A stretch of 64,000 nt of DNA. It comes from Neoaquamicrobium microcysteis (lineage in GTDB: Bacteria; Pseudomonadota; Alphaproteobacteria; Rhizobiales; Rhizobiaceae). Position 1 is the first letter of the stretch, and each line of letters starts with the position of its first letter. Shown here piece by piece: positions 1 to 64,000 of this stretch. The stretch is from contig NZ_VSZS01000067.1 of NCBI RefSeq assembly GCF_008180155.1, forward strand, positions 310,001 through 374,000, written 5' to 3'. The translations under genes were made by a program, and so were the position numbers. The notes beneath the pieces were generated by a model that was given only the letters and a program-made list of their open reading frames with translations, did no database searches and was not told where the DNA came from.

Positions 1-262
1 GGCCTACGAGACGATCCGCCCGATCCGCGAGGCCGGCGTGGGCATCAATTACGGTTTCGACAGGCTGCGCTTCGTCTCGCCGGTAAAGTCCGGCGCGCGG
101 GTGCGCACGCGCTTCAAGCTGGCCGAGATGACCGCGCGTCCTTCGGGCTGGATACACATCAACTACGACGTGACTATCGAGATCGAGGGTTCGAAGAAGC
201 CGGCGCTCACCGCGCGCTGGCTGACGCTCGCAGTCATGGAGCGCAACAAGGAGCAGGCATGA
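1..262 (+). CDS. MaoC-like dehydratase, C-terminal part (5' truncated by window edge)
   Basis: Reading from base 2 gives an open frame of about 86 residues that ends at a TGA overlapping the next start codon. The segment holds a NYGFDRLRFVSPVKSGARVR block, which is the hot-dog core signature of MaoC/NodN-like (R)-specific enoyl-CoA hydratases, followed by the typical C-terminal strand with an EG.KPAL.A pattern. Family knowledge: these enzymes hydrate or dehydrate acyl-CoA thioesters. The catalytic Asp/His part lies before the window, so activity cannot be judged. It is translationally coupled (ATGA) to the APH-fold kinase, which suggests a shared acyl-CoA pathway. Confidence 0.8.
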   Translation, partial: AYETIRPIREAGVGINYGFDRLRFVSPVKSGARVRTRFKLAEMTARPSGWIHINYDVTIEIEGSKKPALTARWLTLAVMERNKEQA

Positions 263-1293
263 GCGACCCCAACGCGCTCGATGCGCAGGCGCTGGCACCC
301 TATCTGGAAAAGCATGTTCCCGGCTTTCGGGGACTGAACGACATCCGCAAGTTCGGCTCCGGCCAGTCGAACCCGACCTATGCGCTGGAGGCCGAAAGCG
401 GCCGCTACGTCCTGCGCGCCAAACCGCCGGGCGAACTCCTCAAGTCTGCGCATCAGGTGGACCGCGAATACCGCGTCATGAAGGCGTTGAAGGGCACCGC
501 CGTGCCGGTGCCGGACGTGCTGCACCTTTCGGGTGAGGATTCGCCGATCGGCCGCATGTTCTACGTCATGGCCTTCGTCGAAGGGCGCATCCTGTGGGAC
601 CCCGCCCTGCCCGAAATGCGCTCCAACGAGGAGCGCGCGGCCGCAAGCGATGCCATGAACCGCGTGCTCGCAGCCTTGCACGATATCGACATCGACGCGG
701 TCGGCCTCTCGGATTTCGGCAAGCCGGGCAGCTATTTCGAGCGCCAGCTCTCACGCTGGACCAGCCAGTATCGCGCTTCGGAAACCGAAACCGTACCGGA
801 CATGGACGCGCTCATCGCATGGCTGGAAAGCAATCTCGTGCCAGACGACGGGCAGGTCTCGCTGGTGCATGGCGATTTCCGGCTCGACAACATGATTTTC
901 GCCAGCGAGCGGCCCGAGGTCGTGGCCGTGCTCGACTGGGAACTGTCGACGCTGGGCCATCCCTTCGCCGACATTTCCTACCAGTGCATGCAATGGCGGC
1001 TGCCGCACGATTCCGGCTTCAGGGGACTTGGCGGCATCGACCGCGCCGCCCTCGGCCTGCCGGGCGAGGCTGAATATGTCGCCGCCTATTGCCGCAAGCG
1101 CGGCATCGCAGGCATCGACAACTGGGTGTTCTACCTCGCCTTCTCCTTCTTCCGGCTGGCTGCCATCTGCCAGGGCGTCTACAAGCGCGCGCTCGACGGC
1201 AACGCCTCCAATCCGGAAAAGGCGAAGACCTACGGCCAGGCAGTCAAGCTGCTCGCCGGCCTCGCCGTGGCAGCCATCGACAAGGGGGAGTGA
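259..1293 (+). CDS. APH-family kinase of the ACAD10/ACAD11 N-terminal or LvaA type
   Basis: 344 residues with the aminoglycoside-phosphotransferase fold. A nucleotide-binding lysine candidate lies near residue 55 (LRAKPPGE), the catalytic loop HGDFRLDN is at 204-211 and a metal-binding DWE is at 226-228. The LDWELSTLGHPFADI stretch is typical of the ACAD10/11-like branch rather than of antibiotic kinases. Known members of that branch phosphorylate hydroxyacyl-CoA (for example LvaA of levulinate catabolism). The gene starts inside the stop of the MaoC gene and is followed after 4 bases by an SDR gene, so an operon for hydroxy- or branched acyl-CoA degradation is a fair inference. No acyl-CoA dehydrogenase is visible; it may lie upstream of the window. 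Confidence 0.85.
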   Translation: MSDPNALDAQALAPYLEKHVPGFRGLNDIRKFGSGQSNPTYALEAESGRYVLRAKPPGELLKSAHQVDREYRVMKALKGTAVPVPDVLHLSGEDSPIGRMFYVMAFVEGRILWDPALPEMRSNEERAAASDAMNRVLAALHDIDIDAVGLSDFGKPGSYFERQLSRWTSQYRASETETVPDMDALIAWLESNLVPDDGQVSLVHGDFRLDNMIFASERPEVVAVLDWELSTLGHPFADISYQCMQWRLPHDSGFRGLGGIDRAALGLPGEAEYVAAYCRKRGIAGIDNWVFYLAFSFFRLAAICQGVYKRALDGNASNPEKAKTYGQAVKLLAGLAVAAIDKGE

Positions 1294-1297
1294 GAGC

Positions 1298-2074
1298 ATG
1301 GCGCGTTTCGACGGCCTGACGGTGCTGATTACGGGTGCTGCGGGCGGCTTCGGCCGCCGGGCGGCCGAACGCTTCGCCGCCGAGGGCGCGCGACTGGTGC
1401 TGTCCGACATGGATGAAACCCGGCTCGCAGCGCTCGCGTCGTCTCTCGACACTGAAGTCGCAACGCTGGCCGGCGACATCGCCGACGAGACGCTGTCGGA
1501 AAGGCTTGTCGCGCTCGCGCCGGAGCGCTTCGGCGGGCTCGATGTGGCGCTCAACAATGCCGGCATCGTGCACGACATGATGAAGCTGCCGTCCATCGCG
1601 TCCGAAGATGCACGCAAGGTTATCGAGATCGACCTTCTCGGCGTCTTCTACGCGATGAAGCATCAGCTTCCGGTGATGGAACGCCAGTTCCGCAAGGACG
1701 GACGGCGGGCCGCTGTCGTCAACATCGCCTCGGTGGCGGGCATCGCCGGCGCACCGCGCCTTTCCGTCTACGCCGCTGCCAAGCACGGCGTCGTCGGGCT
1801 CACGCGGTCAGCCGCTGCCGAATACGCGACCAAGGGCGTTCGTGTGAACGCCGTATGCCCCTCCTTTGCCCGCACGGCGATGGTGGAGAAATCACTGCCG
1901 CAGGGCGAGGCGGAACGCGGCGCGACCGAGGCCGAACTGGTGCGCGGCGTGCCGATGAAGCGGCTGGCCGAGGTGGACGAGATCGTCGAGGTCATCCTGT
2001 TCGCCGCCGACCCCAAGAACTCCTTCATGACCGGCCAGACGCTGGCCGCCGACGGCGGGATCACGGCGATCTAG
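1298..2074 (+). CDS. Short-chain dehydrogenase/reductase (classical SDR)
   Basis: 258 residues counted from ATG 1298, which follows GGGGGAG in the preceding stop region; longer in-frame openings run through the kinase gene and are rejected. It has the classical SDR signature: cofactor motif TGAAGGFG (12-19), NNAG (86-89), catalytic Ser near 145, and Tyr158-x3-Lys162 (YAAAK). Asp38 after the second strand suggests NAD(H) preference. The C-terminus GQTLAADGGITAI is standard for FabG-like enzymes. It probably oxidises or reduces a hydroxyacyl substrate in the same pathway as the coupled kinase and MaoC protein; the substrate itself is not predictable. Confidence 0.88.
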   Translation: MARFDGLTVLITGAAGGFGRRAAERFAAEGARLVLSDMDETRLAALASSLDTEVATLAGDIADETLSERLVALAPERFGGLDVALNNAGIVHDMMKLPSIASEDARKVIEIDLLGVFYAMKHQLPVMERQFRKDGRRAAVVNIASVAGIAGAPRLSVYAAAKHGVVGLTRSAAAEYATKGVRVNAVCPSFARTAMVEKSLPQGEAERGATEAELVRGVPMKRLAEVDEIVEVILFAADPKNSFMTGQTLAADGGITAI

Positions 2075-2086
2075 TCCAAAAGCGGC

Positions 2087-2788
2087 CTACCCGAGCTTGG
2101 CGATGAGGGTCTTCAACTCGCCCAGATGCTCGATCTGCCGGTAGCGCGGGTGCTTGTCGGGGGCCTCGATGCGCTCCAGCACCCATGTCAGCTCGTGCGG
2201 GACATAGACGCCCCAGCTTCCCGCCTCGATGGCAGGCGCGATGTCCGACTTCAGCGAGTTGCCCACCATCATCGCCCGCTCCGCGCCGTCGCCATGACGC
2301 GAAAAGACCCGCTCGTAGGTCGCCGCATTCTTGTCGCTGACGATCTCGACGGCGTCGAAGAGGTCGCCGAGGCCCGACTGCGCCAGCTTTCGCTCCTGGT
2401 CGAACAGGTCGCCCTTGGTAATCACGACCAGACGGAAGGATCCCGACAGTTCCTCCAGCGTTTCACGCACATGCGGCAGGGTCTCCACAGGATGGCGCAA
2501 CATCTCTCGCCCGGCCGCGAGGATTTCGCCGATCACGGCCGCTGGCACCCGCCCCTCCGTCACCTCCACGGCAGTCTCGATCATCGACAGCGTGAAACCC
2601 TTGATGCCGAACCCATAGTGGCCGAGATTGCGTTTTTCGGCTTCCAGAAGCCTTTCCTGAAGATGATCGGCATCCGCGTGCTCTGCCAGGAGCTCGGCAA
2701 ACCGCGCTTCGGTCAGGCGAAAGAACTGCTCGTTCTGCCACAGCGTGTCGTCGGCATCGAAGCCTATGGTGGAAAGTCCGGTGCGCAT
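2087..2788 (-). CDS. HAD-superfamily hydrolase
   Basis: 233 residues. Motif I is DADDT (11-15), motif II is the Thr of VITKGD, and motif IV is GNSLKSD near the C-terminal third, giving a complete set of HAD phosphatase residues. A helical cap lies between motifs I and II (class C1, YjjG/phosphoglycolate-phosphatase-like). Substrates of this family are small phosphorylated metabolites or nucleotides; nothing local picks one. It converges on the SDR gene with only 12 bases between the stop codons and is transcribed alone. Confidence 0.82.
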   Translation of the reverse strand: MRTGLSTIGFDADDTLWQNEQFFRLTEARFAELLAEHADADHLQERLLEAEKRNLGHYGFGIKGFTLSMIETAVEVTEGRVPAAVIGEILAAGREMLRHPVETLPHVRETLEELSGSFRLVVITKGDLFDQERKLAQSGLGDLFDAVEIVSDKNAATYERVFSRHGDGAERAMMVGNSLKSDIAPAIEAGSWGVYVPHELTWVLERIEAPDKHPRYRQIEHLGELKTLIAKLG

Positions 2789-2913
2789 GCCCTAGCCTTC
2801 TCACAGGCCCTTTGCCAATTCAATCACCGGTCCGTGCCGGCTAAGCCTAATTTAAGCACTTCGTGCAAGGGTCGCCCGGATGTCGGAGCCTGAGGGGGCT
2901 GCCTCACGCGAGG

Positions 2914-5613
2914 ATGGGCAATGTGAAACTGTCAGTCATCGGGCGCCGTCTGGCGCGCAGGTCTATCTTCCGGGCAACCTATATCCCGGCCCTGCTGGCC
3001 CTCGTCGTCATTGCAGCCGCTTGGCTTTTCGCCGAACACCTCAATCGCAGGGTATTTGAACAGAACCTTCGCGCCGACGTGTTGGGCAAGGTCAGCGTCA
3101 TTCGCGCCAATCTCGAAGGCAACATCAATTCCAATATCCAGCTCGTGCGCGGGCTGGTCGCGACGTTGGCCACCGAACCCGACATGGACCAGCAGCGCTT
3201 CTCCGTGCTTGCGGCGAACCTGCTGGAGGAAAAGTCGCAAATCCGGAACATCGCCGGCGCACGCAACCTCGTCGTTGGCCTGATGTACCCGCTTCGAGGC
3301 AACGAGCGGGCGATGGGGCTCGACTATCGTTTGAACGAGGTTCAGCGCGAAGCCGCCGAGCGAGCGCGCGACACCCGCGAACTCACCCTCGCCGGCCCGC
3401 TCGATCTTGTGCAGGGCGGGCAGGGGTTGATCGGGCGTTTTCCTGTTTTCGCCGCACCGGCCGGCGAAAACGACGAAAGCTTCTGGGGCATAGTGTCAGC
3501 GGTGGTCGACGTCGAAAGGCTTTACGCAGACAGCGGCATTCTGGACCCGGCCCTGCCGCTGGAGATCGACATTTCCGGCCTCGACGGCATGGGCGCCAAG
3601 GGCGCGCGGTTCTACGGCTCCGGCGCGGCGCTGGCCAACGATCCGGTGCTGGTGGACGTGGTGCTGCCCTCCGGCTCGTGGCAGATCGCGGCAATCCCCA
3701 AGGGCGGCTGGTCCGCCACGCCCACCAATGTCTGGTGGCTGCGCCTGCTGATGTTCGTTGCCGGCGCTCTCATCATGGTTCCCGCCATCATCACCGGCCG
3801 CCTGATCGAGGAGCGGCAGAAGAATATCGGCGAATTGAAGCGGCGGGAAACCCAGCTTGCGCACCTTTCGAGCCGCCTCGGCCTCGCGCTCGACACGTCC
3901 AAGGTCGCGGTGTGGGAAACGGTCGTCGGCAGCGACACCGAATACTGGGACCCCCGGATGAACGAGATGTACGGCCACCCGGTAGACGATGGGCCGCGCA
4001 CCTTGCAGGACTGGGAACAACGGGTGCATCCCGACGACCGCGAGCGCGCCAGCGCCGAGTTCATGGGCATATTCGAAAACGGCAGCTACACCTCGCAGTA
4101 CCGCATCGTGCTGGACGACGGAACGGTGCGTCACATCCGGGCATTGGGCACGCTACAGGCCGAGGAAGGTCAGCCTTCCCGCATCGTGGGGGTCAACTGG
4201 GACGTGACGGCCGACGTATCGCTTCACGAAGAACTCAAGCGCGCCAACGCGCTGACCGAAGCCCGCAACGCCGAGCTCGAAATCACCAAGGCGCGGATCG
4301 AATACAACGCGCTGCACGATTCGCTCACCGGCCTGCCCAATCGCCGCTACCTGGACGATCTTCTGGCCGAGCACGCTGCCCGTTTCGCGCGGGGCGAGGA
4401 AACTGCGGCCCTGCTGCAGATCGACCTCGACCGGTTCAAGCAGATCAACGACACGCTGGGCCATGCAGCCGGCGACGCCATGCTGGTCCATGCGGCCGAA
4501 ATCCTGCGCTCTACCGTCGAACCCGGCGATTTCGTCGCTCGCATCGGCGGCGACGAGTTCGTGGTCGTGCGCCGCTGGGCAGCAGACGATGCGCACGCTT
4601 CGGTGCGAAGCCTCGCCAAGCTGGCCGAACGCATCATCGAACGCATGCAGCAGCCGCTGGCCTATGAAGGCCACGACAGCCGCGTCGGCGTCTCCATCGG
4701 CATCGCCACCGACATGGATTCGCTGGCAGACCCGCTGCGCCTTCTCGTCAATGCCGATATCGCGCTCTATCGCGCCAAGGATCGCGGCCGCAACCGCCAT
4801 CAGTTCTTCAACGACGCGCTGCAGGCCGAGATCATCACGACGAAGCGTGTGGCAGACAACATCCTCACCGGCCTTGAGGAGAACCAGTTCACCGCGCACT
4901 ATCAGCCGCAGTTCCACGCCGAGACGCTGGAGGTGATCGGCGTCGAGGCGCTGGCGCGCTGGAACCACCCGACCGACGGGCTGCTCGCCCCCAACGCCTT
5001 CCTCAAGATCGCGGAGGAACTCAACGTCGTCGCCACCATCGATCGCCTGATCCTGGAACGCGCGTTGCTGGACTTCCACCAATGGGAGTCCGTGGGGCTC
5101 AACGTGCCCAAGGTGTCCGTCAACGTTTCCGCGCGCCGCCTGCACGACGACGAGTTGATCAAGAGCCTGCGCCAGATGAACATCAGGCCCGGCGCGGTCG
5201 CGTTCGAGCTGGTGGAATCGATCTTCCTGGACGAGAACGACGAGCTGATTACCTGGAACGTCGACCAGATCAAGGAACTGGGCATCGACATCGAGATTGA
5301 CGATTTCGGCACCGGCTACGCCTCGATCGTCAGCCTGATGAAGCTCAAGCCGCGCCGGCTCAAGATCGACCGCCAGCTCGTCATGCCTATCGTGCACTCG
5401 CCGGGCCAGCGCCAGCTCGTCGGCTCCATCATCGACATCGGCCGTTCGCTGGGCATCGAAGTGCTGGCGGAAGGCGTGGAAACGATGGAGCACGCGCGCG
5501 TGCTGCGTCAGCTCGGCTGCAACGCGTTGCAGGGCTATGCCTTCGCAAAACCCATGAGCGCGGGCGACCTTGTCGAGTTCATCCGTTCGCGCCGCTGGCG
5601 CGACGCTGGCTGA
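2914..5613 (+). CDS. CHASE-PAS-GGDEF-EAL membrane c-di-GMP enzyme
   Basis: 899 residues from ATG 2914. A GTG at 2863 in frame would add 17 residues, but these look unlike protein N-termini. Order: TM helix (about 10-30), periplasmic CHASE-like sensor (about 45-220), second TM helix (about 270-295), a linker, PAS fold-3 with the usual HPDDR motif, GGDEF and EAL. The synthase motif GGDEF is intact at 545-549. In the EAL domain the EAL triplet (678-680), NVSARR, ELVES, DDFGTGY, KIDR and EGVET are all present, so both cyclase and phosphodiesterase activities are possible. The CHASE domain implies an extracytoplasmic small-molecule signal. Its 3' end abuts the convergent soxG with no spacer. Confidence 0.93.
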   Translation: MGNVKLSVIGRRLARRSIFRATYIPALLALVVIAAAWLFAEHLNRRVFEQNLRADVLGKVSVIRANLEGNINSNIQLVRGLVATLATEPDMDQQRFSVLAANLLEEKSQIRNIAGARNLVVGLMYPLRGNERAMGLDYRLNEVQREAAERARDTRELTLAGPLDLVQGGQGLIGRFPVFAAPAGENDESFWGIVSAVVDVERLYADSGILDPALPLEIDISGLDGMGAKGARFYGSGAALANDPVLVDVVLPSGSWQIAAIPKGGWSATPTNVWWLRLLMFVAGALIMVPAIITGRLIEERQKNIGELKRRETQLAHLSSRLGLALDTSKVAVWETVVGSDTEYWDPRMNEMYGHPVDDGPRTLQDWEQRVHPDDRERASAEFMGIFENGSYTSQYRIVLDDGTVRHIRALGTLQAEEGQPSRIVGVNWDVTADVSLHEELKRANALTEARNAELEITKARIEYNALHDSLTGLPNRRYLDDLLAEHAARFARGEETAALLQIDLDRFKQINDTLGHAAGDAMLVHAAEILRSTVEPGDFVARIGGDEFVVVRRWAADDAHASVRSLAKLAERIIERMQQPLAYEGHDSRVGVSIGIATDMDSLADPLRLLVNADIALYRAKDRGRNRHQFFNDALQAEIITTKRVADNILTGLEENQFTAHYQPQFHAETLEVIGVEALARWNHPTDGLLAPNAFLKIAEELNVVATIDRLILERALLDFHQWESVGLNVPKVSVNVSARRLHDDELIKSLRQMNIRPGAVAFELVESIFLDENDELITWNVDQIKELGIDIEIDDFGTGYASIVSLMKLKPRRLKIDRQLVMPIVHSPGQRQLVGSIIDIGRSLGIEVLAEGVETMEHARVLRQLGCNALQGYAFAKPMSAGDLVEFIRSRRWRDAG

Positions 5614-6168
5614 TTAGACCGCCGCGTCCCTTGCAGCTTCGGAAAGAAACGTGAAGGCGTAGTCGGAAAACGACCGCCAGCACTCCACCCGGAACGTCGT
5701 ATCACCCGTCCGCCACAGCACGATCTCGATCTTGCCCAGCACCGTGCGCGAGCAGGCGCCGACGGGGAACGTTGCAAGCAATATGTCCTGCGGGCAGCCG
5801 GCGGCGATGGTGGCTTCCGCGCCGGGCCCGGATACGACGATGCCGACATTGCGGTGCGACACGTCCACCGCCGAGTGGAAGGCCTTCACCTTGCCCAGCG
5901 CGGGCGAAATCTCGCTGCCGCTCTCGTCGATGACCAGCCATTCGTCCGGCCCCAGCCAGAGTGCGGCGCGACCGTTCTTCTGCGCCGATGTCTTGGGCTT
6001 CTGCGGCAGCGCGAAACCCAGCGCCTTCGACACCGCGCCCACGCTGTCTGCTGGCGTCCGCAGCGACAGGCGCGAGGCGGGCGCGGCCGGCGTCACGCTC
6101 ACCCATGCGTGGCTTGCCGCGCGTCCTTCCAGCGCCGGGCGGCGCAGCGCTTCGTTCGACCTAGCCAT
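5614..6168 (-). CDS. soxG: Sarcosine oxidase gamma subunit
   Basis: 184 residues, last gene of the sox operon. It carries the SoxG pattern, including WLGPDEWLVID in the middle and the CSRTVLGKIEIVLWR block near the C-terminus, and has weak resemblance to the aminomethyltransferase fold of the alpha subunit C-terminus. In the known heterotetramer SoxG completes the alpha-beta-gamma-delta complex that oxidatively demethylates sarcosine to glycine in the cytoplasm. The start codon lies 8 bases inside the soxA stop region, implying coupled translation. Confidence 0.9.
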   Translation of the reverse strand: MARSNEALRRPALEGRAASHAWVSVTPAAPASRLSLRTPADSVGAVSKALGFALPQKPKTSAQKNGRAALWLGPDEWLVIDESGSEISPALGKVKAFHSAVDVSHRNVGIVVSGPGAEATIAAGCPQDILLATFPVGACSRTVLGKIEIVLWRTGDTTFRVECWRSFSDYAFTFLSEAARDAAV

Positions 6169-9154
6169 TGAGCCGCTCTCCCTTCTCGTCGAAGAACACC
6201 GTTCCGCTTACTTCGACCTCTATCGTTCCATCGGGCATGGGCACGTAGAGCGTGTCTCCCATGCGATCGCGCCCACCTTCGACCAGCGCCAGGGCGATCG
6301 AATGGCCGCAATTTTCCGACCAGTAGCTCGACGTGACATGACCAATCATCGTCATGGGCACCGCCTGCTTCGGGTCGGCCACGATCTGCGCGCCCTCTTC
6401 CAGCACGACCTTGGGGTTCTTCGTGCGAAGGCCCACGAGCTGCTTTCGGCCCGGCGCCACGAGGTCCGGGCGCATCATCCCGCGTATGCCGACGAAATCG
6501 GCCTTCTTCTTGCCGACGGCCCAGTCCAGCCCGGCATCGTTGGTCGTCACGGTGCCGTCGGTTTCCTGCCCGACGATGATGTAGCCCTTCTCGGCGCGCA
6601 GCACGTGCATCGCTTCGGTGCCGTAGGCGCAGGCGCCGTGTTTCTGGCCCTCGGCCCACACCGCTTCCCAGACCGCCTGCCCATAATCGGCCGGCACGTT
6701 GATCTCGAAACCGCGCTCGCCTGTGAACGACATGCGGAACAGCCGCGTCGGCACGCCGCAGATCGTACCTTCGCGCACCGACATGTGCGGCATGGCCGCG
6801 TCGGAAAGGTCGATGCCTTCCACCAGCGGCGCGATGATCTCGCGGCTTTTCGGGCCCTGCACCGCGATCACGGCCCACTGCTCCGAGATCGAGGTCAGAT
6901 ACACCTTGAGATGCGGGAATTCCGTCTGGAGGTAATCCTCCATATGGTTCATCACGCGGGCTGCGCCGCCCGTCGTCGTGGTCACGTGGAAGCGGTCGTC
7001 CGCCAGTCGCCCCACGACGCCGTCATCGTAGATGAAGCCGTCCTCGCGCAGCATGATGCCGTATCGGCAGCGGCCGGGTTCCAGCTTCTGCCACGGGTTG
7101 GTGTAGAGAAGTTCCATGAACGCGGCCGCATCCGGCCCCACCACCTCGATCTTGCCCAGCGTCGATGCGTCGAAGATGCCGGCCGACTGCCGCACCGTGA
7201 CGCATTCGCGATCGACGGCGGCGTGCATGTCCTCGCCCGCCTTCGGGAAATACCATGCGCGTTTCCACTGCCCGACATCCTCGAACACAGCGCCGTGCCT
7301 TTCGGCCCACCCATGCATCGGCGTGCGCCGGGTCGGGTCGAACAGGCTGCCGCGCGCGTGGTTGACGATCGCGCCGAACGTCACCGGCGTATAGGGCGCG
7401 CGGAAGGTGGTCAGGCCCACTTCCGGGATAGGCTTGCCCAGCGTCTCGGCGGCGATGGCCAGCCCGTGCATGTTCGATGTCTTGCCCTGGTCCGTCGCCA
7501 TGCCGTTGGTGGTGAAGCGCTTGACGTGCTCGATCGAGCGCATGCCCTCGCGCACCGCCTGGCGTATATCCTTGGCCGTCACGTCGTTCTGGAAGTCGAT
7601 GAAGGCTTTCGCCTTGGAATCGGCCCCCGCGCCGGGCGCCGCGCCCAGCATACCGCCGCTCCAGCCTTCGCCCGATGCCTTCAGCTTCGCACCCGCCCTG
7701 CCTGCCTTTGCGCCAGCCGCCTTGGCGGCTGCGTGCCCCGCTCCCGCCGCTTCGGCCAGAGCCGCTTCGAGATCGTCCGTGCCGTTGCATGCGCCGACCG
7801 AGACGCAATCCTGCGCGTAAGCGCCGGGCAGGAAGCGCCGCGTCTCGTCGTCGAAGGCCACCTTGCCGCGCGACTGCGAGAACAGGTGCACCGATGGCGT
7901 CCAGCCTGCCGAGGTCAGCAGCGCGTCGATCGCGATGGACCGTGACGCGCCGCCGTTCTTCGGCTGCACCGTCATGGCGGAAACCCGCAGCTTGCCCGCA
8001 ACGCCGACGACCGCCCGGCCGGCATTGATTTCGATGCCCAGCGCGCGCGCCTCGTCCACCACCGGCCCCTGCGGGTTGTCGCGAAGGTCGACGATGGCGA
8101 CGACGTCGACGCCCGCCTTCTTCAGGTCGATGGCCGCATGATAGGCGGAGTCGTTGGCGGTGTAGACACCCACCTGCCGGCCCACCGCCACGCCGTAATG
8201 GTTGAGATAGGTGCGCGCGGCGGATGCCAGCATCACCCCCGGCCGGTCGTTGTCGGGAAATACCATGTGCCGCTCGATCGCGCCGCTGGCGATCACGACG
8301 CGTTTCGCCCGCACCTGCCAGAGCCGCTCGCGCGGCAGGTCGGGCAGCGGCGCTGCAAGGTGGTCGCTAACCCGCTCGGTCAGCCCGACGAAGTTCTGCG
8401 CGTAGTAGCCGAAGGCGGTGGTGCGCGTCAGCACGCGCACGTTCTCCATCGCCCGCAGCCTCGCAACCGTCGCCGTCGCCCAGTCCCATCCGTTCCGGCC
8501 GTCGATCACCGCGCCGCTCTCGAAGCGCAGCGCGCCGCCCGGCTCAGCCTGCTCGTCGGCAAGGATGACGCGCGCTCCGGCCTCGGCTGCGGCAAGGGCC
8601 GCCGCAAGGCCGGCGGCACCGCCCCCCAGCACCAGCACGTCGCAATGCCCATAGTGCGCCGCGTAATGGTCTGGATCGGGCTGGTCGGGCGCCACGCCGA
8701 GGCCTGCCGCCTCGCGGATGCGCGGCTCGTAGAGATGCTTCCACGCTGCCTTCGGCCACATGAAGGTCTTGTAGTAGAAGCCGGCGGAGAAGAACGGCGA
8801 GGCCAGATCGTTGACCGCGCCGACATCGTGTTTCAGCGACGGCCAGCGGTTCTGCGACACCGCGGCCAGCCCGTCATGCAGTTCCTGAACCGTGGCGCGC
8901 ACGTTTGGCGTCTTGCGCGCGGCATCGCGATGGATGCCCACCAGCGCGTTCGGCTCTTCCGCGCCGGCCGACAGGAACCCGCGCGGGCGATGGTACTTGA
9001 ACGAGCGGCCGACGAGATGGACACCGTTCGCAAGCAGGGCCGACGCCAGCGTGTCGCCCTCCAGCCCGGAATAATGCTCGCCGTCGAAGGTGAAACGAAC
9101 CACCTTGGCTGGCGTGAGCCGGCCCTTGCCGGCAACGCGGAACGGCGCGGTCAT
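6161..9154 (-). CDS. soxA: Sarcosine oxidase alpha subunit
   Basis: 997 residues, the normal length. The N-terminal 100 residues form a ferredoxin-like Fer2_3 domain (DGEHYSGLEGDTLASALLANG). A pyridine-nucleotide-disulfide-type Rossmann domain follows with GGGAAGLAAALAAAEAGARV near 175. The C-terminal 400 residues are a GcvT/aminomethyltransferase-like tetrahydrofolate domain that captures the formaldehyde unit as methylene-THF. The alpha subunit binds NAD+ and shares FMN with beta. It overlaps soxD at the 5' end (ATGA) and soxG at the 3' end. Confidence 0.96.
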   Translation of the reverse strand: MTAPFRVAGKGRLTPAKVVRFTFDGEHYSGLEGDTLASALLANGVHLVGRSFKYHRPRGFLSAGAEEPNALVGIHRDAARKTPNVRATVQELHDGLAAVSQNRWPSLKHDVGAVNDLASPFFSAGFYYKTFMWPKAAWKHLYEPRIREAAGLGVAPDQPDPDHYAAHYGHCDVLVLGGGAAGLAAALAAAEAGARVILADEQAEPGGALRFESGAVIDGRNGWDWATATVARLRAMENVRVLTRTTAFGYYAQNFVGLTERVSDHLAAPLPDLPRERLWQVRAKRVVIASGAIERHMVFPDNDRPGVMLASAARTYLNHYGVAVGRQVGVYTANDSAYHAAIDLKKAGVDVVAIVDLRDNPQGPVVDEARALGIEINAGRAVVGVAGKLRVSAMTVQPKNGGASRSIAIDALLTSAGWTPSVHLFSQSRGKVAFDDETRRFLPGAYAQDCVSVGACNGTDDLEAALAEAAGAGHAAAKAAGAKAGRAGAKLKASGEGWSGGMLGAAPGAGADSKAKAFIDFQNDVTAKDIRQAVREGMRSIEHVKRFTTNGMATDQGKTSNMHGLAIAAETLGKPIPEVGLTTFRAPYTPVTFGAIVNHARGSLFDPTRRTPMHGWAERHGAVFEDVGQWKRAWYFPKAGEDMHAAVDRECVTVRQSAGIFDASTLGKIEVVGPDAAAFMELLYTNPWQKLEPGRCRYGIMLREDGFIYDDGVVGRLADDRFHVTTTTGGAARVMNHMEDYLQTEFPHLKVYLTSISEQWAVIAVQGPKSREIIAPLVEGIDLSDAAMPHMSVREGTICGVPTRLFRMSFTGERGFEINVPADYGQAVWEAVWAEGQKHGACAYGTEAMHVLRAEKGYIIVGQETDGTVTTNDAGLDWAVGKKKADFVGIRGMMRPDLVAPGRKQLVGLRTKNPKVVLEEGAQIVADPKQAVPMTMIGHVTSSYWSENCGHSIALALVEGGRDRMGDTLYVPMPDGTIEVEVSGTVFFDEKGERLNG

Positions 9155-9444
9155 TCGGCGGCTCCCTTGATGACGGGCTTCTTCTCGCCGGCCTTGTAGG
9201 TCGTCACGAACTTGTCGCTCACCGTGTCTCGCACCGCGTTGAAGAACCGGGCGCAGCCATGCACGTGCCGCCAGCGCTCATAGACCAGACCCTTCGGATT
9301 CTGGCGGATGAAGAAGAACCCCTCGAAATCCTCGTCGCTCATTTCCGCGATGTTGCCGGGGCGCACCAGATGGGCCTCGCCGGCATGGCGGAACTCGAGC
9401 TCGGGGCGCTCTTCCTCGCAATAGGGGCAACGGATCAGAAGCAT
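9151..9444 (-). CDS. soxD: Sarcosine oxidase delta subunit (zinc protein)
   Basis: 97 residues from ATG 9444; a longer in-frame opening adds 20 basic residues not found in the family. Two N-terminal cysteines (CPYC) plus a later His-x3-Cys (HVHGC) match the zinc site of SoxD, and the RNPKG/ERWRH-type core is clear. The delta subunit stabilises the heterotetramer. The stop codon overlaps the soxA start. The gene is separated from soxB by an unrelated reading frame (9459-9884), which is not the usual soxBDAG order. Confidence 0.94.
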   Translation of the reverse strand: MLLIRCPYCEEERPELEFRHAGEAHLVRPGNIAEMSDEDFEGFFFIRQNPKGLVYERWRHVHGCARFFNAVRDTVSDKFVTTYKAGEKKPVIKGAAE

Positions 9445-9458
9445 GATTGGTCCTGTCT

Positions 9459-9884
9459 TTACAATTCTGCGGGGCCGATTGATGTGCCGCGTGGCTGGTC
9501 GCACAAGCGCCGGCCCAGATTCACGAACGGTGCGAGACGCAGCAGAAGCTGCTCGATGCTCTCATAGGGCTGGAAGGCGTCAGCCTTGCCGGCATTGACG
9601 ATCATCAGGTCGAACGGATCGGTCGAGACCAACAGGATGCGGTCGAAATTCTCCTGCTCGGCGTCCGCAGACGGCTCCCCGAAATAGACTGCGCGCGCGC
9701 CTGTAACCCACGCACATATCAGGTAGCCCGAACTCGCCGCGAATGGCCATTCGCGCTCGTTATCGGTCCGCTCGATGCGCTGGAAGCGATATGCCTCCTG
9801 CCCATCCGGAAAATGGAAAAAACTGCGCTCGTTGATGGCGATCAACGGCGTGGTAACGGCCAGAACTGCCGCCAGCCCGCTCAT
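9459..9884 (-). CDS. Uncharacterised protein encoded inside the sox operon
   Basis: 141 residues, family not recognised. The start ATG overlaps the soxB stop (TGATG) and its stop lies 14 bases before soxD, so it is embedded in the operon and very likely translated. The first 17 or so residues are hydrophobic (GLAAVLAVTTPLIAI) and could be a short signal or anchor; the rest is a soluble domain rich in acidic and aromatic residues, with motifs such as FHFPDGQEAYRF and STDPFDLMIV. It has no cysteine pairs or nucleotide motif. Coding character (GC at third positions) resembles its neighbours, so there is no sign of recent transfer. Confidence 0.75.
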   Translation of the reverse strand: MSGLAAVLAVTTPLIAINERSFFHFPDGQEAYRFQRIERTDNEREWPFAASSGYLICAWVTGARAVYFGEPSADAEQENFDRILLVSTDPFDLMIVNAGKADAFQPYESIEQLLLRLAPFVNLGRRLCDQPRGTSIGPAEL

Positions 9885-11137
9885 CAGTGGGCGACGGCGG
9901 CGGCGGCCGCCTCATCGATCAGCCGGCCGGTGCGGAAGCGCTCCAGCGTGAACGGCGCATTGATGCGGTGCGGCTCGTCGCGCGCGATGGTGTGGGCAAA
10001 GACATGCCCCGATCCCGGCGTTGCCTTGAACCCGCCCGTGCCCCAGCCGCAGTTCACGTACAGGCCCTTCACCGGCGTCTTGGCCAGGATGGGCGAGCGG
10101 TCGGGCGTCACGTCCACGATGCCGCCCCACGAGCGCAGCATCTTCATGCGCGTGAACATGGGGAACATCTCGCAGATCGCGTCGAGCGTATGGTTGATGA
10201 TGTGCAGCCCGCCCGTCTGCGAATAGGACGTGTACTGATCGGTGCCGGCGCCGATCACCAGCTCGCCCTTGTCGGACTGCGATATGTAGGCGTGCACAGT
10301 GTTGGACATCACCACGCACGGAAACACCGGCTTCACCGGCTCCGATACCAGCGCCTGCAACGGGTAGCTTTCCAGCGGCATGCGCACGTCGGCCATCTGC
10401 ATGATCACGGAGGAATGCCCGGCGGCCACCACGCCCACCTTCTTGGCCCCGATGAAGCCCTTCGTCGTCTCCACGCCCAGCACATGGCCCTGAGGCGAGC
10501 GGCGCACGCCGGTCACCTCGCAATTCTGGATGATGTCCACGCCGCGCGCCGACGCGCCGCGTGCATAGCCCCACGCCACCGCGTCGTGACGCGCGGTGCC
10601 GCCGCGCCTTTGCAGCGCCGCGCCCACCACCGGGTAGCGCGCGCCCTGCGATATGTTCAGCGGCGGGCAATAGTCCTTCGCCTGCTCCGGCGTCAGCCAT
10701 TCATTGTCGATGCCGTTCAGCCGGTTGGCGTGGATGTGACGCTTCAGCACCTGCACATCGTGCACGTTGTGGGCGAGCATCATCACGCCGCGTGCCGAAT
10801 ACATGACGTTGTAGTTCAGTTCCTGCGACAGCCCGTCCCACAGCTTCACCGCGTGGTCGTAGATGCCGGCGCTCTCGTCATAGAGGTAGTTGGAGCGGAT
10901 GATGGTCGTGTTGCGGCCGGTATTGCCGCCGCCCAGCCAGCCCTTTTCCACGACGGCGACGTTGGTGATCCCGTGTTCCGCGGCCAGATAATAGGCCGTC
11001 GCCAGCCCGTGCCCGCCCGCGCCGACGATCACGACGTCGTACTCGGCCTTGGGTTCGGGCGAGTGCCACTGCTCTTCCCAACCCTTGTGGCCGCGAAAGG
11101 CTTCCCGGGCGATGGCGAAGGCGGAATATTTGCGCAT
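9884..11137 (-). CDS. soxB: Sarcosine oxidase beta subunit
   Basis: 417 residues, first gene of the operon. It has the FAD-binding motif [15 protein letters not shown] near residue 37, the second-strand acidic residue in VVEKGWLG, and the [16 protein letters not shown] segment typical of SoxB, where FMN is covalently attached to a histidine in this subunit. The DAO-type domain continues to a [11 protein letters not shown] motif near the C-terminus. Beta carries the sarcosine oxidation site. The 268-base region between this gene and rpsU must hold the divergent promoters. Confidence 0.96.
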
Positions 11138-11283
11138 GGACTGTCGGTCTCGCGATTGTGTGCGTGCTTCGGCGTCGCCGCCGCTGACCGTTTATCACTA
11201 GCGAAATGCCGCGGCCACTCTTGCGCTGTTTGCGACGGCGAATGCCGTATTGCCGAATGCCCGCATGCAACGCGCTTAGTGTG

Positions 11284-11312
11284 TGGACAAGGGGATTGGC
11301 TTCTGCTATGAG
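11284..11312 (+). promoter_or_regulatory. Sigma70-type promoter for rpsU
   Basis: A TGGACA -35 box (11284-11289), a 17-base spacer and a TATGAG -10 box (11307-11312) preceded by TGC (extended -10) are visible. Transcription would begin near 11319, leaving a leader of about 85 bases before the GTG start of rpsU. The position also shows that earlier in-frame start codons of the S21 frame would overlap the promoter. Confidence 0.6.
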
Positions 11313-11405
11313 CCGCCGCAATTCGTGGTGTATCCGCCGCGGGGGCGCTCGGGTATGCGTCCTGAATTTTTGATAACGCACATCAACCGGAAGACAGGAA
11401 CGCAC

Positions 11406-11642
11406 GTGCAGGTACTCGTCCGCGACAACAATGTTGACCAGGCGCTCCGCGCTCTCAAGAAGAAGATGCAGCGCGAAGGTATCTTCCGCGAAATGAAGAT
11501 GCGCGGACATTACGAGAAGCCGTCCGAGAAGCGTGCCCGCGAAAAGGCCGAAGCCGTGCGCCGCGCACGCAAGCTGGCCCGCAAGCGCGCCCAGCGCGAA
11601 GGTCTGGTTGCCGGCGGCCGCACCGCGGCTCCCGCGCGCTGA
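11406..11642 (+). CDS. rpsU: 30S ribosomal protein S21
   Basis: 78 residues from GTG 11406, with AGGAA located 5 bases upstream. The sequence [19 protein letters not shown] matches the S21 N-terminus of alphaproteobacteria, followed by the [16 protein letters not shown] core and a long basic [20 protein letters not shown] helix. S21 joins the 30S subunit late and helps initiation. The frame stays open upstream to 11283, but those residues are unlike S21 and overlap the promoter. Confidence 0.96.
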
Positions 11643-11797
11643 CATCGCCAAGTTTTCGTCCTTTTCCAGGGATACCGGGTAAGGTGGCGCGATGCGAATC
11701 GTTGCCGCCTTTTCTGTTTGGAGCCGCGTGCGCCCGCGTGCGCAACGATTGCACGCCAAAGACGTTGTGGCAGGCGACGAATGAGGGGAACCCGACG

Positions 11798-12646
11798 ATG
11801 AATGCCGATGCCGTCCGCAGCCGCAAGGCGAGCCTCAAGGGAGGCATGTTCGCCTTCGCCGCCGCGCTCATGCTCGCAGGGTGTCAGACCGCGACGGGGC
11901 CTCTTGGCGAAGTCGCCGCCATCGACACGGCGCAGGGCTCTACCGAGAACATCTCGTCCCTCAGCGCGGTGATCGACCGCACCCCCAACGATCCCGAAGC
12001 CTACAACGTGCGCGGCTCGGCCTATGGCCGCGGCGGCCGCTATCAGGAAGCGCTGAAGGATTTCGAAACCGCCATCCGGCTCAACCCGAGCTACTATCAG
12101 GCCTACGCGAACCGCGCGCTCATCCATCGCATGATGGGTAACCAGCAGGCCGCGCTGCAGGATTACAACCAGGCCATCCAGCTCAATTCGAGCTACGACG
12201 CCGCCTATATCGGGCGCGGCAACGTCTACCGCCTGTCTGGCCGCAACCAGGAGGCGTTCCGCGATTTCGAGCGCGCCATCCAGCTCGACACGACCGATCC
12301 GCGCGCCTACCACAATCGCGGCCTGCTCTACCAGTCGCAGGGCCAGCACGACTTCGCCATCGCCGACTTCGCCCAGTCGATCTCGCTGGCGCCGAGCGCT
12401 GCCGAGCCCTACACGGCTAGGGGCCTGTCCTATCTGGCGATCAACAACGAAGACAACGCGCTGGCGGATTTCAACACCGCGATCCAGCTCGACCGGCGCA
12501 ACGCGGAGGCATGGGCCTATCAGGGCCTGATCCTCGAGCGCCGCGGCGACAAGACTCGTGCCTCGCGCTCCTATGCCGAGGCCGCGCGTCTCGACCCCAA
12601 CCTCAAGGCGGCCAAGGACGGGATCGCCCGTACCAGAAGCTCCTGA
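11798..12646 (+). CDS. TPR-repeat lipoprotein
   Basis: 282 residues from ATG 11798. A signal peptide ends in the lipobox LAGC (Cys at about 28), so the protein should be a lipoprotein of the periplasm or outer membrane. The rest is an array of about six tetratricopeptide repeats (for example EAYNVRGSAYGRGGRYQEAL, and AYHNRGLLYQSQGQHD). TPR lipoproteins of this NlpI-like type act as scaffolds for envelope enzymes; the partner is unknown. It follows rpsU by 155 bases in the same direction. Confidence 0.85.
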   Translation: MNADAVRSRKASLKGGMFAFAAALMLAGCQTATGPLGEVAAIDTAQGSTENISSLSAVIDRTPNDPEAYNVRGSAYGRGGRYQEALKDFETAIRLNPSYYQAYANRALIHRMMGNQQAALQDYNQAIQLNSSYDAAYIGRGNVYRLSGRNQEAFRDFERAIQLDTTDPRAYHNRGLLYQSQGQHDFAIADFAQSISLAPSAAEPYTARGLSYLAINNEDNALADFNTAIQLDRRNAEAWAYQGLILERRGDKTRASRSYAEAARLDPNLKAAKDGIARTRSS

Positions 12647-12674
12647 TCCGGTATCGCGGGGACGACCGGCCTCC

Positions 12675-13262
12675 ATGCGCTGCCTGATCGTCCTCGCCCA
12701 CCCGCTCGACAAGAGCCTCAACCATCGCTTCGCTGATCTTGCCGCCCAGACGCTGGCGGCCGCTGGCCACGATGTCGCGCGCATCGACCTTTATGCCGAG
12801 GATTTCGACCCTCGGCTGACGCGGGCCGAGCGTGAAACCCACTACACCGAAACGCCCGACCACTCCGGCATCGCCCCCCACGCGGCTGCCCTGCGAGAAG
12901 CCGACATGCTGGTGCTCGTCTTTCCGACATGGTGGTTCGGGCTTCCAGCCATTCTGAAAGGCTGGATCGACCGCGTCTTCGCGCCCGGCATCGCCTTCGA
13001 CCACGGCACTGATTTCGGCCCCATAGTACCGAAGCTGGACCGGCTGCGTCGCATGGTGGCAATCACCACGCTGGGCACGCCGTGGTGGGCGGACAGGCTG
13101 GTCATGTGGCGGCCCGTGCGCCGCATGCTAAAGACGGCCGTGCTCGGCAGCTGCGCTTCCCAAGCGCGCTTTTCCTACCTCCCCTTCTATGCCGCCGAAA
13201 AGCCGACGGCGGCCCGCATCGACGCCTTCGAGAAACGCGTGCGCGCCGCCCTGACGCGCTGA
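12675..13262 (+). CDS. NAD(P)H-quinone oxidoreductase-like flavodoxin-fold protein
   Basis: 195 residues from ATG 12675, 28 bases after the TPR gene stop. It has the flavodoxin-like NQO1/MdaB fold: LIVLAHPLDKSLNHRF at the N-terminus (FMN/FAD phosphate loop) and VLVFPTWWFGLPAILKGWIDRVF in two pieces around 80-105, the family hallmark. Members carry out two-electron quinone reduction or act as subunits regulating K+ efflux. The neighbouring regulator and efflux pump support a role in handling quinones or redox cyclers. Confidence 0.85.
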   Translation: MRCLIVLAHPLDKSLNHRFADLAAQTLAAAGHDVARIDLYAEDFDPRLTRAERETHYTETPDHSGIAPHAAALREADMLVLVFPTWWFGLPAILKGWIDRVFAPGIAFDHGTDFGPIVPKLDRLRRMVAITTLGTPWWADRLVMWRPVRRMLKTAVLGSCASQARFSYLPFYAAEKPTAARIDAFEKRVRAALTR

Positions 13263-13307
13263 GCGCATCTGGCACAATCACACACACTTTCGTGGCAGCG
13301 CATTGCA

Positions 13308-13333
13308 ATATAGAAACCAAATGGTTTTTATAT
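13308..13333 (+). promoter_or_regulatory. 26-base operator-like palindrome before the COG2345 regulator
   Basis: The arms ATATAGAAACCA and TGGTTTTTATAT flank a central AA; eleven of twelve positions pair and the inner AAACCA/TGGTTT is perfect. It lies 11 bases before the ATG at 13345 and overlaps the likely -10 region (TTTATATA), with TTGCAA at 13303-13308 as a possible -35. This is the expected place for autorepression by the winged-helix protein that follows. Confidence 0.65.
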
Positions 13334-13344
13334 AGGATGATCGT

Positions 13345-14001
13345 ATGCAAGCCCCCGCCAGCAGCGACGAGCGCCTCCTGCGCTTCCTGAAATTCCGCGG
13401 CCCGCAAACCGCCGAGGCGATATCGCGCCATCTCGGCATCACAGTCCCCGGCGTTCGCAAGCATCTGGCATCCTTGCAGCAGGGTGATCTGATCGACCAT
13501 TTCGACGAGGCCGGCAGCGTCGGCAGGCCACGGCGGCACTGGCGTCTGACGCAGAGGGCGCAGGCCCGCTTTCCCGATAGCCACGCAGTGCTGAACGTCG
13601 AGATGATCGCATCGATCCGCGCCGTCTTCGGCCAGGAAGGCCTCGACCGGCTGGTCGGCGAGCGGGAGCGGCAGACGCTGGCACGTTATCGCCTGGATCT
13701 CACAGAGGCCGACGGCCTCGCCGCCCGCGTCGAGCGCTTGGCCGCCCTGCGCACCGAGGAAGGCTACATGGCCGAGTTCGAGCGGCTGGACGACGGGACG
13801 CTGCTGCTGGTCGAGAACCATTGCCCCATATGCGCCGCCGCGCGAGCCTGCCAGAACTTCTGCCGATCCGAACTGGAGGTGTTCCGCGCCGCGCTGGGAC
13901 CGGGCGCGGTCGTGGAGCGCGACGAACACATGCTTGCCGGCAGCCGCCGGTGCACCTACCGCATTACCCCTCGTCCGGAAGCCCGCCATGACGACCGCTG
14001 A
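13345..14001 (+). CDS. Winged-helix regulator of the COG2345/SufR-like family
   Basis: 218 residues. The N-terminal 70 residues form a MarR/ArsR-like winged helix (ETAEAISRHL, VRKHLASLQQGDLI, wing GRPRRHWRLT). The C-terminal half carries Cys160, Cys163, Cys169, Cys173 and Cys203 in ENHCPICAAARACQNFC and SRRCTYRI, arranged like the cluster or metal ligands of SufR-type proteins. An iron-sulfur or metal-sensing function is inferred, not shown. It overlaps the next gene by 14 bases, so it probably controls the MFS pump and itself through the palindrome at 13308. Confidence 0.85.
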   Translation: MQAPASSDERLLRFLKFRGPQTAEAISRHLGITVPGVRKHLASLQQGDLIDHFDEAGSVGRPRRHWRLTQRAQARFPDSHAVLNVEMIASIRAVFGQEGLDRLVGERERQTLARYRLDLTEADGLAARVERLAALRTEEGYMAEFERLDDGTLLLVENHCPICAAARACQNFCRSELEVFRAALGPGAVVERDEHMLAGSRRCTYRITPRPEARHDDR

Positions 14002-15424
14002 GAACCGCCCCAGCTGGCGCGAACTGTGGGAGAGCGGGGATCTCGGCCGCTTCTGCTTCATCTCGCTGGGCATCGTGCTGCACGCTTCCAACGAAACCAT
14101 GATCGCCACCATCATGCCCAGCATGGTGGCCGACATCTCCGGCGTCGAGATGGTCGGCTGGTCGCTGTCGATCTACGAGATCGGCTCCATCACGGCGGGT
14201 GCCGCCGCAGGCCGCCTGATGAGCTACATGGCGCTGCGCACCAACATGGTGCTGGCAGCGCTCATCTACGCGGCCGGTGCGGCGGTCTGCGCGGCCGCGC
14301 CCGACATGCACTGGTTCCTCGCCGGCCGGCTGCTCGAGGGCTTCGGCGGCGGCGCGCTGGTGTCGCTTTCCTATGTCTCCATCGAGAGGCTGTTTCCGCG
14401 CCTCATCTGGCCGCAGCTTTTCGCGATCATATCGGTGGTCTGGGGCGTGTCTGCTTTCGGCGGGCCGCTCATCGGCGCCCTGTTTGCCGAGGCCGCGTCG
14501 TGGCGGTACGCGTTCTGGACGTTCGCCTTCGCCGGCGCAGGCATGGCGCTGGTCAGCTTCGCCGTGCTGCGCGGGCCGCAATCCACGCGGCGCAAGGAAA
14601 GCCCCGATGGCGTGCCGCCCTTCCCGTGGCTGCCGCTGCTCGTGCTCGCCGCAGCCATCATGGCCATCGCGGTCGCGGGCGTCGGCTCCGGCATGGTTCG
14701 CTCCGGCCTGCTTCTCGGCCTCGGCGTCGTCGGCATCGCCTGCTTCTTCCTGCTCGACGCGAGAAACCCGCGCTCGCGCCTGTTTCCCACCCGCCCGCTC
14801 GACATGAACACGCAGGTCGGCAACGGCATCGTCATGATGGCCGCGTTCTCGGCCGGAACCATCACCTTTTCCATCTACGGCCCGCTGATCCTCACCAGCC
14901 TGCACGGCATCTCGATCCTGACGACCGGCTACATCATCGCGGCCGAATCCATCGCCTGGTCCGTCATGTCCATTCTGGTCGCCAGCGCCCGGCCGCAATA
15001 CGAGCGCCCGATCATCCTCGCAGGCGCGGTGATGATCTTCGGCGGCATGATCGGATTCATCTATGCCGTACCCTTCGGCTCGATCCCCCTCATCCTGGCC
15101 TGCGCGATCCTTCAGGGCGGCGGCTTCGGCATCGCGTGGCCCTTCGTCACACGGCTCATCGTATCGTCGGCGAGGGAAGAGGAGCGCACCGTCACGTCTT
15201 CCGCCGTGCCGACCATGCAGCGCATCGGCTATGCCGTGGGTGCGGCCTTCGCCGGCATCATCGCCAACACGGCAGGTTTCTCGGGCGGCCTCTCGGGCGA
15301 AACGGCGCAGAGCGTGGCCCAATGGTTGTTCGTTGCATTCATACCGTTCGGCGTGGTCGGTTGCATCGCGGCGATGCGGCTCCTGAACGCCGAGCGCTCG
15401 CGCCTCGCAACCCTGAAGGAATAG
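13988..15424 (+). CDS. MFS drug-efflux-type transporter
   Basis: 478 residues from ATG 13988, inside the end of the regulator gene. About 14 hydrophobic helices and the early NETMIATIMPSMVADISG segment fit the DHA2 (EmrB/QacA) branch of proton-driven exporters; loop motif LLEGFGGGALVSL is motif C-like. The substrate is unknown. Coupling to a cysteine-containing regulator and proximity to a quinone reductase-like gene suggest export of a redox-active compound. Confidence 0.85.
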   Translation: MTTAENRPSWRELWESGDLGRFCFISLGIVLHASNETMIATIMPSMVADISGVEMVGWSLSIYEIGSITAGAAAGRLMSYMALRTNMVLAALIYAAGAAVCAAAPDMHWFLAGRLLEGFGGGALVSLSYVSIERLFPRLIWPQLFAIISVVWGVSAFGGPLIGALFAEAASWRYAFWTFAFAGAGMALVSFAVLRGPQSTRRKESPDGVPPFPWLPLLVLAAAIMAIAVAGVGSGMVRSGLLLGLGVVGIACFFLLDARNPRSRLFPTRPLDMNTQVGNGIVMMAAFSAGTITFSIYGPLILTSLHGISILTTGYIIAAESIAWSVMSILVASARPQYERPIILAGAVMIFGGMIGFIYAVPFGSIPLILACAILQGGGFGIAWPFVTRLIVSSAREEERTVTSSAVPTMQRIGYAVGAAFAGIIANTAGFSGGLSGETAQSVAQWLFVAFIPFGVVGCIAAMRLLNAERSRLATLKE

Positions 15425-15427
15425 ACC

Positions 15428-16060
15428 ATGCCGGACACCACCAGCCTGCTCGCCTTCGCGCTGATCGCGCTTGGCATGGTGCTCACCCCCGGCCCGAACA
15501 TGATCTACCTGATCTCACGCTCCATCAGCCAGGGGCCGGTCGCCGGCCTCATCTCGCTGGGTGGCGTGGCGCTGGGTTTCGCCTTCTACATGCTGGCCGC
15601 CGCCTTCGGCATCACGGCCCTCATCTTCGCGGTACCTTATGCCTATGACGCGCTGAGGCTGGCGGGCGCGGCCTATCTGTTGTGGCTCGCGTGGCAGGCG
15701 GTACGCCCCGGCGGGCGCTCGCCTTTCGAGGTGCGCGAGCTACGGCGCGACGGGCCGCGCAAGCTGTTCCTGATGGGGCTGTTCACCAACCTGCTGAACC
15801 CCAAGGCGGCGATGCTCTATCTGTCGCTGCTGCCCCAGTTCATCGATCCCGCCGCCGGCAACGTGCTGATGCAGGCCGTGACGCTCGGCTCGCTGCAGAT
15901 CGCAATCAGCGTCACCGTCAACGCGATGATCGCCATAGCCGCCGGCGGCATCGCGCTGTTCCTGATGCGCCATCCCATGTGGCTTGCGGTTCAGCGCTGG
16001 CTGATGGGCACCGTGCTTGCCGGGCTCGCCTTCAACATGGCCGTGGAAGCCAGACGATAA
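15428..16060 (+). CDS. LysE/RhtB-family exporter
   Basis: 210 residues beginning 3 bases after the MFS stop, so co-transcribed with it. The family signature TPGPNMIYLISRS (about 19-31) and the later GLFTNLLNPKAAMLYLSLLPQF are both present, with six predicted helices. Known members export amino acids (lysine, threonine, homoserine lactone). No ligand can be assigned here. Confidence 0.9.
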   Translation: MPDTTSLLAFALIALGMVLTPGPNMIYLISRSISQGPVAGLISLGGVALGFAFYMLAAAFGITALIFAVPYAYDALRLAGAAYLLWLAWQAVRPGGRSPFEVRELRRDGPRKLFLMGLFTNLLNPKAAMLYLSLLPQFIDPAAGNVLMQAVTLGSLQIAISVTVNAMIAIAAGGIALFLMRHPMWLAVQRWLMGTVLAGLAFNMAVEARR

Positions 16061-16067
16061 GCGCGCC

Positions 16068-16880
16068 TCAGAGCGACGTCGCCCACTCGATCACCGTGTC
16101 GGCCACTTTCTCATAGCCGGGCTCCGTCATAAGGAAATGCGACAGGCCCGGAAACTCCACGAAATCCGTGCGCGCCGAAGACTTGTTCTGCTTGCGGTAG
16201 ATCGCACGAGAAAGGGCCGGCGCGACGGTCCGGTCTTTCTCACCGGCAGTGATGAGCAGCGGCTGCTTGCGCAATTCCGGCTGCACTCCGATACCGATGC
16301 CGGTCGCTGCCTGCGCAAAAAGGCGGCCCGATGTCGGCACCATGTATTTCTCGTAGGCTTCCGCACGCAGCGCGGCCGGCGCCGTGTTGGCGAAGCGGTT
16401 GTCGAACTGCGCCTTGCTCAGCGTGTAGGTGCGGTTCCACGCGTTCCACCGCGCCAGAACGGGGAAGGCGGCCCCCAGCGAGACCGGATCGGCTATCACG
16501 CCCGCGACCGGCGCGGGATCCAGCGCAACCCCCGCCACGCCGTAGCCCCGGTCGAGCAGCAGTTGCGTCACCAGCCCGCCCATCGAATGCCCGATTATCA
16601 GCGGCTTCTCCGGCAGCGTATCGATGAAGCGGGCGTAGTGGTCGGCGATGGCTCCGGCAGTCAGCCTGCCCAGCCCTTCCGGCGGATTGGCCCGCAATTC
16701 GGCGGCCGTGCCCCGGTCCAGATATGGCCAGGTGGGTGTATGGACGGTGTATCCCGCCTCTTCTAGCTTGCCGCGAAAATTGTCCCACGAGGCCGGCGTC
16801 ATCCACGCACCGTGGATGAGTACGACCGTCTTGGTCAGCCGTGAGGTCCGGTTATTGCCTGCATCGGTATCGGCATTCAT
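16068..16880 (-). CDS. Alpha/beta hydrolase
   Basis: 270 residues from ATG 16880, preceded by GGAG. The oxyanion segment VLIHGAWMTPASW (20-32) and the nucleophile elbow GHSMGG (around 98-103) are clear. A late Asp in AGEKDRT and a His in PGLSHFL complete a plausible triad. Close relatives are general lipases/esterases without known substrates. It is convergent with the LysE gene and stands alone. Confidence 0.85.
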   Translation of the reverse strand: MNADTDAGNNRTSRLTKTVVLIHGAWMTPASWDNFRGKLEEAGYTVHTPTWPYLDRGTAAELRANPPEGLGRLTAGAIADHYARFIDTLPEKPLIIGHSMGGLVTQLLLDRGYGVAGVALDPAPVAGVIADPVSLGAAFPVLARWNAWNRTYTLSKAQFDNRFANTAPAALRAEAYEKYMVPTSGRLFAQAATGIGIGVQPELRKQPLLITAGEKDRTVAPALSRAIYRKQNKSSARTDFVEFPGLSHFLMTEPGYEKVADTVIEWATSL

Positions 16881-17092
16881 GTCGGTCTCTCCTTCGGCAA
16901 TGGCCGATCTGATCGTGAGCGACGTAGCGGATGCGAATGCGTGGAGCGAGACGGTGGCAGGCGCTTGAGGTCACGCCCTGCCGTCCGTCCGTAGAAAGAA
17001 TAGGATCAAAATCGACTTTGGGGAAAACCCCTAATTGAATGATGGCCCTACGCGGACAACCCCTCTTGCCATCCGGCGAGCCGTGAACGAGC

Positions 17093-17905
17093 TTATGCCG
17101 CCCGCTGGGCTGCGGCCGCGGCCTGCCTGCGTCTCGCCACCTCGTAGGCGATCGCACCAATCACGGTGATTGCGATCATGATGAGAGCCAGCGCGTTGAC
17201 GGCGGGCGTAAGCCCGGTGCGCACCTTGGTCGCGATGAAGACCGTCAGCGGCGTATCGAACCCGCGCACGAACAGCGTCGTGTTGTAGTTCTCCACCGAT
17301 TGCAGGATGGCAAGGAACGCGGCCGCGATCAGCGCCGGCTTGAGGAACGGCAGCAGGATGCGCCGGAACACCATCACCTTGGACGCGCCGAGCCCGAGGG
17401 CCGCTTCCTCCTGCGTACGATCGAACCTTTGCAGCCGTGCAGCGACCATCAGCATCACGTAGCAGATGATGAAGCTTGCCTGCGCCACCACGATGAGAAA
17501 CACGCCGCCTCCCACGCCAAGCTGGCGCCACAACACCAGCGTCGCGATGCCGATGACGACGCCGGGCGTCAGCAGCGGCGAAACCATCAGCGCATAGAGG
17601 AAGCCGCGCGCCCGCGCATGCAGGCTGGTGAGGATGAGGGCCGCCGCCGTGCCGACCGGCAGCGCGATCAGCACCACGAAGAAGGCGATCACCATCGACG
17701 TCCAGACCGACTGCCACATCGCCCGGTCGTTCCACAATTCGTTGAACCACTGGAGCGTCGTGCCCTGCCAGGGCGTCACGGTCGGGAACCGGCTGGTGTT
17801 GAACGTCGCCGCGCCCATGATGACCAGCGGCGCGAACAGATAGACGAAGAACGCCACCATGTAGAAGGCGAACAGGAAACGCGCGATGCGGTCGGTGGCA
17901 GTCAT
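17093..17905 (-). CDS. Polyamine-type ABC transporter permease (PotC-like)
   Basis: 270 residues from ATG 17905, which overlaps the stop of the upstream permease; a longer in-frame opening to 18184 is a shadow of that gene. Six transmembrane helices and the cytoplasmic EEAALGLGASKVMVFRRILLP motif (EAA loop that docks on the ATPase) are visible. The protein is the last gene of the binding protein-ATPase-permease-permease operon. The 211 bases after it contain only a weak GGGG-AAAA-CCCC hairpin near 17020. Confidence 0.92.
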   Translation of the reverse strand: MTATDRIARFLFAFYMVAFFVYLFAPLVIMGAATFNTSRFPTVTPWQGTTLQWFNELWNDRAMWQSVWTSMVIAFFVVLIALPVGTAAALILTSLHARARGFLYALMVSPLLTPGVVIGIATLVLWRQLGVGGGVFLIVVAQASFIICYVMLMVAARLQRFDRTQEEAALGLGASKVMVFRRILLPFLKPALIAAAFLAILQSVENYNTTLFVRGFDTPLTVFIATKVRTGLTPAVNALALIMIAITVIGAIAYEVARRRQAAAAAQRAA

Positions 17906-18783
17906 TTCGCGACATCCGTCAAATTGACGCGCGCGAGCTTGAGCGTCACCAGCACGACCACGAGGCACAGCACCAGCAATACCAGCGCATAGGCAGCACC
18001 CCGGTTCCAGTCGCCGCCCTCGAAGAACCAGTTGTAGATGATCTCGGTGAACCAGCGGCTGCCCGGCGCGCCCAGCAGCGCCGGCGCCACGTAGGAGCCT
18101 GCCGCCAGCATGAAGGTGAAGACGCAGCCGGTTGCGATGCCCGCCTTCGCATGCGGCATCACCACCCGCCAGTGGATGCGCCACGTCGAGGCGCCAAGGT
18201 CGCGCGCCGCCTCGATCTGCGCTTTCTCAAGGCTCTCGATCGCATTGTAGATCGGAAACAGCATGAACAGGATGTAGGCGTAGATCATGCCCGCCAGCAC
18301 GCCGCCGTTTCCATACCACCGCATCGGCTCGTCGATGATGCCCAGCGAAAGAAGCAACGCGTTCAGCGGGCCGCGAAACGCCAGGATGATGTACCACGCC
18401 AGCGTGCGCAGCACCTCGTTGATCCAGAACGGGATCGTCAGCGCCAGCAGCGCTATGGCGGTCTGCGAGGGCGTGGCATGCTGCGCCAGCCAGTAGGCCA
18501 GCGGATAGCAGACGACGAACGTCGCAAACGCCACGAAGGCGCTCGCCCAGATCGTCTTGAAGAAGATGGAGCGATGCACGGCCTCGTTGGCGAGATACAT
18601 CACGTTGTCGAGCGAATAGACGTCGTTCGGACCGCCGATCTGGGCCGGCGGCAGGTTGGGCCGCAGCGCGTAGTCGACCATCATGATGTTCGGGGCGAGC
18701 ACCATGCCGGCCAGCCACATCAGCACCAGCGCAACGAAGATGGTGGAAAGCCCGCCGCCGAAGCGTCTGTACAGCTCAGCCAT
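17902..18783 (-). CDS. Polyamine-type ABC transporter permease (PotB-like)
   Basis: 293 residues from ATG 18783; the frame is open further upstream, but only inside the ATPase gene. It has six predicted helices, a WINEVLRTLAWYIIL segment typical of PotB/PotH proteins, and the EAA loop EAARDLGASTWRIHWRVVMP. It overlaps both neighbours by a few bases, indicating tight translational coupling. Confidence 0.92.
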   Translation of the reverse strand: MAELYRRFGGGLSTIFVALVLMWLAGMVLAPNIMMVDYALRPNLPPAQIGGPNDVYSLDNVMYLANEAVHRSIFFKTIWASAFVAFATFVVCYPLAYWLAQHATPSQTAIALLALTIPFWINEVLRTLAWYIILAFRGPLNALLLSLGIIDEPMRWYGNGGVLAGMIYAYILFMLFPIYNAIESLEKAQIEAARDLGASTWRIHWRVVMPHAKAGIATGCVFTFMLAAGSYVAPALLGAPGSRWFTEIIYNWFFEGGDWNRGAAYALVLLVLCLVVVLVTLKLARVNLTDVAK

Positions 18784-19843
18784 CGGGAAGCACCACGGCG
18801 TGGCGTGTGTCGAAGCCGAATGTCGCGCTGCCGCCGATGGCGGGCGCTCCCCCAAGGTCGGTGCTGGAGATGGAGGCTACCATCGCGCTGCCGTCGGCTA
18901 GCCGCCCGTGCGCCAGCGCAAACGCGCCCTCGAAATCGATGCGCTCCACCGTCGCGCTCAGCGTATTGTCGCCCTTGCCGCCCGGCACCAGAGCCTCCGG
19001 GCGCACATAGAGCCTCACCGCCTGCCCCGCGGCAACGCCCGGCCCCGCACGCCCGCGCATCGTGCCCAGCCCGGTCTCCACCGTCGCGATACCCGCCTCG
19101 ACCGCGGTTGCCTTGCCCGCAACGACGTTGGTTTCGCCCACGAAGGTCGCGACGAACGGGGTTGCCGGGTTGTCATAAAGCTCGCGCGGCGCGCCGACCT
19201 GTTGCAGCACGCCAGCGCTCATCACCGCGATCCGATCCGACATCGCCAGCGCCTCGGACTGGTCGTGCGTGATGTAGATGAAGGTCACGCCGGTGCGCTT
19301 TTGCAGCGCGCGCAGCTCGGCGCGCATATGCTGGCGCAGCTTGAGGTCCAGAGCCGAAAGCGGCTCGTCCAGCAGAAGCACCTGCGGCTCGACAGCCAAT
19401 GCGCGCGCGATCGCCACGCGCTGCCGCTGGCCGCCCGACAGCTCGCCCGGCATCCGGTCGCCATAGCCTTCCAGCGCGATCAGCTTGAGAAGTTCGTCGG
19501 CTTTACTGCGGCGTTCAGCCTTGGATGCGCCCCGCGCCTCCAGCCCGAATGCGATGTTCTCCCACACCGGCATCAGCGGAAACAGCGCCAGCGACTGGAA
19601 GATCATCGCGGTCGGCCTCTGGTTGGGCCCCAGCCCCGCCATGTCCTTGCCGCCGATGGTGATGCGGCCCTCGGTGGGCTGGAGGAACCCCGCGATCATC
19701 CGCAGGATGGTGGTCTTCCCGCAGCCCGACGGGCCGAGGATCGAGAAGAACTCGCCGCCTTCCACGTTGAACGAGACATCGCCCACGGCGCGTGTCGCGC
19801 CGAAGGTCATGCCGACCTTATGCAGTTCTACGGAATGCGACAT
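18776..19843 (-). CDS. Polyamine-type ABC transporter ATPase (PotA-like)
   Basis: 355 residues: Walker A GPSGCGKTT near 40, Q-loop, signature LSGGQRQRVAIARAL near 140, Walker B VLLLDEPLSALD and H-loop THDQSEAL, then a TOBE domain in the last 110 residues. This is the PotA/CysA/UgpC branch. It energises import through the two downstream permeases and overlaps the first by 8 bases. A GC-rich hairpin (19861-19891) separates it from the binding-protein gene. Confidence 0.94.
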   Translation of the reverse strand: MSHSVELHKVGMTFGATRAVGDVSFNVEGGEFFSILGPSGCGKTTILRMIAGFLQPTEGRITIGGKDMAGLGPNQRPTAMIFQSLALFPLMPVWENIAFGLEARGASKAERRSKADELLKLIALEGYGDRMPGELSGGQRQRVAIARALAVEPQVLLLDEPLSALDLKLRQHMRAELRALQKRTGVTFIYITHDQSEALAMSDRIAVMSAGVLQQVGAPRELYDNPATPFVATFVGETNVVAGKATAVEAGIATVETGLGTMRGRAGPGVAAGQAVRLYVRPEALVPGGKGDNTLSATVERIDFEGAFALAHGRLADGSAMVASISSTDLGGAPAIGGSATFGFDTRHAVVLPDG

Positions 19844-19860
19844 GCGTCCCCTTGAGCGGT

Positions 19861-19891
19861 GGGAGGAAGGGCGGCAGAAGCCGCCCCTCCC
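19861..19891 (-). terminator. Intercistronic hairpin between binding protein and ATPase genes
   Basis: GGGCGGC and GCCGCCC arms (19869-19875, 19880-19886) with an AGAA loop, extended by GGGAG/CTCCC after a small bulge. There is no T-run on the minus strand, so it is better read as an RNA-stabilising or attenuating element that keeps binding-protein mRNA in excess than as a full terminator. Confidence 0.5.
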
Positions 19892-19900
19892 GATATTTCA

Positions 19901-21025
19901 TCAGGCCGAGAGGAAACGGTCCTGATATTCGTTGCGCTTGGTCACGTACCAGCTTTCCTGGATCGGCCACCACCACAGCTTGTCCAGCGCGTCGCCCGGA
20001 TAGGCGGCTGCGAAGAACGCCTTGGCGTCGTCGGAAAGCAGGTCGGCCGCGCCCACCGCCGTCGAGTTGATCGACGTGGCGTTGGAGTACATGGCGCCGG
20101 CTTCCGGCGTCAGGAACCAGTTGATGAAGGCGTAGGCCTGGTCGAGGTTGGCAGCGCCAGCCGGGATAGACACGCCTTCCATCCACGCCAGCGCGCCTTC
20201 CTTCGGCGCGATGAAGCCGACCGGCAAGCCTTCCTTGCCAAGCGCGGCGGCCGTGGAATCCCACGTCTGGCCGACGGCTGCTCCGTTGACGCGGAAAGCG
20301 CCCTGCGCCTCGTTCTCGTTGTTCCAGAACTGGACGATGTTGCCCTTGCGTGCGATGGCTTCCGCGACGATCACGTCGAAGATTTCCACCTGCGCCTCGG
20401 GCGTTTCGAAGGCTTCGAGCAGCGGGCGCGGCAGCTTGCCTTCCGCTTCCAGCCACAGGCCGAGGCCGACGAGGCTGGAGTGGGCGCGCACGGTCGCCTT
20501 GCCGGCCATGTCTTCCTTCCAGATGTCGCCGTAGGAAGCGGTGCCGTATTCCAGCGGCGCCTGTTCCTTGTCGAAGGCCAGCGCCTCGGTGCCCCAGTCG
20601 GTCGGCACCTGGTAGCGCTTGCCATCCACCACCGCGCCGAACTTGGCAGAGTTTTCCCACGCGCTCGGCAGGCAGCGCGCGACCTCGACCTTGGCCTCGT
20701 CGATCTCCTGCACCAGCCCGAACTCCACATAGTTCGGCACGCGGTCCACGCTCGGCCAGATGATGTCGAAGCCGCCGCCATTGTTGGCGCGCAGCTGGTT
20801 CAGCAGTTCGTCGTTCGTGCCGTAGGGCGTGTAGTTCGGCTTGATGCCCGTCGCCTGCTCGAACGCGGCGAGGATCTCGTCGTTGATGTAGCCGGCCCAG
20901 GCGAAGATGTTGACCGAGCCGGACGAGCCCTGCGCGTAGGTCTTCGAGATGAAGGGGGTTGCCAGCGAAAGGCCCGCGACACTTGCCGCGCCCTTCAGCA
21001 GTGTGCGCCGTTTGAACGTTGCCAT
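19901..21025 (-). CDS. Polyamine-type periplasmic binding protein (PotD/PotF-like)
   Basis: 374 residues. The N-terminus KRRTLLKGAASVAG resembles a twin-arginine signal with cleavage after TYAQ (about 32). The mature start VNIFAWAGYINDEILAAFEQ is typical of PotD/PotF/SpuD. Trp and acidic residues that line polyamine pockets occur (FAWAGY, QTWDST, WWWPIQESWY), but ligand type cannot be fixed; gamma-glutamyl or aromatic amines are alternatives. It is the first gene of the operon and is expressed from the 134-base region before it. Confidence 0.92.
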   Translation of the reverse strand: MATFKRRTLLKGAASVAGLSLATPFISKTYAQGSSGSVNIFAWAGYINDEILAAFEQATGIKPNYTPYGTNDELLNQLRANNGGGFDIIWPSVDRVPNYVEFGLVQEIDEAKVEVARCLPSAWENSAKFGAVVDGKRYQVPTDWGTEALAFDKEQAPLEYGTASYGDIWKEDMAGKATVRAHSSLVGLGLWLEAEGKLPRPLLEAFETPEAQVEIFDVIVAEAIARKGNIVQFWNNENEAQGAFRVNGAAVGQTWDSTAAALGKEGLPVGFIAPKEGALAWMEGVSIPAGAANLDQAYAFINWFLTPEAGAMYSNATSINSTAVGAADLLSDDAKAFFAAAYPGDALDKLWWWPIQESWYVTKRNEYQDRFLSA

Positions 21026-21159
21026 GAAAGTTCTCCCTGTCTGGTTGCGAATTGCCCGCGTTTATTTTCGCTATGATACATTTGGATGACAGTCCTGCAA
21101 TCGTCTCGATGCCGCAGCGAAAGGTCTTCCCGGTAAATTCATGCGGAGCGGCAAGCCGG

Positions 21160-22584
21160 CTAAAGAGGTATGTCGGCCGCACGCCGCAAATCCACCGCGT
21201 CGCGCAGCACTTCCAGATGCGTCCGACCGCGCACGCCGTCCGCGCGCACCTCGTAGCCGGTGGCCTCGCCGTCCCAGTAGCGCGTGTGGGTGAACAGCCT
21301 CCCCCAGCGCCGGCTTTCCATCTCCACCCTCACCTCCTCCACCCCGCCGCCGAAATTGTCGGCCATCGCGCCCGAGATCGGGTCGCCGGTCGTCAGCAGG
21401 TTGCCGAGATCGTATATATTGGTCCAGCGCGTTGCGGCAAAGACCGCGCCATGATGCACGGCGCGCACGCGCGGCTTCTCGTAGTAGAGCAGCCGGGGGA
21501 TCGCGGCCGAATCCGACAGCGGCGGGCAGATGCCGAACAGCCGCTCGCCAATCCCCTTGCGAAATTGCGCCTCGTTGAACGTCACCAGAAACTCGGCGTG
21601 GGTAAGCGGGCTCCCGATCGTGACGAAGTCGCTGATCTTCCACGGCATCTGGCCAACGCCCCGCAACTGGCTGTGAAGCTGCCACTGTGCATGGCGAAAC
21701 TCCGCCCGGCGGGCGGCATCCAGCCTGGTGGGCGCAATACCGGTCAGCGCAGCGAACGGCTCGACCGCGCGCACCGCGTTCGTCACCGCGCGATCGCGGG
21801 GCCATTCCAGCCCGCGTGGACGCCGCTCGACCCACAATATGTGAAGCAGGTCGTAGACGATGATCGAGCCAAGGCTGTGCGACACCAGCACGATCCGGTC
21901 GTACCGGTCGTCGTCCGACAGTGCCCGCAGCAGCGCCAGCCCGCGCTCGCGCACCTTCGCCCGGTTCTCCACCGTGGCCGGCGTTGCCTGCACATAGGCC
22001 GCCACGTCGCCGAACCACGGCAGCACGAAATGATCCAGCGCCCACAGCACGCCCGAGGCGACCACGAAGATCGCCAGCCCCGCCACCGGCCCCACCCAGT
22101 CGAGCCACATCGACAGGGCCAGCAGCACCATGCTCGCCGCGACCACCAGCACGAACACCCACGTCGCCCAGTACAGCCGCCGCGCGTCCGCGGGAATGTC
22201 CTCGCGCCGCCGCAGCAGCAGTTCCTTGATCCAGGCGAACAGCCGCCCCCGCGTCGTGCCCTGCACCAGATCGGCCCAGTAGAGCTCGTAGAAATCGGTG
22301 CGCCGTCCGTTCAAATCGTAGGGCGTCGTGATGCGGCGAAGCTCGTGCGAGCCTGTATGCCGATCTGGCGTGATCCAGCTTTTGTTGGGTTGCCCTCCGG
22401 CTCCGCCGTAGTTGGGCGTGATGTCGGGATCGCTGGACCACACCGCATCCACGAAGGCGCGGATGGTCGACATGGGCCGCTGCTCGCCCATGCCGTGGAT
22501 GACCACGACCGCCTGCATCGGCTTTCGCTCGACCACCTCTTCCGCGCTGTCGTCCTGCGGCTCGTCGTCATCAGCGCCAGACAT
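21160..22584 (-). CDS. Membrane-associated alpha/beta-hydrolase-like protein of unknown function
   Basis: 474 residues from ATG 22584, chosen because GAGGAGGA stands 5 bases upstream; an earlier in-frame ATG at 22683 would run through the pntB terminator. After an acidic N-terminus comes VVVIHGMGEQRPM (about 37-49, oxyanion-type loop), then two adjacent transmembrane helices (about 130-180) and a nucleophile elbow VSHSLGS near 240. Hydrophilic, charged C-terminal half. Similar proteins in rhizobia are unnamed. It could be a lipase or thioesterase at the inner membrane. Monocistronic. Confidence 0.75.
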   Translation of the reverse strand: MSGADDDEPQDDSAEEVVERKPMQAVVVIHGMGEQRPMSTIRAFVDAVWSSDPDITPNYGGAGGQPNKSWITPDRHTGSHELRRITTPYDLNGRRTDFYELYWADLVQGTTRGRLFAWIKELLLRRREDIPADARRLYWATWVFVLVVAASMVLLALSMWLDWVGPVAGLAIFVVASGVLWALDHFVLPWFGDVAAYVQATPATVENRAKVRERGLALLRALSDDDRYDRIVLVSHSLGSIIVYDLLHILWVERRPRGLEWPRDRAVTNAVRAVEPFAALTGIAPTRLDAARRAEFRHAQWQLHSQLRGVGQMPWKISDFVTIGSPLTHAEFLVTFNEAQFRKGIGERLFGICPPLSDSAAIPRLLYYEKPRVRAVHHGAVFAATRWTNIYDLGNLLTTGDPISGAMADNFGGGVEEVRVEMESRRWGRLFTHTRYWDGEATGYEVRADGVRGRTHLEVLRDAVDLRRAADIPL

Positions 22585-22655
22585 CGCTTCCTCCTCGAAG
22601 TCCTGTCCGTCCCGGGCCATCATAACACGGGATGGAAAAGGCGGGCGCAAATGAA

Positions 22656-22680
22656 ATGGCCCGGCAGGAGACCGGGCCAT
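22656..22680 (-). terminator. Terminator of the pnt operon
   Basis: A perfect 9-base stem, ATGGCCCGG with CCGGGCCAT and a 7-base loop, lies 26 bases beyond the pntB stop on the minus strand and is followed by TTTCATTT. Confidence 0.7.
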
Positions 22681-22705
22681 CACACGTGTCGGCAGTTGCC
22701 TGCGA

Positions 22706-24103
22706 TCAGTGATCCATCGCCTTGACGATTTCCTCGGTCATCTTCTTGGCATCGCCCAGCAGCATCATCGTGCCGTCCTTGTAAAACAGCGTGTTGTCGA
22801 TGCCGGCATAGCCCGAGCCGAGCGAGCGCTTGACGAACAGGCAGGTGCGCGCCTTGTCCACGTCGAGGATCGGCATGCCGTAGATCGGCGACGACTTGTC
22901 GTCGCGCGCCGATGGGTTGGTCACGTCGTTCGCGCCGATCACGTAGGCAACGTCCGCCTGCGCGAACTCGGAGTTGATGTCCTCCAGCTCGAACACCTCG
23001 TCATACGGCACGTTGGCCTCCGCCAGCAGCACGTTCATGTGGCCGGGCATGCGGCCCGCGACGGGGTGGATCGCGTACTTCACCTCCACGCCGGCGGCCT
23101 TCAGCTTGTCGGCCATCTCGCGCACGGCGTGCTGCGCCTGTGCCACCGCCATGCCGTAGCCCGGCACGATGATGACCTTCTGCGCGTTCATCATCAGGTA
23201 TGCCGCATCGTCGGCCGAGCCCTGCTTGACCGTGCGCTCGATGCCGTCGTCGGCCACGGCCGCCGTCTCGCCGCCGAAGCCGCCGAGAATGACCGAGATG
23301 AACGAGCGGTTCATGCCTTTGCACATGATGTAGCTGAGGATCGCGCCCGACGAGCCCACCAGCGCGCCGGTGATGATCAGCGCCAGATTGCCCAGCGTGA
23401 AGCCCAGTGCCGCCGCGGCCCAGCCCGAATAGGAGTTGAGCATGGAGACGACCACCGGCATGTCCGCGCCGCCGATGGGGATGATGAGCAGCACGCCCAG
23501 CAGCAGCGACAGGATGACGATCAGCCAGAAGATCGTCGTCGACTGCGTCGTCACCATCATGATGACCAGCACCACCAGCGCGACGGCGATGCCGGCATTG
23601 ATGACATGGCGCATCGGTAGCATGATCGGCTTGCCCGACATGCGGCCATCGAGCTTCAGGAACGCGATGATCGAGCCGGTGAAGGTCACAGCGCCGATCG
23701 CCACGCCCAGGCTCATCTCGATGATCGCCTGCGTGTGGATCGCGCCCACGATCCCGATGCCGAAGCTTTCCGGCGCATAGACGGCGGCAGCCGCCACCAG
23801 CACCGCGGCCAGGCCGACGAGGCTGTGGAAGGCTGCGACCAGTTGCGGCATCGAGGTCATGGCGATGCGGCGCGCGATGAACGCGCCTGCCCCGCCGCCG
23901 ATGGCGAGGCCGGCCAGGATCAACACGAAACCGGATGGCGACGGGATCGCCAGCGCCAGCGTGGTCAGCACGGCGATCGTCATGCCGATCATGCCATAGA
24001 CATTGCCCTGCCGGCTGGTCGTGGGGTGCGACAGGCCCCGCAGCGCCATGATGAACAGCACGCCGGAGACGAGGTAGAGGAAGGAGGCGACGTTCTCGCT
24101 CAT
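22706..24103 (-). CDS. pntB: NAD(P) transhydrogenase beta subunit
   Basis: 465 residues, the full family length. The N-terminal half has eight or nine hydrophobic helices (domain II). The soluble domain III begins near 290 and contains the NADP-binding VPGYGMAVAQAQHAVREMAD and GRMPGHMNVLLAEANVPYD motifs. Pnt couples hydride transfer from NADH to NADP+ with proton inflow and supplies NADPH. It is the last gene of the split pntAA-pntAB-pntB operon; an 10-base gap separates it from pntAB. Confidence 0.96.
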   Translation of the reverse strand: MSENVASFLYLVSGVLFIMALRGLSHPTTSRQGNVYGMIGMTIAVLTTLALAIPSPSGFVLILAGLAIGGGAGAFIARRIAMTSMPQLVAAFHSLVGLAAVLVAAAAVYAPESFGIGIVGAIHTQAIIEMSLGVAIGAVTFTGSIIAFLKLDGRMSGKPIMLPMRHVINAGIAVALVVLVIMMVTTQSTTIFWLIVILSLLLGVLLIIPIGGADMPVVVSMLNSYSGWAAAALGFTLGNLALIITGALVGSSGAILSYIMCKGMNRSFISVILGGFGGETAAVADDGIERTVKQGSADDAAYLMMNAQKVIIVPGYGMAVAQAQHAVREMADKLKAAGVEVKYAIHPVAGRMPGHMNVLLAEANVPYDEVFELEDINSEFAQADVAYVIGANDVTNPSARDDKSSPIYGMPILDVDKARTCLFVKRSLGSGYAGIDNTLFYKDGTMMLLGDAKKMTEEIVKAMDH

Positions 24104-24113
24104 GGCTGTCGCC

Positions 24114-24539
24114 TCACTTTTCTTTTTTCTTGTACATCGCCAGCATGCGCTGGGTTACAAGGAAGCCGCCGAAGATGTTTACCGATGCGAGGATCACGGC
24201 GATGAAGCCGAAGCCCATGGCCGCGCCCGACACCGAGATGCCGACGGCCAGCAGCGCGCCCACGATGATGACCGAAGAAATCGCGTTGGTCACCGCCATC
24301 AGCGGCGTGTGCAGAGCCGGCGTCACCGACCAGACCACGTAGTAGCCGACGAAGATCGCCAGGACGAAGATGGCGAAGCGGAAGACGAACGGATCGATGC
24401 CCGAGGCAGCGCCCGCTCCGGCGGCAAGCGCCTCGGCGGCCTGCGCGGCCCTCTCGTCCTGAAACGCCAGGCGAACGGCGGCGGCAGCTTGCTCCAGCTG
24501 TTCGATGGCGCGTTCCAGCGTCGTGCTTTCTTCCATCAC
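24114..24539 (-). CDS. pntAB: NAD(P) transhydrogenase alpha subunit 2 (membrane part)
   Basis: 141 residues. A long amphipathic N-terminal helix rich in Ala, Glu and Gln precedes four transmembrane helices, including the [27 protein letters not shown] block conserved in domain II. In this split arrangement it corresponds to the C-terminal part of E. coli PntA. The start overlaps the pntAA stop by 4 bases. Confidence 0.93.
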
Positions 24540-25789
24540 GCACCTCCCTTGGGTTTTGATGCGGCGGGTTTCTTCGCGGCCGGCTTCTTCGGCGCAGCGG
24601 GCTTTTTGGCCGATGCGGGCTTTGCCGTTGCGGTGGGTTCAGCCGCGACAGTCGCAGCGCCGGCGAAGTTCGCGTGCACCACCTTGCCGCCATGCGTCAG
24701 CAGCGTGGCCTTCACCAACTCGTCGTCGTGGTTGACGACGACGGCCTTCTTTTCCTTGTCCACCATCGTCTCGAGGAAGGTGTAGAGATTCTTGGCATAG
24801 AGCAGCGAGGAAGACGCCGCCACGCGGCCCGGCACGTTCAGGTGGCCGACGATCTTCACGCCGTTCTCGAGTGTGATCACCGCTCCCGCAACCGAGCCCT
24901 CGACATTGCCGCCGCGCTCCACCGCCAGATCGACGATCACCGAGCCGGCCTTCATCGAAGCCACCATCGCCGCCGAAACCAGCTTCGGCGCGGGACGGCC
25001 CGGTATCAGCGCCGTGGTAATCACGATGTCCTGCTTGGCGATGTGTTCGGCCGTCAGGGCCGCCTGCTTCGCCTGATACTCCTTGGACATTTCCTTGGCG
25101 TAGCCGCCGGCCGTTTCGGCAGCCTTGAACTCCTCGTCCTCGACCGCGAGGAACTTCGCGCCCAGCGACGCGACCTGTTCCTTTGCGGCGGGGCGCACGT
25201 CCGTCGCCGTCACCACGGCGCCCAGCCGGCGCGCGGTCGCGATCGCCTGCAGGCCGGCCACGCCGACGCCCATGATGAACACCTTGGCCGCAGGCACAGT
25301 GCCCGCCGCCGTCATCATCATCGGCAGCGCCCGGTCATATTCGGCGGCGGCGTCGATCACGGCCTGATAGCCGGCGAGGTTTGCCTGCGACGACAGGATG
25401 TCCATCGACTGCGCTCGCGTGATGCGCGGCATCAGCTCCATCGCGAATGCGGAAATGCCTGCTTTCGCCATTGCCGCCACGGCGGCGTCGTTGCCGTAGG
25501 GGTCCATGGCGGCCAGCACCACCGCGCCCGCCTTATAGCCTTTCAGCTCGACGTCGCTTGGCCGGCGAACCTTGAGAATGACATCTGCCTTGGCGGCATC
25601 GCCCGGCTTGCCGATCGTCGCGCCCGCGCCGGCAAAATCGGCATCGGTTATGCGCGAGGCCTCGCCCGCCCCCTTCTCCACCACAACGGCAAGGCCGAGG
25701 CCCGCAAGACGCTTCACCGTTTCCGGCGAGGCCGCGACCCTCGTTTCCGTTACGTCACTTTCTTTCGGCACGAATACCGTCTGTCCCAC
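24536..25789 (-). CDS. pntAA: NAD(P) transhydrogenase alpha subunit 1 (NAD-binding), with a histone-H1-like tail
   Basis: 417 residues from GTG 25789, which yields the family N-terminus [10 protein letters not shown] and has AAGGA 8 bases upstream; a TTG two codons earlier sits too close to that site. Domain I includes the NAD-binding [18 protein letters not shown] and the [12 protein letters not shown] loop. After residue 378 the protein continues with about 38 residues made almost only of Ala, Lys and Pro (repeats such as [16 protein letters not shown]), resembling eukaryotic H1 tails; E. coli PntA lacks this, so it is probably a linker or surface tail. Confidence 0.95.
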
Positions 25790-25880
25790 CGGCAAAATCC
25801 TTTCGGTTGGAACCTCACTCCCGACATGCAGGCAGCCCGCATCGCGGGCCGCCGAAGCTTACTCGACGCTGCCCCGAAGG

Positions 25881-26108
25881 CTAGCGGAGAAGATACCCGC
25901 CAAGCGCGGTTATCAGAACGAAAAGGATGGTGGCGGAGAAGAAACCGGCCGACGTGAAGAAGCCGAACGCCATCGCGATCAGCAGCGCGACGGTAACGAT
26001 CGTGCCGTATTTCAGCACGCCGAGGAACAGCGAGTAGGTCTGCTCGTGTTCGGCGTAGTCCATTTCGGCGCCCAGTTCGACCGGACCGGTCGGTGTGTTG
26101 TCTGCCAT
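25881..26108 (-). CDS. aa3-type cytochrome c oxidase subunit IV
   Basis: 75 residues. The motif EMDYAEHEQTYSLFLGVLKYGTIV and a single following hydrophobic helix pair are the signature of the short bacterial aa3 subunit IV. In Paracoccus this subunit sits on the periphery of the oxidase. It is placed 91 bases upstream of pntAA in the same direction, an arrangement seen in many alphaproteobacteria, so both may share a promoter. A GCCCGC-ATC-GCGGGC hairpin (25835-25849) lies between them. Confidence 0.88.
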   Translation of the reverse strand: MADNTPTGPVELGAEMDYAEHEQTYSLFLGVLKYGTIVTVALLIAMAFGFFTSAGFFSATILFVLITALGGYLLR

Positions 26109-26195
26109 CGCGGGTATCCCCTCCGGAACTGCTCTGGTGCGCTGATAGCGAAATCGGCGCTCAAGGGCAATGGCAAGGATTGTCGCGGAAGAGGC

Positions 26196-27419
26196 TTACG
26201 CGGGCTCCACGCGCCGCCACGGGCGCGCGCCTGCAAGTGCCGCGCCGGCGACGCCCCACAACAGCACGCCCCCAAGCACGAACGTCGCCTGATACCCCCA
26301 TGCAACGACTACCGGCTGGCTCGCCACGGGCGACAGGAACTGGCCCAGAAAGATGCTCGACACCAGCAGGCCCGAAAGCCGACCCCGCAGCCGCGCCGGC
26401 GCAGAGGCCAGCAGCGTGGTGCTCAGATTGGGCATCACGAGGCCGAATCCCAGCCCCGCTACCGCCATTGCCGCGACCAGCAACGGAAAGCTCGGCGCGA
26501 TCCCCTGCAGCACGAAGCCAAGCCCCATCACCGCGAAGCCCAGCGCGAAAAGCGCCCATGGCGACATCGCGTGCCGCAACCGCCCGAACGCCAGCGAACC
26601 CGGCAGCACGCCCAGCGTCGATGCGCCGAAGGCCAGCGCGATCTTCAGCGGCGTGCCGTCATAACTCTCGGCGATCAGGAAGGGCGATTGGGTCGGAAGC
26701 GTCATGTAGAGAAGCGGGCACAACAGCGCCAGCGCATAGACCGCCGCGACCGCGCCCAGCCCCGCCTGCCCGCCATCGGCCGCCGGCGCATCGCCCGGCA
26801 TTGCGGCGTGCACCTTGCGCGGCACGAACACATAGAACGCGGCGACCAGCGGCGCGGCGGCCAGATAGATCAGGAAAGCCCCGCGCCATTCGATCTCGGC
26901 CAGCGCGCCTGCCGCCAATATCATCGAAAGGGCTATCAGCGAGTTGGCGCTGACCTGCCGGCTCATGATCGCGCCTCGCGCATGCGATGGAAACAGATCG
27001 CCGATCAGCGAGGTCAATCCCGCCATCAGGAATGCGACCGAGAGGCCCAGCCCCACCCGAGTCGCCAGCAGCATCTCCAGGCTGCTCACCACCGCCCCGG
27101 CCCCGCCGAAGACGACGAACCCGACAAGCGCGCCGAGCACGACGGGCCACCGCTCGACGCGATCGAGCACGAGGCCCGCAACGGGTGCTGCGAGCGCGAT
27201 CGCCAGCGCCGGCAGGGTCACGATCAGCCGCACCAGATAGTCGGCGCCCGGATTGCCGGCGAAATGCGCCTCGATGGCGGGCAGTGCAGGCGCGACCACG
27301 GCGGTGGCCATCACCACCAGCGAGCCGACGAGGACCAGCGTCGCCTGCGCCGCGCGGCCGGGTGCTTCCTGTACCGGCCCGGCATCCGCCAGAACCTCCA
27401 TCTTGATGATCGCGTTCAT
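26196..27419 (-). CDS. MFS efflux transporter under probable SoxR control
   Basis: 407 residues with 12 predicted helices; the segment LVLDRVERWPVVLGALVGF holds the loop 2-3 MFS motif. Similar to drug/quinolone exporters of the DHA1 type. It is divergent from soxR across 77 bases containing a sox-box-like dyad, which strongly suggests that SoxR activates it when redox-cycling compounds appear. Confidence 0.85.
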   Translation of the reverse strand: MNAIIKMEVLADAGPVQEAPGRAAQATLVLVGSLVVMATAVVAPALPAIEAHFAGNPGADYLVRLIVTLPALAIALAAPVAGLVLDRVERWPVVLGALVGFVVFGGAGAVVSSLEMLLATRVGLGLSVAFLMAGLTSLIGDLFPSHARGAIMSRQVSANSLIALSMILAAGALAEIEWRGAFLIYLAAAPLVAAFYVFVPRKVHAAMPGDAPAADGGQAGLGAVAAVYALALLCPLLYMTLPTQSPFLIAESYDGTPLKIALAFGASTLGVLPGSLAFGRLRHAMSPWALFALGFAVMGLGFVLQGIAPSFPLLVAAMAVAGLGFGLVMPNLSTTLLASAPARLRGRLSGLLVSSIFLGQFLSPVASQPVVVAWGYQATFVLGGVLLWGVAGAALAGARPWRRVEPA

Positions 27420-27462
27420 GCCGCCTCTCCGTGATTTGCAATGAGCCGGCCTCTTCGCTACA

Positions 27463-27482
27463 ACCTCAACATTAGTTCAGGT
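27463..27482. promoter_or_regulatory. sox box (SoxR operator) in the MFS/soxR divergent region
   Basis: ACCTCAA (27463-27469) and TTCAGGT (27476-27482) face each other across 6 bases, six of seven positions pairing, the layout of the known CCTCAA...TTGAGG SoxR site. On the minus strand TTGACC (27485-27480) would serve as the -35 of the MFS gene, so the operator lies inside its promoter as in other MerR-type targets. Confidence 0.75.
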
Positions 27483-27496
27483 CAACAGGAAAAATC

Positions 27497-27967
27497 ATGC
27501 AGGCCGAGAAACCGCAAAAGCCGTCTCGCCCGCTGACGCAGGATTTGAGCGTCGGCGAGGTCGCCGCCCGCAGCGGCGTCGCCGTCTCCGCCCTGCATTT
27601 CTACGAGCGCGAAGGGTTGATCCGCAGCTGGCGCAGCAGCGGCAATCAGCGCCGCTATGCCCGCGAGGTGCTGCGCCGCGTCGCGGTCATCAAGGTCGCG
27701 CAGCGCACCGGCATCCCGCTCGCCTCCATCAGGGATGCGCTGGCCGCGCTGCCCGATGAACGCACCCCGACCGCGCAGGACTGGCGAAACCTTTCCGAAG
27801 GCTGGCGCGCGGAGCTGGACGAGCGCATCCGCAAGCTCACGCAGCTTCGCGACAGCCTCACGGGCTGTATCGGCTGCGGCTGCCTTTCGGTGCGCGATTG
27901 TCCGCTGCGCAACCCCCGCGACGAGCTGGCCAGCGAAGGGCCGGGTGCCCGTTTGCTCGAACGGTAG
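27497..27967 (+). CDS. soxR: Redox-sensitive transcriptional activator SoxR
   Basis: 156 residues. The MerR-type helix-turn-helix ([24 protein letters not shown], residues 19-42, given here in outline) leads into a dimerisation helix, and the four [2Fe-2S] ligands Cys124, Cys127, Cys129 and Cys135 are in the order C-x2-C-x-C-x5-C required for SoxR. Outside enterics SoxR senses redox-active dyes and quinones rather than superoxide and switches on pumps; the divergent MFS gene is the likely target. Confidence 0.95.
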
Positions 27968-28120
27968 GCATGTTTCCGTGTGCTTGATGCAACACCCGTC
28001 CTGCAACTTCGCATTGCACAAATTCACGGGGTAGAGCCGCCATCGACGAACTGTTACAGGGCGATAGATTTCGTTACCGAGTGACGTGCCGCCCAGTTCG
28101 TTCGCGCAAAGCACCCTGTC

Positions 28121-28756
28121 ATGAAAAAGCTGCTGATATCCGGCGTCGTTGCCGCGCTTCTGTTCGCACTGTCGCCTGCTACGGCACAGGAGCGGCCCCT
28201 GATCTGGAATTTCACACGCTCCGGCGAATCCGCCTTCGGCGCAAGGCTCGGCGCGCATTTCCACGCGCCGTGGAAGTCGAGCGCTGGCGTCGATATCGCC
28301 ATGGGCGGCCAGCGCATCTTTGATCGCCAACCCGTGACCGCCTGGGGCGCTGTCGAACTGCCCGGCGTCGAAACTTCCGCCCGCAAGCGGCGCACCGAGC
28401 TTCGCGTCACCGCGCGCGGGGAAAACGGCCCCCGCACGGCCACCGCCACCCATTCGGTCCGGACGATGCTGCCCGGCATGGATGCCGAGTTCGACCAGAC
28501 CGTCACCGTTCGCAGCCTGCCGGGAGAAGACGCGCATCCCACGCTGCGCTCCACGCAGACGCTCAAGCTCACCGCCTCGCGCAGCCGCACGATGGTCACG
28601 GCCACCACGACGGCCTCGACGGTCGAGCGCAGGAAGACCACCGTCAGCATCGAGCAGCCCGTCCGCGACGCGCTAAAGCTGCGCGCAGCGATGGAAGATG
28701 CGGCGACGCGTCAGCGCAAGGGCCGCTTCTCGGCCACCTACAGCTTCAAGTGGTGA
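28121..28756 (+). CDS. Exported protein of unknown function, possible outer-membrane strand protein
   Basis: 211 residues; signal peptide MKKLLISGVVAALLFALSPA with cleavage after TAQ (about 23). The mature chain has alternating polar/hydrophobic stretches with many Thr and Arg (RTMVTATTTASTVERR), and ends in RFSATYSFKW. A final aromatic residue after an alternating strand is typical of outer-membrane beta-barrels, but the barrel would be small. No family recognised. It stands alone, followed by a repeat element. Confidence 0.65.
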   Translation: MKKLLISGVVAALLFALSPATAQERPLIWNFTRSGESAFGARLGAHFHAPWKSSAGVDIAMGGQRIFDRQPVTAWGAVELPGVETSARKRRTELRVTARGENGPRTATATHSVRTMLPGMDAEFDQTVTVRSLPGEDAHPTLRSTQTLKLTASRSRTMVTATTTASTVERRKTTVSIEQPVRDALKLRAAMEDAATRQRKGRFSATYSFKW

Positions 28757-28769
28757 GCAGGTCGCGCCA

Positions 28770-28910
28770 CCTCCCCCGCTTCGCAAGGGAGGAACCAAGG
28801 CCGCGGATGGCCGCAACGCAGGTTCTTCCCCCGTTTACGGGGGGTCCGAAGGACGGGCGAGACAAGCGGCTCGCCCTTAAGGACCGCGCGAAGCGGGGTG
28901 AAGGGGGCGT
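28770..28910. repeat. Mosaic intergenic palindrome, copy 1
   Basis: A 140-base unit bounded by CCCCGCTTCGC (28774-28784) and its exact complement GCGAAGCGGGG (28888-28898). It contains a core (GGGAGGAACC ... CCGTTTACGGGG) and an arm module (CCGAAGGACGGGCGAGACAA ... CTTAAGGACC). Both modules recur at 61994-62163 but in the other relative order and orientation, as in BIME-type mosaics. It fills most of the 243 bases between the exported protein gene and livF; nothing else is seen there. Confidence 0.8.
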
Positions 28911-28999
28911 TCGGCAGAACGGGATGTTCCGCATAAACGTCAAAGTCTCTCAGACAGAGGCGCAGCTCCGCAAAGAGAGCCCGCAGAACTGCAAAAGCT

Positions 29000-29839
29000 C
29001 TAAGAAAGCCAGCGCTTGCGGCGCTTGTAATGCTTCACGTCCTTGAAAGAGCGCCGCCCCTCGCCGCCGACGCCCAGATAGAACTCCTTGACGTCCTCGT
29101 TCTCGCGCAGGGCCGTCGCCTCTCCGTCCAGCACGATGCGGCCCGATTCGAGGATGTAGCCGTATTTGGCGTAGCGCAGCGCTATGTTCGTGTTCTGCTC
29201 CGCCAGCAAAAAGGACACGCCCTGCTCCTCGTTGAGCTTTTTCACGATCTCGAAGATTTCCTCCACCAGCTGCGGCGCCAGCCCCATCGACGGCTCGTCG
29301 AGCAGGATCATCTTCGGACGGCTCATCAGCGCGCGGCCGATCGCCGTCATCTGCTGCTCGCCGCCCGACGTGTACCCCGCCTGGCTCGAACGCCGCACCT
29401 TCAGGCGCGGGAAATACTGGTAGACGAGTTCGAGGTCGTCGCGGATCGCCGCATTGCCGTCGCGCCGCGTGAACGCCCCGGTCAGAAGGTTGTCCTCGAC
29501 CGAAAGATGGCCGAAGCAGTGCCGCCCCTCCATCACCTGTATGCAGCCGCGCCGCACCAGCTCGTTGGGCGACAGGTTCTGCACCTGCGCGCCCTCGAAC
29601 ATGATGTTTCCCTTGGTCACCTCGCCGCGTTCCGCCTGCAGCAGGTTGGAGATCGCCTTCAGCGTCGTCGTCTTGCCCGCGCCGTTGGCGCCCAGCAGCG
29701 CGGTGATCCCGCCGCGCGGAACGCTCAGCGAAACGCCCTTCAGCACGAGGATGACGTGATCGTAGATCACCTCGATATTGTTCACCGCGAGGATCGTCTC
29801 GGCCTCGTTCCGCATTTCTGCCTTCGCCTGGCCCGTCAT
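29000..29839 (-). CDS. Liv-type ABC transporter ATPase (LivF-like)
   Basis: 279 residues: Walker A GANGAGKTT, signature TSGGEQQMTAIGRAL, Walker B MILLDEPSMGLAP, and an H-loop region LLAEQNTNIAL. The family is HAAT (branched-chain amino acids and relatives). The C-terminal extension EGRRSFKDVKHYKRRKRWLS is basic and longer than in E. coli LivF, and typical of the subgroup next to acyl-CoA synthetases. It is the last gene of the eight-gene operon and overlaps the YjbR gene by 4 bases. Confidence 0.92.
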   Translation of the reverse strand: MTGQAKAEMRNEAETILAVNNIEVIYDHVILVLKGVSLSVPRGGITALLGANGAGKTTTLKAISNLLQAERGEVTKGNIMFEGAQVQNLSPNELVRRGCIQVMEGRHCFGHLSVEDNLLTGAFTRRDGNAAIRDDLELVYQYFPRLKVRRSSQAGYTSGGEQQMTAIGRALMSRPKMILLDEPSMGLAPQLVEEIFEIVKKLNEEQGVSFLLAEQNTNIALRYAKYGYILESGRIVLDGEATALRENEDVKEFYLGVGGEGRRSFKDVKHYKRRKRWLS

Positions 29840-30189
29840 CCGTTTTTCTCCACCAGCCGCGCAAGCCGCCCCGGCGCTATCATCATGTAACTGCGCCGGA
29901 CGAGCTTCTCGACATCCGCCCAGTCGGGAGCGGAATCCAGCCTCATTCCCACCCAGCCTTTCGCCCCGACATAGGGCGGGACGAAGAACGTGTTGGGGTC
30001 AGCCTCCACGAGCATGGCCTGGCTTCCCTCCGGCGCCTTGCACCAGACCGATGTCCTGCCGTCACCGAACTTCGCCATCGCGAAAATCTTGTCCTTCACG
30101 CGAAAGGTCGGATCGCCCCACGCTTCCTTCTCATGGGCGTCGGGCAGCTTTAGGCAGATGGAACGCAACTGCTCGACCGGCCCTTCCAT
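29836..30189 (-). CDS. YjbR/MmcQ-family protein
   Basis: 117 residues. The pattern PDAHEKEAWGDPTFRVKDKIFAM followed by WCKAPEG and VPPYVGAKGWVGMRLD is diagnostic of the MmcQ/YjbR (CyaY-like fold) family, whose role is unknown though DNA binding has been proposed. It is inserted between the livK-like and livF-like genes, with its stop overlapping the livF start, so it is expressed with the transporter. Confidence 0.85.
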   Translation of the reverse strand: MEGPVEQLRSICLKLPDAHEKEAWGDPTFRVKDKIFAMAKFGDGRTSVWCKAPEGSQAMLVEADPNTFFVPPYVGAKGWVGMRLDSAPDWADVEKLVRRSYMMIAPGRLARLVEKNG

Positions 30190-30207
30190 CGTCGCCTCCG
30201 CCTGAAG

Positions 30208-30235
30208 TGTCGGCCGGCGCCAAGGCCGGCCGACA
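30208..30235 (-). terminator. Strong hairpin after the livK-like gene
   Basis: TGTCGGCCGGC (30208-30218) and GCCGGCCGACA (30225-30235) pair perfectly over 11 bases with a 6-base loop, 11 bases past the stop. No T-run follows on the minus strand, so it may stabilise the binding-protein message or partly terminate. Confidence 0.55.
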
Positions 30236-30246
30236 TCGTGATTGCG

Positions 30247-31563
30247 TCAGAGGCTGCACTCGTCATTGGCGGGCCAGGGCGCGTTGGCCTCGGCATACTT
30301 CGCGGCCTCGGCTGCCTCCAGCGGCTCGATCACCTCGCGGTCCGGCGACAGGATGTCGGACACCCGCTCGAACTTCGAGCCGTCCCATTCGATGATCCAC
30401 CCGCCGCCATGGCCGGTATGGTTGGCGCAGGTCGTCTGGAACGGCACCACCATGCCCGACATGCCGAGCTCTTCCAGCTTGGCCTCGTCGATGTTCAGGT
30501 TTTCGAGGCCCCAGCGCATCTGCTCGGGCGTGATGACGGTGGCGTCGAACTCCTCCTGCGCGGCTTTGATCGCCTCGGCCGCCATCATCGAGATCACCAG
30601 CCCGCGCTGGTAGAACACCCAGTCCAACTCGCTCTGGTTGCCGATCTGCGAAAGACCCTTTTCGATGACATGCTGGCGGATGTCGTTCATCAGCGGCGAG
30701 TCGGAAACCGGCACGTTCCACGACACGGCGCGGTAGCCCTTGCCCTGCTCACCCACTGCCGCCATGTCGCCGTCATGACCCGACCACCAGATGCCGAGGA
30801 ACTTCTCCATCGGGAAGCGTGTGCGCGCGGCTTCCGTCAGCGCGCCGGCATTCATCGCGCCCCAGCCCCACATGAAGACGAAGTCGGGGTTCTCGCGACG
30901 GATTTGCAGCCACTGCGCCGACTGGTTCTGCATCTCGGTCACGCCGACCGGGATCGGCAGGAAGGTGAAGCCGTGTTCGGCCGCATACTTCTCGAACAGC
31001 GGGATCGGCTCGCGCCCGTATGGTGCATCGAGGTGGATGAGCACGATCTTCTTGCCGTTGAGGCTCGACAGGTCGCCGTCGGCCACATAGTTCAGCAGCA
31101 TCGACGCGCCGTCCCAGTAGGATGATGGCGGATTGTAGGCCCACTTGAACACCTTGCCGTCGGCCATCGGCGAGAAGCCGTAGCCCGGCGCGAGAACGGG
31201 GATCTGGTCGACGTTGGTGCGCGGCAGCACCTGCAGGGTGATGCCGGTCGACCATGGCTGGGTCACGATGGCGTTGGCCTTGGTGGCCTCGTAGCACTCG
31301 ACGCCCTTTTCCGTGTTGTAGCCGGTTTCGCATTCGTCATAGGCGATGCGCACGCCGTTGATGCCGCCGTCGCGCTCGTTCAGCAGGGTCATGTAGTCGC
31401 GCTGGCCATTCATGATCGGCGTGCCGGTGGCGGCGAACGGGCCGGTGCGGTACGACAGGTTCGGCACGTAAAGGGAATCCTGCGCCAGCGCGGCGGGCGC
31501 GACGAAGGCGGCGGCCGCGGCGAATGCCGCCGATAGCGCCGTCATTCTCATCATTGTCTGCAT
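30247..31563 (-). CDS. Liv-type periplasmic binding protein
   Basis: 438 residues with a signal peptide cleaved after ALAQ (about 28). The ligand-binding fold of the Leu/Ile/Val-BP type is recognisable by YRTGPFAATGTPIMNGQRDY and the later NDIRQHVIEKG region. Members beside acyl-CoA synthetase and LivFGHM genes bind aromatic or short-chain carboxylates rather than leucine; the ligand is not certain. It comes after both permease genes and before yjbR, unlike the classical livK-first order. Confidence 0.9.
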   Translation of the reverse strand: MQTMMRMTALSAAFAAAAAFVAPAALAQDSLYVPNLSYRTGPFAATGTPIMNGQRDYMTLLNERDGGINGVRIAYDECETGYNTEKGVECYEATKANAIVTQPWSTGITLQVLPRTNVDQIPVLAPGYGFSPMADGKVFKWAYNPPSSYWDGASMLLNYVADGDLSSLNGKKIVLIHLDAPYGREPIPLFEKYAAEHGFTFLPIPVGVTEMQNQSAQWLQIRRENPDFVFMWGWGAMNAGALTEAARTRFPMEKFLGIWWSGHDGDMAAVGEQGKGYRAVSWNVPVSDSPLMNDIRQHVIEKGLSQIGNQSELDWVFYQRGLVISMMAAEAIKAAQEEFDATVITPEQMRWGLENLNIDEAKLEELGMSGMVVPFQTTCANHTGHGGGWIIEWDGSKFERVSDILSPDREVIEPLEAAEAAKYAEANAPWPANDECSL

Positions 31564-31656
31564 TTCGCTTCCTCCACTCGTTTGCTTTCCATATCGCGCC
31601 GGGCGCTTCCGTCCGGCTCCGGCGCCGCTGCCCTCCTTGCAGCGCCGCCGGCGATC

Positions 31657-32733
31657 TCAGTGCGGGAATGGCCAGATAATCAGCTTCTCCCGGATTATTT
31701 GCCAGTAGCGCGCCAGCCCGTGCGGCTCCAAAATCAGAAAGGTGATGATGAGCGCGCCGATGATCATGATGTTGAGATGCTCCACCATGGCCGAACTGAT
31801 CGGCAGGCCGAACATGCGCGGCACCACGCCCAGCAGCACCGGCAGCGCCACGATCAGGATCGCGCCGAGGAAGTTGCCGAGGATGGAGCCCAGCCCGCCG
31901 ATGATGGCGATGAACAGCACCCGGAACGAAAGCTGGATGTCGAACAGCTCCGCTTCCGCCGCGCCGCGCCACAGGAACACGAACAGCGCGCCCGCCACGC
32001 CGACAATGTAGGATGAGACGAAGAACGCCAGCAGCTTGGCCTTCATCAGGTTGATGCCGACCAGTTCGGCCGCGATGTCCATGTCGCGCACCGCTTTCCA
32101 GATGCGGCCGATGCGCCCGCGCGTGATGTTGATGGCGAAGAAGGTGACGACGCACACGATCCCCAGCACGAAATAGTACTGCGTGATCGCCTTGGCGTTC
32201 GGCCCTGCCACCGGCACGCCGAACATCGAGATGTTGGGCACCTGGATCGCACCCGACGCGTTGTAGTTGTACAGCCACGCCCATTTCTGGAACAGCCAGA
32301 CGAGGAAGAACTGCGCCGCCAGCGTGGCAATCGCGAGGTAGAAGCCCTTGATGCGCAGCGAAGGCAGGCCGAACGCCATACCCACGGTTGCCGAAAAGAA
32401 CCCGGACAGCGCGATGGCGACGACGATGTTCATCTCGGGAAAGATCGTCACCAGCTTGTAGCAGGCATAGGCGCCGACGCCCATGAATGCCCCGGTGCCC
32501 AGCGAGAGCTGGCCGGCATAGCCCGTCAGGATGTTCAGCCCCAGCGCCGCCAGCGAATAGATCAGCACCGGGATGAGCAGCGCCCGGAACGTGAACTCGT
32601 TCGCCGTCATCGGGAACACGACGAACGCAAGCAGCAGGATGAACGTCAGCAGCCACGCGTCCTGCCGCACCGGAAACAGTGCGTAATCGGCCTTGTAGCT
32701 GGTCTTGAACTGTCCGGCGACGCGGTAGAGCAT
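31657..32733 (-). CDS. Liv-type ABC permease (LivM-like)
   Basis: 358 residues with about ten helices. It has the LivM hallmark GYAGQLSLGTGAFMGVGAYA near 75-95 and FFAINITRGRIGRIWKAVRD, the cytoplasmic EAA-like loop, near 200. It partners the LivH-like protein in the membrane. It is separated from the LivH gene by 114 bases that contain a palindrome (32764-32795). Confidence 0.92.
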   Translation of the reverse strand: MLYRVAGQFKTSYKADYALFPVRQDAWLLTFILLLAFVVFPMTANEFTFRALLIPVLIYSLAALGLNILTGYAGQLSLGTGAFMGVGAYACYKLVTIFPEMNIVVAIALSGFFSATVGMAFGLPSLRIKGFYLAIATLAAQFFLVWLFQKWAWLYNYNASGAIQVPNISMFGVPVAGPNAKAITQYYFVLGIVCVVTFFAINITRGRIGRIWKAVRDMDIAAELVGINLMKAKLLAFFVSSYIVGVAGALFVFLWRGAAEAELFDIQLSFRVLFIAIIGGLGSILGNFLGAILIVALPVLLGVVPRMFGLPISSAMVEHLNIMIIGALIITFLILEPHGLARYWQIIREKLIIWPFPH

Positions 32734-32763
32734 GTCAGTTCCTCTTGCCTCCGAGCCCGGGCG

Positions 32764-32795
32764 CGACGCTCCCCTCCCCCTTGAGGGGAGCGTCG
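32764..32795. repeat. CCCTTGAGGGG-type palindrome between the two permease genes
   Basis: CGACGCTCCCCTC (32764-32776) and GAGGGGAGCGTCG (32783-32795) form a perfect 13-base stem with loop CCCCTT. The core is shared with copies at 54371-54506 and 63575-63620. In this intercistronic place it could modulate read-through from livH to livM. Confidence 0.75.
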
Positions 32796-32847
32796 GCGCT
32801 CGCGGCCATCTTGTCGGCTGAACGGAGGTTTACGCCGCTCATCGTCA

Positions 32848-33807
32848 TCACACCCGCTCGATGATCTTTTCGCCGAACAGGCCCTGCGGCCTGAACAGCA
32901 GCACCAGCAGCGCCAGCATGTAGGCGAACCACGCTTCCGTGTTGCCGCCCAGCAGCGGCTGGCCCCAGTAGATTTCGAACAGCTTCTCGAGGATGCCGAT
33001 CATCAGCCCGCCGATGATCGCGCCCGTCACCGATTCCAGCCCGCCCAGCATCAGCACCGGCAGCGCCTTGAGCGCGATGACCTCCAGCGCGAAGGACACG
33101 CCGGCCCGCGAACCCCAGACGATACCCGTCGCAAGCGCGATCATGCCGGCGATGAACCAGACCAGCACCCAGATGGTCGACAGCGAGATGCCGACCGAAA
33201 GCGCCGCCTGATGGTCGTCGCCAAGCGCGCGGATCGCGCGGCCCATCTTGGATTTGTTGAGGAACAGCAGCAGCGCGCCCACCAGCACGATCGCGCCCAC
33301 CACCGCCGTGATGTCGCGCTGCTCGATCGACACGAAGCCCCCGAACGGCTCGAAAATGTAGCTGCCGGTCGGGATGCCCAGCTCCTGCGTTATCATCCGC
33401 TTGTTCTCGCCGCCGAAGATCGTCTCCCCCAGCCCGATCAGGAACAGGGTGATGCCGATCGTCGCCATGAACAGGATGATGTCGGGCTGGTTGACCAGCG
33501 GCCGCAGCACCACGCGCTCGATGGCCACGGCGAGGATGAACATGACGCCCAGCGTCAGCGGCAGGGCGAGCCACGCCGGCACGCCGCGCTCGTAGAGCCC
33601 TACGAGCGTCAGCGCCGCGAACACCACCATGATGCCCTGCGCGAAGTTGAATATCCGCGACGACTTGAAGATCAGCACGAAGCCGAGCGCGATGAGCGAA
33701 TAGAGGACCCCGGAAACCGTGCCTTCCCACAGCACCTGCAGCAGGAAGTCCGGCGCTGCCGCCATGTCGGTGAATGGCTTGACCAGGACCGAATGCAGAA
33801 AGTCCAT
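32848..33807 (-). CDS. Liv-type ABC permease (LivH-like)
   Basis: 319 residues, about eight helices. The LivH family features SGVLYSLIALGFVLIFKSSR near the N-terminus and MGRAIRALGDDHQAALSVGI (EAA-type loop, about 190-210) are present. It works with LivM-like, LivG-like and LivF-like products. Starts 37 bases downstream of the tiny DUF3096 gene. Confidence 0.93.
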   Translation of the reverse strand: MDFLHSVLVKPFTDMAAAPDFLLQVLWEGTVSGVLYSLIALGFVLIFKSSRIFNFAQGIMVVFAALTLVGLYERGVPAWLALPLTLGVMFILAVAIERVVLRPLVNQPDIILFMATIGITLFLIGLGETIFGGENKRMITQELGIPTGSYIFEPFGGFVSIEQRDITAVVGAIVLVGALLLFLNKSKMGRAIRALGDDHQAALSVGISLSTIWVLVWFIAGMIALATGIVWGSRAGVSFALEVIALKALPVLMLGGLESVTGAIIGGLMIGILEKLFEIYWGQPLLGGNTEAWFAYMLALLVLLFRPQGLFGEKIIERV

Positions 33808-33844
33808 CTCCGGCGTCCCCCTTAGACTTCGTCCGCCGCGGCGA

Positions 33845-33988
33845 TCAGCCGGTAAGTTGCGGAAACAGGCCGACCAGCCCGATGATGATGAGGTAGATCG
33901 CGACGATGTAGTTCAGCAGTCGCGGAATGATGAGAATGATGACGCCTGCGATCAGCGAGATGAGCGGCGTCAGAGCCAGATTTTCCAT
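33845..33988 (-). CDS. DUF3096 single-protein membrane peptide
   Basis: 47 residues, read from ATG 33988 on the minus strand and too short for most automatic calls. The sequence is almost wholly hydrophobic: PLISLIAGVIILIIPRLLN then YIVAIYLIIIGLVGLF, which is the DUF3096 pattern of two helices around an Ile-Pro-Arg-Leu-Leu-Asn turn. Function is unknown. Location between livG and livH, in the same direction with short gaps (15 and 37 bases), indicates expression with the transporter. Confidence 0.8.
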   Translation of the reverse strand: MENLALTPLISLIAGVIILIIPRLLNYIVAIYLIIIGLVGLFPQLTG

Positions 33989-34003
33989 GATGTATCCTTT
34001 CCA

Positions 34004-34828
34004 TCAGTGAGCCACGCCGAGATAGGCGTCGATGACAGCCTGGTCGCTCTTCACCGCATCCGGCGTTCCGTCGGCAATCTTCTTGCCGTAGTCCAGAACG
34101 ACGACGCGGTCGGAAAGGTCCATCACCACCCCCATGTCGTGCTCTATCAGCGCGATGGTCGTGCCGCGCTGCTGGTTCACGTCGATGATGAAGCGGCTCA
34201 TGTCCTCTTTCTCTTCGAGGTTCATGCCCGCCATCGGCTCGTCGAGCAGCAGCAGCGAGGGCTCCATCGCCAGCGCGCGGCCAAGCTCCACCCGCTTCTG
34301 CAGGCCGTAGGGCAGCTTGCCCACCGGTGTGCGGCGAATGTGCTCGATCTCCAGGAAGTCGATGATCTCCTCGACCTTTTCGCGATGCTCGATCTCCTCG
34401 GCCAGCGCCGGCCCTCGCCACAGCATCTGCCAGCCGATGTTGCGCGTCATATGCACCGAGCGCCCGGCCATGATGTTTTCCAGCGTCGTCATGCCCTTGA
34501 ACAGCGCGACGTTCTGGAAGGTGCGGGCGATGCCCTGCCGCACGGCGTGGTGCGGCTTCATCGCGCGGCGCTCGTTGCCGCGAAACGTGATCGTGCCTTC
34601 CTGCGGCGTGTAGAAGCCGTTGATGACGTTCAGCATCGACGTCTTGCCGGCCCCATTCGGCCCGATGATCGCGCGTATCTCGCCCTTCCTTACGTCGAAC
34701 GAGATGTTGGTGATCGCCTTCACGCCGCCGAAGGCCAGCGACACGTTATCGACCTTCAGCAGCACGTCGCCCTTGGCGATGCCGTCGTCCTGGGTCGCAA
34801 ACTGCGTGGTCGCGGGTTGGTGGTTCAT
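34004..34828 (-). CDS. Liv-type ABC transporter ATPase (LivG-like)
   Basis: 274 residues: Walker A GPNGAGKTS, signature LPYGLQKRVELGRAL, Walker B LLLLDEPMAGMN and the typical LivG C-terminal segment VLDYGKKIADGTPDAVKSDQ. It is the second nucleotide-binding subunit of the transporter. The start overlaps the stop of the acyl-CoA synthetase gene (ATGA), tying import to activation. Confidence 0.94.
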   Translation of the reverse strand: MNHQPATTQFATQDDGIAKGDVLLKVDNVSLAFGGVKAITNISFDVRKGEIRAIIGPNGAGKTSMLNVINGFYTPQEGTITFRGNERRAMKPHHAVRQGIARTFQNVALFKGMTTLENIMAGRSVHMTRNIGWQMLWRGPALAEEIEHREKVEEIIDFLEIEHIRRTPVGKLPYGLQKRVELGRALAMEPSLLLLDEPMAGMNLEEKEDMSRFIIDVNQQRGTTIALIEHDMGVVMDLSDRVVVLDYGKKIADGTPDAVKSDQAVIDAYLGVAH

Positions 34829-36801
34829 GCCGCCGCCTCGCGCGCAGGCTGCGCCGCGCCCTCGTGCACGGCGGCGTCCTCGATCTTCACCGTCGCCCTG
34901 ATCTTGCCCTTGCGGCCGTCCTCGTAGGTCACTTCCGTCTCGACATATTTCTCGGTCGAGCCGTCGTAGAGCGCGCCGATCAAATCGTGGTAGCGCTCGT
35001 CGACGAAGGCCCGGCGCACCTTCTGGGTGCGCGTCAGCTCGCCGTCGTCCGCGTCCAGCTCCTTGTGCAGGATCAGGAAGCGCCTGATCTGCGCGCCTGC
35101 CATCATCGGCTCCTTCGCCAGCCGCCGGTTGGTCTCGTCCACGTTGCGCGCGATCATCTTGTAGACGTCCGGGTGCCCCGCCAGTTCCTGGTACGACGCA
35201 TAGGCGATGTTGTTGCGCTCGGCCCAGTCTCCCACCGCCTGAAGGTCGATGTTGATGAAGGCTGTGGCGAAATCGCGCCCGTTGCCGAAGGCCACCGCTT
35301 CCTTGATGTTGGGGAAGAACTTCAGCATGTTCTCGATGTATTTGGGCGCAAAAAGCGATCCGTCGCGTAGCCTGCCCACATCCTTGGCGCGGTCGATGAT
35401 CTTGAGCTGCCCGTCACTGTCGAAGAAGCCCGCATCGCCGGTCTTGATGAAGCCGTCCGGCGTCATCACCTCGGCGGTCTTCTCGTCTTCCTTGTAGTAG
35501 CCCGAGAACTGCCCCGGCGAGCGGAACAGAACCTCACCGTCCTCCGAAATCCGGATATCAACGTTCGGCGTCGCCGGCCCCACAGTGTCGGCGCGCACCG
35601 CGCCGTCCTTCTGTGCGGTCACGTACAGAAACGCTTCCGTCTGGCCATAGAGCTGCTTGAGGTTGATGCCGAGCGAACGGAAAAACGAGAACAGGTCGCC
35701 GCCGATGGCCTCGCCCGCCGTATAGGCGACACGGATGTTCGACAGCCCCAGCACGTTGCGCAGCGGGCCGTAGAGCAGCAGGTTGCCCAGCGCATAGGAA
35801 AGCCTGCCTGAAAGCGGCACCGGACGCTTCTCCAGTATCGCCTCGCCATGCTTTCGAGCCACCTCGATGAAATGCCGGAATATCCACTTCTTCAGCCGGC
35901 CTGCATCCTCCATGCGGATGGTCACGCTGGTCAGCAGCCCCTCGAACACGCGCGGCGGCGCGAAGTAGAAGGTCGGCGCGATCTCGCGCAGATCCTGCGG
36001 CACGGTCTGCTGGCTTTCGGGACAGTTCATGCAAAAGCCCGCGACATAGCCCTGGGCGTAGTTCAGGTAGTGGTCGCCCACCCACGCCAGCGGCAGATAG
36101 GCCAGCACGCTGTCCTTCTCCGTCAGGCTGTCGAAGGCGACGGTGTCGGATGCCGCGTTCACCGCCGCAGACGCCTTTATCATCACGCCTTTGGAGCGCC
36201 CCGTCGTGCCGGATGTATAGAGCATGACGGAGATCTCGTCGCCGCTGCCCTGCCTGATGCCTTCTTCCCACAGGCGCGCGCGCTCAGGGTCAGACGAAAG
36301 CAGCGCCCGGCCCGCCGCCTGTATCTCTTTGAAATCGTGCAGCCCTTCGCGTGCATAGTCGCGCAGGCCGCGCGCCTCGTCGTAGATCACCTCTGTCAGC
36401 GCGGGGATCTGATCGCGGAACGACAGGATCTTGTCGACCTGCTCCTGGTCCTGCACCACGGCGAAGCGAACCCCGGCATGGTCGAGCACATAGGCCATCT
36501 CCTCGGCCACCGCATCCCCGTAGACCGGCACCGGTACGCCACCGAGAGATTGCACCGCGGCAAACGTCCAGTAGAGCCGCGGCCGGTTCGCGCCCACCAC
36601 CGCCACCTTGTCGCCGCGCGAAAAGCCGATCGTCTCCAGCCCGATGGCGAAGGCGCGCACCTCGTCCATCTGCTGCGCCCAAGTCCAGCTCTGCCAGATG
36701 CCGTAGTCCTTGTGGCGCATGGCCGGGCGATCGCGAAAACGATCCGCGTTCAGCAGCAGATATTTCGGAAACGTGTCGAGCGAGGTCGCAGCTTGCGCCA
36801 A
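34825..36801 (-). CDS. AMP-dependent acyl-CoA synthetase, long-chain type
   Basis: 658 residues. The ANL-family core motif YTSGTTGRSKGVM (about 190-202), the YGQTEA motif, and the hinge TGDAGFFD...IDRAKDVGRL are all present, so adenylation and thioester formation should work. The large ACSL-type (FadD15-like) N-terminus fits long-chain or aryl-alkyl acids. As first gene of the liv operon it probably traps the imported acid as a CoA thioester; phenylalkanoates and branched fatty acids are guesses. A 227-base region separates it from the Crp/Fnr gene. Confidence 0.92.
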   Translation of the reverse strand: MAQAATSLDTFPKYLLLNADRFRDRPAMRHKDYGIWQSWTWAQQMDEVRAFAIGLETIGFSRGDKVAVVGANRPRLYWTFAAVQSLGGVPVPVYGDAVAEEMAYVLDHAGVRFAVVQDQEQVDKILSFRDQIPALTEVIYDEARGLRDYAREGLHDFKEIQAAGRALLSSDPERARLWEEGIRQGSGDEISVMLYTSGTTGRSKGVMIKASAAVNAASDTVAFDSLTEKDSVLAYLPLAWVGDHYLNYAQGYVAGFCMNCPESQQTVPQDLREIAPTFYFAPPRVFEGLLTSVTIRMEDAGRLKKWIFRHFIEVARKHGEAILEKRPVPLSGRLSYALGNLLLYGPLRNVLGLSNIRVAYTAGEAIGGDLFSFFRSLGINLKQLYGQTEAFLYVTAQKDGAVRADTVGPATPNVDIRISEDGEVLFRSPGQFSGYYKEDEKTAEVMTPDGFIKTGDAGFFDSDGQLKIIDRAKDVGRLRDGSLFAPKYIENMLKFFPNIKEAVAFGNGRDFATAFINIDLQAVGDWAERNNIAYASYQELAGHPDVYKMIARNVDETNRRLAKEPMMAGAQIRRFLILHKELDADDGELTRTQKVRRAFVDERYHDLIGALYDGSTEKYVETEVTYEDGRKGKIRATVKIEDAAVHEGAAQPAREAAA

Positions 36802-37028
36802 AACCTGTTCCTCCCGTCAGGCGGTTGAACCGCCCTTCCTCCCGACGCCGCGTGCTCCCGCACCGCCGGAACTCCTCTTCTTCGGATGAAGTTTTCACGA
36901 AATCGCAAGTCAGGCAACACGCCCCTTGACAGACAGGACGCCACCTTGTCTTCTGGACTGGGCGCTTTATTGGCGCTCTTCCCTGACAGTCGCGAAAGTT
37001 CCAGCCGCAACGTTCGCCGTTGTGCGCC
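36802..37028. promoter_or_regulatory. Leader region of the synthetase/Liv operon
   Basis: This gap lies after the Crp/Fnr gene and before the synthetase start. No gene fits. AGACA (36931-36935) and TGTCT (36947-36951) form a loose dyad, the only symmetric element noticed; no clean FNR box (TTGAT-N4-ATCAA) occurs. I presume the operon promoter is here. Confidence 0.35.
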
Positions 37029-37703
37029 TCACGCGTCGTACGTAGTCAGCGCCTGTATATCCAGCGGCGTGATGCGGCCATGCTCGACCTTGAGCAGCCC
37101 CTCATCCTGCAGTTCCTGCAGACAGCGGTTCACCACCTGCCGCGACACGCCGACCAGCAGTCCCAGCTCCTCCTGGTTGATCTCCACCGCCGGGCCCGCC
37201 TTGGGGTAGAGCACCCGGTTGAAGAACCATGAGAGGTTGCGCGCCACCCGCGCCTTGGGGCCGAGGATGCGGTCATATTCGATGGTGGCCAGAAACTGCC
37301 CCATACGCTCGTTCAGCGCACGCACCAGATAGCGGTTGAAGCCGGTGCTGTTCTCGTAGAGCCACACGAAGGTCGCGCGCTGCATCAGCGCCATGCGCGT
37401 GTCGCGGATGGCGACCACGTCGTATTTGCGCGGCTCGTCCTTGAGCACCGAGCCCTCGCCGAACCAGCTTCCGTCGGTGGCCCCCGCAAAGGTCATCGCC
37501 TTGCCGTCGCGCGAGATGGCGCTGATCTTGACGAGGCCCGCCGTCACGCCGGTCCAGTGGTCGAGGCGGTCGCCGCGATGGCAGATATAGGCACCCTTGG
37601 CGAACTGGCGTTCGACGACGCCGCGCCGTGCCCTTTCCAGTTCGTCCTCGGTCAGTTCGCCGGCCCAGATCGCCGCGCGAACGATGTCTTCCCGTGCGTT
37701 CAT
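37029..37703 (-). CDS. Crp/Fnr-family transcriptional regulator
   Basis: 224 residues. A cNMP-type beta roll occupies about 20-140 (GAYICHRGDRLDHWTGVTAG), followed by a long dimer helix and a winged helix with recognition segment EELGLLVGVSRQVVNRCLQELQ. FNR cysteines are absent and the phosphate-binding RxA of true CRP is not evident (GEGSVLKDEPRKYD), so the effector may be another small molecule such as an acyl-CoA. It lies directly upstream of the synthetase/Liv operon and is a likely regulator of it. Confidence 0.88.
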   Translation of the reverse strand: MNAREDIVRAAIWAGELTEDELERARRGVVERQFAKGAYICHRGDRLDHWTGVTAGLVKISAISRDGKAMTFAGATDGSWFGEGSVLKDEPRKYDVVAIRDTRMALMQRATFVWLYENSTGFNRYLVRALNERMGQFLATIEYDRILGPKARVARNLSWFFNRVLYPKAGPAVEINQEELGLLVGVSRQVVNRCLQELQDEGLLKVEHGRITPLDIQALTTYDA

Positions 37704-37803
37704 CAGCCCTCGGCTTGCGGGCCCGTTCGCCTGACGCCCGCGTCTTTACCGGCTTATGAACGCCCGTCCCCCGAAAGACAAGAAGCCGATGGCCGCATCC
37801 GCC

Positions 37804-38589
37804 TCAGGCGGCCTGCTGCATGTATTTGGCCGTCGGCAGGATCGTCAGCGGTGCCAGTTCGCCCTTCGGCGGACGCGCAAACAGCATCCGCTGCTCGAAC
37901 GGCGTCGACTTGAAGAACGGGAAGCGCTCGATCGTCTTGCCCATGTTTTCCGAGCACTTCGACTGAAACAGATAGACGGGGCAGACGAGGCCCGGATAGT
38001 CGCGCGAGGGCATTGCCTGCTGCGAGCCGAAGATGCGGCGGTAGAACCCGGTATGCTCCTGCTTGATCGCCGTCAGGCAATAGTCGGTGTCGAAATAGGC
38101 GCAGGCCGCAACCGCCAGCCGCAGCGTCACATAGGGCAGCGCCTTGTAGGCGCGCGAAAACTCGGTGTGGGCCGCAAACCGGCTCGGGTCGATGAAGCTC
38201 TCGCCCGCTGCAAGCCGCGGCATCAGCTCGTCGTTGAACACGGTGATGCTGGGCGAAACCGGCATCTTGCGGTGCACGTGGTGGATGCGGATCGTGCTGG
38301 CCAGCTCGCCGTCGATGAAGATGCCGAAACGGTAGGAGTTGGAAAGGTCGTCGTAGTCGTCCGTCACCATGCGCGACGGCATGTCGGTTATCATGCCGCT
38401 GGCGAGATAGGCGTCGTAGCGCAGGCGGTAGATCGCCTCGAGGTCCTCGCCGCTTTCGCAGCGGCGGTACTCCACCTGCTCCAGCAGGGCGGATACGCTT
38501 CTGGAAAAGCCCGACTCCGACGCAGAAGCCGCAACGCCCGTCGTTTCCGCCGCCTCAGCAGGCGCGGCTGCACGCGTTTCCATGCACAT
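37804..38589 (-). CDS. FeeM-like N-acyl amino acid synthase / autoinducer-synthase-fold protein
   Basis: 261 residues. After a variable Ala-rich N-terminus, the segment LEAIYRLRYDAYLASGMI is the LuxI/GNAT hallmark, and RFGIFIDGELASTIRIHHV and FSRAYKALPYVTLRLAVAACAYF correspond to the acyltransferase core as in FeeM. Known FeeM condenses an acyl-ACP with tyrosine to give N-acyl amino acids. The active acceptor here is unknown. The promoter has two perfect CtrA boxes (38616 and 38686), and a GGDEF-EAL gene lies just upstream in the same direction. Six cysteines are scattered in the C-terminal half. Confidence 0.75.
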   Translation of the reverse strand: MCMETRAAAPAEAAETTGVAASASESGFSRSVSALLEQVEYRRCESGEDLEAIYRLRYDAYLASGMITDMPSRMVTDDYDDLSNSYRFGIFIDGELASTIRIHHVHRKMPVSPSITVFNDELMPRLAAGESFIDPSRFAAHTEFSRAYKALPYVTLRLAVAACAYFDTDYCLTAIKQEHTGFYRRIFGSQQAMPSRDYPGLVCPVYLFQSKCSENMGKTIERFPFFKSTPFEQRMLFARPPKGELAPLTILPTAKYMQQAA

Positions 38590-38615
38590 TCCCCGTATTC
38601 CGCCACATCGCAGCG

Positions 38616-38630
38616 TTAACGGTACATTAA
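38616..38630. promoter_or_regulatory. CtrA box 1 before the FeeM-like gene
   Basis: TTAA-CGGTACA-TTAA, an exact match to the TTAA-N7-TTAA consensus for CtrA. It ends 27 bases upstream of the ATG at 38589 (minus strand), where binding would overlap the promoter core. Confidence 0.75.
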
Positions 38631-38685
38631 CCTCACCCCCAGTAAAGGCGAAAATCCCATCGGAGACGTTTACCGAAAGTTAACC

Positions 38686-38700
38686 TTAACAGTTAGTTAA
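38686..38700. promoter_or_regulatory. CtrA box 2 before the FeeM-like gene
   Basis: TTAA-CAGTTAG-TTAA, a second exact TTAA-N7-TTAA site, with an extra TTAA 2 bases to the left (38680-38683). It lies about 100 bases from the FeeM-like start and just beyond the stop codon of the GGDEF-EAL gene. Confidence 0.75.
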
Positions 38701-38738
38701 GGCCGCAACTGCATCCATAACGTGCATTTCGGGGAATA

Positions 38739-41063
38739 TCAGGCGGTGGAAACGGCGGGTTTGGTGCTGATCTGGCTCGCAAAGGGCCAGGTCGTGTTGG
38801 ACATCGCTTCGATGCCCGAAGCCGTCAGCGCCGAGCCGAACAGGAAGCCCTGCACCAGTTCGGGCTTCACGTCGTGCGACAGCACCTTGAGCTGCTCGAA
38901 CGTCTCCACCCCTTCGATGGTCACCGTCAGTCCCAGGAGGCGCGACAGGCTGACGATGCCGCTCAGAAGCTCCAGCGAACGCTTGCTGCGGGTCACGTCG
39001 ACGAGGAAGGAGCGGTCGATCTTCACCTTGTCCAGCGGCAGCGTGTGCAGGTAGCTGAGGCTGGAATAGCCGGTGCCGAAATCGTCCAGCGCGATCCGCA
39101 CGCCCATCCGCTTCAGCTTTTCGATATAGGTCCGCGTCTGCGACTTGTCGTCCAGCAGCGCCGTTTCTGTGACCTCGATTTCGAGGCGCTGCGGTGCCAG
39201 TCCCGACACGTCCAGCGCCCTGCTCACCTTGGCGATGATATCGTCGTTGCGGAAGTCCTTGGCCGAAAGGTTCACGGACACGCAGATCTGCGTCGGCCAT
39301 TTGACGCATTCGGTGGTGGCGGCGTTCAGCATGAAGGTGCTGATTTCCGACACGATCCCCATCTCCTCCGCCAGCGGGATGAATACCGACGGCGAGATCG
39401 GCCCGATCTCCGGATGGTCCCAGCGGCACAGCGCTTCGCAGCTCACGATGCGCATCGTCTCCATCGACACGATCGGCTGGTAGACGACGCGCAGGCCGCC
39501 CGTCTCCACGGCATGGCGCAAATCGGCCTTCATCACCTGCCGGTTGCGGAACGCCTGGTCCATCACCGCCTCGAACAGGCGCCAGCCGTTCTTGCCGTTT
39601 TCCTTTGCCTTGTAGAGCGCAAGGTCGGCCTTCACGATCATGGCGTCGACATCGGCATCCCTGGCTGTAGCCAGTACCGCGCCTGCGCTCGACTGTATGC
39701 GCAGCGCGTGGCCGGCCACGTCCACATCACCGTTCAGGCTCGCGAAGATGTCGTCCAGCAGCAGGCCGAAGGTATCCGGCTCCTTCACGTCGTTGAAGAA
39801 GATCATGAACTCGTCGCCACCGAAGCGGCTGACCTTGACGTCCTCGCCGGCGAACCGGTTCAGCCGTTCGGCGACCGCATAGATCAGCCCGTCGCCCACC
39901 GGATGCCCGAGCGTGTCGTTGACGCTCTTGAAGTCGTCGAGGTCGAAGACGGCGAGCGCGACGCTGCGGCTCTGGTCGCCGGTCGAGACCGCGTCGCTGA
40001 CCATTTCGTGAAAGTAGGCGCGGTTGGCGAGCCCGGTCAGGCTGTCGTAGCGGGCCATGAAGCGGATGCGTTCTTCCGCCTCGATGCGCGCCGTCACCTC
40101 GTCGAAGGTGATGACGCCGAGCTCGTCATGGCCCTCGCGGGCCGAGAACTCGAAATAGCGGCCGTTGGAAAACCGGATCAGGACCTTGCGGTCCTTGCCC
40201 TCGCGCAGCGCGCGCGTCAGCTGGGTTTCGGCGTAGCGGGAATCGTTGAGGCTCAGTATGCCGCCGGCAACGCCGCGCATCAGCAGGCCGCGCAGCGTGC
40301 GCCCCAGCAGTTTGTCGCCCTTCTTGACCGACATCAGCCGCGCGGCTTCCGCGTTGGCCACCACCACCCTGCCCTCGGGGCTTAGCATGATGAGGCCGGA
40401 CGACATGGTGTTGAGCGCGCGGTCGAAGCGCTGCGCGATCTGGTCTGCGCGCCGGTGCCCGATGACGGCCGAAAACAGCACCTCGCGCACGCCCTTCGCA
40501 GTACCCGAGATGATGAAGAAGAACGGGATGATGAGCAGGCCCAGCACCACGTTCTGCATGTCGCCGCGCATCAGCAGGCCGACCGCGATGGGCGACACGA
40601 AGGTCAGCGAGAAGATCGCGACCATCCGCGGCGAGCCATAATTGCGCCCCGCCACCGTGACCATGGAGCCCATGGTGACGGCGACAGCCGCGAGCTCGGC
40701 ATAGGGGTCGGGATAGAGATAGATGGCGATGAAGCAGAACGTGCCCAATGTCAGGCCCTGGATGCTTCCCTTGAGGATGTAGTCGGCCTCGCAGCGCTTG
40801 GCGCTCTCATAGTCTCGAATGGCCGATGTCTTGACCACGCGGCGCATGCTCACGAAACGCCAGGCGCCCATGGCGGCCATCAGGAACGCCATCCAAAGAT
40901 AGGCGTGCGCCCCGGTCTTCAGGTAGGACATGATGGCGACGATGGCGTGGCAGAACGCACCAATGAGGATCATGTGCACGTTGTCATACAACGAGCGCAC
41001 GAACTGCACGTATACGTCGGCAGGGACCTGTTCGGGCTTTACTCGGTTCATCTCACGCGCCAT
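38739..41063 (-). CDS. Membrane GGDEF-EAL c-di-GMP enzyme
   Basis: 774 residues from ATG 41063, which has AGAGG 5 bases upstream; a GTG 8 codons earlier is possible. Six or so transmembrane helices fill residues 25-200 (a MASE-like sensor), then a PAS-like region to about 335, GGDEF at 415-419 and EAL at 543-545. Catalytic EAL residues NLSAKDF, EVTETALLDD, DDFGTGYSSL, KIDR and EGVET are intact. Either or both activities are possible. It lies directly upstream of the FeeM-like gene with CtrA boxes in between, and may read the same signal. Confidence 0.92.
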   Translation of the reverse strand: MAREMNRVKPEQVPADVYVQFVRSLYDNVHMILIGAFCHAIVAIMSYLKTGAHAYLWMAFLMAAMGAWRFVSMRRVVKTSAIRDYESAKRCEADYILKGSIQGLTLGTFCFIAIYLYPDPYAELAAVAVTMGSMVTVAGRNYGSPRMVAIFSLTFVSPIAVGLLMRGDMQNVVLGLLIIPFFFIISGTAKGVREVLFSAVIGHRRADQIAQRFDRALNTMSSGLIMLSPEGRVVVANAEAARLMSVKKGDKLLGRTLRGLLMRGVAGGILSLNDSRYAETQLTRALREGKDRKVLIRFSNGRYFEFSAREGHDELGVITFDEVTARIEAEERIRFMARYDSLTGLANRAYFHEMVSDAVSTGDQSRSVALAVFDLDDFKSVNDTLGHPVGDGLIYAVAERLNRFAGEDVKVSRFGGDEFMIFFNDVKEPDTFGLLLDDIFASLNGDVDVAGHALRIQSSAGAVLATARDADVDAMIVKADLALYKAKENGKNGWRLFEAVMDQAFRNRQVMKADLRHAVETGGLRVVYQPIVSMETMRIVSCEALCRWDHPEIGPISPSVFIPLAEEMGIVSEISTFMLNAATTECVKWPTQICVSVNLSAKDFRNDDIIAKVSRALDVSGLAPQRLEIEVTETALLDDKSQTRTYIEKLKRMGVRIALDDFGTGYSSLSYLHTLPLDKVKIDRSFLVDVTRSKRSLELLSGIVSLSRLLGLTVTIEGVETFEQLKVLSHDVKPELVQGFLFGSALTASGIEAMSNTTWPFASQISTKPAVSTA

Positions 41064-41156
41064 CCCAGCCTCTGATGCCACAGCCACATTAAGAAAGGCT
41101 TATGGAACAATGGCAGTTTGACGTTACGGAATGCGCGAGAACCCTGAGTTTGAAGC

Positions 41157-44100
41157 CTATTCCGCCGCCTTCAGAGCCTCTGCAGAAACGGGCGCGGCAA
41201 GCCGCTCGAGCATGCGCTCTCTTTCCTTGCCTGCCTTCACCGCATTGGCATGCTTCACGTGGCCGAACCCGCGGATCAGCGACGGCACGGAGGCCAGCGC
41301 CGCCGCTGCCTCGATCCTGCCGGGTGAAAGCGCGGTCTCGATGCGGGTGAGATCGCCCTCGTATTCGGCGAGCAGCCGTCGTTCCATGCGCCGCTCGGCC
41401 GTGTAGCCGAAGATGTCCAGCGCCGTGCCGCGCAGGCCCTTCAGGCCGGCGAGGATCGAGAACCCCTTCATCATCCACGGCCCGAAGCTCGACTTCCTCG
41501 CCTTCCCCTCCGCGCCCTTGCGCCCGAGGATGGGCGGCGCAAGATGGAACTCGAGCCTCTCCCAGCTCTGGAACTGGCCGGCGATCTGCTTCTGGAACGA
41601 GCCGTCGGTGTAGAGCCGCGCGACTTCGTACTCGTCCTTGATCGCCATCAGCTTGAACAGGTTCTTCGCGACCGCCTCGCTCACCGCCGTCGAGCCCGGC
41701 ACCGCGCGCTCCTCGGCATTGCGGATCGCATCGACGCGCTGGCGATAGCGCGCGGCATAGGCTTCGTTCTGATAGGCGCGCAGGAAGTCCGCGCGCAGGT
41801 CGACGATCTCGTCCAGCGATGTCGCGATGGTCCGCTCGGCCATCGGGCTGCGGGCGCTGTCCACCAGCTCCTTCACCGAAAGCGGATCGTGCGCGGCGCG
41901 GCGCCCCCAGCGGAAGGCATCGACGTTCATCGCCACCGCCTGCCCGTTCAGCTCGATGGCCTTCTCGATGGCTTCTGCCGAAAGCGGCAGTCCGCCATGC
42001 TGGTATGCGAAGCCGAGCATGAACATGTTCGCGCCCAGCGAATTGCCGAACAGCACGGAAGCCGTCTTCGTCGCGTCGAAGAAATGCGCGTTGTCCTCGC
42101 CCGCCGCCTCGCGGATCGCCTTCTTCACCCGCTCGGTTGGCAGCGAGAAGTCGGCCGACCGCGCGAAGTCGCCCGGCATCACTTCGGCCGTGTTGGCCAC
42201 GAAGATCGTCTCGCCCTGCCGCACCGACGCCAGCACCTTCTTGGAGCCGGAGACGACGAGGTCGCAGCCCAGGATGAGGTCGGCCTTGCCTGCCGAAACG
42301 CGGATGGCGTGAATGTCTTCGGGTGTGTTTGCCACGCGCACGTGACTGAACACCGCCCCGCCCTTCTGCGCCAGCCCGGCCATGTCGATCATGCCGCAGC
42401 CCTTGCCTTCCAGATGGGCGGCCATGCCCAGCACCGCGCCGATGGTCACGACGCCCGTCCCGCCGATGCCGTCGATGATCGAAGCCCAGCCGTCGCGGCC
42501 CAGTTCGAAAGGCTTCGGTTCCGGCACGCCCGCCAGCGGGTCGGCCTTGCCTGCGACGCCTTCCGCCTTGCGTATCTTCGCCCCGTGCACCGTCACGAAG
42601 GACGGGCAGAAGCCGTTGACGCAGGAAAAATCCTTGTTGCACGACGACTGGTCGATCCGGCGCTTGCGGCCGAACTCGGTCTCCAGCGGCTGCACCGACA
42701 CGCAGTTCGACGCCACGCCGCAATCGCCGCAGCCCTCGCAGACCAGCTCGTTGATGATGACGCGCTTGTCGGGGTCGGGAAACGTCCCGCGCTTGCGCCG
42801 GCGGCGCTTCTCGGCCGCGCAGGTCTGGTCGTAGAGCAGCACCGACACGCCGCTCACGTCCCGCAGCTCGCGCTGCACGGCGTCCAGATCGTCGCGGTGG
42901 TGGATGGTGGCACCCATGGGGAACGACGCCTTGCCGGCATATTTGTCCGGCTCGTTGGTGACGACCGCGATGCGCTGCACGCCCTCGGCCCGCACCTGGT
43001 TGGCGATCATGTCGGCCGTCAGGTTGCCTTCGTGCGGCTGGCCGCCGGTCATCGCCACGGCGTCGTTGTAGAGGATTTTGTAGGTCACGTTCGCCTTGCT
43101 CGCCAACGCGAAGCGCAGCGCCAGCGAGCCTGAATGGTTGTAGGTGCCGTCGCCGAGGTTCTGGAAGATGTGGTCGCGCTTGGAGAACGGCGCCTGCCCA
43201 AGCCACTGCGCGCCCTCGCCGCCCATGGCGGTGAAGCCCACGGTCGAGCGGTCCATCCACAGCGCCATGAAGTGGCAGCCGATGCCGGCCGCCGCGATCG
43301 AGCCCTCCGGCACCTTGGTCGACGAGTTGTGCGGACAGCCCGAGCAGAAATACGGCGTGCGGCTGGCCACGTCCTTCGTGTCCGCCAGCATCGCCTGGAA
43401 CTGGCGCAGCCGGCTGACGCGCGCGGCGACCTCTTCCGAGTGGCCGACCGTCCTGAGGATGCGTTCGCCCAGCGCGATGGCGATGTCGTTCGGGTCCAGC
43501 GCGCCGGCTGCCTGAAACAGCGTCGCGCCGCGCTCGTCCTTCTTGCCCACGATGGTCGGCTGGTTGGCCACGCCATAGAGGTTTTCGCGCAGCTGCGTCT
43601 CCAGCAGCGAGCGCTTCTCCTCCACCACGATGATGTGTTCCAGCCCGCGCGCGAACTCCGCGACATGCTCGTAGTCGAGCGGCCAGGGACACGCGACCTT
43701 GAACAGCCTCACGCCGATGCGGTTGGCCGCAGCCTCGTCGATGCCGAGGTCGTCCAGTGCCTGCCGCACGTCGAGATAGCTCTTGCCGACGGTGACGATG
43801 CCGAGCTTGGGCGCGGCCCCGCCGGAATAGACGATCCGGTTGAGGTCGTTGGCGCGGATGAAGGCTGCGGCAGCCGCGCGCTTGTAGTCGTGCAGGCGGC
43901 TCTCCTGCCCGAACTGGTCGAGCTCGTGGCGGATGTTGAGCCCGCCGGGCGGCAGGTCGATCTCCGGCAGCACTATGTTGAGCCGGTCGAGCGACACGTC
44001 CACCGACGCCGTCGATTCGATGTTGTCCTTCACGCATTTGATGCCGGCCCACGTGCCCGCGAAACGCGACAGCGCATAGCCGTAGAGGCCGTAGTCGATC

Positions 44101-44636
44101 AGCTCCTGCACGCCGGCCGGGTTGAAGATCGGGATCATCGCGTCGACGAAAGCGAACTCGGTCGCATGCGCGTTTGTCGACGATTCGGCCGTGTGGTCGT
44201 CGCCCATCAACGCCAGCACGCCGCCGTGTCGCGAAGAGCCCGCAAGGTTCGCGTGCCGGAACACGTCGCCCGTGCGGTCGACCCCCGGCCCCTTGCCGTA
44301 CCAGACGGAAAAGACGCCGTCATACTTGCCTTCGCCCAGCAGCTCAGTCTGCTGGCTGCCCCAGCATGCGGTGGCGGCCAGTTCCTCATTGAGGCCCGGC
44401 TGGAACACGATGTCGTTGGCTTCGAGCTGCTTCTTCGCCTTCCATAGCTGCTGGTCGAGCCCGCCCAGCGGCGAGCCGCGATAGCCCGACACGAAGCCCG
44501 CCGTCGAAAGCCCCATGCGGCGGTCGCGCTCGCGCTGCATCATCAGCATGCGGATGACCGCCTGCGCTCCGGAGATGAAGATGCGCTCCTTGGAAAGATC
44601 GAACTTGTCGTCGAGCGCGACTTCATGCAGCGTCAT
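41157..44636 (-). CDS. Indolepyruvate ferredoxin oxidoreductase, fused alpha-beta type
   Basis: 1159 residues from ATG 44636 (GGAG upstream); a longer opening to 44717 is not supported. The N-terminal half matches the pyrimidine/TPP domains (FVSGYRGSPLGGLDQQLWK, GGEGAQWLGQAPF). A 4Fe-4S site ELVCEGCGDCGVASNC stands around 640 (C-x2-C-x2-C-x5-C), and the gamma-like domain begins near 735 with GIGGTGVVTIGAVLGMAAHL. Family activity: arylpyruvate + CoA to arylacetyl-CoA + CO2 with reduced ferredoxin. Fused single-chain versions are usual in aerobic proteobacteria; links to phenylalanine/tryptophan breakdown are likely. Monocistronic. Confidence 0.94.
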   Translation of the reverse strand: MTLHEVALDDKFDLSKERIFISGAQAVIRMLMMQRERDRRMGLSTAGFVSGYRGSPLGGLDQQLWKAKKQLEANDIVFQPGLNEELAATACWGSQQTELLGEGKYDGVFSVWYGKGPGVDRTGDVFRHANLAGSSRHGGVLALMGDDHTAESSTNAHATEFAFVDAMIPIFNPAGVQELIDYGLYGYALSRFAGTWAGIKCVKDNIESTASVDVSLDRLNIVLPEIDLPPGGLNIRHELDQFGQESRLHDYKRAAAAAFIRANDLNRIVYSGGAAPKLGIVTVGKSYLDVRQALDDLGIDEAAANRIGVRLFKVACPWPLDYEHVAEFARGLEHIIVVEEKRSLLETQLRENLYGVANQPTIVGKKDERGATLFQAAGALDPNDIAIALGERILRTVGHSEEVAARVSRLRQFQAMLADTKDVASRTPYFCSGCPHNSSTKVPEGSIAAAGIGCHFMALWMDRSTVGFTAMGGEGAQWLGQAPFSKRDHIFQNLGDGTYNHSGSLALRFALASKANVTYKILYNDAVAMTGGQPHEGNLTADMIANQVRAEGVQRIAVVTNEPDKYAGKASFPMGATIHHRDDLDAVQRELRDVSGVSVLLYDQTCAAEKRRRRKRGTFPDPDKRVIINELVCEGCGDCGVASNCVSVQPLETEFGRKRRIDQSSCNKDFSCVNGFCPSFVTVHGAKIRKAEGVAGKADPLAGVPEPKPFELGRDGWASIIDGIGGTGVVTIGAVLGMAAHLEGKGCGMIDMAGLAQKGGAVFSHVRVANTPEDIHAIRVSAGKADLILGCDLVVSGSKKVLASVRQGETIFVANTAEVMPGDFARSADFSLPTERVKKAIREAAGEDNAHFFDATKTASVLFGNSLGANMFMLGFAYQHGGLPLSAEAIEKAIELNGQAVAMNVDAFRWGRRAAHDPLSVKELVDSARSPMAERTIATSLDEIVDLRADFLRAYQNEAYAARYRQRVDAIRNAEERAVPGSTAVSEAVAKNLFKLMAIKDEYEVARLYTDGSFQKQIAGQFQSWERLEFHLAPPILGRKGAEGKARKSSFGPWMMKGFSILAGLKGLRGTALDIFGYTAERRMERRLLAEYEGDLTRIETALSPGRIEAAAALASVPSLIRGFGHVKHANAVKAGKERERMLERLAAPVSAEALKAAE

Positions 44637-44985
44637 CGCTGTTCTCCTTCTCGGTGGCCGCAACGCGGTCGCGGCGTGCCATGCGTCCAGTGTTTCCGCC
44701 GCAGCTGCCGCCGTCAAACGAAATCGCCTGAGCCAGCCGGCCGGCTGACAAGGCGGTGCATCGTGGGAAGAAAAGGCCCGCGCGCGCTTTCCAACAAGTT
44801 CGCAAGCTGCTAATGCGCGCTGTCAAAATCTCCGCCGTGCGCCCTCGGCGTGCGCGGAGCCTCGCGCAAAGAAACGAAGAACATCGAGGGGTCCCAAGCC
44901 TTGGGGAGGCAGGACCTGCGAAGGGAGCCGAGAGGATGGCGGACCTGTTTTCGCACCACCCAGGATTCACCGGGAGGCAGGCATC
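44637..44985 (+). promoter_or_regulatory. Leader region of the TRAP transporter genes with a structured element
   Basis: 349 bases with no gene. At 44890-44916 a two-part hairpin can form: GGTCC with GGACC (outer) and GCCT with AGGC (inner), separated by a CAA/A internal loop. The sequence after it is purine-rich and leads to GGGAGGCAGG before the dctQ ATG. I recognise no known riboswitch class in it, and no convincing -35/-10 pair. Confidence 0.4.
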
Positions 44986-45543
44986 ATGAGCGTCCTGGCC
45001 TTTATCGTCCGCGTGATCAACGTGTTCAACCGGCTGGTGGGCAATGTCTTCGCCTGGCTGTCGCTGGCGATCGTGCTGGTCTGCTTCGCGGTCGTCGTGC
45101 AGCGCTACGCGCTGTCCACCACGCGCCTGTGGATGCAGGACCTTTATGTCTGGCTGAACGGCGCGATGTTCACCGCCGTGGCTGGTTTCGCCCTGCTGCG
45201 CAACGACCATGTCCGCGTCGATATTTTCTACCGGCCCGCCACCGTCGAGCGTAAGGCGCTGGTCGATCTCATCGGCGTCATTTTCTTCCTCATGCCCTTT
45301 GCATGGGTGGTCTACGCCTATGGCTGGAACTTCGTCGCCCGGTCTTGGCGCATCTTTGAAGGCTCCGCCAACATCGGCGGCATGCCAGGCCTGTTCATCC
45401 TCAAGAGCTTCATCCTCTTCTTCGCCTTCGTCATCGCCATACAGGGCCTTTCCATGGCGCTGCGTTCCATCCTTGTCCTGACGCGCAACGAACACCTGCT
45501 GCCGGCAGAATATCGCTACGAAAACCAGCAGGAGACCCACTGA
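44986..45543 (+). CDS. TRAP transporter small permease (DctQ)
   Basis: 185 residues with four transmembrane helices (about 20-40, 55-75, 95-115, 135-160), as in DctQ. The motif TRLWMQDLYVWLNGAMFTAVAGFALLRNDHVRVD contains the conserved arginines and aspartates (shown as a reference; key residues near 48-80). It overlaps the start of the large permease by one base (TGATG). It feeds a Na+-driven uptake system for an organic acid. Confidence 0.93.
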   Translation: MSVLAFIVRVINVFNRLVGNVFAWLSLAIVLVCFAVVVQRYALSTTRLWMQDLYVWLNGAMFTAVAGFALLRNDHVRVDIFYRPATVERKALVDLIGVIFFLMPFAWVVYAYGWNFVARSWRIFEGSANIGGMPGLFILKSFILFFAFVIAIQGLSMALRSILVLTRNEHLLPAEYRYENQQETH

Positions 45544-46934
45544 TGGATCCCGTCCTTCTCGGAGAGATCCTCTCCGGCCTGATGTTCTTCGGGATCATCG
45601 GCTTCCTCATGCTCGGCTTCCCGGTCGCGTTCACGCTGGCCGGCGTTTCGCTCATGTTCGGCCTCGTCGGCATGTCGTTCGGCGTGTTCGATCCGTCGAA
45701 TTTCGGCGCGCTGGCCAACCGCTATCTCGGCTTCATGACCAATGAGGTGCTGGTGGCGGTGCCGCTGTTCATCTTCATGGGCGTGATGCTGGAGCGCTCC
45801 AAGATCGCCGAGCAGCTCCTGCTCACCATGGGCAAGCTCTTCGGCAACATGCGCGGCGGCCTAGGCATCTCGGTCATCATCGTGGGCGCGCTGCTTGCGG
45901 CATCCACCGGCGTCGTCGGCGCAACCGTCGTCACCATGGGCCTGATCTCGCTGCCGGCCATGCTGCGCGCCGGCTACGACCCCAAGCTCGCCTGCGGCGT
46001 CATCTGCGCGTCCGGCACGCTGGGCCAGATCATCCCGCCCTCCACCGTCCTCATCTTCATGGGCGACATGCTGGCGGGCATCAACGCTCAGGTGCAGATG
46101 GCCAAGGGCAATTTCGCTCCTACGCCGGTTTCCGTCGGCGACCTGTTCGCCGGCGCGATCTTCCCCGGCCTGCTGCTCGTCGGCCTCTACCTTGCCTGGA
46201 TGATCGTCAAGGCGATCTTCTCGCCCGAATCCTGCCCCGCGACGCCCGTTCCGCCTGAGGAGAAGAAGGATCTGGCCAGGGAAGTCGTCGTCGCGCTCGT
46301 CCCGCCGCTGGCGCTCATCGCCGCCGTTCTGGGCTCCATTCTCGGCGGCATCGCCACCCCCACGGAAGCCGCTTCCGTCGGCGCTGTCGGCGCGATGCTG
46401 CTGGCCGCCCTGCGCTGGCGCCTGTCGTTCCGCGTCGTGCGCGAAGCCGCGATCTCGACGGCCACCATCACCTCGATGGTGTTCATCATCCTTTTCGGCG
46501 CGTCCGTGTTCTCAATCGTCTTCCGCCTCATGGGCGGTGACAATCTCGTTCACGAGTTCCTGTCGAACCTTCCCGGCGGCGTCACCGGCGCGGTCATCGT
46601 CGTCATGGCGATCATGTTCCTGCTGGGCTTCATTCTGGACACGTTCGAGATCATCTTCATCGTGATCCCGATCACCGCGCCCATCCTGCTCAACCTCGGC
46701 GTCGATCCGATCTGGCTGGGCGTGATCGTGGGCGTCAACCTGCAGACCTCGTTCCTGACGCCGCCGTTCGGCTTCGCGCTGTTCTACCTGCGCGGGGTTG
46801 CGCCCAACAGCGTCACCACCGGCATGATCTACCGCGGCGTCGTGCCGTTCGTGATGCTCCAGATACTGGCGTTGGCCATCATGTTCATGGTGCCCGGCAT
46901 CGCGACCTGGCTGCCCAAGTGGATTTACAGCTGA
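45543..46934 (+). CDS. TRAP transporter large permease (DctM)
   Basis: 463 residues, 12-13 helices. Family motifs include STGVVGATVVTMGLISLPAML and CGVICASGTLGQIIPPSTVL, which carry the GTLGQIIPPS segment conserved in mannitol/chloroaromatic-type TRAP systems, and NLQTSFLTPPFGFALFY near the end. It uses a sodium gradient to import the substrate presented by the DctP-like protein encoded at 47706-48803. Confidence 0.94.
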   Translation: MDPVLLGEILSGLMFFGIIGFLMLGFPVAFTLAGVSLMFGLVGMSFGVFDPSNFGALANRYLGFMTNEVLVAVPLFIFMGVMLERSKIAEQLLLTMGKLFGNMRGGLGISVIIVGALLAASTGVVGATVVTMGLISLPAMLRAGYDPKLACGVICASGTLGQIIPPSTVLIFMGDMLAGINAQVQMAKGNFAPTPVSVGDLFAGAIFPGLLLVGLYLAWMIVKAIFSPESCPATPVPPEEKKDLAREVVVALVPPLALIAAVLGSILGGIATPTEAASVGAVGAMLLAALRWRLSFRVVREAAISTATITSMVFIILFGASVFSIVFRLMGGDNLVHEFLSNLPGGVTGAVIVVMAIMFLLGFILDTFEIIFIVIPITAPILLNLGVDPIWLGVIVGVNLQTSFLTPPFGFALFYLRGVAPNSVTTGMIYRGVVPFVMLQILALAIMFMVPGIATWLPKWIYS

Positions 46935-46952
46935 CAAACCATATGTAGCTAG

Positions 46953-46984
46953 AAAGGGCCGGCGGAGCGATCCGCCGGCCCTTT
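46953..46984 (+). terminator. Terminator after dctM
   Basis: AAAGGGCCGGCGGA (46953-46966) pairs perfectly with TCCGCCGGCCCTTT (46971-46984) across a GCGA loop; the T-rich end GCCCTTTGCATTT follows. It lies 18 bases after the DctM stop and 20 bases before exoD. Confidence 0.88.
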
Positions 46985-47004
46985 GCATTTGGAGCAAGCC
47001 CGCC

Positions 47005-47643
47005 ATGTCCCTGCACTACGCAGATCGCACGGAGACGGTACGCGACGCTCTGGAGCGCGCCATCGCGTCGTTGACGCGTCCCACAGTCACCCTGCGCGAG
47101 CTTCTGGCCATTATCGGCGACCATGGGCCACTGCTGCTCTGCGCGCTGCTTTCCATCCCGTTCCTGATCCCGGTATCCATCCCCGGCGTCAGCACGATAT
47201 TCGGTCTGGCCATCCTGCTTCTGGCCATCGGCATCACGCTCAACCGCACCCCGTGGCTGCCCGCGCGGGTCATGGATCGGGCCGTCGATGCGCAGAAGCT
47301 GAAGGGCGTTCTGGAACGCGGCGTCAAGCTCATCCTGCGCATAGAGGCGGTCATTTCCCGGCGGATAGAGGTGTTGACCGCAGGCTCGTTCGCAGGTCGC
47401 GTCAACGGGCTTGCCATCGTGGCCGGCGCCCTGCTGCTGATGCTGCCGCTGGGCCTCGTGCCGTTTTCCAACACGCTGCCTGCTTTCGCCATCCTGTTTC
47501 TGTCGATCGGCATGAGCCAGAGAGATGGCTTTCTGGTGCTGGCGGGTTACGCGGCGCTCGCCGCGACCTGCGTCTATTTCACCATCCTCGCCTATGCGGC
47601 CTACGCCGCCGGCAACGGCCTGCTGTCCATCTTCGCCGAGTAG
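47005..47643 (+). CDS. exoD: ExoD-family membrane protein
   Basis: 212 residues. The family core GPLLLCALLSIPFLIPVSIPGVSTIFG and LLLMLPLGLVPFSNTLPAFAILFLSIGMSQRDG are present (quoted in parts; residues about 34-62 and 139-172). ExoD is required for normal exopolysaccharide/succinoglycan formation and alkaline tolerance in Sinorhizobium, by an unclear mechanism. It lies between the TRAP permease and binding-protein genes, which have no known link to it, and ends in a shared bidirectional terminator. Confidence 0.85.
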   Translation: MSLHYADRTETVRDALERAIASLTRPTVTLRELLAIIGDHGPLLLCALLSIPFLIPVSIPGVSTIFGLAILLLAIGITLNRTPWLPARVMDRAVDAQKLKGVLERGVKLILRIEAVISRRIEVLTAGSFAGRVNGLAIVAGALLLMLPLGLVPFSNTLPAFAILFLSIGMSQRDGFLVLAGYAALAATCVYFTILAYAAYAAGNGLLSIFAE

Positions 47644-47656
47644 GCGGCGACAAAGA

Positions 47657-47684
47657 AAAGGCCCGGGATCGCTCCCGGGCCTTT
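47657..47684. terminator. Bidirectional terminator between exoD and dctP
   Basis: AAAGGCCCGGGA (47657-47668) and TCCCGGGCCTTT (47673-47684) pair over 12 bases with loop TCGC. A-rich and T-rich ends on both sides allow stop of both converging transcripts. Confidence 0.88.
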
Positions 47685-47705
47685 CGCGTTTCGGCTCTCG
47701 CCGGA

Positions 47706-48803
47706 TCAGAGCTGGAAGTACTTCTCGCGTGCCTGGATGAACAGCGAGTCGGTGCCTTCCGTCTTCTGGCGCACGATGTTCAGCGCGGAGACGAAGCTCT
47801 CGGCGGTCTTCTTGGTCAGCGCGTCGCTGGAGTCCAGCAGGCCCTGCATGATTTCCTTGGCGGCATTGGCGCCCGCCTCGAGGATTTCATCGGGGAACTG
47901 GCGAACCTGCACGCCGTGGTCGTTGACCAGCGTTTGCAGAGCGCGCGGGTCGTTGGCCGCGAAGTCTGCGGCGACGTTGTCGTACTCGGCCGCGCAGCAG
48001 CCCTTGACGATTTCCTGCAGGTCGGCCGGCAGTTCCTGGAACTTCGCCTTGTCGACGACCAGCTCGGTCGCCAGACCCGGCTCGATGAAGCTCGGGAAGT
48101 AGTAGTTCTTGGCGATCTGGTAGAAGCCCAGCGCGAGATCGTTGTACGGGCCGACGAACTCGGCCGCGTCCAGCGTGCCCGACTGCAGCGCCTGGAAGAT
48201 TTCGCCTGCCGCCATGTTGGTCACGGAAGCGCCCAGCTTCTCCCACACCTGGCCACCGAGGCCAGGCGTGCGGAAGCGCAGGCCCTGCACGTCGGAAACG
48301 CCGGTCAGTTCGTTGCGGAACCAGCCGCCGGCCTGCGTGCCGGTGTCGCCCGACAGGAAGCCCTGAACGCCGAACTGGTCGTAGATCTCGTCCCAGATTT
48401 CCTGGCCGCCAAGGTGGCGCACCCACGCGGTCAGCTCGCGCGAGGTCATGCCGTAGGGAACGCCGGTGAAAAACGACAGGCCGGTCGACTTGTTCTGCCA
48501 GTAATAGGCCGCGCCGTGGCTCATCTCGGCCGAGCCTTCGATGACGGCGTCGAGAGCCTGCAGCGGCGGGACCAGTTCGCCGGCGGCGTAGAGCTGGATG
48601 GTCAGGCGGCCGCCCGACGAGGCGGTGATGCGGTCGGCCAGGCGCTGCGCGCCGACGCCGAGACCGGGAAAGTTCTTCGGCCAGGTGGTGACCATGCGCC
48701 AGGTCTGATTGCCCTGCGCGATGGCCGGCGCGGCAAGCGTGGACGCGGCGACTGCGCCGGCCCCGGCAAAGCCGGCCTTGGTGATGAATGAACGACGATC
48801 CAT
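47706..48803 (-). CDS. TRAP transporter binding protein (DctP family, TakP-like)
   Basis: 365 residues with a Tat-type signal (RRSFITKAG...) cleaved after AIAQ near 30. The mature segment WRMVTTWPKNFPGLGVGAQRLA is close to that of TakP-like proteins, which bind alpha-keto acids, often dimeric with Na+. The ARG/Trp region (GGWFRNELTGVSDVQGLRFRT) supplies a carboxylate clamp. It stands convergent to exoD and separated from dctQM on the other strand, an unusual split of a TRAP system. Confidence 0.9.
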   Translation of the reverse strand: MDRRSFITKAGFAGAGAVAASTLAAPAIAQGNQTWRMVTTWPKNFPGLGVGAQRLADRITASSGGRLTIQLYAAGELVPPLQALDAVIEGSAEMSHGAAYYWQNKSTGLSFFTGVPYGMTSRELTAWVRHLGGQEIWDEIYDQFGVQGFLSGDTGTQAGGWFRNELTGVSDVQGLRFRTPGLGGQVWEKLGASVTNMAAGEIFQALQSGTLDAAEFVGPYNDLALGFYQIAKNYYFPSFIEPGLATELVVDKAKFQELPADLQEIVKGCCAAEYDNVAADFAANDPRALQTLVNDHGVQVRQFPDEILEAGANAAKEIMQGLLDSSDALTKKTAESFVSALNIVRQKTEGTDSLFIQAREKYFQL

Positions 48804-48951
48804 AGAGTACCTCCCAGATGTGGAATCGAACTGTCAAAAGACGGAGATCGGGAAAAGGCCGCGCGTTTCGCGCCCGCTCCCCCCGAAGCCGGGCCGTATA
48901 AATACACGCGTCAACGGGCAAGTCCAGCCGATTGCGCGGGTTAGCAACGAA

Positions 48952-48968
48952 TGCGCAAGCATTGCGCA
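48952..48968. promoter_or_regulatory. Perfect dyad between the dctP and gamma-glutamyl hydrolase genes
   Basis: TGCGCAA-GCA-TTGCGCA, two complementary 7-base arms. A partial third copy (ATTGCGCG) lies at 48931. It is in the 281-base divergent region and looks like an operator, perhaps of a GntR-type protein, but no such regulator is encoded nearby. Confidence 0.5.
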
Positions 48969-49059
48969 AACCGCCCTTTCTGCCTCATTCGCAGCACCGT
49001 TCAGGCGCTTGGAAATAAGCGCGAACAGGACTAGATGTTGATGGACGTTTCCCGAAAGG

Positions 49060-49077
49060 CCGGTCTTGCCAGACCGG
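49060..49077 (+). promoter_or_regulatory. Hairpin directly before the gamma-glutamyl hydrolase start
   Basis: CCGGTCT (49060-49066) and AGACCGG (49071-49077) with loop TGCC, 7 bases before ATG 49085. The only weak ribosome-binding sequence (GGAA) overlaps its foot, so the fold may reduce translation. Confidence 0.45.
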
Positions 49078-49084
49078 AATACAA

Positions 49085-49855
49085 ATGCGCCAGCCTCTCA
49101 TCGCCGTATCGACCGACGTTCGCCAGTTCGAGAACTACACTTGGCACGCGGCCCCGCAGCAATATCTGGAAGCGGCCCTTTCCACGGCCGGGGTGTTGCC
49201 TGTGCTCGTTCCGTCTTTCGGCGACAGGCTCGATCTCGAGACGTTGCTTGCCTCGGTCGACGGCGTCATGGTCACCGGGTCGAAATCGAACGTGCACCCC
49301 TCGCTCTACGGTGGCGAAGCCTCCGAAGCCAACGGCCCCTACGACGAGGCGCGCGACGCAACAACCCTGCCGCTGATCCGGCTGGCGATAGAGCGCGGCG
49401 TGCCGCTGCTGGCCATCTGCCGTGGCATTCAGGAACTGAACGTCGCTCTGGGCGGCACGCTCGCCACCGAGATACAGGAGCAGGACGGCATACTCGACCA
49501 CCGCGCGCCCGTCAGCGACCTCCAGGACGAGCGCTTCGCCATCCGGCAGCCCGTGGCGATCAAACCCGGCACCTGCCTGGCTGGCGTCTTCGGCGCGGGC
49601 GAGATCATGGTCAACTCGGTTCACCGGCAGGCCGTCGGCCGGCTGGGCGAGAGGCTGCAGGTCGAGGCCGCGGCACATGACGGCACCGTCGAGGCGGTAT
49701 CCGTCATCGGCGCGCGTGCCTTTGCCGTCGGTGTGCAGTGGCATCCGGAATACTGGGCGAAGACCGACGACGCCTCGGCGCGCATCTTTCGTGCCTTCGG
49801 CGATGCCGTGCGCGACCATGCAGCCGGCCGCACCGGCCAGCTCGCCGCCGAATAG
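49085..49855 (+). CDS. Gamma-glutamyl-gamma-aminobutyrate hydrolase-like protein (PuuD-type)
   Basis: 256 residues of the class I glutamine-amidotransferase fold. The nucleophile Cys112 (AICRGIQELN), and His220 and Glu222 (WHPEY) form the triad; NYTWHAAPQQYLEA and TGSKSNVHPSLYGG (about 64-77) are typical of the peptidase C26/PuuD group. Family activity: hydrolyse gamma-Glu-GABA to glutamate and GABA in the putrescine route, or another gamma-glutamyl amide. Glutamine-synthetase-family ligase and aminotransferase genes for the same type of chemistry lie at 59-62 kb. Confidence 0.87.
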   Translation: MRQPLIAVSTDVRQFENYTWHAAPQQYLEAALSTAGVLPVLVPSFGDRLDLETLLASVDGVMVTGSKSNVHPSLYGGEASEANGPYDEARDATTLPLIRLAIERGVPLLAICRGIQELNVALGGTLATEIQEQDGILDHRAPVSDLQDERFAIRQPVAIKPGTCLAGVFGAGEIMVNSVHRQAVGRLGERLQVEAAAHDGTVEAVSVIGARAFAVGVQWHPEYWAKTDDASARIFRAFGDAVRDHAAGRTGQLAAE

Positions 49856-49861
49856 CCGCTT

Positions 49862-50284
49862 CTACTCGCTGGCGAAGAGCGTCAGGATAGGCTCGCGCGG
49901 CCTGAACGATTCGAGTGCCGCACCGTCCGCGGCGGCAAACTCGGCAACCACGCTGCCGTCATCGCGCACGAAGGCGACCGATCCGTCCTTTTTCTGCATC
50001 CACCGCTGGGCGCCGGCCAGTTCCGGCGCCACGGCGCTGCATCTCGGTTCGAGATCGAGCGTGCGCTCGCCCGCACCGGGATTTGCCGTGCCGTGAGCCG
50101 TCAGCGAGCAGCCGATGTCGGCTGCGCTCGACTTCAACGTGAAGTGGATTGCCGGGACCACCGGCCGCGAGATCGACGAGACGACCATCGGGTCTATCTC
50201 GTCAGCTCGCGGTATCGGGTCGGAGCCCGGAAAGACCGCCGCCAGTCCCATCAGGGCGGCTACGCATGCATATGTGCCATTCAT
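49862..50284 (-). CDS. Secreted AprI/Inh-like protein
   Basis: 140 residues from ATG 50284; the frame is open further but runs into the next gene. The signal peptide is poor (MNGTYACVAALMGLAAVFPG). The second half, with Cys pairs CSL...PRCSAV and WMQKKDGSVAFVRDDGSVVAEF, follows the pattern of the Inh metalloprotease-inhibitor domain (eight-stranded barrel, one disulfide). That assignment is by pattern only. Upstream, TTAA-N7-TAAA near 50334 is one base off the CtrA consensus. Converges on the PuuD-like gene. Confidence 0.55.
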   Translation of the reverse strand: MNGTYACVAALMGLAAVFPGSDPIPRADEIDPMVVSSISRPVVPAIHFTLKSSAADIGCSLTAHGTANPGAGERTLDLEPRCSAVAPELAGAQRWMQKKDGSVAFVRDDGSVVAEFAAADGAALESFRPREPILTLFASE

Positions 50285-50378
50285 TCGACCGGCCTTCGGC
50301 TTATCGACTTTGTGGCAGGATCGGAACTCATGGTTAATCTGCGGTAAACGTCCCGATCCCGGCTGACGATCCTGTTGC

Positions 50379-51356
50379 TCAGCGCTTCGGCAGCGCCACG
50401 TCCTTGGTCTCGACGACCGGCGTGATCGGCTTGCCGCGCTCGAACCATTCCACCAGATTGTCCGCCACCAGATCGGCCATCGCCTGGCGCGTATGGATGG
50501 TGGCCGAGCCGACATGCGGCAGCAGGCTGGCGTTCTCGGCCTTCATCAGCGCTTCCGGCACGTTCGGCTCGTTTGCGAAGACGTCCAGTCCGGCCGCCAT
50601 GATGGTGCCGTCCGCCAGCGCCGCCGCCAGCGCGTCCTCGTCCACAGTCGAGCCGCGCCCGATGTTCACGAACACGCCCGACGCGCCCAGCGCCTTCAGC
50701 ACTTCCGCGTTCACCGCCTTCTCGGTCGAGGGGCCGCCCGGCGCGATCGAGATCAGCGTGTCGACGTTGCGCGCCAGTTCCACCAGCGACGGATAGTAGG
50801 TGTAGTCCACGCCCTCCACCGGGCGGCGGCTGAAATAGCTGATCGGCAGGCCGAAAGCCTCGAGACGCCGTGCGATCGCCTGTCCGATGCGCCCCAGCCC
50901 GAAGATGCCGACCTTGCGGCCGCGCAGCGTGCTGCGTGTCAGCGGATAGTTGCCCGTGCCGGCCCACTTGCCCTCGCGCAGCCAGGCCTCGGCCTTGGGC
51001 AGCTCGCGCACTGTATTGATGAGCAGGCCGACGGCCGTGTCGGCCACTTCCTCGGTCAGCACGTCGGGGGTGTTGGTCACCATCACGCCGTTCGCGCCGG
51101 CATGCTTGGCATCGACATGGTCGTAGCCGACGCCGAAGCTGGCGACGATCTCCAGATTGGGCAGTGCGTCCATGAATGCGGCGTCGGTGCGCGTCATCAC
51201 CGCCAGACCCCTGACTTTCTCGCGTTCGCTTTCGCCCAGCAGCGCGGCGTCGGCGCGGTCGATCCGCAGCACCCGAAACGCGCCGGAAAGACGTTCCACG
51301 GCGTGGGGGTGAAGGTTCCCGGGTATCAGGATGGTGATGTCGCTCTTGTCCGTCAC
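50379..51356 (-). CDS. D-isomer-specific 2-hydroxyacid dehydrogenase
   Basis: 325 residues. The Rossmann motif GLGRIGQAIARRLEAFG near 150 binds NAD(P)H; the catalytic Arg lies in IAPGGPSTEKA-x..., the Glu near NIGRGSTVDEDALAAAL and the His in LLPHVGSATIHTR. Typical substrates are glyoxylate and hydroxypyruvate (GhrB-like). An Arg after the second strand (YFSRRPV) suggests NADPH preference. Monocistronic; the 95 bases between it and the Inh-like gene show no feature. Confidence 0.9.
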   Translation of the reverse strand: MTDKSDITILIPGNLHPHAVERLSGAFRVLRIDRADAALLGESEREKVRGLAVMTRTDAAFMDALPNLEIVASFGVGYDHVDAKHAGANGVMVTNTPDVLTEEVADTAVGLLINTVRELPKAEAWLREGKWAGTGNYPLTRSTLRGRKVGIFGLGRIGQAIARRLEAFGLPISYFSRRPVEGVDYTYYPSLVELARNVDTLISIAPGGPSTEKAVNAEVLKALGASGVFVNIGRGSTVDEDALAAALADGTIMAAGLDVFANEPNVPEALMKAENASLLPHVGSATIHTRQAMADLVADNLVEWFERGKPITPVVETKDVALPKR

Positions 51357-51736
51357 TGTCTTTGCATGCTCCCTGCTTGCTGAGGCTGCGCGACCCTAGT
51401 GCATTTTGCGGGCGGAAGTAATCGCCCGGCGCCGCATAAATTCGGGCAGCGAATCCCGGCGGAGGATCGAGCCAATTCTGTCCGTTCCATGGCAGGCGCG
51501 GTGGCGCTCGCCGCTCCGGATGCACGCGCAGGTCGCACAAGACACGCGAGGCGCGCAATGTCTTAGGGCGACCTCCTGCCTTGCCAACCGCTTGAGCCGC
51601 GTTGTTCGCCTCAACAAATCGTGTGTTTCCCATTCCGATTCGTTTTGGAACGGCGTCTCCGGCGCGTCGTTGGTTCGGCATCCGCAAGCCCTGCGGATCT
51701 GAAAAGACCAGGGTCATAACAAGAAAGGAACCAGTC
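51357..51736 (+). promoter_or_regulatory. Leader region before the small secreted protein
   Basis: 380 bases without a gene. A perfect 7-base hairpin ATCCGCA-AGCCC-TGCGGAT (51680-51698) lies just before AAGAAAGGAA (the ribosome-binding site of the gene at 51737). The upstream AT-rich stretch near 51630 may hold the promoter. Nothing else is seen. Confidence 0.4.
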
Positions 51737-52090
51737 ATGAGGAACAAGCTTCTCACCGCCGTCGCGTTTTCGTTCGCGCTTTCCACCGGTGCCGCCTTCG
51801 CGCAGGCTTCCGGCGAGCAGCCCGTGATCCACGATCCGGCCGCGATGCTCACCCCGTTCCACACCGACGACACGATGACGACGCTGCGCACCGCCGAGGA
51901 AAATCAGGAACACTTCCTGTCGCTGGATGTCGCCGAGCAGCAGGCGCTGCGTGAACAGTGCCAGACCAACGTCGCCAGCGAGGTGATGGGCGATGACGCC
52001 GCCGTCGACGAGCAGACAACGGCCTCGATCGACGAGAACGGCATGCCGTCCACCATGGCCGACCTCTGTGCCCAGGTCGAAACCTGGTAA
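51737..52090 (+). CDS. Small secreted acidic protein of unknown function
   Basis: 117 residues from ATG 51737 (AGGAA upstream). The signal peptide MRNKLLTAVAFSFALSTGAA is cleaved after AFAQ (about 23). The mature chain is acidic, with many Asp, Glu and Gln, and two cysteines (QCQTN, LCAQV) that could form a disulfide. No family is recognised. Periplasmic location is inferred from the signal. Confidence 0.7.
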   Translation: MRNKLLTAVAFSFALSTGAAFAQASGEQPVIHDPAAMLTPFHTDDTMTTLRTAEENQEHFLSLDVAEQQALREQCQTNVASEVMGDDAAVDEQTTASIDENGMPSTMADLCAQVETW

Positions 52091-52157
52091 CCGCCTGGCA
52101 CTGAAAGCCGGATTTCTCCCACGGGAGACGAAACGCGGCGGGCCGGTCCTGCCGCGT

Positions 52158-53177
52158 TTATCGTTCCACCGGCTTGCCGGTGGATTGGCGCACGTGCAGT
52201 TCCGGACGTGTCAGCTCCTGCCCGCCATGCACCTCCACGCCGTTCAGCCGGTCCAGCAGCGCACGCGCCGCGCGCCGCCCCACTTCGCGCTGGCCGTTCC
52301 ACACCGTGGTCAGCGCCGGCGTGGCGATGGCCGCTTCTTCCAGATCGTCATATCCCGTCACGGAAATGTCTATGCCGGGCGTCAGCCCCGCCCGCGCGAT
52401 GCCATTCATCAGCCCGATCGCGACCAGATCGTTCCAGCACACGGCGGCCGTCGGCTTGTCCTTGAGCGCCAGAAACTGCTGCGAAGCCTCGAAGCCTCCC
52501 TGCTTGGTGCGCGGTCCGGGTATGCGCCAGCCGGGCTTCACCTCCAGCCCGGCCTTTTCCATCGCCATCACATAGCCGCGATAGCGGTCGCGCCCGGTCG
52601 ACGTCTGGTCCGTGCCGCCGATCATGACGATCCGTTTGTGGCCGAGCGAGATCAGGTGGTTGGTCGCAAGCCCCACGCCATAGGCGTCGTCGCCGCGAAA
52701 CACCGGCACGTCGGCTCCCTCCACCGACCGCGCGATCAGCACGGCGGGCAGCCCGTTGTCCTCCGCGAGCTGGATGTCGGCCGCCGGCGTGCCGATGGCC
52801 GGCGACATGATCACCCCGTCCGCGCCCAGCTGCAGCAGCGTGTCGATGAAGGTGCGCTGCTTTTCCAGCTGGTCGTAATGGTTGGAAAGCAGGAAGGTTT
52901 GCCGGCTCCGGTCCAGCTCGGTTTCGATCGAGCGCAGGATTTCGGCGAAGAACGGGTTCATAATGTCGTGCACCACGACGCCCACGATGCCCGAGCGCGA
53001 AGTGCGCAGGCTGGCGGCGCGGCGATTGTAGATGTAGCCGATCTCGCGCGCGTGTTCCTTGATCCGCTCCCGGGTGGCGTCTGCCACCAGCGGGCTGTCG
53101 CGCAGCGCCAGCGACACGGTGGCGGTCGATACGCCGAGCGCCTCGGCGATCGTCGACAGCTTGATCTTCTGTGCCAG
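52158..53177 (-). CDS. LacI-family repressor, apparent CTG start
   Basis: 339 residues if started at CTG 53177. The first ATG/GTG/TTG in frame is GTG 53117, which would cut away the first helix of the DNA-binding head. Reading back from there gives LAQKIKLSTIAEALGVSTAT, a complete LacI headpiece start, and GGAGG stands exactly 7 bases before the CTG. The effector domain (SGIVGVVVHDIMNPFFAEIL, ADGVIMSPAIG, GYDDLEEAAIATPALTT) is full length and like ribose/sugar sensors. A palindrome, TTAAAC-T-GTTTAA (53210-53222), lies 33 bases upstream and is a likely autoregulatory operator. Confidence 0.82.
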   Translation of the reverse strand: MAQKIKLSTIAEALGVSTATVSLALRDSPLVADATRERIKEHAREIGYIYNRRAASLRTSRSGIVGVVVHDIMNPFFAEILRSIETELDRSRQTFLLSNHYDQLEKQRTFIDTLLQLGADGVIMSPAIGTPAADIQLAEDNGLPAVLIARSVEGADVPVFRGDDAYGVGLATNHLISLGHKRIVMIGGTDQTSTGRDRYRGYVMAMEKAGLEVKPGWRIPGPRTKQGGFEASQQFLALKDKPTAAVCWNDLVAIGLMNGIARAGLTPGIDISVTGYDDLEEAAIATPALTTVWNGQREVGRRAARALLDRLNGVEVHGGQELTRPELHVRQSTGKPVER

Positions 53178-53209
53178 AGAACCCCCTCCCGGAGCGAATG
53201 GACGCGCGC

Positions 53210-53222
53210 TTAAACTGTTTAA
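53210..53222. promoter_or_regulatory. Likely autoregulatory operator of the LacI-family gene
   Basis: TTAAAC and GTTTAA mirror each other around a single T; a perfect GTTTAAAC lies within 53217-53224. It is located between the EamA stop and the regulator start, next to its ribosome-binding site. Confidence 0.55.
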
Positions 53223-53251
53223 ACGATCCTATGCCATCCGGGCGGCGCTTT

Positions 53252-54268
53252 TCAAAGCTTTTTCGCCAGGTCCTCGTTCTCGCTGTTCGGCGCGGTGCGG
53301 CTGGCCAGCCGCAGCCTGTGTTCGCGATGCACGATGTAGAGGCCGCTGCTCACGATGATCGCCGCGCCGCCCAGCGTCCACAGGTCGGGCAGGTCGGCGA
53401 AGATCAGGTAGCCCAGCGCGATCATCCAGATCATCTGCGAATAGGGATAGGGCGCCAGCGCCGTCGTCGTCGCCTGCTTGTAAGCCTTTATGAGCAGGAA
53501 GTGGCCGAACGCGCCGATGGCTCCGAGACCGAGCAGCAGCACCCAGTGCAGCGGCTCCTGCGGGATCGAGCCGTAGAGCGGCACGAACGGGAACATCAGC
53601 ACGGTGGGCGCCAGCGCCGAATAGAAGATCAGGCTTTCCGAGCTTTCGGTCGCGCCCATGTGGCGTGTCATGATGACGTAGAGGCTGTAGCTCGTCATCG
53701 ACATCAGCGCGAAGACGTGGCCGATCCCGAAGGTGCCGACGCCCGGCCGCGTGATGACCAGCACGCCCACGAACCCGACCAGCACGGCCATCCACCGCCG
53801 CCACCCGGCCCATTCACCCAGCAGCGGTCCCGCCAGCGCGGTGATCACCATCGGCGCGAAGAAGTAGATCGAGATCGTTTCCGCCAGCTGCAGCGTCTGC
53901 AAAGCGAGGAAGTTGAAGATCGTCGAGCCGAACAGGAAGACGCCGCGCACGAGCTGCGCGGGAATGTTCTTCGCCCGGAACATGGTCCTGTTCGACCATG
54001 CCCGGAAGAACACCATCACCAGCACGAGATGGATGGCAAACCGCATCCAGGCGAGGAACGGAGCCTCCACCCCCTGAAGAACGAGATATTTCGCGCTTGC
54101 ATCGAGGAAGGCGAAGGAGAAGCAGGCCGTCAACACCAGCAGAATGGCGGATGTCGGCGTCGCCGCCTCGGGTGTACTTTTGCGCGGATTCAATGTGCTG
54201 GCCGGTCTGGGAGGACGGATTTGGGTTACTTCGGCCAACCAGCCGCCCGGCGCAAGGAAAAACTGCAT
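53252..54268 (-). CDS. EamA/DMT-family transporter
   Basis: 338 residues with ten predicted helices in two five-helix EamA repeats; the first begins ILLVLTACFSFAFLDASAKYL near 42 and the second at FGIGHVFALMSMTSYSLYVIM. Members export amino acids, nucleosides or drugs. The start at ATG 54268 has no good ribosome-binding site and the first 38 residues are non-membrane; a TTG 25 codons later is possible. The lacI-family gene follows in the same direction after 74 bases. Confidence 0.85.
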   Translation of the reverse strand: MQFFLAPGGWLAEVTQIRPPRPASTLNPRKSTPEAATPTSAILLVLTACFSFAFLDASAKYLVLQGVEAPFLAWMRFAIHLVLVMVFFRAWSNRTMFRAKNIPAQLVRGVFLFGSTIFNFLALQTLQLAETISIYFFAPMVITALAGPLLGEWAGWRRWMAVLVGFVGVLVITRPGVGTFGIGHVFALMSMTSYSLYVIMTRHMGATESSESLIFYSALAPTVLMFPFVPLYGSIPQEPLHWVLLLGLGAIGAFGHFLLIKAYKQATTTALAPYPYSQMIWMIALGYLIFADLPDLWTLGGAAIIVSSGLYIVHREHRLRLASRTAPNSENEDLAKKL

Positions 54269-54370
54269 TTCGGCGGCTTATGTGACGCAAGCTGATCGAC
54301 AGGACTTGTGCCCGCGCTGCGGTACCGATTGCTTCGTACAGGAACTGTCTCGCTGAACATGGACCTCGGT

Positions 54371-54506
54371 CTCCCCCCACCCCTTACCCCTTCCCTCAAG
54401 GGGGAGGGGGTTCTGGTTCGTCGGCAATCGACACGACCGCACTTGTTTGAGAGGTCCGGTCTCCGATGTTCCCCTCCCCCTTGAGGGGAGGGGTAGGGGT
54501 GGGGGT
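54371..54506. repeat. Inverted pair of CCCTTGAGGGG-type repeats
   Basis: Two 40-base copies, 54371-54410 and 54467-54506 (the second inverted), are nearly identical (CCCCACCCCTTACCCCT... then CTCAAGGGGGAGGGG...). Folded together they give a long stem with a loop of about 55 bases. They lie in the 328-base gap between the EamA start and the marR stop. The same unit occurs at 63575-63620 and, in part, at 32764-32795. Confidence 0.8.
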
Positions 54507-54531
54507 AATTGCGCGCGACTGCCTTGCCATG

Positions 54532-54560
54532 AAAAAAAGCGAAACCGCGAATTGGCGGTT
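54532..54560 (-). terminator. Rho-independent terminator of the marR gene
   Basis: AACCGC (54543-54548) and GCGGTT (54555-54560) with a 6-base loop; on the minus strand it is followed by a run of seven Ts (54538-54532). A second hairpin, GCGTTTCAG/CTGAAACGC (54568-54592), lies between it and the marR stop. Confidence 0.85.
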
Positions 54561-54596
54561 GGAGGGGGCGTTTCAGCGACAACCTGAAACGCTGGC

Positions 54597-55076
54597 CTAT
54601 TCTTCCCCGTCCACCTCCGCGTCTTCGGCCTCGTCGGGCATCGTCGCGCCGTTCGACAGGTTGGCCTCGATGCGGCCGAGCAGCTTGGTCAGCGTCTTCT
54701 GCTCTTTCTTGTCGAGCCCCTTCAGCGCCTGCTTCTCCGTCTTGCGCACCGCCTTCTCGATGGCGCGGATGGCGTTGCGCCCTTCGTCGGTGAGGAACAC
54801 ATTGGCCTGCCGCGCATCCGATTCAGACGCGCGCTTGTCGACATAGCCCTGTGTCTGGAGGCGGTTGATCGTCTTGGTCACTGTGGGCGGGCGCACGCCC
54901 AGCCGGATCGCCAGCTGTCCCGGCGTCTGCCCGTTCTCGCGGTCCAGCGCGATCATCACCTGGTCCTGTCCGGCATAGAACCCGTGCGAAAGCAGCCTTG
55001 CCGCCAGCGCCGTGCGCGACAGGCGCGCCGCCGAATGCAGTTGCGTCATCGCCGCCGTCTTGTCAGCCTTGGCCAT
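54597..55076 (-). CDS. MarR-family transcriptional regulator
   Basis: 159 residues. The winged helix follows the MarR pattern: LAIRLGVRPPTVTKTINRLQTQGYVDKRASESDARQANVFLTDEG (recognition helix about 62-80, wing with Asp-Ala-Arg near 90). The C-terminal helix is rich in Lys and the last 18 residues are acidic (EAEDAEVDGEE). Such proteins respond to phenolics or oxidants. The divergent creatininase-like gene starts 78 bases away and is a candidate target. Confidence 0.88.
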   Translation of the reverse strand: MAKADKTAAMTQLHSAARLSRTALAARLLSHGFYAGQDQVMIALDRENGQTPGQLAIRLGVRPPTVTKTINRLQTQGYVDKRASESDARQANVFLTDEGRNAIRAIEKAVRKTEKQALKGLDKKEQKTLTKLLGRIEANLSNGATMPDEAEDAEVDGEE

Positions 55077-55154
55077 GGACGAAATTCCCTCGCTGTTGCA
55101 TTGCTACCCTGACTGGAACGCGACGAAGCCATGGCAGAGCCACATAACAGATAG

Positions 55155-55916
55155 ATGACAGCCAACGAAACAATTCAACCTTCGTCGCGGGCCATCGCGG
55201 TGCTGCCGCTTGGCGCGACGGAGCAGCACGGCCCTCACCTGCCTTTCGAGACCGATACGATCATCGCGCAGGGGGTGGCGGCGCGCGCGCAAGGTATGAT
55301 GCCGGCAGCGCTCGACGTGACGTTCCTGCCCGCCGAGCCCGTCGGCTATTCCATCGAGCACATGGATGTCGAAGGCACGCGCACGCTCGCCTTCGACGAG
55401 GCCGTGAACCGCTGGATCGGCATCGGCGAAGCGTGCTTCCGGCAGGGCACGCGGCGCTTCGTGATGCTCAACGCCCATGGCGGCAACTCACCCCTGACAA
55501 CCGTCGTGGCGACCGAACTGCGCGTGCGGCTGGGCATGCTGGCGGTCGCGACGAGCTGGACGCGCTTCGGGTACCCCGCCGGCATTGTGTCTCCGCGCGA
55601 AAAGGCACTCGGCATCCATGGCGGCTTCATCGAAACCTCGGTGATGCTGGCCCTGCGCCCCGATCTGGTCGACATTGCGCGCGCGCAGGATTTCGCCTCG
55701 GCACAGGAAGATTTCGAGCGCGACTTCACCCATCTGCGCGCCTACGGCCCCCACGCCTTCGGCTGGAAGATGAGCGACCTGTCACCCCACGGCGTCACCG
55801 GCAACGCCGCCGCCGCCACGCGGGAAGCCGGCGAAGCGATCCTCGACCATGCGGCAAGAGGCTTCGTCGAGCTCTTGGAAGACGTCGCCCGCTTCGATCT
55901 TTCGCGCCTGAAGTGA
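55155..55916 (+). CDS. Creatininase-family amidohydrolase
   Basis: 253 residues. Metal ligands of the creatininase fold are visible: Glu and His in GATEQHGPHLPFETD (22-36), His in NAHGGNSP (about 113-120) and Glu in HGGFIETSVMLAL. Relatives hydrolyse creatinine, or the formamide/peptide-like bonds in riboflavin or mycofactocin pathways. Creatinine degradation would yield sarcosine, which the sox operon of this window could use, but the assignment to creatinine is only a possibility. Confidence 0.85.
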   Translation: MTANETIQPSSRAIAVLPLGATEQHGPHLPFETDTIIAQGVAARAQGMMPAALDVTFLPAEPVGYSIEHMDVEGTRTLAFDEAVNRWIGIGEACFRQGTRRFVMLNAHGGNSPLTTVVATELRVRLGMLAVATSWTRFGYPAGIVSPREKALGIHGGFIETSVMLALRPDLVDIARAQDFASAQEDFERDFTHLRAYGPHAFGWKMSDLSPHGVTGNAAAATREAGEAILDHAARGFVELLEDVARFDLSRLK

Positions 55917-55923
55917 GTTGTGT

Positions 55924-55950
55924 TATCTTGTGTACATCCGAACACAGATA
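55924..55950. promoter_or_regulatory. Operator-like imperfect palindrome before the ParD/ParE pair
   Basis: TATCTTGTGT (55924-55933) and ACACAGATA (55942-55950) mirror each other with one base bulged. It overlaps the promoter area, 14 bases before the antitoxin start, as expected for toxin-antitoxin autoregulation. Confidence 0.5.
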
Positions 55951-55963
55951 TCGGGAAAGCCGC

Positions 55964-56215
55964 ATGTCCTCCACGACCATGACCGTACGGCTGCCGAACG
56001 AGACCAAAAGCAAGCTCGAGCGTCTGGCGGAACACACCAACCGAAGCCTTTCGTTTCTGGCGGGCCGGGCGATCGCCGACTATGCCGAGCGCGAGTTGGC
56101 CATAGTCGAAGGTATTGAAGAAGGGCTGGAGGATGAGCGGGCGGGGCGCGTCATCTCGCACGACGACGCCATGCTGCGGATAGGCCAGGCCATCGAAAAG
56201 GCCTCCAAAGGATGA
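55964..56215 (+). CDS. ParD/RelB-type antitoxin with ribbon-helix-helix fold
   Basis: 83 residues from ATG 55964. The N-terminal strand MTMTVRLPNETKSKLERLAE-like pattern (here TTMTVRLPNETKSKLERLAE) is a CopG-type ribbon-helix-helix DNA-binding motif, followed by an acidic, toxin-binding C-terminal half. It overlaps the toxin by 4 bases (ATGA). The 14-base gap after the palindrome suggests it represses its own operon. Confidence 0.88.
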   Translation: MSSTTMTVRLPNETKSKLERLAEHTNRSLSFLAGRAIADYAERELAIVEGIEEGLEDERAGRVISHDDAMLRIGQAIEKASKG

Positions 56216-56505
56216 AGAAGCTGGTCTGGTCGGAATCCGCGTTGGCGGATTTCGAGCAGGCAATCGCGTACATAGCCGGTCAGGATCCTCATGCCGCCCG
56301 GTTGGTCGCCGAACGCATCGACGTGGCAATCCGGGCGCTTGGCAGGCATCCCACCGGGCGGCCGGGTCGCGTCGGCGGAACATACGAAAAGTCGGTGGCT
56401 GGGACGCCCTATATCGTCGCCTATTCCAATGCCGACACCACCATCACGGTGTTGCGGGTTATCCACGCGCATCGTGACTGGCCCAGCGAAAAGTGGCCGG
56501 GCTGA
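56212..56505 (+). CDS. ParE/RelE-superfamily toxin
   Basis: 97 residues. The start VWSESALADFEQAIAYIAGQDPHAARLV and the later GRPGRVGGTYEKSVAGTPYIVAYSN and VLRVIHAHRDWP match the ParE/RelE fold. ParE-type toxins act on DNA gyrase, RelE-type cut ribosomal mRNA; sequence alone leans to ParE/YoeB-like (no RelE catalytic Lys-Arg set clearly seen). Full-length, so the module should be functional. Confidence 0.88.
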   Translation: MKKLVWSESALADFEQAIAYIAGQDPHAARLVAERIDVAIRALGRHPTGRPGRVGGTYEKSVAGTPYIVAYSNADTTITVLRVIHAHRDWPSEKWPG

Positions 56506-56577
56506 CCACGTGCAATCGCGACCGTAACATCCTATATGGACGCCACGACAATCCAGAATGACGTGCGAGAGGCTCCC

Positions 56578-57615
56578 ATGGCGCAGGCACAAATCCCGGT
56601 GACCGTCCTCACCGGCTATCTCGGCTCCGGCAAGACGACGCTTTTGAACCGCATCCTCACCGAGGACCACGGCAAGCGTTACGCCGTCATCGTCAACGAG
56701 TTCGGCGAGATCGGCATCGACAACGACCTGATCGTGGAGTCCGACGAGGAAATCTACGAGATGAACAATGGCTGCATCTGCTGCACGGTGCGTGGAGACC
56801 TGATCCGCACCGTGGAAGGCCTGATGCGTCGCCCCGGCCGTTTCGACGCCATCCTCGTCGAGACCACCGGCCTCGCCGACCCTGCCCCCGTCGCGCAGAC
56901 CTTCTTCATGGACGATGACGTGCGTTCCAAGACGAAGCTCGACGCCGTTGTGGCGCTGGTGGACGCCAAGCACCTGCCGCTGCGCCTGAAGGACTCGAAG
57001 GAGGCCGAGGACCAGATCGCCTTTGCCGACGTGGTCGTGCTCAACAAGACCGACCTCGTCACCGAGGACGAACTGCGCGACGTCGAGGCCGCCGTGCGCG
57101 CCATCAACCCGGCCGCGAAGATCCACAAGACGCAGCGTTCCGGCGTGGCACTGACGGAGGTGCTGGATCGCGGCGCCTTCGACCTAAAGCGCGCGCTCGA
57201 CAACGACCCGCATTTCCTCGATGCCGACGATCACGACCATGACCACGAGTGCGGTCCGGACTGCGACCACGATCACGGGCATGGCCACCATCACCACCAC
57301 GGCGTCTCGCCCATCCACGATGTCGGCGTCACCTCGATCTCGCTGCGCGGCGGCGAGATGGACCCGAAGAAGTTCTTCCCGTGGCTCGAAAAGACCACCC
57401 AGATGGACGGCCCCAACATCCTGCGCCTCAAGGGCATCATCGCGCTCAAGGACGACCCGGAGCGCTATGTCGTGCAGGGCGTGCACATGATCCTCGAGGG
57501 CGACCACCAGCGCCCTTGGAAGGACGACGAAAAGCACGAAAGCCGCCTCGTCTTCATCGGCCGCGAACTCGACGCCGAACGCCTGAAGCGCACCTTCGAG
57601 GCGTGCCAGGCGTGA
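56578..57615 (+). CDS. CobW/COG0523-family metal-chaperone GTPase
   Basis: 345 residues from ATG 56578 (GAGAGG 5 bases upstream); an in-frame ATG at 56536 adds 14 residues. P-loop GYLGSGKT (13-20), metal motif GCICC (64-68), NKTD near 165, and the CobW C-terminal domain are present. A histidine/aspartate-rich stretch (about 222-246) with [16 protein letters not shown] and HHHHHG suggests zinc or cobalt buffering. Family members deliver Zn, Co or Fe using GTP hydrolysis. The stop overlaps the start of the WD40 gene by one base. Confidence 0.93.
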
Positions 57616-58589
57616 TGCCCACAGTCGCTCCCCTCGACCTCGAAGGTCATTGCGTCGCCGCAGCATGGCTCGGCGGCGTTCCGCATTTCGCGCTGGCCGA
57701 CGGCTCGGTGCATCGCCTCGACAACGGCCACAAATCGGTGGAAGCCCATGACGGCCTGCTCGCTGCCGTTCCCACGGAGGACGGCAGACAGCTCGTGACC
57801 GGCGGCGAGGATGGCCGCGTCTGCCTCGTTTCCGCCGACGGAACGGTCGCCGAAGTGGCCAAGGTCGGTCGCAAGTGGATGAACGCCGTGGCCGCCGGGC
57901 CGCGCGGCGCGGTTGCCTTTGCCAGCGGCAGGACAGCGTGGGTGAAACTGCCCGATGGCAGCCTCAAGGAGATCGCCCATCCCCGCAGTGTCGAGGGCAT
58001 CGCCTTCGCGCCCAAGGGGTTGCGCATCGCGGTCGCCCGCTACAATGGCGCGACGCTGCATTTTCCCGCCGCGGCCGGCAAGCCGGTCGAGCTGGAATGG
58101 GCCGGCGCCCATACGGCCGCCACCTTTTCGCCCGACGGCAATTTCCTCGTCACCGCCATGCAGGAAAACGCGCTTCACGGCTGGAAGCTGGCCGACGGCA
58201 AGCACATGCGCATGGCCGGCTACCCCGCCAAGGTGAAGTCTATGTCGTGGAGCGCCAAGGGCCGCTGGCTGGCAAGTTCCGGCGCGCCGGCCGCGATCTG
58301 CTGGCCGTTCCTCACCAAGGACGGCCCCATCGGCAAGGCCCCTGTCGAGCTCGGTACACGCGGCGACGCGATGGTCACCGCTGTCGCCTGCCACACCACC
58401 GACGACATCGTCGCCATCGGTTATGCCGACGGCATGGTGCTGGCGGGCCGCATCGCCGACCAGAAGGAAGTCCTGCTGCGCCGCGCCGGCAAGGGCGCCG
58501 TCACCAGCATGGCGTGGGACGCCGAAGGCCGTCGCATCGCCTTCGGCACCGAGACCGGCGACTGCGGCGTCATCGACGTAGCCGGCTGA
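57615..58589 (+). CDS. WD40-repeat protein coupled to the CobW gene
   Basis: 324 residues from ATG 57615 (TGATG overlap with the CobW stop); longer frames inside cobW are shadows. About seven WD40/YVTN-like blades are seen, for example HTAATFSPDGNFLVTAMQ and SMSWSAKGRWLASSG. No catalytic motif or signal. A cobW-WD40 pair recurs in alphaproteobacteria, hinting at a partner or scaffold in metal delivery. It ends where the convergent secreted-protein gene ends. Confidence 0.85.
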   Translation: MPTVAPLDLEGHCVAAAWLGGVPHFALADGSVHRLDNGHKSVEAHDGLLAAVPTEDGRQLVTGGEDGRVCLVSADGTVAEVAKVGRKWMNAVAAGPRGAVAFASGRTAWVKLPDGSLKEIAHPRSVEGIAFAPKGLRIAVARYNGATLHFPAAAGKPVELEWAGAHTAATFSPDGNFLVTAMQENALHGWKLADGKHMRMAGYPAKVKSMSWSAKGRWLASSGAPAAICWPFLTKDGPIGKAPVELGTRGDAMVTAVACHTTDDIVAIGYADGMVLAGRIADQKEVLLRRAGKGAVTSMAWDAEGRRIAFGTETGDCGVIDVAG

Positions 58590-59039
58590 TTACTCCACCG
58601 AACAGGCAACCGGGCCCATGAACTGCACCGGCTCCACCTCGCCGTCGACGGCATCTTTCATGTCGTAGACGGCGACGATGTATTCGCCCTGGTCGTTGCC
58701 GTCGTCGTCCATCGTGGTCTCCACGATGGCCTCGACATAGCCGTGCGGATCGCCCTCGCGCTCGCGATAGAGCCGCAGCTTCAGCGTGTCGCCGTCGAGC
58801 CAGTATTGCGCCACGTGCTCGCGCGAAAATTCGGTAACGCGCAAATCCTCGGCCACGTCACTAGAGCGCAGCTCGATCCTACCGGTGAAGCTGAACAGCG
58901 CGCTGCCCATGCCGCGCGACACCCCGCCCTCGAGTGCCATCACCACCTCGTCATCATCGACCGCGCAGGAAATCCCGCCCGTCGCCGTCGCGCTCCCGGC
59001 CGAAACCAGAAGCATCGCAAGCCCCGCAACGATCCGCAT
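58590..59039 (-). CDS. Secreted protein of unknown function
   Basis: 149 residues from ATG 59039 (GAGGAGG 5 bases upstream; an upstream GTG is less likely). Signal peptide MRIVAGLAMLLVSAGSATA, cleaved about residue 20. Two cysteines (ISCAV, VACSVE) near the ends could be joined. The chain is acidic and of beta character (LRLYREREGDPHGYVEAIVETTMDDDGND). No known family. Probably periplasmic. Confidence 0.7.
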   Translation of the reverse strand: MRIVAGLAMLLVSAGSATATGGISCAVDDDEVVMALEGGVSRGMGSALFSFTGRIELRSSDVAEDLRVTEFSREHVAQYWLDGDTLKLRLYREREGDPHGYVEAIVETTMDDDGNDQGEYIVAVYDMKDAVDGEVEPVQFMGPVACSVE

Positions 59040-59140
59040 ACCCACCTCCTCTGCTCGAACGGCGTCAACCTTGTTGATGGCGCGCAGTTGCGGCTCCTTT
59101 GCGGCAACGCTAGGAGTTTCACGGAGAACGGGGGAACCGC

Positions 59141-60517
59141 GTGGCGAAGACGAAAACCAAAAGCATCGGCGGCGTAGCGGCCGAACGTCTGGCAGCCTTT
59201 CGCGCCCGCGAGGCCGCAGCCTACGCGCACGCCCGCCCGCGTTCGGCCGAGGCCATGGCCAACGGCGCCGCCGGCTACCTCGACGGCGTCCCGATGCACT
59301 GGATGCGCGACTGGCCGATGCCCTTCCCCTTCGTCGTGGAGCGCGCGCATGGCGCGACGCTGACCGACATCGACGGCCACGAGCTGGCCGATTTCTGCCT
59401 CGGCGACACGGGCTCCATGTTCGGCCATTCCCCTGCCCCCGTGGCCAGGGCCATCCGCCGGCAGGCCCGTCGCGGCCTCACCTACATGCTGCCAAACGAC
59501 GACGCACTGGCGGTCGGCACGCTCCTGCGCGCGCGTTTCGGCCTGCCCTACTGGCAGGTCGCCACCACGGCCACCGACGCCAACCGCTTCGCGCTGCGCG
59601 TCGCCCGCGCCGTTACCGAACGACCCAACATCCTCGTCTTCAACGGCTGCTATCACGGCGCGGTGGACGAGACGATGGTGCGCCTTCTGGACGGCAGGCC
59701 GGTCAACCGCCCCGGCCTCGCCGGCGAGTTCCGCGACCTCACCCAGGGCACCCGCGTCGTGGAGTTCAACGACATCGCGGCCTTGGAGAAGGCCCTTGCG
59801 CATGGCGACGTTGCCTGCGTCATCACCGAGCCGGTGCTGACCAACTCCTGCATGGTTCTGCCCGAGCCCGGCTTCCACGAAGCCCTGCGCGAAGTCACGA
59901 CGCGCCACGGCACGCTGCTGCTCATCGACGAGACCCACACCATTTCCACCGGCCCCGGCGGCTACACGAGCGCCCACGATCTCCAGCCCGACCTGTTCGT
60001 CCTGGGCAAGCCCGTCGCCGGTGGCGTGCCGGCCAGCGTATGGGGCATGAGCGAGGATGTCGCCACGCGCTGGGCCGCCTACCAGCAGGTGAAGCAGCCG
60101 GGCTATTCCGGCATGGGCACCACCCTGTCGGCCAATCCGCTCCAGTTCGCCGCCATGCGCGCCACGCTGGAAGAGGTGATGACCGACGAAGCCTACGCCC
60201 GCATGGAAAGGCTTGCCCACCGGCTCGAGCTGGGCCTCGCCGCCGCAATCGCGCGCAATGTCCTGCCGTGGCACGTCGCCCGCGTCGGCGCACGGGTCGA
60301 GTTCATCTGCGCCCCCGGCCCGCTGAGAAACGGCGCCCAGGCCGAAGCTGCCCACATGCCGGCGCTGGAAGCCGCCATCCATGTCGGCCTCATCAATCGC
60401 GGCTGCCTCATCGCGCCATTCCACAACATGATGCTGATCTCGCCGGCGACGAAGAAGCCGCAGGTCGATCGCCTGATCGACGCCTTCACCGACATCGCCT
60501 CGGAGCTTGTCCGATGA
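59141..60517 (+). CDS. Class III aminotransferase (glutamate-1-semialdehyde aminotransferase-like)
   Basis: 458 residues from GTG 59141 with GGGGGAA upstream. The fold-type I PLP features are present: NGCYHGAVDE near 168, DETHTIS with the PLP-binding Asp near 266, and the Schiff-base lysine in VLGKPVAGGVP near 289. The longer N-terminus and the pairing with a glutamine-synthetase-family ligase speak for a catabolic omega-aminotransferase rather than the heme enzyme HemL. Its stop overlaps the ligase start. Confidence 0.87.
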   Translation: MAKTKTKSIGGVAAERLAAFRAREAAAYAHARPRSAEAMANGAAGYLDGVPMHWMRDWPMPFPFVVERAHGATLTDIDGHELADFCLGDTGSMFGHSPAPVARAIRRQARRGLTYMLPNDDALAVGTLLRARFGLPYWQVATTATDANRFALRVARAVTERPNILVFNGCYHGAVDETMVRLLDGRPVNRPGLAGEFRDLTQGTRVVEFNDIAALEKALAHGDVACVITEPVLTNSCMVLPEPGFHEALREVTTRHGTLLLIDETHTISTGPGGYTSAHDLQPDLFVLGKPVAGGVPASVWGMSEDVATRWAAYQQVKQPGYSGMGTTLSANPLQFAAMRATLEEVMTDEAYARMERLAHRLELGLAAAIARNVLPWHVARVGARVEFICAPGPLRNGAQAEAAHMPALEAAIHVGLINRGCLIAPFHNMMLISPATKKPQVDRLIDAFTDIASELVR

Positions 60518-61902
60518 CCTCCCCCTCCGGCTCCACGCCGTCCGAAGCTGAAGCCTTCCTCGCGGTCCACCCGGAAATCGAGGCGTTCGACATCGTGCTC
60601 ACCGACGCAAACGGCGTCGGGCGCGGCAAGATCATCCGCCGCCACGAACTCGCCGCGCTCTACGAGAACGGACGCCATCTGCCCATCTCCATCCTCGGCC
60701 TCGACATCGTCGGCGAGGACGTTCACGAAACCGGCCTCATCTGGGATCAGGGCGACGGCGACCTGCGCGCATGGCCCATCCCCGGCACGCTCGTGCCTCT
60801 CCACGGCACCAACCCGCCGCGCGGGCAGGTGCTGATGTCGATGTACCTCCTCGACAGCACACCCATGACCAGCGATCCCCGCCACGCGCTCCGACGACAG
60901 GTGGACGCCTTCGCCGCGCGCGGCCTGCATCCGGCGGGCGCGTTCGAGCTGGAGTTCTTCCTGCTCGACCGCGAGCGCGATGCCGATGGCCGCGTCCAGC
61001 CTGCCCGCGCGGTGCTCGACGGCCGCGCCAGCGGCAAGACCGAGGTCTATTCCGTCGATCACCTCCACGGCATGGAGCCGCTGTTCTCCGACATCTACAA
61101 AGCCGCCGCCGAACAGGGCATCCCCGCCGAAACGGTCATCTCGGAATACGCGCCCGGCCAGTACGAGCTGACGCTGAACTACCGCGCCGACATCATGCGC
61201 GCGGCCGACGACCTCACCATGCTCAAGCGGCTGGTGCGCATGCAGGCCCGCCGCCACGGCGTCACCGCCTGCTTCATGGCCAAGCCCATCGAGCGCTACG
61301 CCGGCTCGGGCATGCACCTGCACGTGTCGATGCTGGACGAGGCGGGCCGCAACGTCTTTGCCGAAGAAACCGAGGGCACATGGAAACCGGCGCTGCTCCA
61401 CGCGCTCGGCGGCCTGTCGCACACCATGGCCGAATCCATGCTGGTCTTCGCGCCGCACGCCAATTCCTGGCGCCGCTTTGTGGCGCAGTCCTACGCCCCC
61501 GTCGCGCCCACATGGGGCGTCAATAACCGCTCTGTCGCGCTGCGCGTGCCCGCCGGCAGCGTCAAGGCGCGCCGCATCGAGCACCGCCCGTCAGGGGTCG
61601 ACGCCAACCCCTATCTCGTCGCCGCCACCGTACTTGCCGGCATCGCGAAGGGCATGGACGAAAAGCTCGATGCCGGCCCCGAAACCACCGGCAACGGCTA
61701 CGAGGAAACGGCTGCCGCCGCAGGCTCCATGCCGGCCGACTGGCTCTCCGCAATCAAGGCGGCGGAAACCTCGGCCTTCCTCGCAACGGCGCTCGGCCAG
61801 GACATGCACCGCACCTTCACGGCGGTAAAGCGCGCCGAATACCTGCGCGTCGCCCGCACCGTCAGCGAGCTCGACTACCACCTCTATTTGCACGAGGTGT
61901 GA
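60514..61902 (+). CDS. Glutamine-synthetase-family ligase (gamma-glutamylamide synthetase-like)
   Basis: 462 residues from ATG 60514, inside the stop of the aminotransferase gene. The GS fold is seen in DANGVGRGKI near the N-terminus, GAFELEFFLLD (metal-binding Glu pair, about 142-152), GMHLHVSM (about 268-275), and the KARRIEHRPSGVDANPYLV C-terminal block. GlnA/III-type regulatory segments are absent. Relatives PuuA, GlnT and IpuC join glutamate to amines. Together with the PLP enzyme it may glutamylate and then transaminate a primary amine; putrescine is one option. Confidence 0.88.
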   Translation: MTSPSGSTPSEAEAFLAVHPEIEAFDIVLTDANGVGRGKIIRRHELAALYENGRHLPISILGLDIVGEDVHETGLIWDQGDGDLRAWPIPGTLVPLHGTNPPRGQVLMSMYLLDSTPMTSDPRHALRRQVDAFAARGLHPAGAFELEFFLLDRERDADGRVQPARAVLDGRASGKTEVYSVDHLHGMEPLFSDIYKAAAEQGIPAETVISEYAPGQYELTLNYRADIMRAADDLTMLKRLVRMQARRHGVTACFMAKPIERYAGSGMHLHVSMLDEAGRNVFAEETEGTWKPALLHALGGLSHTMAESMLVFAPHANSWRRFVAQSYAPVAPTWGVNNRSVALRVPAGSVKARRIEHRPSGVDANPYLVAATVLAGIAKGMDEKLDAGPETTGNGYEETAAAAGSMPADWLSAIKAAETSAFLATALGQDMHRTFTAVKRAEYLRVARTVSELDYHLYLHEV

Positions 61903-61963
61903 GCGCCGGGCGGACCTTTCGAGGCACCCAACCTCACCCTATTCGGAGGTGTGAGCGCCGAGC
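61894..61963 (+). repeat. Short direct duplication around the ligase stop codon
   Basis: GAGGTGTGAGCGCCGGGCG (61894-61912) recurs with one change at 61945-61963, 51 bases later. The first copy contains the stop codon of the ligase gene, so the duplication is downstream and non-coding. Confidence 0.7.
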
Positions 61964-61993
61964 GCGCGGCACAGACCGTTTCAATCTTTTCCG

Positions 61994-62163
61994 AAACACC
62001 CCCTCCACCGCCTTCGGCGGTCCTTTAGGGCGAGCCGCTTGTCTCGCCCGTCCTCCGGCCCCCCGCTTCGCAGGGGAGGAACCCAGGTTGCGGACGGCCG
62101 CGACGCGGATCCTCCTCCGTTTACGGGGGAGGGGGACCAACGAAGGCGGTGGAGGGGGTGTTT
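61994..62163. repeat. Mosaic intergenic palindrome, copy 2, with long terminal inverted repeats
   Basis: A 170-base unit whose ends (61994-62016 and 62141-62163) are exact inverted repeats of 23 bases, starting AAACACCCCCTCC. Inside are the arm (GGTCCTTTAGGGCGAGCC...) and the core (CGCTTCGCAGGGGAGGAACC ... CCGTTTACGGGG) shared with the copy at 28770, in exchanged order. Together with flanks it accounts for the 426-base gap between the ligase and the radical SAM gene. Confidence 0.88.
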
Positions 62164-62311
62164 GCCATAGTTGGAGGGCGTCTTTTCCTCCACGAACGTC
62201 TGCCTATGACAACGAACGCCCGCTTTCGACACCCCGACCTCCCTCATCCTGAGCCTGTCAAACGACGCACCCGCCCCTCTACATCAAAGTGAATAGACAC
62301 CACCCTTGCCG

Positions 62312-62326
62312 GAACATACCATGAAC
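62312..62326. promoter_or_regulatory. LexA-type SOS box before the radical SAM gene
   Basis: GAAC-ATACCAT-GAAC, exactly the GAAC-N7-GAAC (GTTC-N7-GTTC) direct repeat known as the LexA site of alphaproteobacteria. It ends 2 bases before the start codon at 62329. Confidence 0.72.
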
Positions 62327-62328
62327 GA

Positions 62329-63564
62329 ATGTCCAGTCTCTCGACTCGCGAAAAACTCGCCATCCTCGCCGATGCGGCCAAGTACGACGCCTCCTGCGCG
62401 TCGTCCGGCGCGGCGGGGCGCAACTCGCTCAAGAGCAAGGGTATCGGCTCCACCGAAGGCAGCGGCATCTGCCACTCCTACGCGCCCGACGGCCGCTGCA
62501 TCTCGCTGCTGAAGATCCTGCTCACCAACTTCTGCATCTACGACTGCGTCTACTGCGTGAACCGCTCGTCGTCCAATGTGCGCCGCGCGCGGTTCACCAT
62601 AGACGAGGTCGTCAACCTCACGCTGGATTTCTACAAGCGCAACTACATCGAGGGCCTGTTCCTGTCGTCCGGCGTCATCCGCTCGCCCGACGAGACGATG
62701 GCCGAGATGGTGGAGATCGCGCGTCGCCTGCGCATCGACCATGCCTATCAGGGCTACATCCATCTGAAGACGATCCCCGAGGCGAGCGACGAGCTGATCG
62801 AGCAGGCCGGCCTCTACGCCGACCGCCTCTCCATCAATGTCGAGCTGCCGACCGATGCCGGCGTCAAGCAGCTCGCCCCGCAGAAGAAGCCCGAGACCAT
62901 CCGCGTCTCCATGGCGCGGCTGCGCAGCAAGATCGAGGAAAAGGCCGAGCCCACCCTGCGCACGAAGAAGCGCGTCCGCTTCGCGCCCGGCGGCCAGTCG
63001 ACCCAGATGATCGTCGGCGCGGATGCGACGACCGATGCGGATATTCTCTCCACCTCCGCGCGGCTCTATTCCGGCTACCGGCTGCGCCGCGTCTATTATT
63101 CCGCGTTCAGCCCGATACCGGATTCCTCCGCCGTCCTGCCGCTGGTGAAGCCGCCGCTGATGCGCGAGCACCGGCTCTATCAGGCAGACTGGCTGATGCG
63201 CTTCTACGGCTTCGAGCGCCGCGAGATCACGGCGGGCCGGCCCGATGGCATGCTCGATCTGGAAATCGATCCCAAGCTGGCGTGGGCGCTGTCCAACCGG
63301 CACCTTTTCCCGCTCGACGTCAACCGCGCGCCGCGCGAGATGCTGCTGCGCGTGCCGGGTCTCGGCGCGAAGGTGGTCGACCGCATGCTTGCCGTGCGCC
63401 GTCACCAACGGCTGCGCATCGAAGACCTCGGCCGGCTCTGCGCCTCCATCGCCAAGGTCCGCCCCTTCATCGTCGCCGACGGCTGGTCGCCCCGCGCGCT
63501 GACCGACGAGGAAAACCTCCGCGCCCGGCTCGCCCCTCCGGCACGGCAGCTCAGCCTGTTCTGA
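62329..63564 (+). CDS. Radical SAM protein, putative DNA modification/repair enzyme (partner of UdgX-type protein)
   Basis: 411 residues from ATG 62329. The cluster motif is Cys69-x3-Cys73-x2-Cys76 (NFCIYDCVYC), the classic radical SAM CX3CX2C. The C-terminus has a helix-hairpin-helix LLRVPGLGAKVVDRMLAVRR typical of DNA-binding enzymes. It matches the TIGR03916 group, found next to a TIGR03915/UdgX-type protein, as here. Chemistry is unknown; photoproduct-lyase-like repair is one idea. An SOS box overlaps the start region. Confidence 0.92.
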   Translation: MSSLSTREKLAILADAAKYDASCASSGAAGRNSLKSKGIGSTEGSGICHSYAPDGRCISLLKILLTNFCIYDCVYCVNRSSSNVRRARFTIDEVVNLTLDFYKRNYIEGLFLSSGVIRSPDETMAEMVEIARRLRIDHAYQGYIHLKTIPEASDELIEQAGLYADRLSINVELPTDAGVKQLAPQKKPETIRVSMARLRSKIEEKAEPTLRTKKRVRFAPGGQSTQMIVGADATTDADILSTSARLYSGYRLRRVYYSAFSPIPDSSAVLPLVKPPLMREHRLYQADWLMRFYGFERREITAGRPDGMLDLEIDPKLAWALSNRHLFPLDVNRAPREMLLRVPGLGAKVVDRMLAVRRHQRLRIEDLGRLCASIAKVRPFIVADGWSPRALTDEENLRARLAPPARQLSLF

Positions 63565-63574
63565 CGATCATGGT

Positions 63575-63620
63575 CCCTGCCCTCACCCCCACCCCTTACC
63601 CCTCCCCTCAAGGGGGAGAT
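63575..63620. repeat. CCCTTGAGGGG-type repeat, single copy
   Basis: CCCCCACCCCTTACCCCTCC followed by CCTCAAGGGGGAGATG; the same unit as in the inverted pair at 54371-54506. It lies between the radical SAM gene and the UdgX-type gene. Confidence 0.75.
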
Positions 63621-63679
63621 GTCCGGCAGGACAGAGGGGGGTCGATCCAGAGCCAAACCTTCCGCCGGCGTGACACGAT

Positions 63680-64000
63680 ATGATGCCAGCCCATAACAGC
63701 AGATCGCGCCACTTCTCCGTCCGCCTCGCCTCGCAGATCGATTTCGAAGGCTGGCGCAATACCGCCCGTGCGCTGGCGCTGAACGATGTCAGGCCCGAAG
63801 ACGTTTCCTGGCAGACCGGCGAAGGCGGCGATCTTTTCGCGTCCGAAACGCCCCTGCCCGCGATCCCGCCCGGCGCGGCCCTGAACGTCTCGCGCGCGTT
63901 CGTCGACAAGGCGCAGGCCGTCATCTGCCATTCCGATCCCGGCCGCTTCGCCCTGCTCTATCGCCTGCTTTTGCGCATGCGCGAGACCCCGCATCTCCTG
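63680..64000 (+). CDS. UdgX-family / DUF4130 protein, N-terminal part (cut by window end)
   Basis: 107 residues are visible from ATG 63680 (a second ATG follows at once). The text DFEGWRNTARALALNDVRPEDVSW and the end DPGRFALLYRLLLRMRETPHLL are typical of the DUF4130/TIGR03915 domain that heads UdgX fusions. UdgX binds uracil-DNA covalently; whether the glycosylase half follows lies beyond the window. It is 115 bases after the radical SAM gene and probably its partner. Confidence 0.85.
   Translation, partial: MMPAHNSRSRHFSVRLASQIDFEGWRNTARALALNDVRPEDVSWQTGEGGDLFASETPLPAIPPGAALNVSRAFVDKAQAVICHSDPGRFALLYRLLLRMRETPHLL

Follow-up and report, generated by a model that had tools for sequence, protein, structure and literature searches.

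Two neighbouring genes in the window, the 64-kb stretch of DNA analysed here, may well constitute an uncharacterised, conserved two-gene module of the Rhizobiales, in which an N-acyl synthase driven by CtrA is joined by a membrane c-di-GMP enzyme. The first gene (P0001, 37804-38589, minus strand) is an open reading frame of 261 aa with its ATG at 38589, and encodes a FeeM-family acyl synthase of the GNAT fold. Directly upstream and in the same direction lies the second (P0002, 38739-41087, minus strand; 782 aa, starting at a GTG at 41087 or an ATG at 41063), which encodes a membrane-PAS-GGDEF-EAL protein; this arrangement, proposed in an earlier note on this DNA, is borne out by the open reading frames and the Pfam domains of their products.

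Between the end of the GGDEF-EAL gene (38739) and the start of the synthase (38589), we confirmed the two exact copies of TTAA-N7-TTAA to which the earlier note had drawn attention: a start-proximal box at 38616-38630, 26 bases from the synthase ATG, and another at 38686-38700. The latter and an adjoining third TTAA, likewise reported before and present at 38680-38683, belong to a composite CtrA-type element at 38669-38700, which on the minus strand reads TTAA-N7-TTAA-N2-TTAA-N7-TAAA, with three of its half-sites perfect and the fourth carrying a mismatch. Its core, TTAA-N2-TTAA-N7-T(A/T)AA, is present at two places in the genome, in the synthase promoter and, at C44:32173-32193, in a polysaccharide-export promoter, which is divergent, with a Poly_export lipoprotein gene on one side and a Wzz-type exopolysaccharide gene on the other. 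By eye, two genomes of the same genus, G002 and G004, show this Poly_export/Wzz arrangement too, and G006 has a similar site (C29:155149).

Downstream of the synthase, on the same strand, lie a Crp/Fnr-type regulator gene (37029-37703) and, by eye, an acyl-CoA ligase-like gene (34825-36801). A Crp/Fnr homologue occupies the equivalent place in 12 of 30 neighbourhoods and the ligase-like gene falls in a cluster of 22 genomes, which indicates synteny of close relatives only.

A FeeM-family acyl synthase

P0001 almost certainly belongs to the FeeM-family enzymes: it scored 158.7 bits against the Pfam FeeM profile (PF21926; E 1.3e-46; cut-off 27) and its predicted fold agrees, so that the FeeM-like identity suggested by the earlier note held up in the profile search. 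Its scores against Autoind_synth (PF00765; 16.3 bits, cut-off 24) and against the PEP-CTERM exosortase-associated acyltransferase model TIGR03694 (13.8 bits, cut-off 111.95) were below threshold, and no NCBIfam model reached its cut-off for this protein. An exosortase-type acyltransferase was rejected on the TIGR03694 score. We likewise rejected a further FeeM paralogue elsewhere in this genome, since the weak match on contig C28 is a LuxI-family gene. This TraI-type synthase gene lies in a plasmid-like region (C28:36446-39911) that by eye contains LuxR-type, trb and repA-like genes, with a TTAA-N7-TTAA box (38667) immediately before the repA-like gene.

A single-sequence search of the PDB with P0001 returned nothing useful. 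We built an AlphaFold2 model from a 29-sequence alignment (mean pLDDT 88.6), for which Foldseek placed FeeM chains (2g0b) at ranks 1-6 (best E 2.2e-11, TM-score 0.78-0.82), followed by GNAT enzymes and the AHL synthases LasI, EsaI, MesI and BjaI (E 1e-7 to 7e-7). At the level of sequence, the profile gave weak PDB matches to EsaI (E 0.0072) and FeeM (E 0.068). The weak EsaI alignment places R57, D77, D80 and R101 of the synthase on EsaI residues that we take to be part of the LuxI electrostatic cluster, and a profile comparison with the TraI-type protein of this genome, at a probability of 19%, aligns D77, D80, R101, D134 and R137. Across the 89 homologues, R57, D77, R101, R157, H179, Y183 and E232 are invariant, and D80 (88), D134 (80) and R137 (82) nearly so.

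The hallmarks of LuxI enzymes are R, D-x-x-D, R and E/D-x-x-R, together with a Trp in the loop before D-x-x-D. The former residues are present in the synthase, although the EsaI and TraI-type alignments that support their assignment are both weak, and no conserved Trp precedes D-x-x-D in the 29-sequence alignment. Judged from sequence and model, the synthase seems to be an intact member of the FeeM family that has LuxI-like features. It probably yields an N-acyl product, whose acyl donor and acceptor are not readable from sequence; that this product is a diffusible signal is a tentative suggestion.

Searches with a profile built from 29 synthase sequences placed the gene mainly in the Rhizobiales. 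Within the family of the window it was found at E <=1e-20 in 177 of 247 genomes (70 were without it), covering 83 of 109 genera; in the order sample 53 of 297 genomes, from 18 of 123 genera, had it, and in the class sample 3 of 385 genomes at E <=1e-10, the window's own genome counted. A first scan of named genomes found no relative. Distant FeeM-like relatives (27-35% identity) are located on plasmids of Sulfitobacter, Loktanella, Acidiphilium and Palleronia, and three synthase homologues (G420, G649 and G879) contain in-frame stops and are probably decaying genes.

The enzyme might instead make a structural or surface aminolipid, or acylate an amine of the envelope or of an exopolysaccharide, in a CtrA-timed attachment programme that the GGDEF-EAL protein also regulates. 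The position of the sole other core in the genome, between Poly_export and Wzz-type genes (likewise, by eye, in G002 and G004), and the lack of a conserved LuxR partner would both fit such a role. So would the precedent of Caulobacter HfsK, described in passages of PMC5362036 as a GNAT-family c-di-GMP effector thought to modify the holdfast polysaccharide; like the synthase, HfsK is of the GNAT family and linked to c-di-GMP and attachment, but according to the same passages it is closest to FemX, has two tandem GNAT domains and itself binds c-di-GMP, unlike the synthase. Moreover, the profile and fold of P0001 are FeeM-like, its residues are of LuxI type, and by eye none of its neighbours in the window is a polysaccharide gene. 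We consider this surface role possible though rather unlikely, and prefer the reading of an N-acyl synthase under CtrA control.

A conserved element upstream of the synthase

CtrA is the master regulator of the cell cycle in these bacteria, and TTAA-N7-TTAA is its binding-site pattern. Within the 64 kb of the window this pattern occurs exactly twice; 100 dinucleotide shuffles averaged 0.01 occurrences and never gave more than 1. Genome-wide (4.84 Mb) there are 26 exact matches versus 18 for the reversed control pattern, so that the bare motif alone is weak evidence and the weight rests on position and conservation.

To count boxes, we took the 330 bases that precede the conserved synthase core in each of 89 genomes, including the window (81 genera, 9 families); these derive from 91 gathered neighbourhoods, with the distant homologues G027 and G036 left out of the box and pair counts. 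The exact box lies upstream of the synthase in 47 of the 89 (65 boxes in 29,303 bases, with at least two in 15 regions), whereas dinucleotide shuffles of the same regions gave it in 0.64 regions on average and in 3 at most. When spacings of 0-15 were scanned, only 2, 7 and 13 stood out, every other spacing appearing in at most 5 regions: TTAA-N2-TTAA is present in 55/89 and the spacing of 13 in 28/89, while the reversed AATT-N7-AATT is found in 7. The remaining 702,274 bases of these neighbourhoods contain a single exact N7 box and no pair with the N2 spacing. The core is likewise confined to the upstream regions, 44/89 of which contain it against 0 in the rest of those neighbourhoods, and eight of the 89 have four perfect half-sites. 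Exact box or core is present in 67/89 regions. Among the 42/89 without an exact box, 20 retain the core with a degenerate TAAA half, and 22/89 have neither. A box with one mismatch is seen in 80/89 regions and missing from 9/89, a soft figure given that the reversed control also reaches 33/89.

The exact box is present in 39 of the 81 genera with an upstream region examined, and in families f1, f6, f16, f20, f26, f27 and f202; the single members of f201 and f207 have none. G002 and G004, of the window's genus, have an identical start-proximal box, and a separate second box is seen in some other genera. A set of named genomes, which partly overlaps the first set and is rich in Mesorhizobium, provided 80 loci, 78 with enough upstream sequence: the exact box is present at 17 of these, a box with no more than one mismatch at 77 and a stricter composite at 68, with no exact box in the remaining 792,086 bases. 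GANTC, the CcrM site, is modestly more frequent in the synthase upstream regions (1.9 vs 1.3 per kb; 38/89 regions) and was left out of account. The shuffles of window and upstream regions, the 702,274-base neighbourhood background and the core counts together rule out that the boxes arose by chance. The earlier note had staked its proposal beforehand on their conservation, and conserved they are, as exact boxes in 47 of the 89 genomes and as exact box or core in 67.

The genome encodes one clear CtrA orthologue (C46:96128-96796), 97% identical to a CtrA query sequence, the next response regulator reaching 36%. Of the genome's 24 other exact sites we inspected 11 and found genes behind seven, with no convincing gene at four. 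By Pfam, the genes are flagellin, a DUF1465 gene (two sites) and a C93 peptidase; further sites precede two repA-like genes, by eye, and a large protein whose first 387 residues have no Pfam match. Across eight genomes of the window's genus the core matched 25 times, compared with 3 control matches, and in AT-rich genomes (for example G038 and G042) core elements were at control level. Eleven core-element loci were inspected in relatives: two are at polysaccharide-export genes, two at mraZ (G007, C23, by Pfam; G016, C26, by eye), one at flagellin (G045, C6, by Pfam) and one at a synthase promoter, and the remaining five adjoin genes without an evident CtrA link.

These data make a good circumstantial case that CtrA very probably controls the synthase promoter, where it would bind the element. 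A different regulator binding the conserved TTAA element is quite improbable, although several observations point its way: the N2 step departs from the textbook CtrA box, of the 42 regions that lack an exact box, 20 hold the core with a degenerate TAAA half, bare sites are hardly enriched genome-wide, and five of the eleven core loci in relatives adjoin genes that have no evident connection to CtrA. The exact N7 spacing is nevertheless under strong selection, an exact box precedes flagellin in this genome, the core is found before flagellin in G045 and before mraZ in G007 and G016, and there is a one-mismatch box 279 bases upstream of ctrA itself, all of which argue for CtrA.

The GGDEF-EAL partner

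P0002 matches the Pfam families EAL (2.6e-61), GGDEF (1.9e-34) and PAS_7 (8.9e-9), and its residues 1-217 match no Pfam family. An AlphaFold2 model of the protein has six long helices between residues 38 and 227, which may all be membrane helices; hydropathy is clearly membrane-like only at 37-55, 104-122 and 155-197. With the whole model, Foldseek retrieved GGDEF-EAL proteins, among them PA0575, DosP and MorA. The EAL catalytic positions E, L, N, E, DD, K, E and Q are kept in all 86 partner homologues, and the A of EAL and one further E in 85/86 each. GGDEF is intact in the window and in 70/86 homologues, and degenerate (MGDEF, MGDQF and others) in 16. Phosphodiesterase activity is therefore the predicted common denominator.

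A partner homologue lies upstream of the synthase on the same strand in 86 of the 89 genomes, within about 0.5 kb in 84 of them. No partner is in view in G465, where the contig ends, G475 or G879. The 86 include weaker cases: in G500 the homologue aligns from residue 314 only and lies 1.9 kb away, and in G034 it is shortened; that of G026 lies 1.7 kb from the synthase. The partner genes of G009 and G874 have in-frame stops. Among the named loci (78 usable of 80), the partner adjoins the synthase at 77. No third gene recurs by the pair, the next neighbour clusters spanning at most 22 genomes, and there is thus no conserved LuxR partner.

Co-occurrence was scored in 60 genomes using strong matches to the synthase (E <1e-40) and to the membrane domain (E <1e-11), G027 and G036 counting as without both. 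The membrane-PAS domain was strong in 29/29 genomes with a strong synthase match and in 1/31 of the others; strong presence or absence of the two genes thus agrees in 59/60 (Fisher p 5e-16, relatedness ignored). At E 0.001 each gene is found in 31/60, G027 then giving weak matches to both on different contigs. Divergence of synthase and partner is correlated over 86 genomes (r 0.88), a value that shared ancestry alone raises. The one discordant genome, G048, carries a related membrane GGDEF-EAL gene (C6:36000-47500) with no FeeM-like gene nearby, possibly a partner without a synthase. Where the promoter of the partner is visible, it contains an exact box in 0 of 82 genomes; boxes precede the synthase only, and CtrA control of the GGDEF-EAL gene's own promoter was rejected on this count.

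From these comparisons, gain and loss of the two genes appear to go hand in hand, and it is highly probable that they form a functional pair. That they are mere neighbours travelling together, the GGDEF-EAL protein being functionally unrelated to the synthase or its product, is very improbable: the pair is not a plain operon (boxes mark a promoter of the synthase's own and are absent from that of the partner), 3/89 synthases have no partner in view (one at a contig end) and the partner-like gene of G048 stands alone, yet the pair persists while surrounding genes reshuffle, presence and absence are concordant, and the two proteins diverge in step, if partly through ancestry.

Proposed mechanism and known systems

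In the mechanism that we propose for the pair, phosphorylated CtrA would bind the composite element and switch on the FeeM-like enzyme. With acyl-ACP or acyl-CoA as donor, this enzyme would acylate the amine group of a small acceptor and so form an N-acyl amino acid or a related lipid-like product. The upstream gene would supply a membrane sensor fused to PAS, GGDEF and EAL domains; its function would be linked to the acyl product, and it would act mainly as a c-di-GMP phosphodiesterase and in most species perhaps as a cyclase too. In Caulobacter, high c-di-GMP makes CckA dephosphorylate CtrA, and the pair would therefore couple the product to the CtrA-active state. c-di-GMP normally acts at the transition from the motile to the attached state, and the presence of the core at both the synthase and the polysaccharide-export genes hints at a role in this transition; through c-di-GMP and the polysaccharide-export promoter with the same core, surface attachment would be coupled as well. 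The effect of high c-di-GMP on CckA, and through it on CtrA, also figures in a model set out in passages of PMC6473078.

Two further steps are unlikely on present evidence. The partner could be the receptor of the acyl product, and the pair could then form a self-contained device, in which a CtrA-driven acyl signal of the FeeM type would be read by the membrane domain of the partner and converted into a change in c-di-GMP without a LuxR protein or a histidine kinase, c-di-GMP feeding back on CtrA activity. If such a device exists, neighbouring cells would influence each other's cell-cycle state and attachment. The synthase gene is widespread, being present in 83 of the 109 sampled genera of the family, with the partner apparently gained and lost alongside; Mesorhizobium strains such as M. 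ciceri WSM1271 carry the module. If confirmed, the module would bring to rhizobial biology an acyl product timed by CtrA and perhaps also a direct route from acyl signal to c-di-GMP.

FeeM (2g0b) shares a Pfam family with the synthase, far over the cut-off, and is its best fold match, at 17-19% identity. It originates from uncultured soil microbes, and its gene sits in a biosynthetic cluster; unlike FeeM, the synthase has a conserved C-terminal tail past the Pfam domain and a LuxI-like D-x-x-D loop. The AHL synthases of LuxI type (EsaI, LasI, BjaI and the TraI-type gene on C28) are similar in fold, and some of their residues align with those of the synthase, which differs from them in scoring below the Autoind_synth cut-off and in having no conserved adjoining LuxR gene. 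In Vibrio, CqsA/CqsS and LuxM/LuxN place a synthase gene beside that of a multi-helix membrane sensor, and those sensors are histidine kinases. The adjacency of synthase and sensor is alike here, with GGDEF-EAL outputs on a putative receptor.

Links between acyl signals, CtrA and c-di-GMP have been described before. Passages of PMC9120067 report that pulses of sinI in Sinorhizobium meliloti are modulated by c-di-GMP levels, and a 2014 paper (PMC4046655) predicts scattered CtrA sites before LuxI/LuxR-type genes in Rhizobiales; as described there, that survey used pfam00765 and autoinducer-binding genes, and the synthase falls below the pfam00765 cut-off. Searches for acyl synthases in the main texts of an alphaproteobacterial c-di-GMP gene comparison (PMC9756655) and of the CtrA papers PMC7200025, PMC4433202 and PMC2877005 turned up nothing relevant, the Sinorhizobium meliloti CtrA paper among them yielding no such gene. 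In titles and abstracts of the open-access PMC articles retrieved, we found no description of the gene pair or of its control by CtrA.

The closest described wiring is that of Dinoroseobacter shibae, which has two CtrA sites before luxR2, where expression of luxI2 and luxI3 is strongly reduced in mutants of the CtrA pathway and c-di-GMP enzymes belong to the same CtrA network, as reported in passages of PMC4046655 and PMC6473078. The claim of the earlier note that no described system has exactly this wiring stands for the enzyme family, the gene pair and the element, but must be narrowed in that this bacterium already joins CtrA sites, luxI2/luxR2 and c-di-GMP enzymes. Where Dinoroseobacter shibae, in these accounts, has CtrA sites before autoinducer synthase genes and c-di-GMP enzymes within the network, the locus described here differs in its FeeM-family enzyme, its membrane GGDEF-EAL partner and its conserved composite element.
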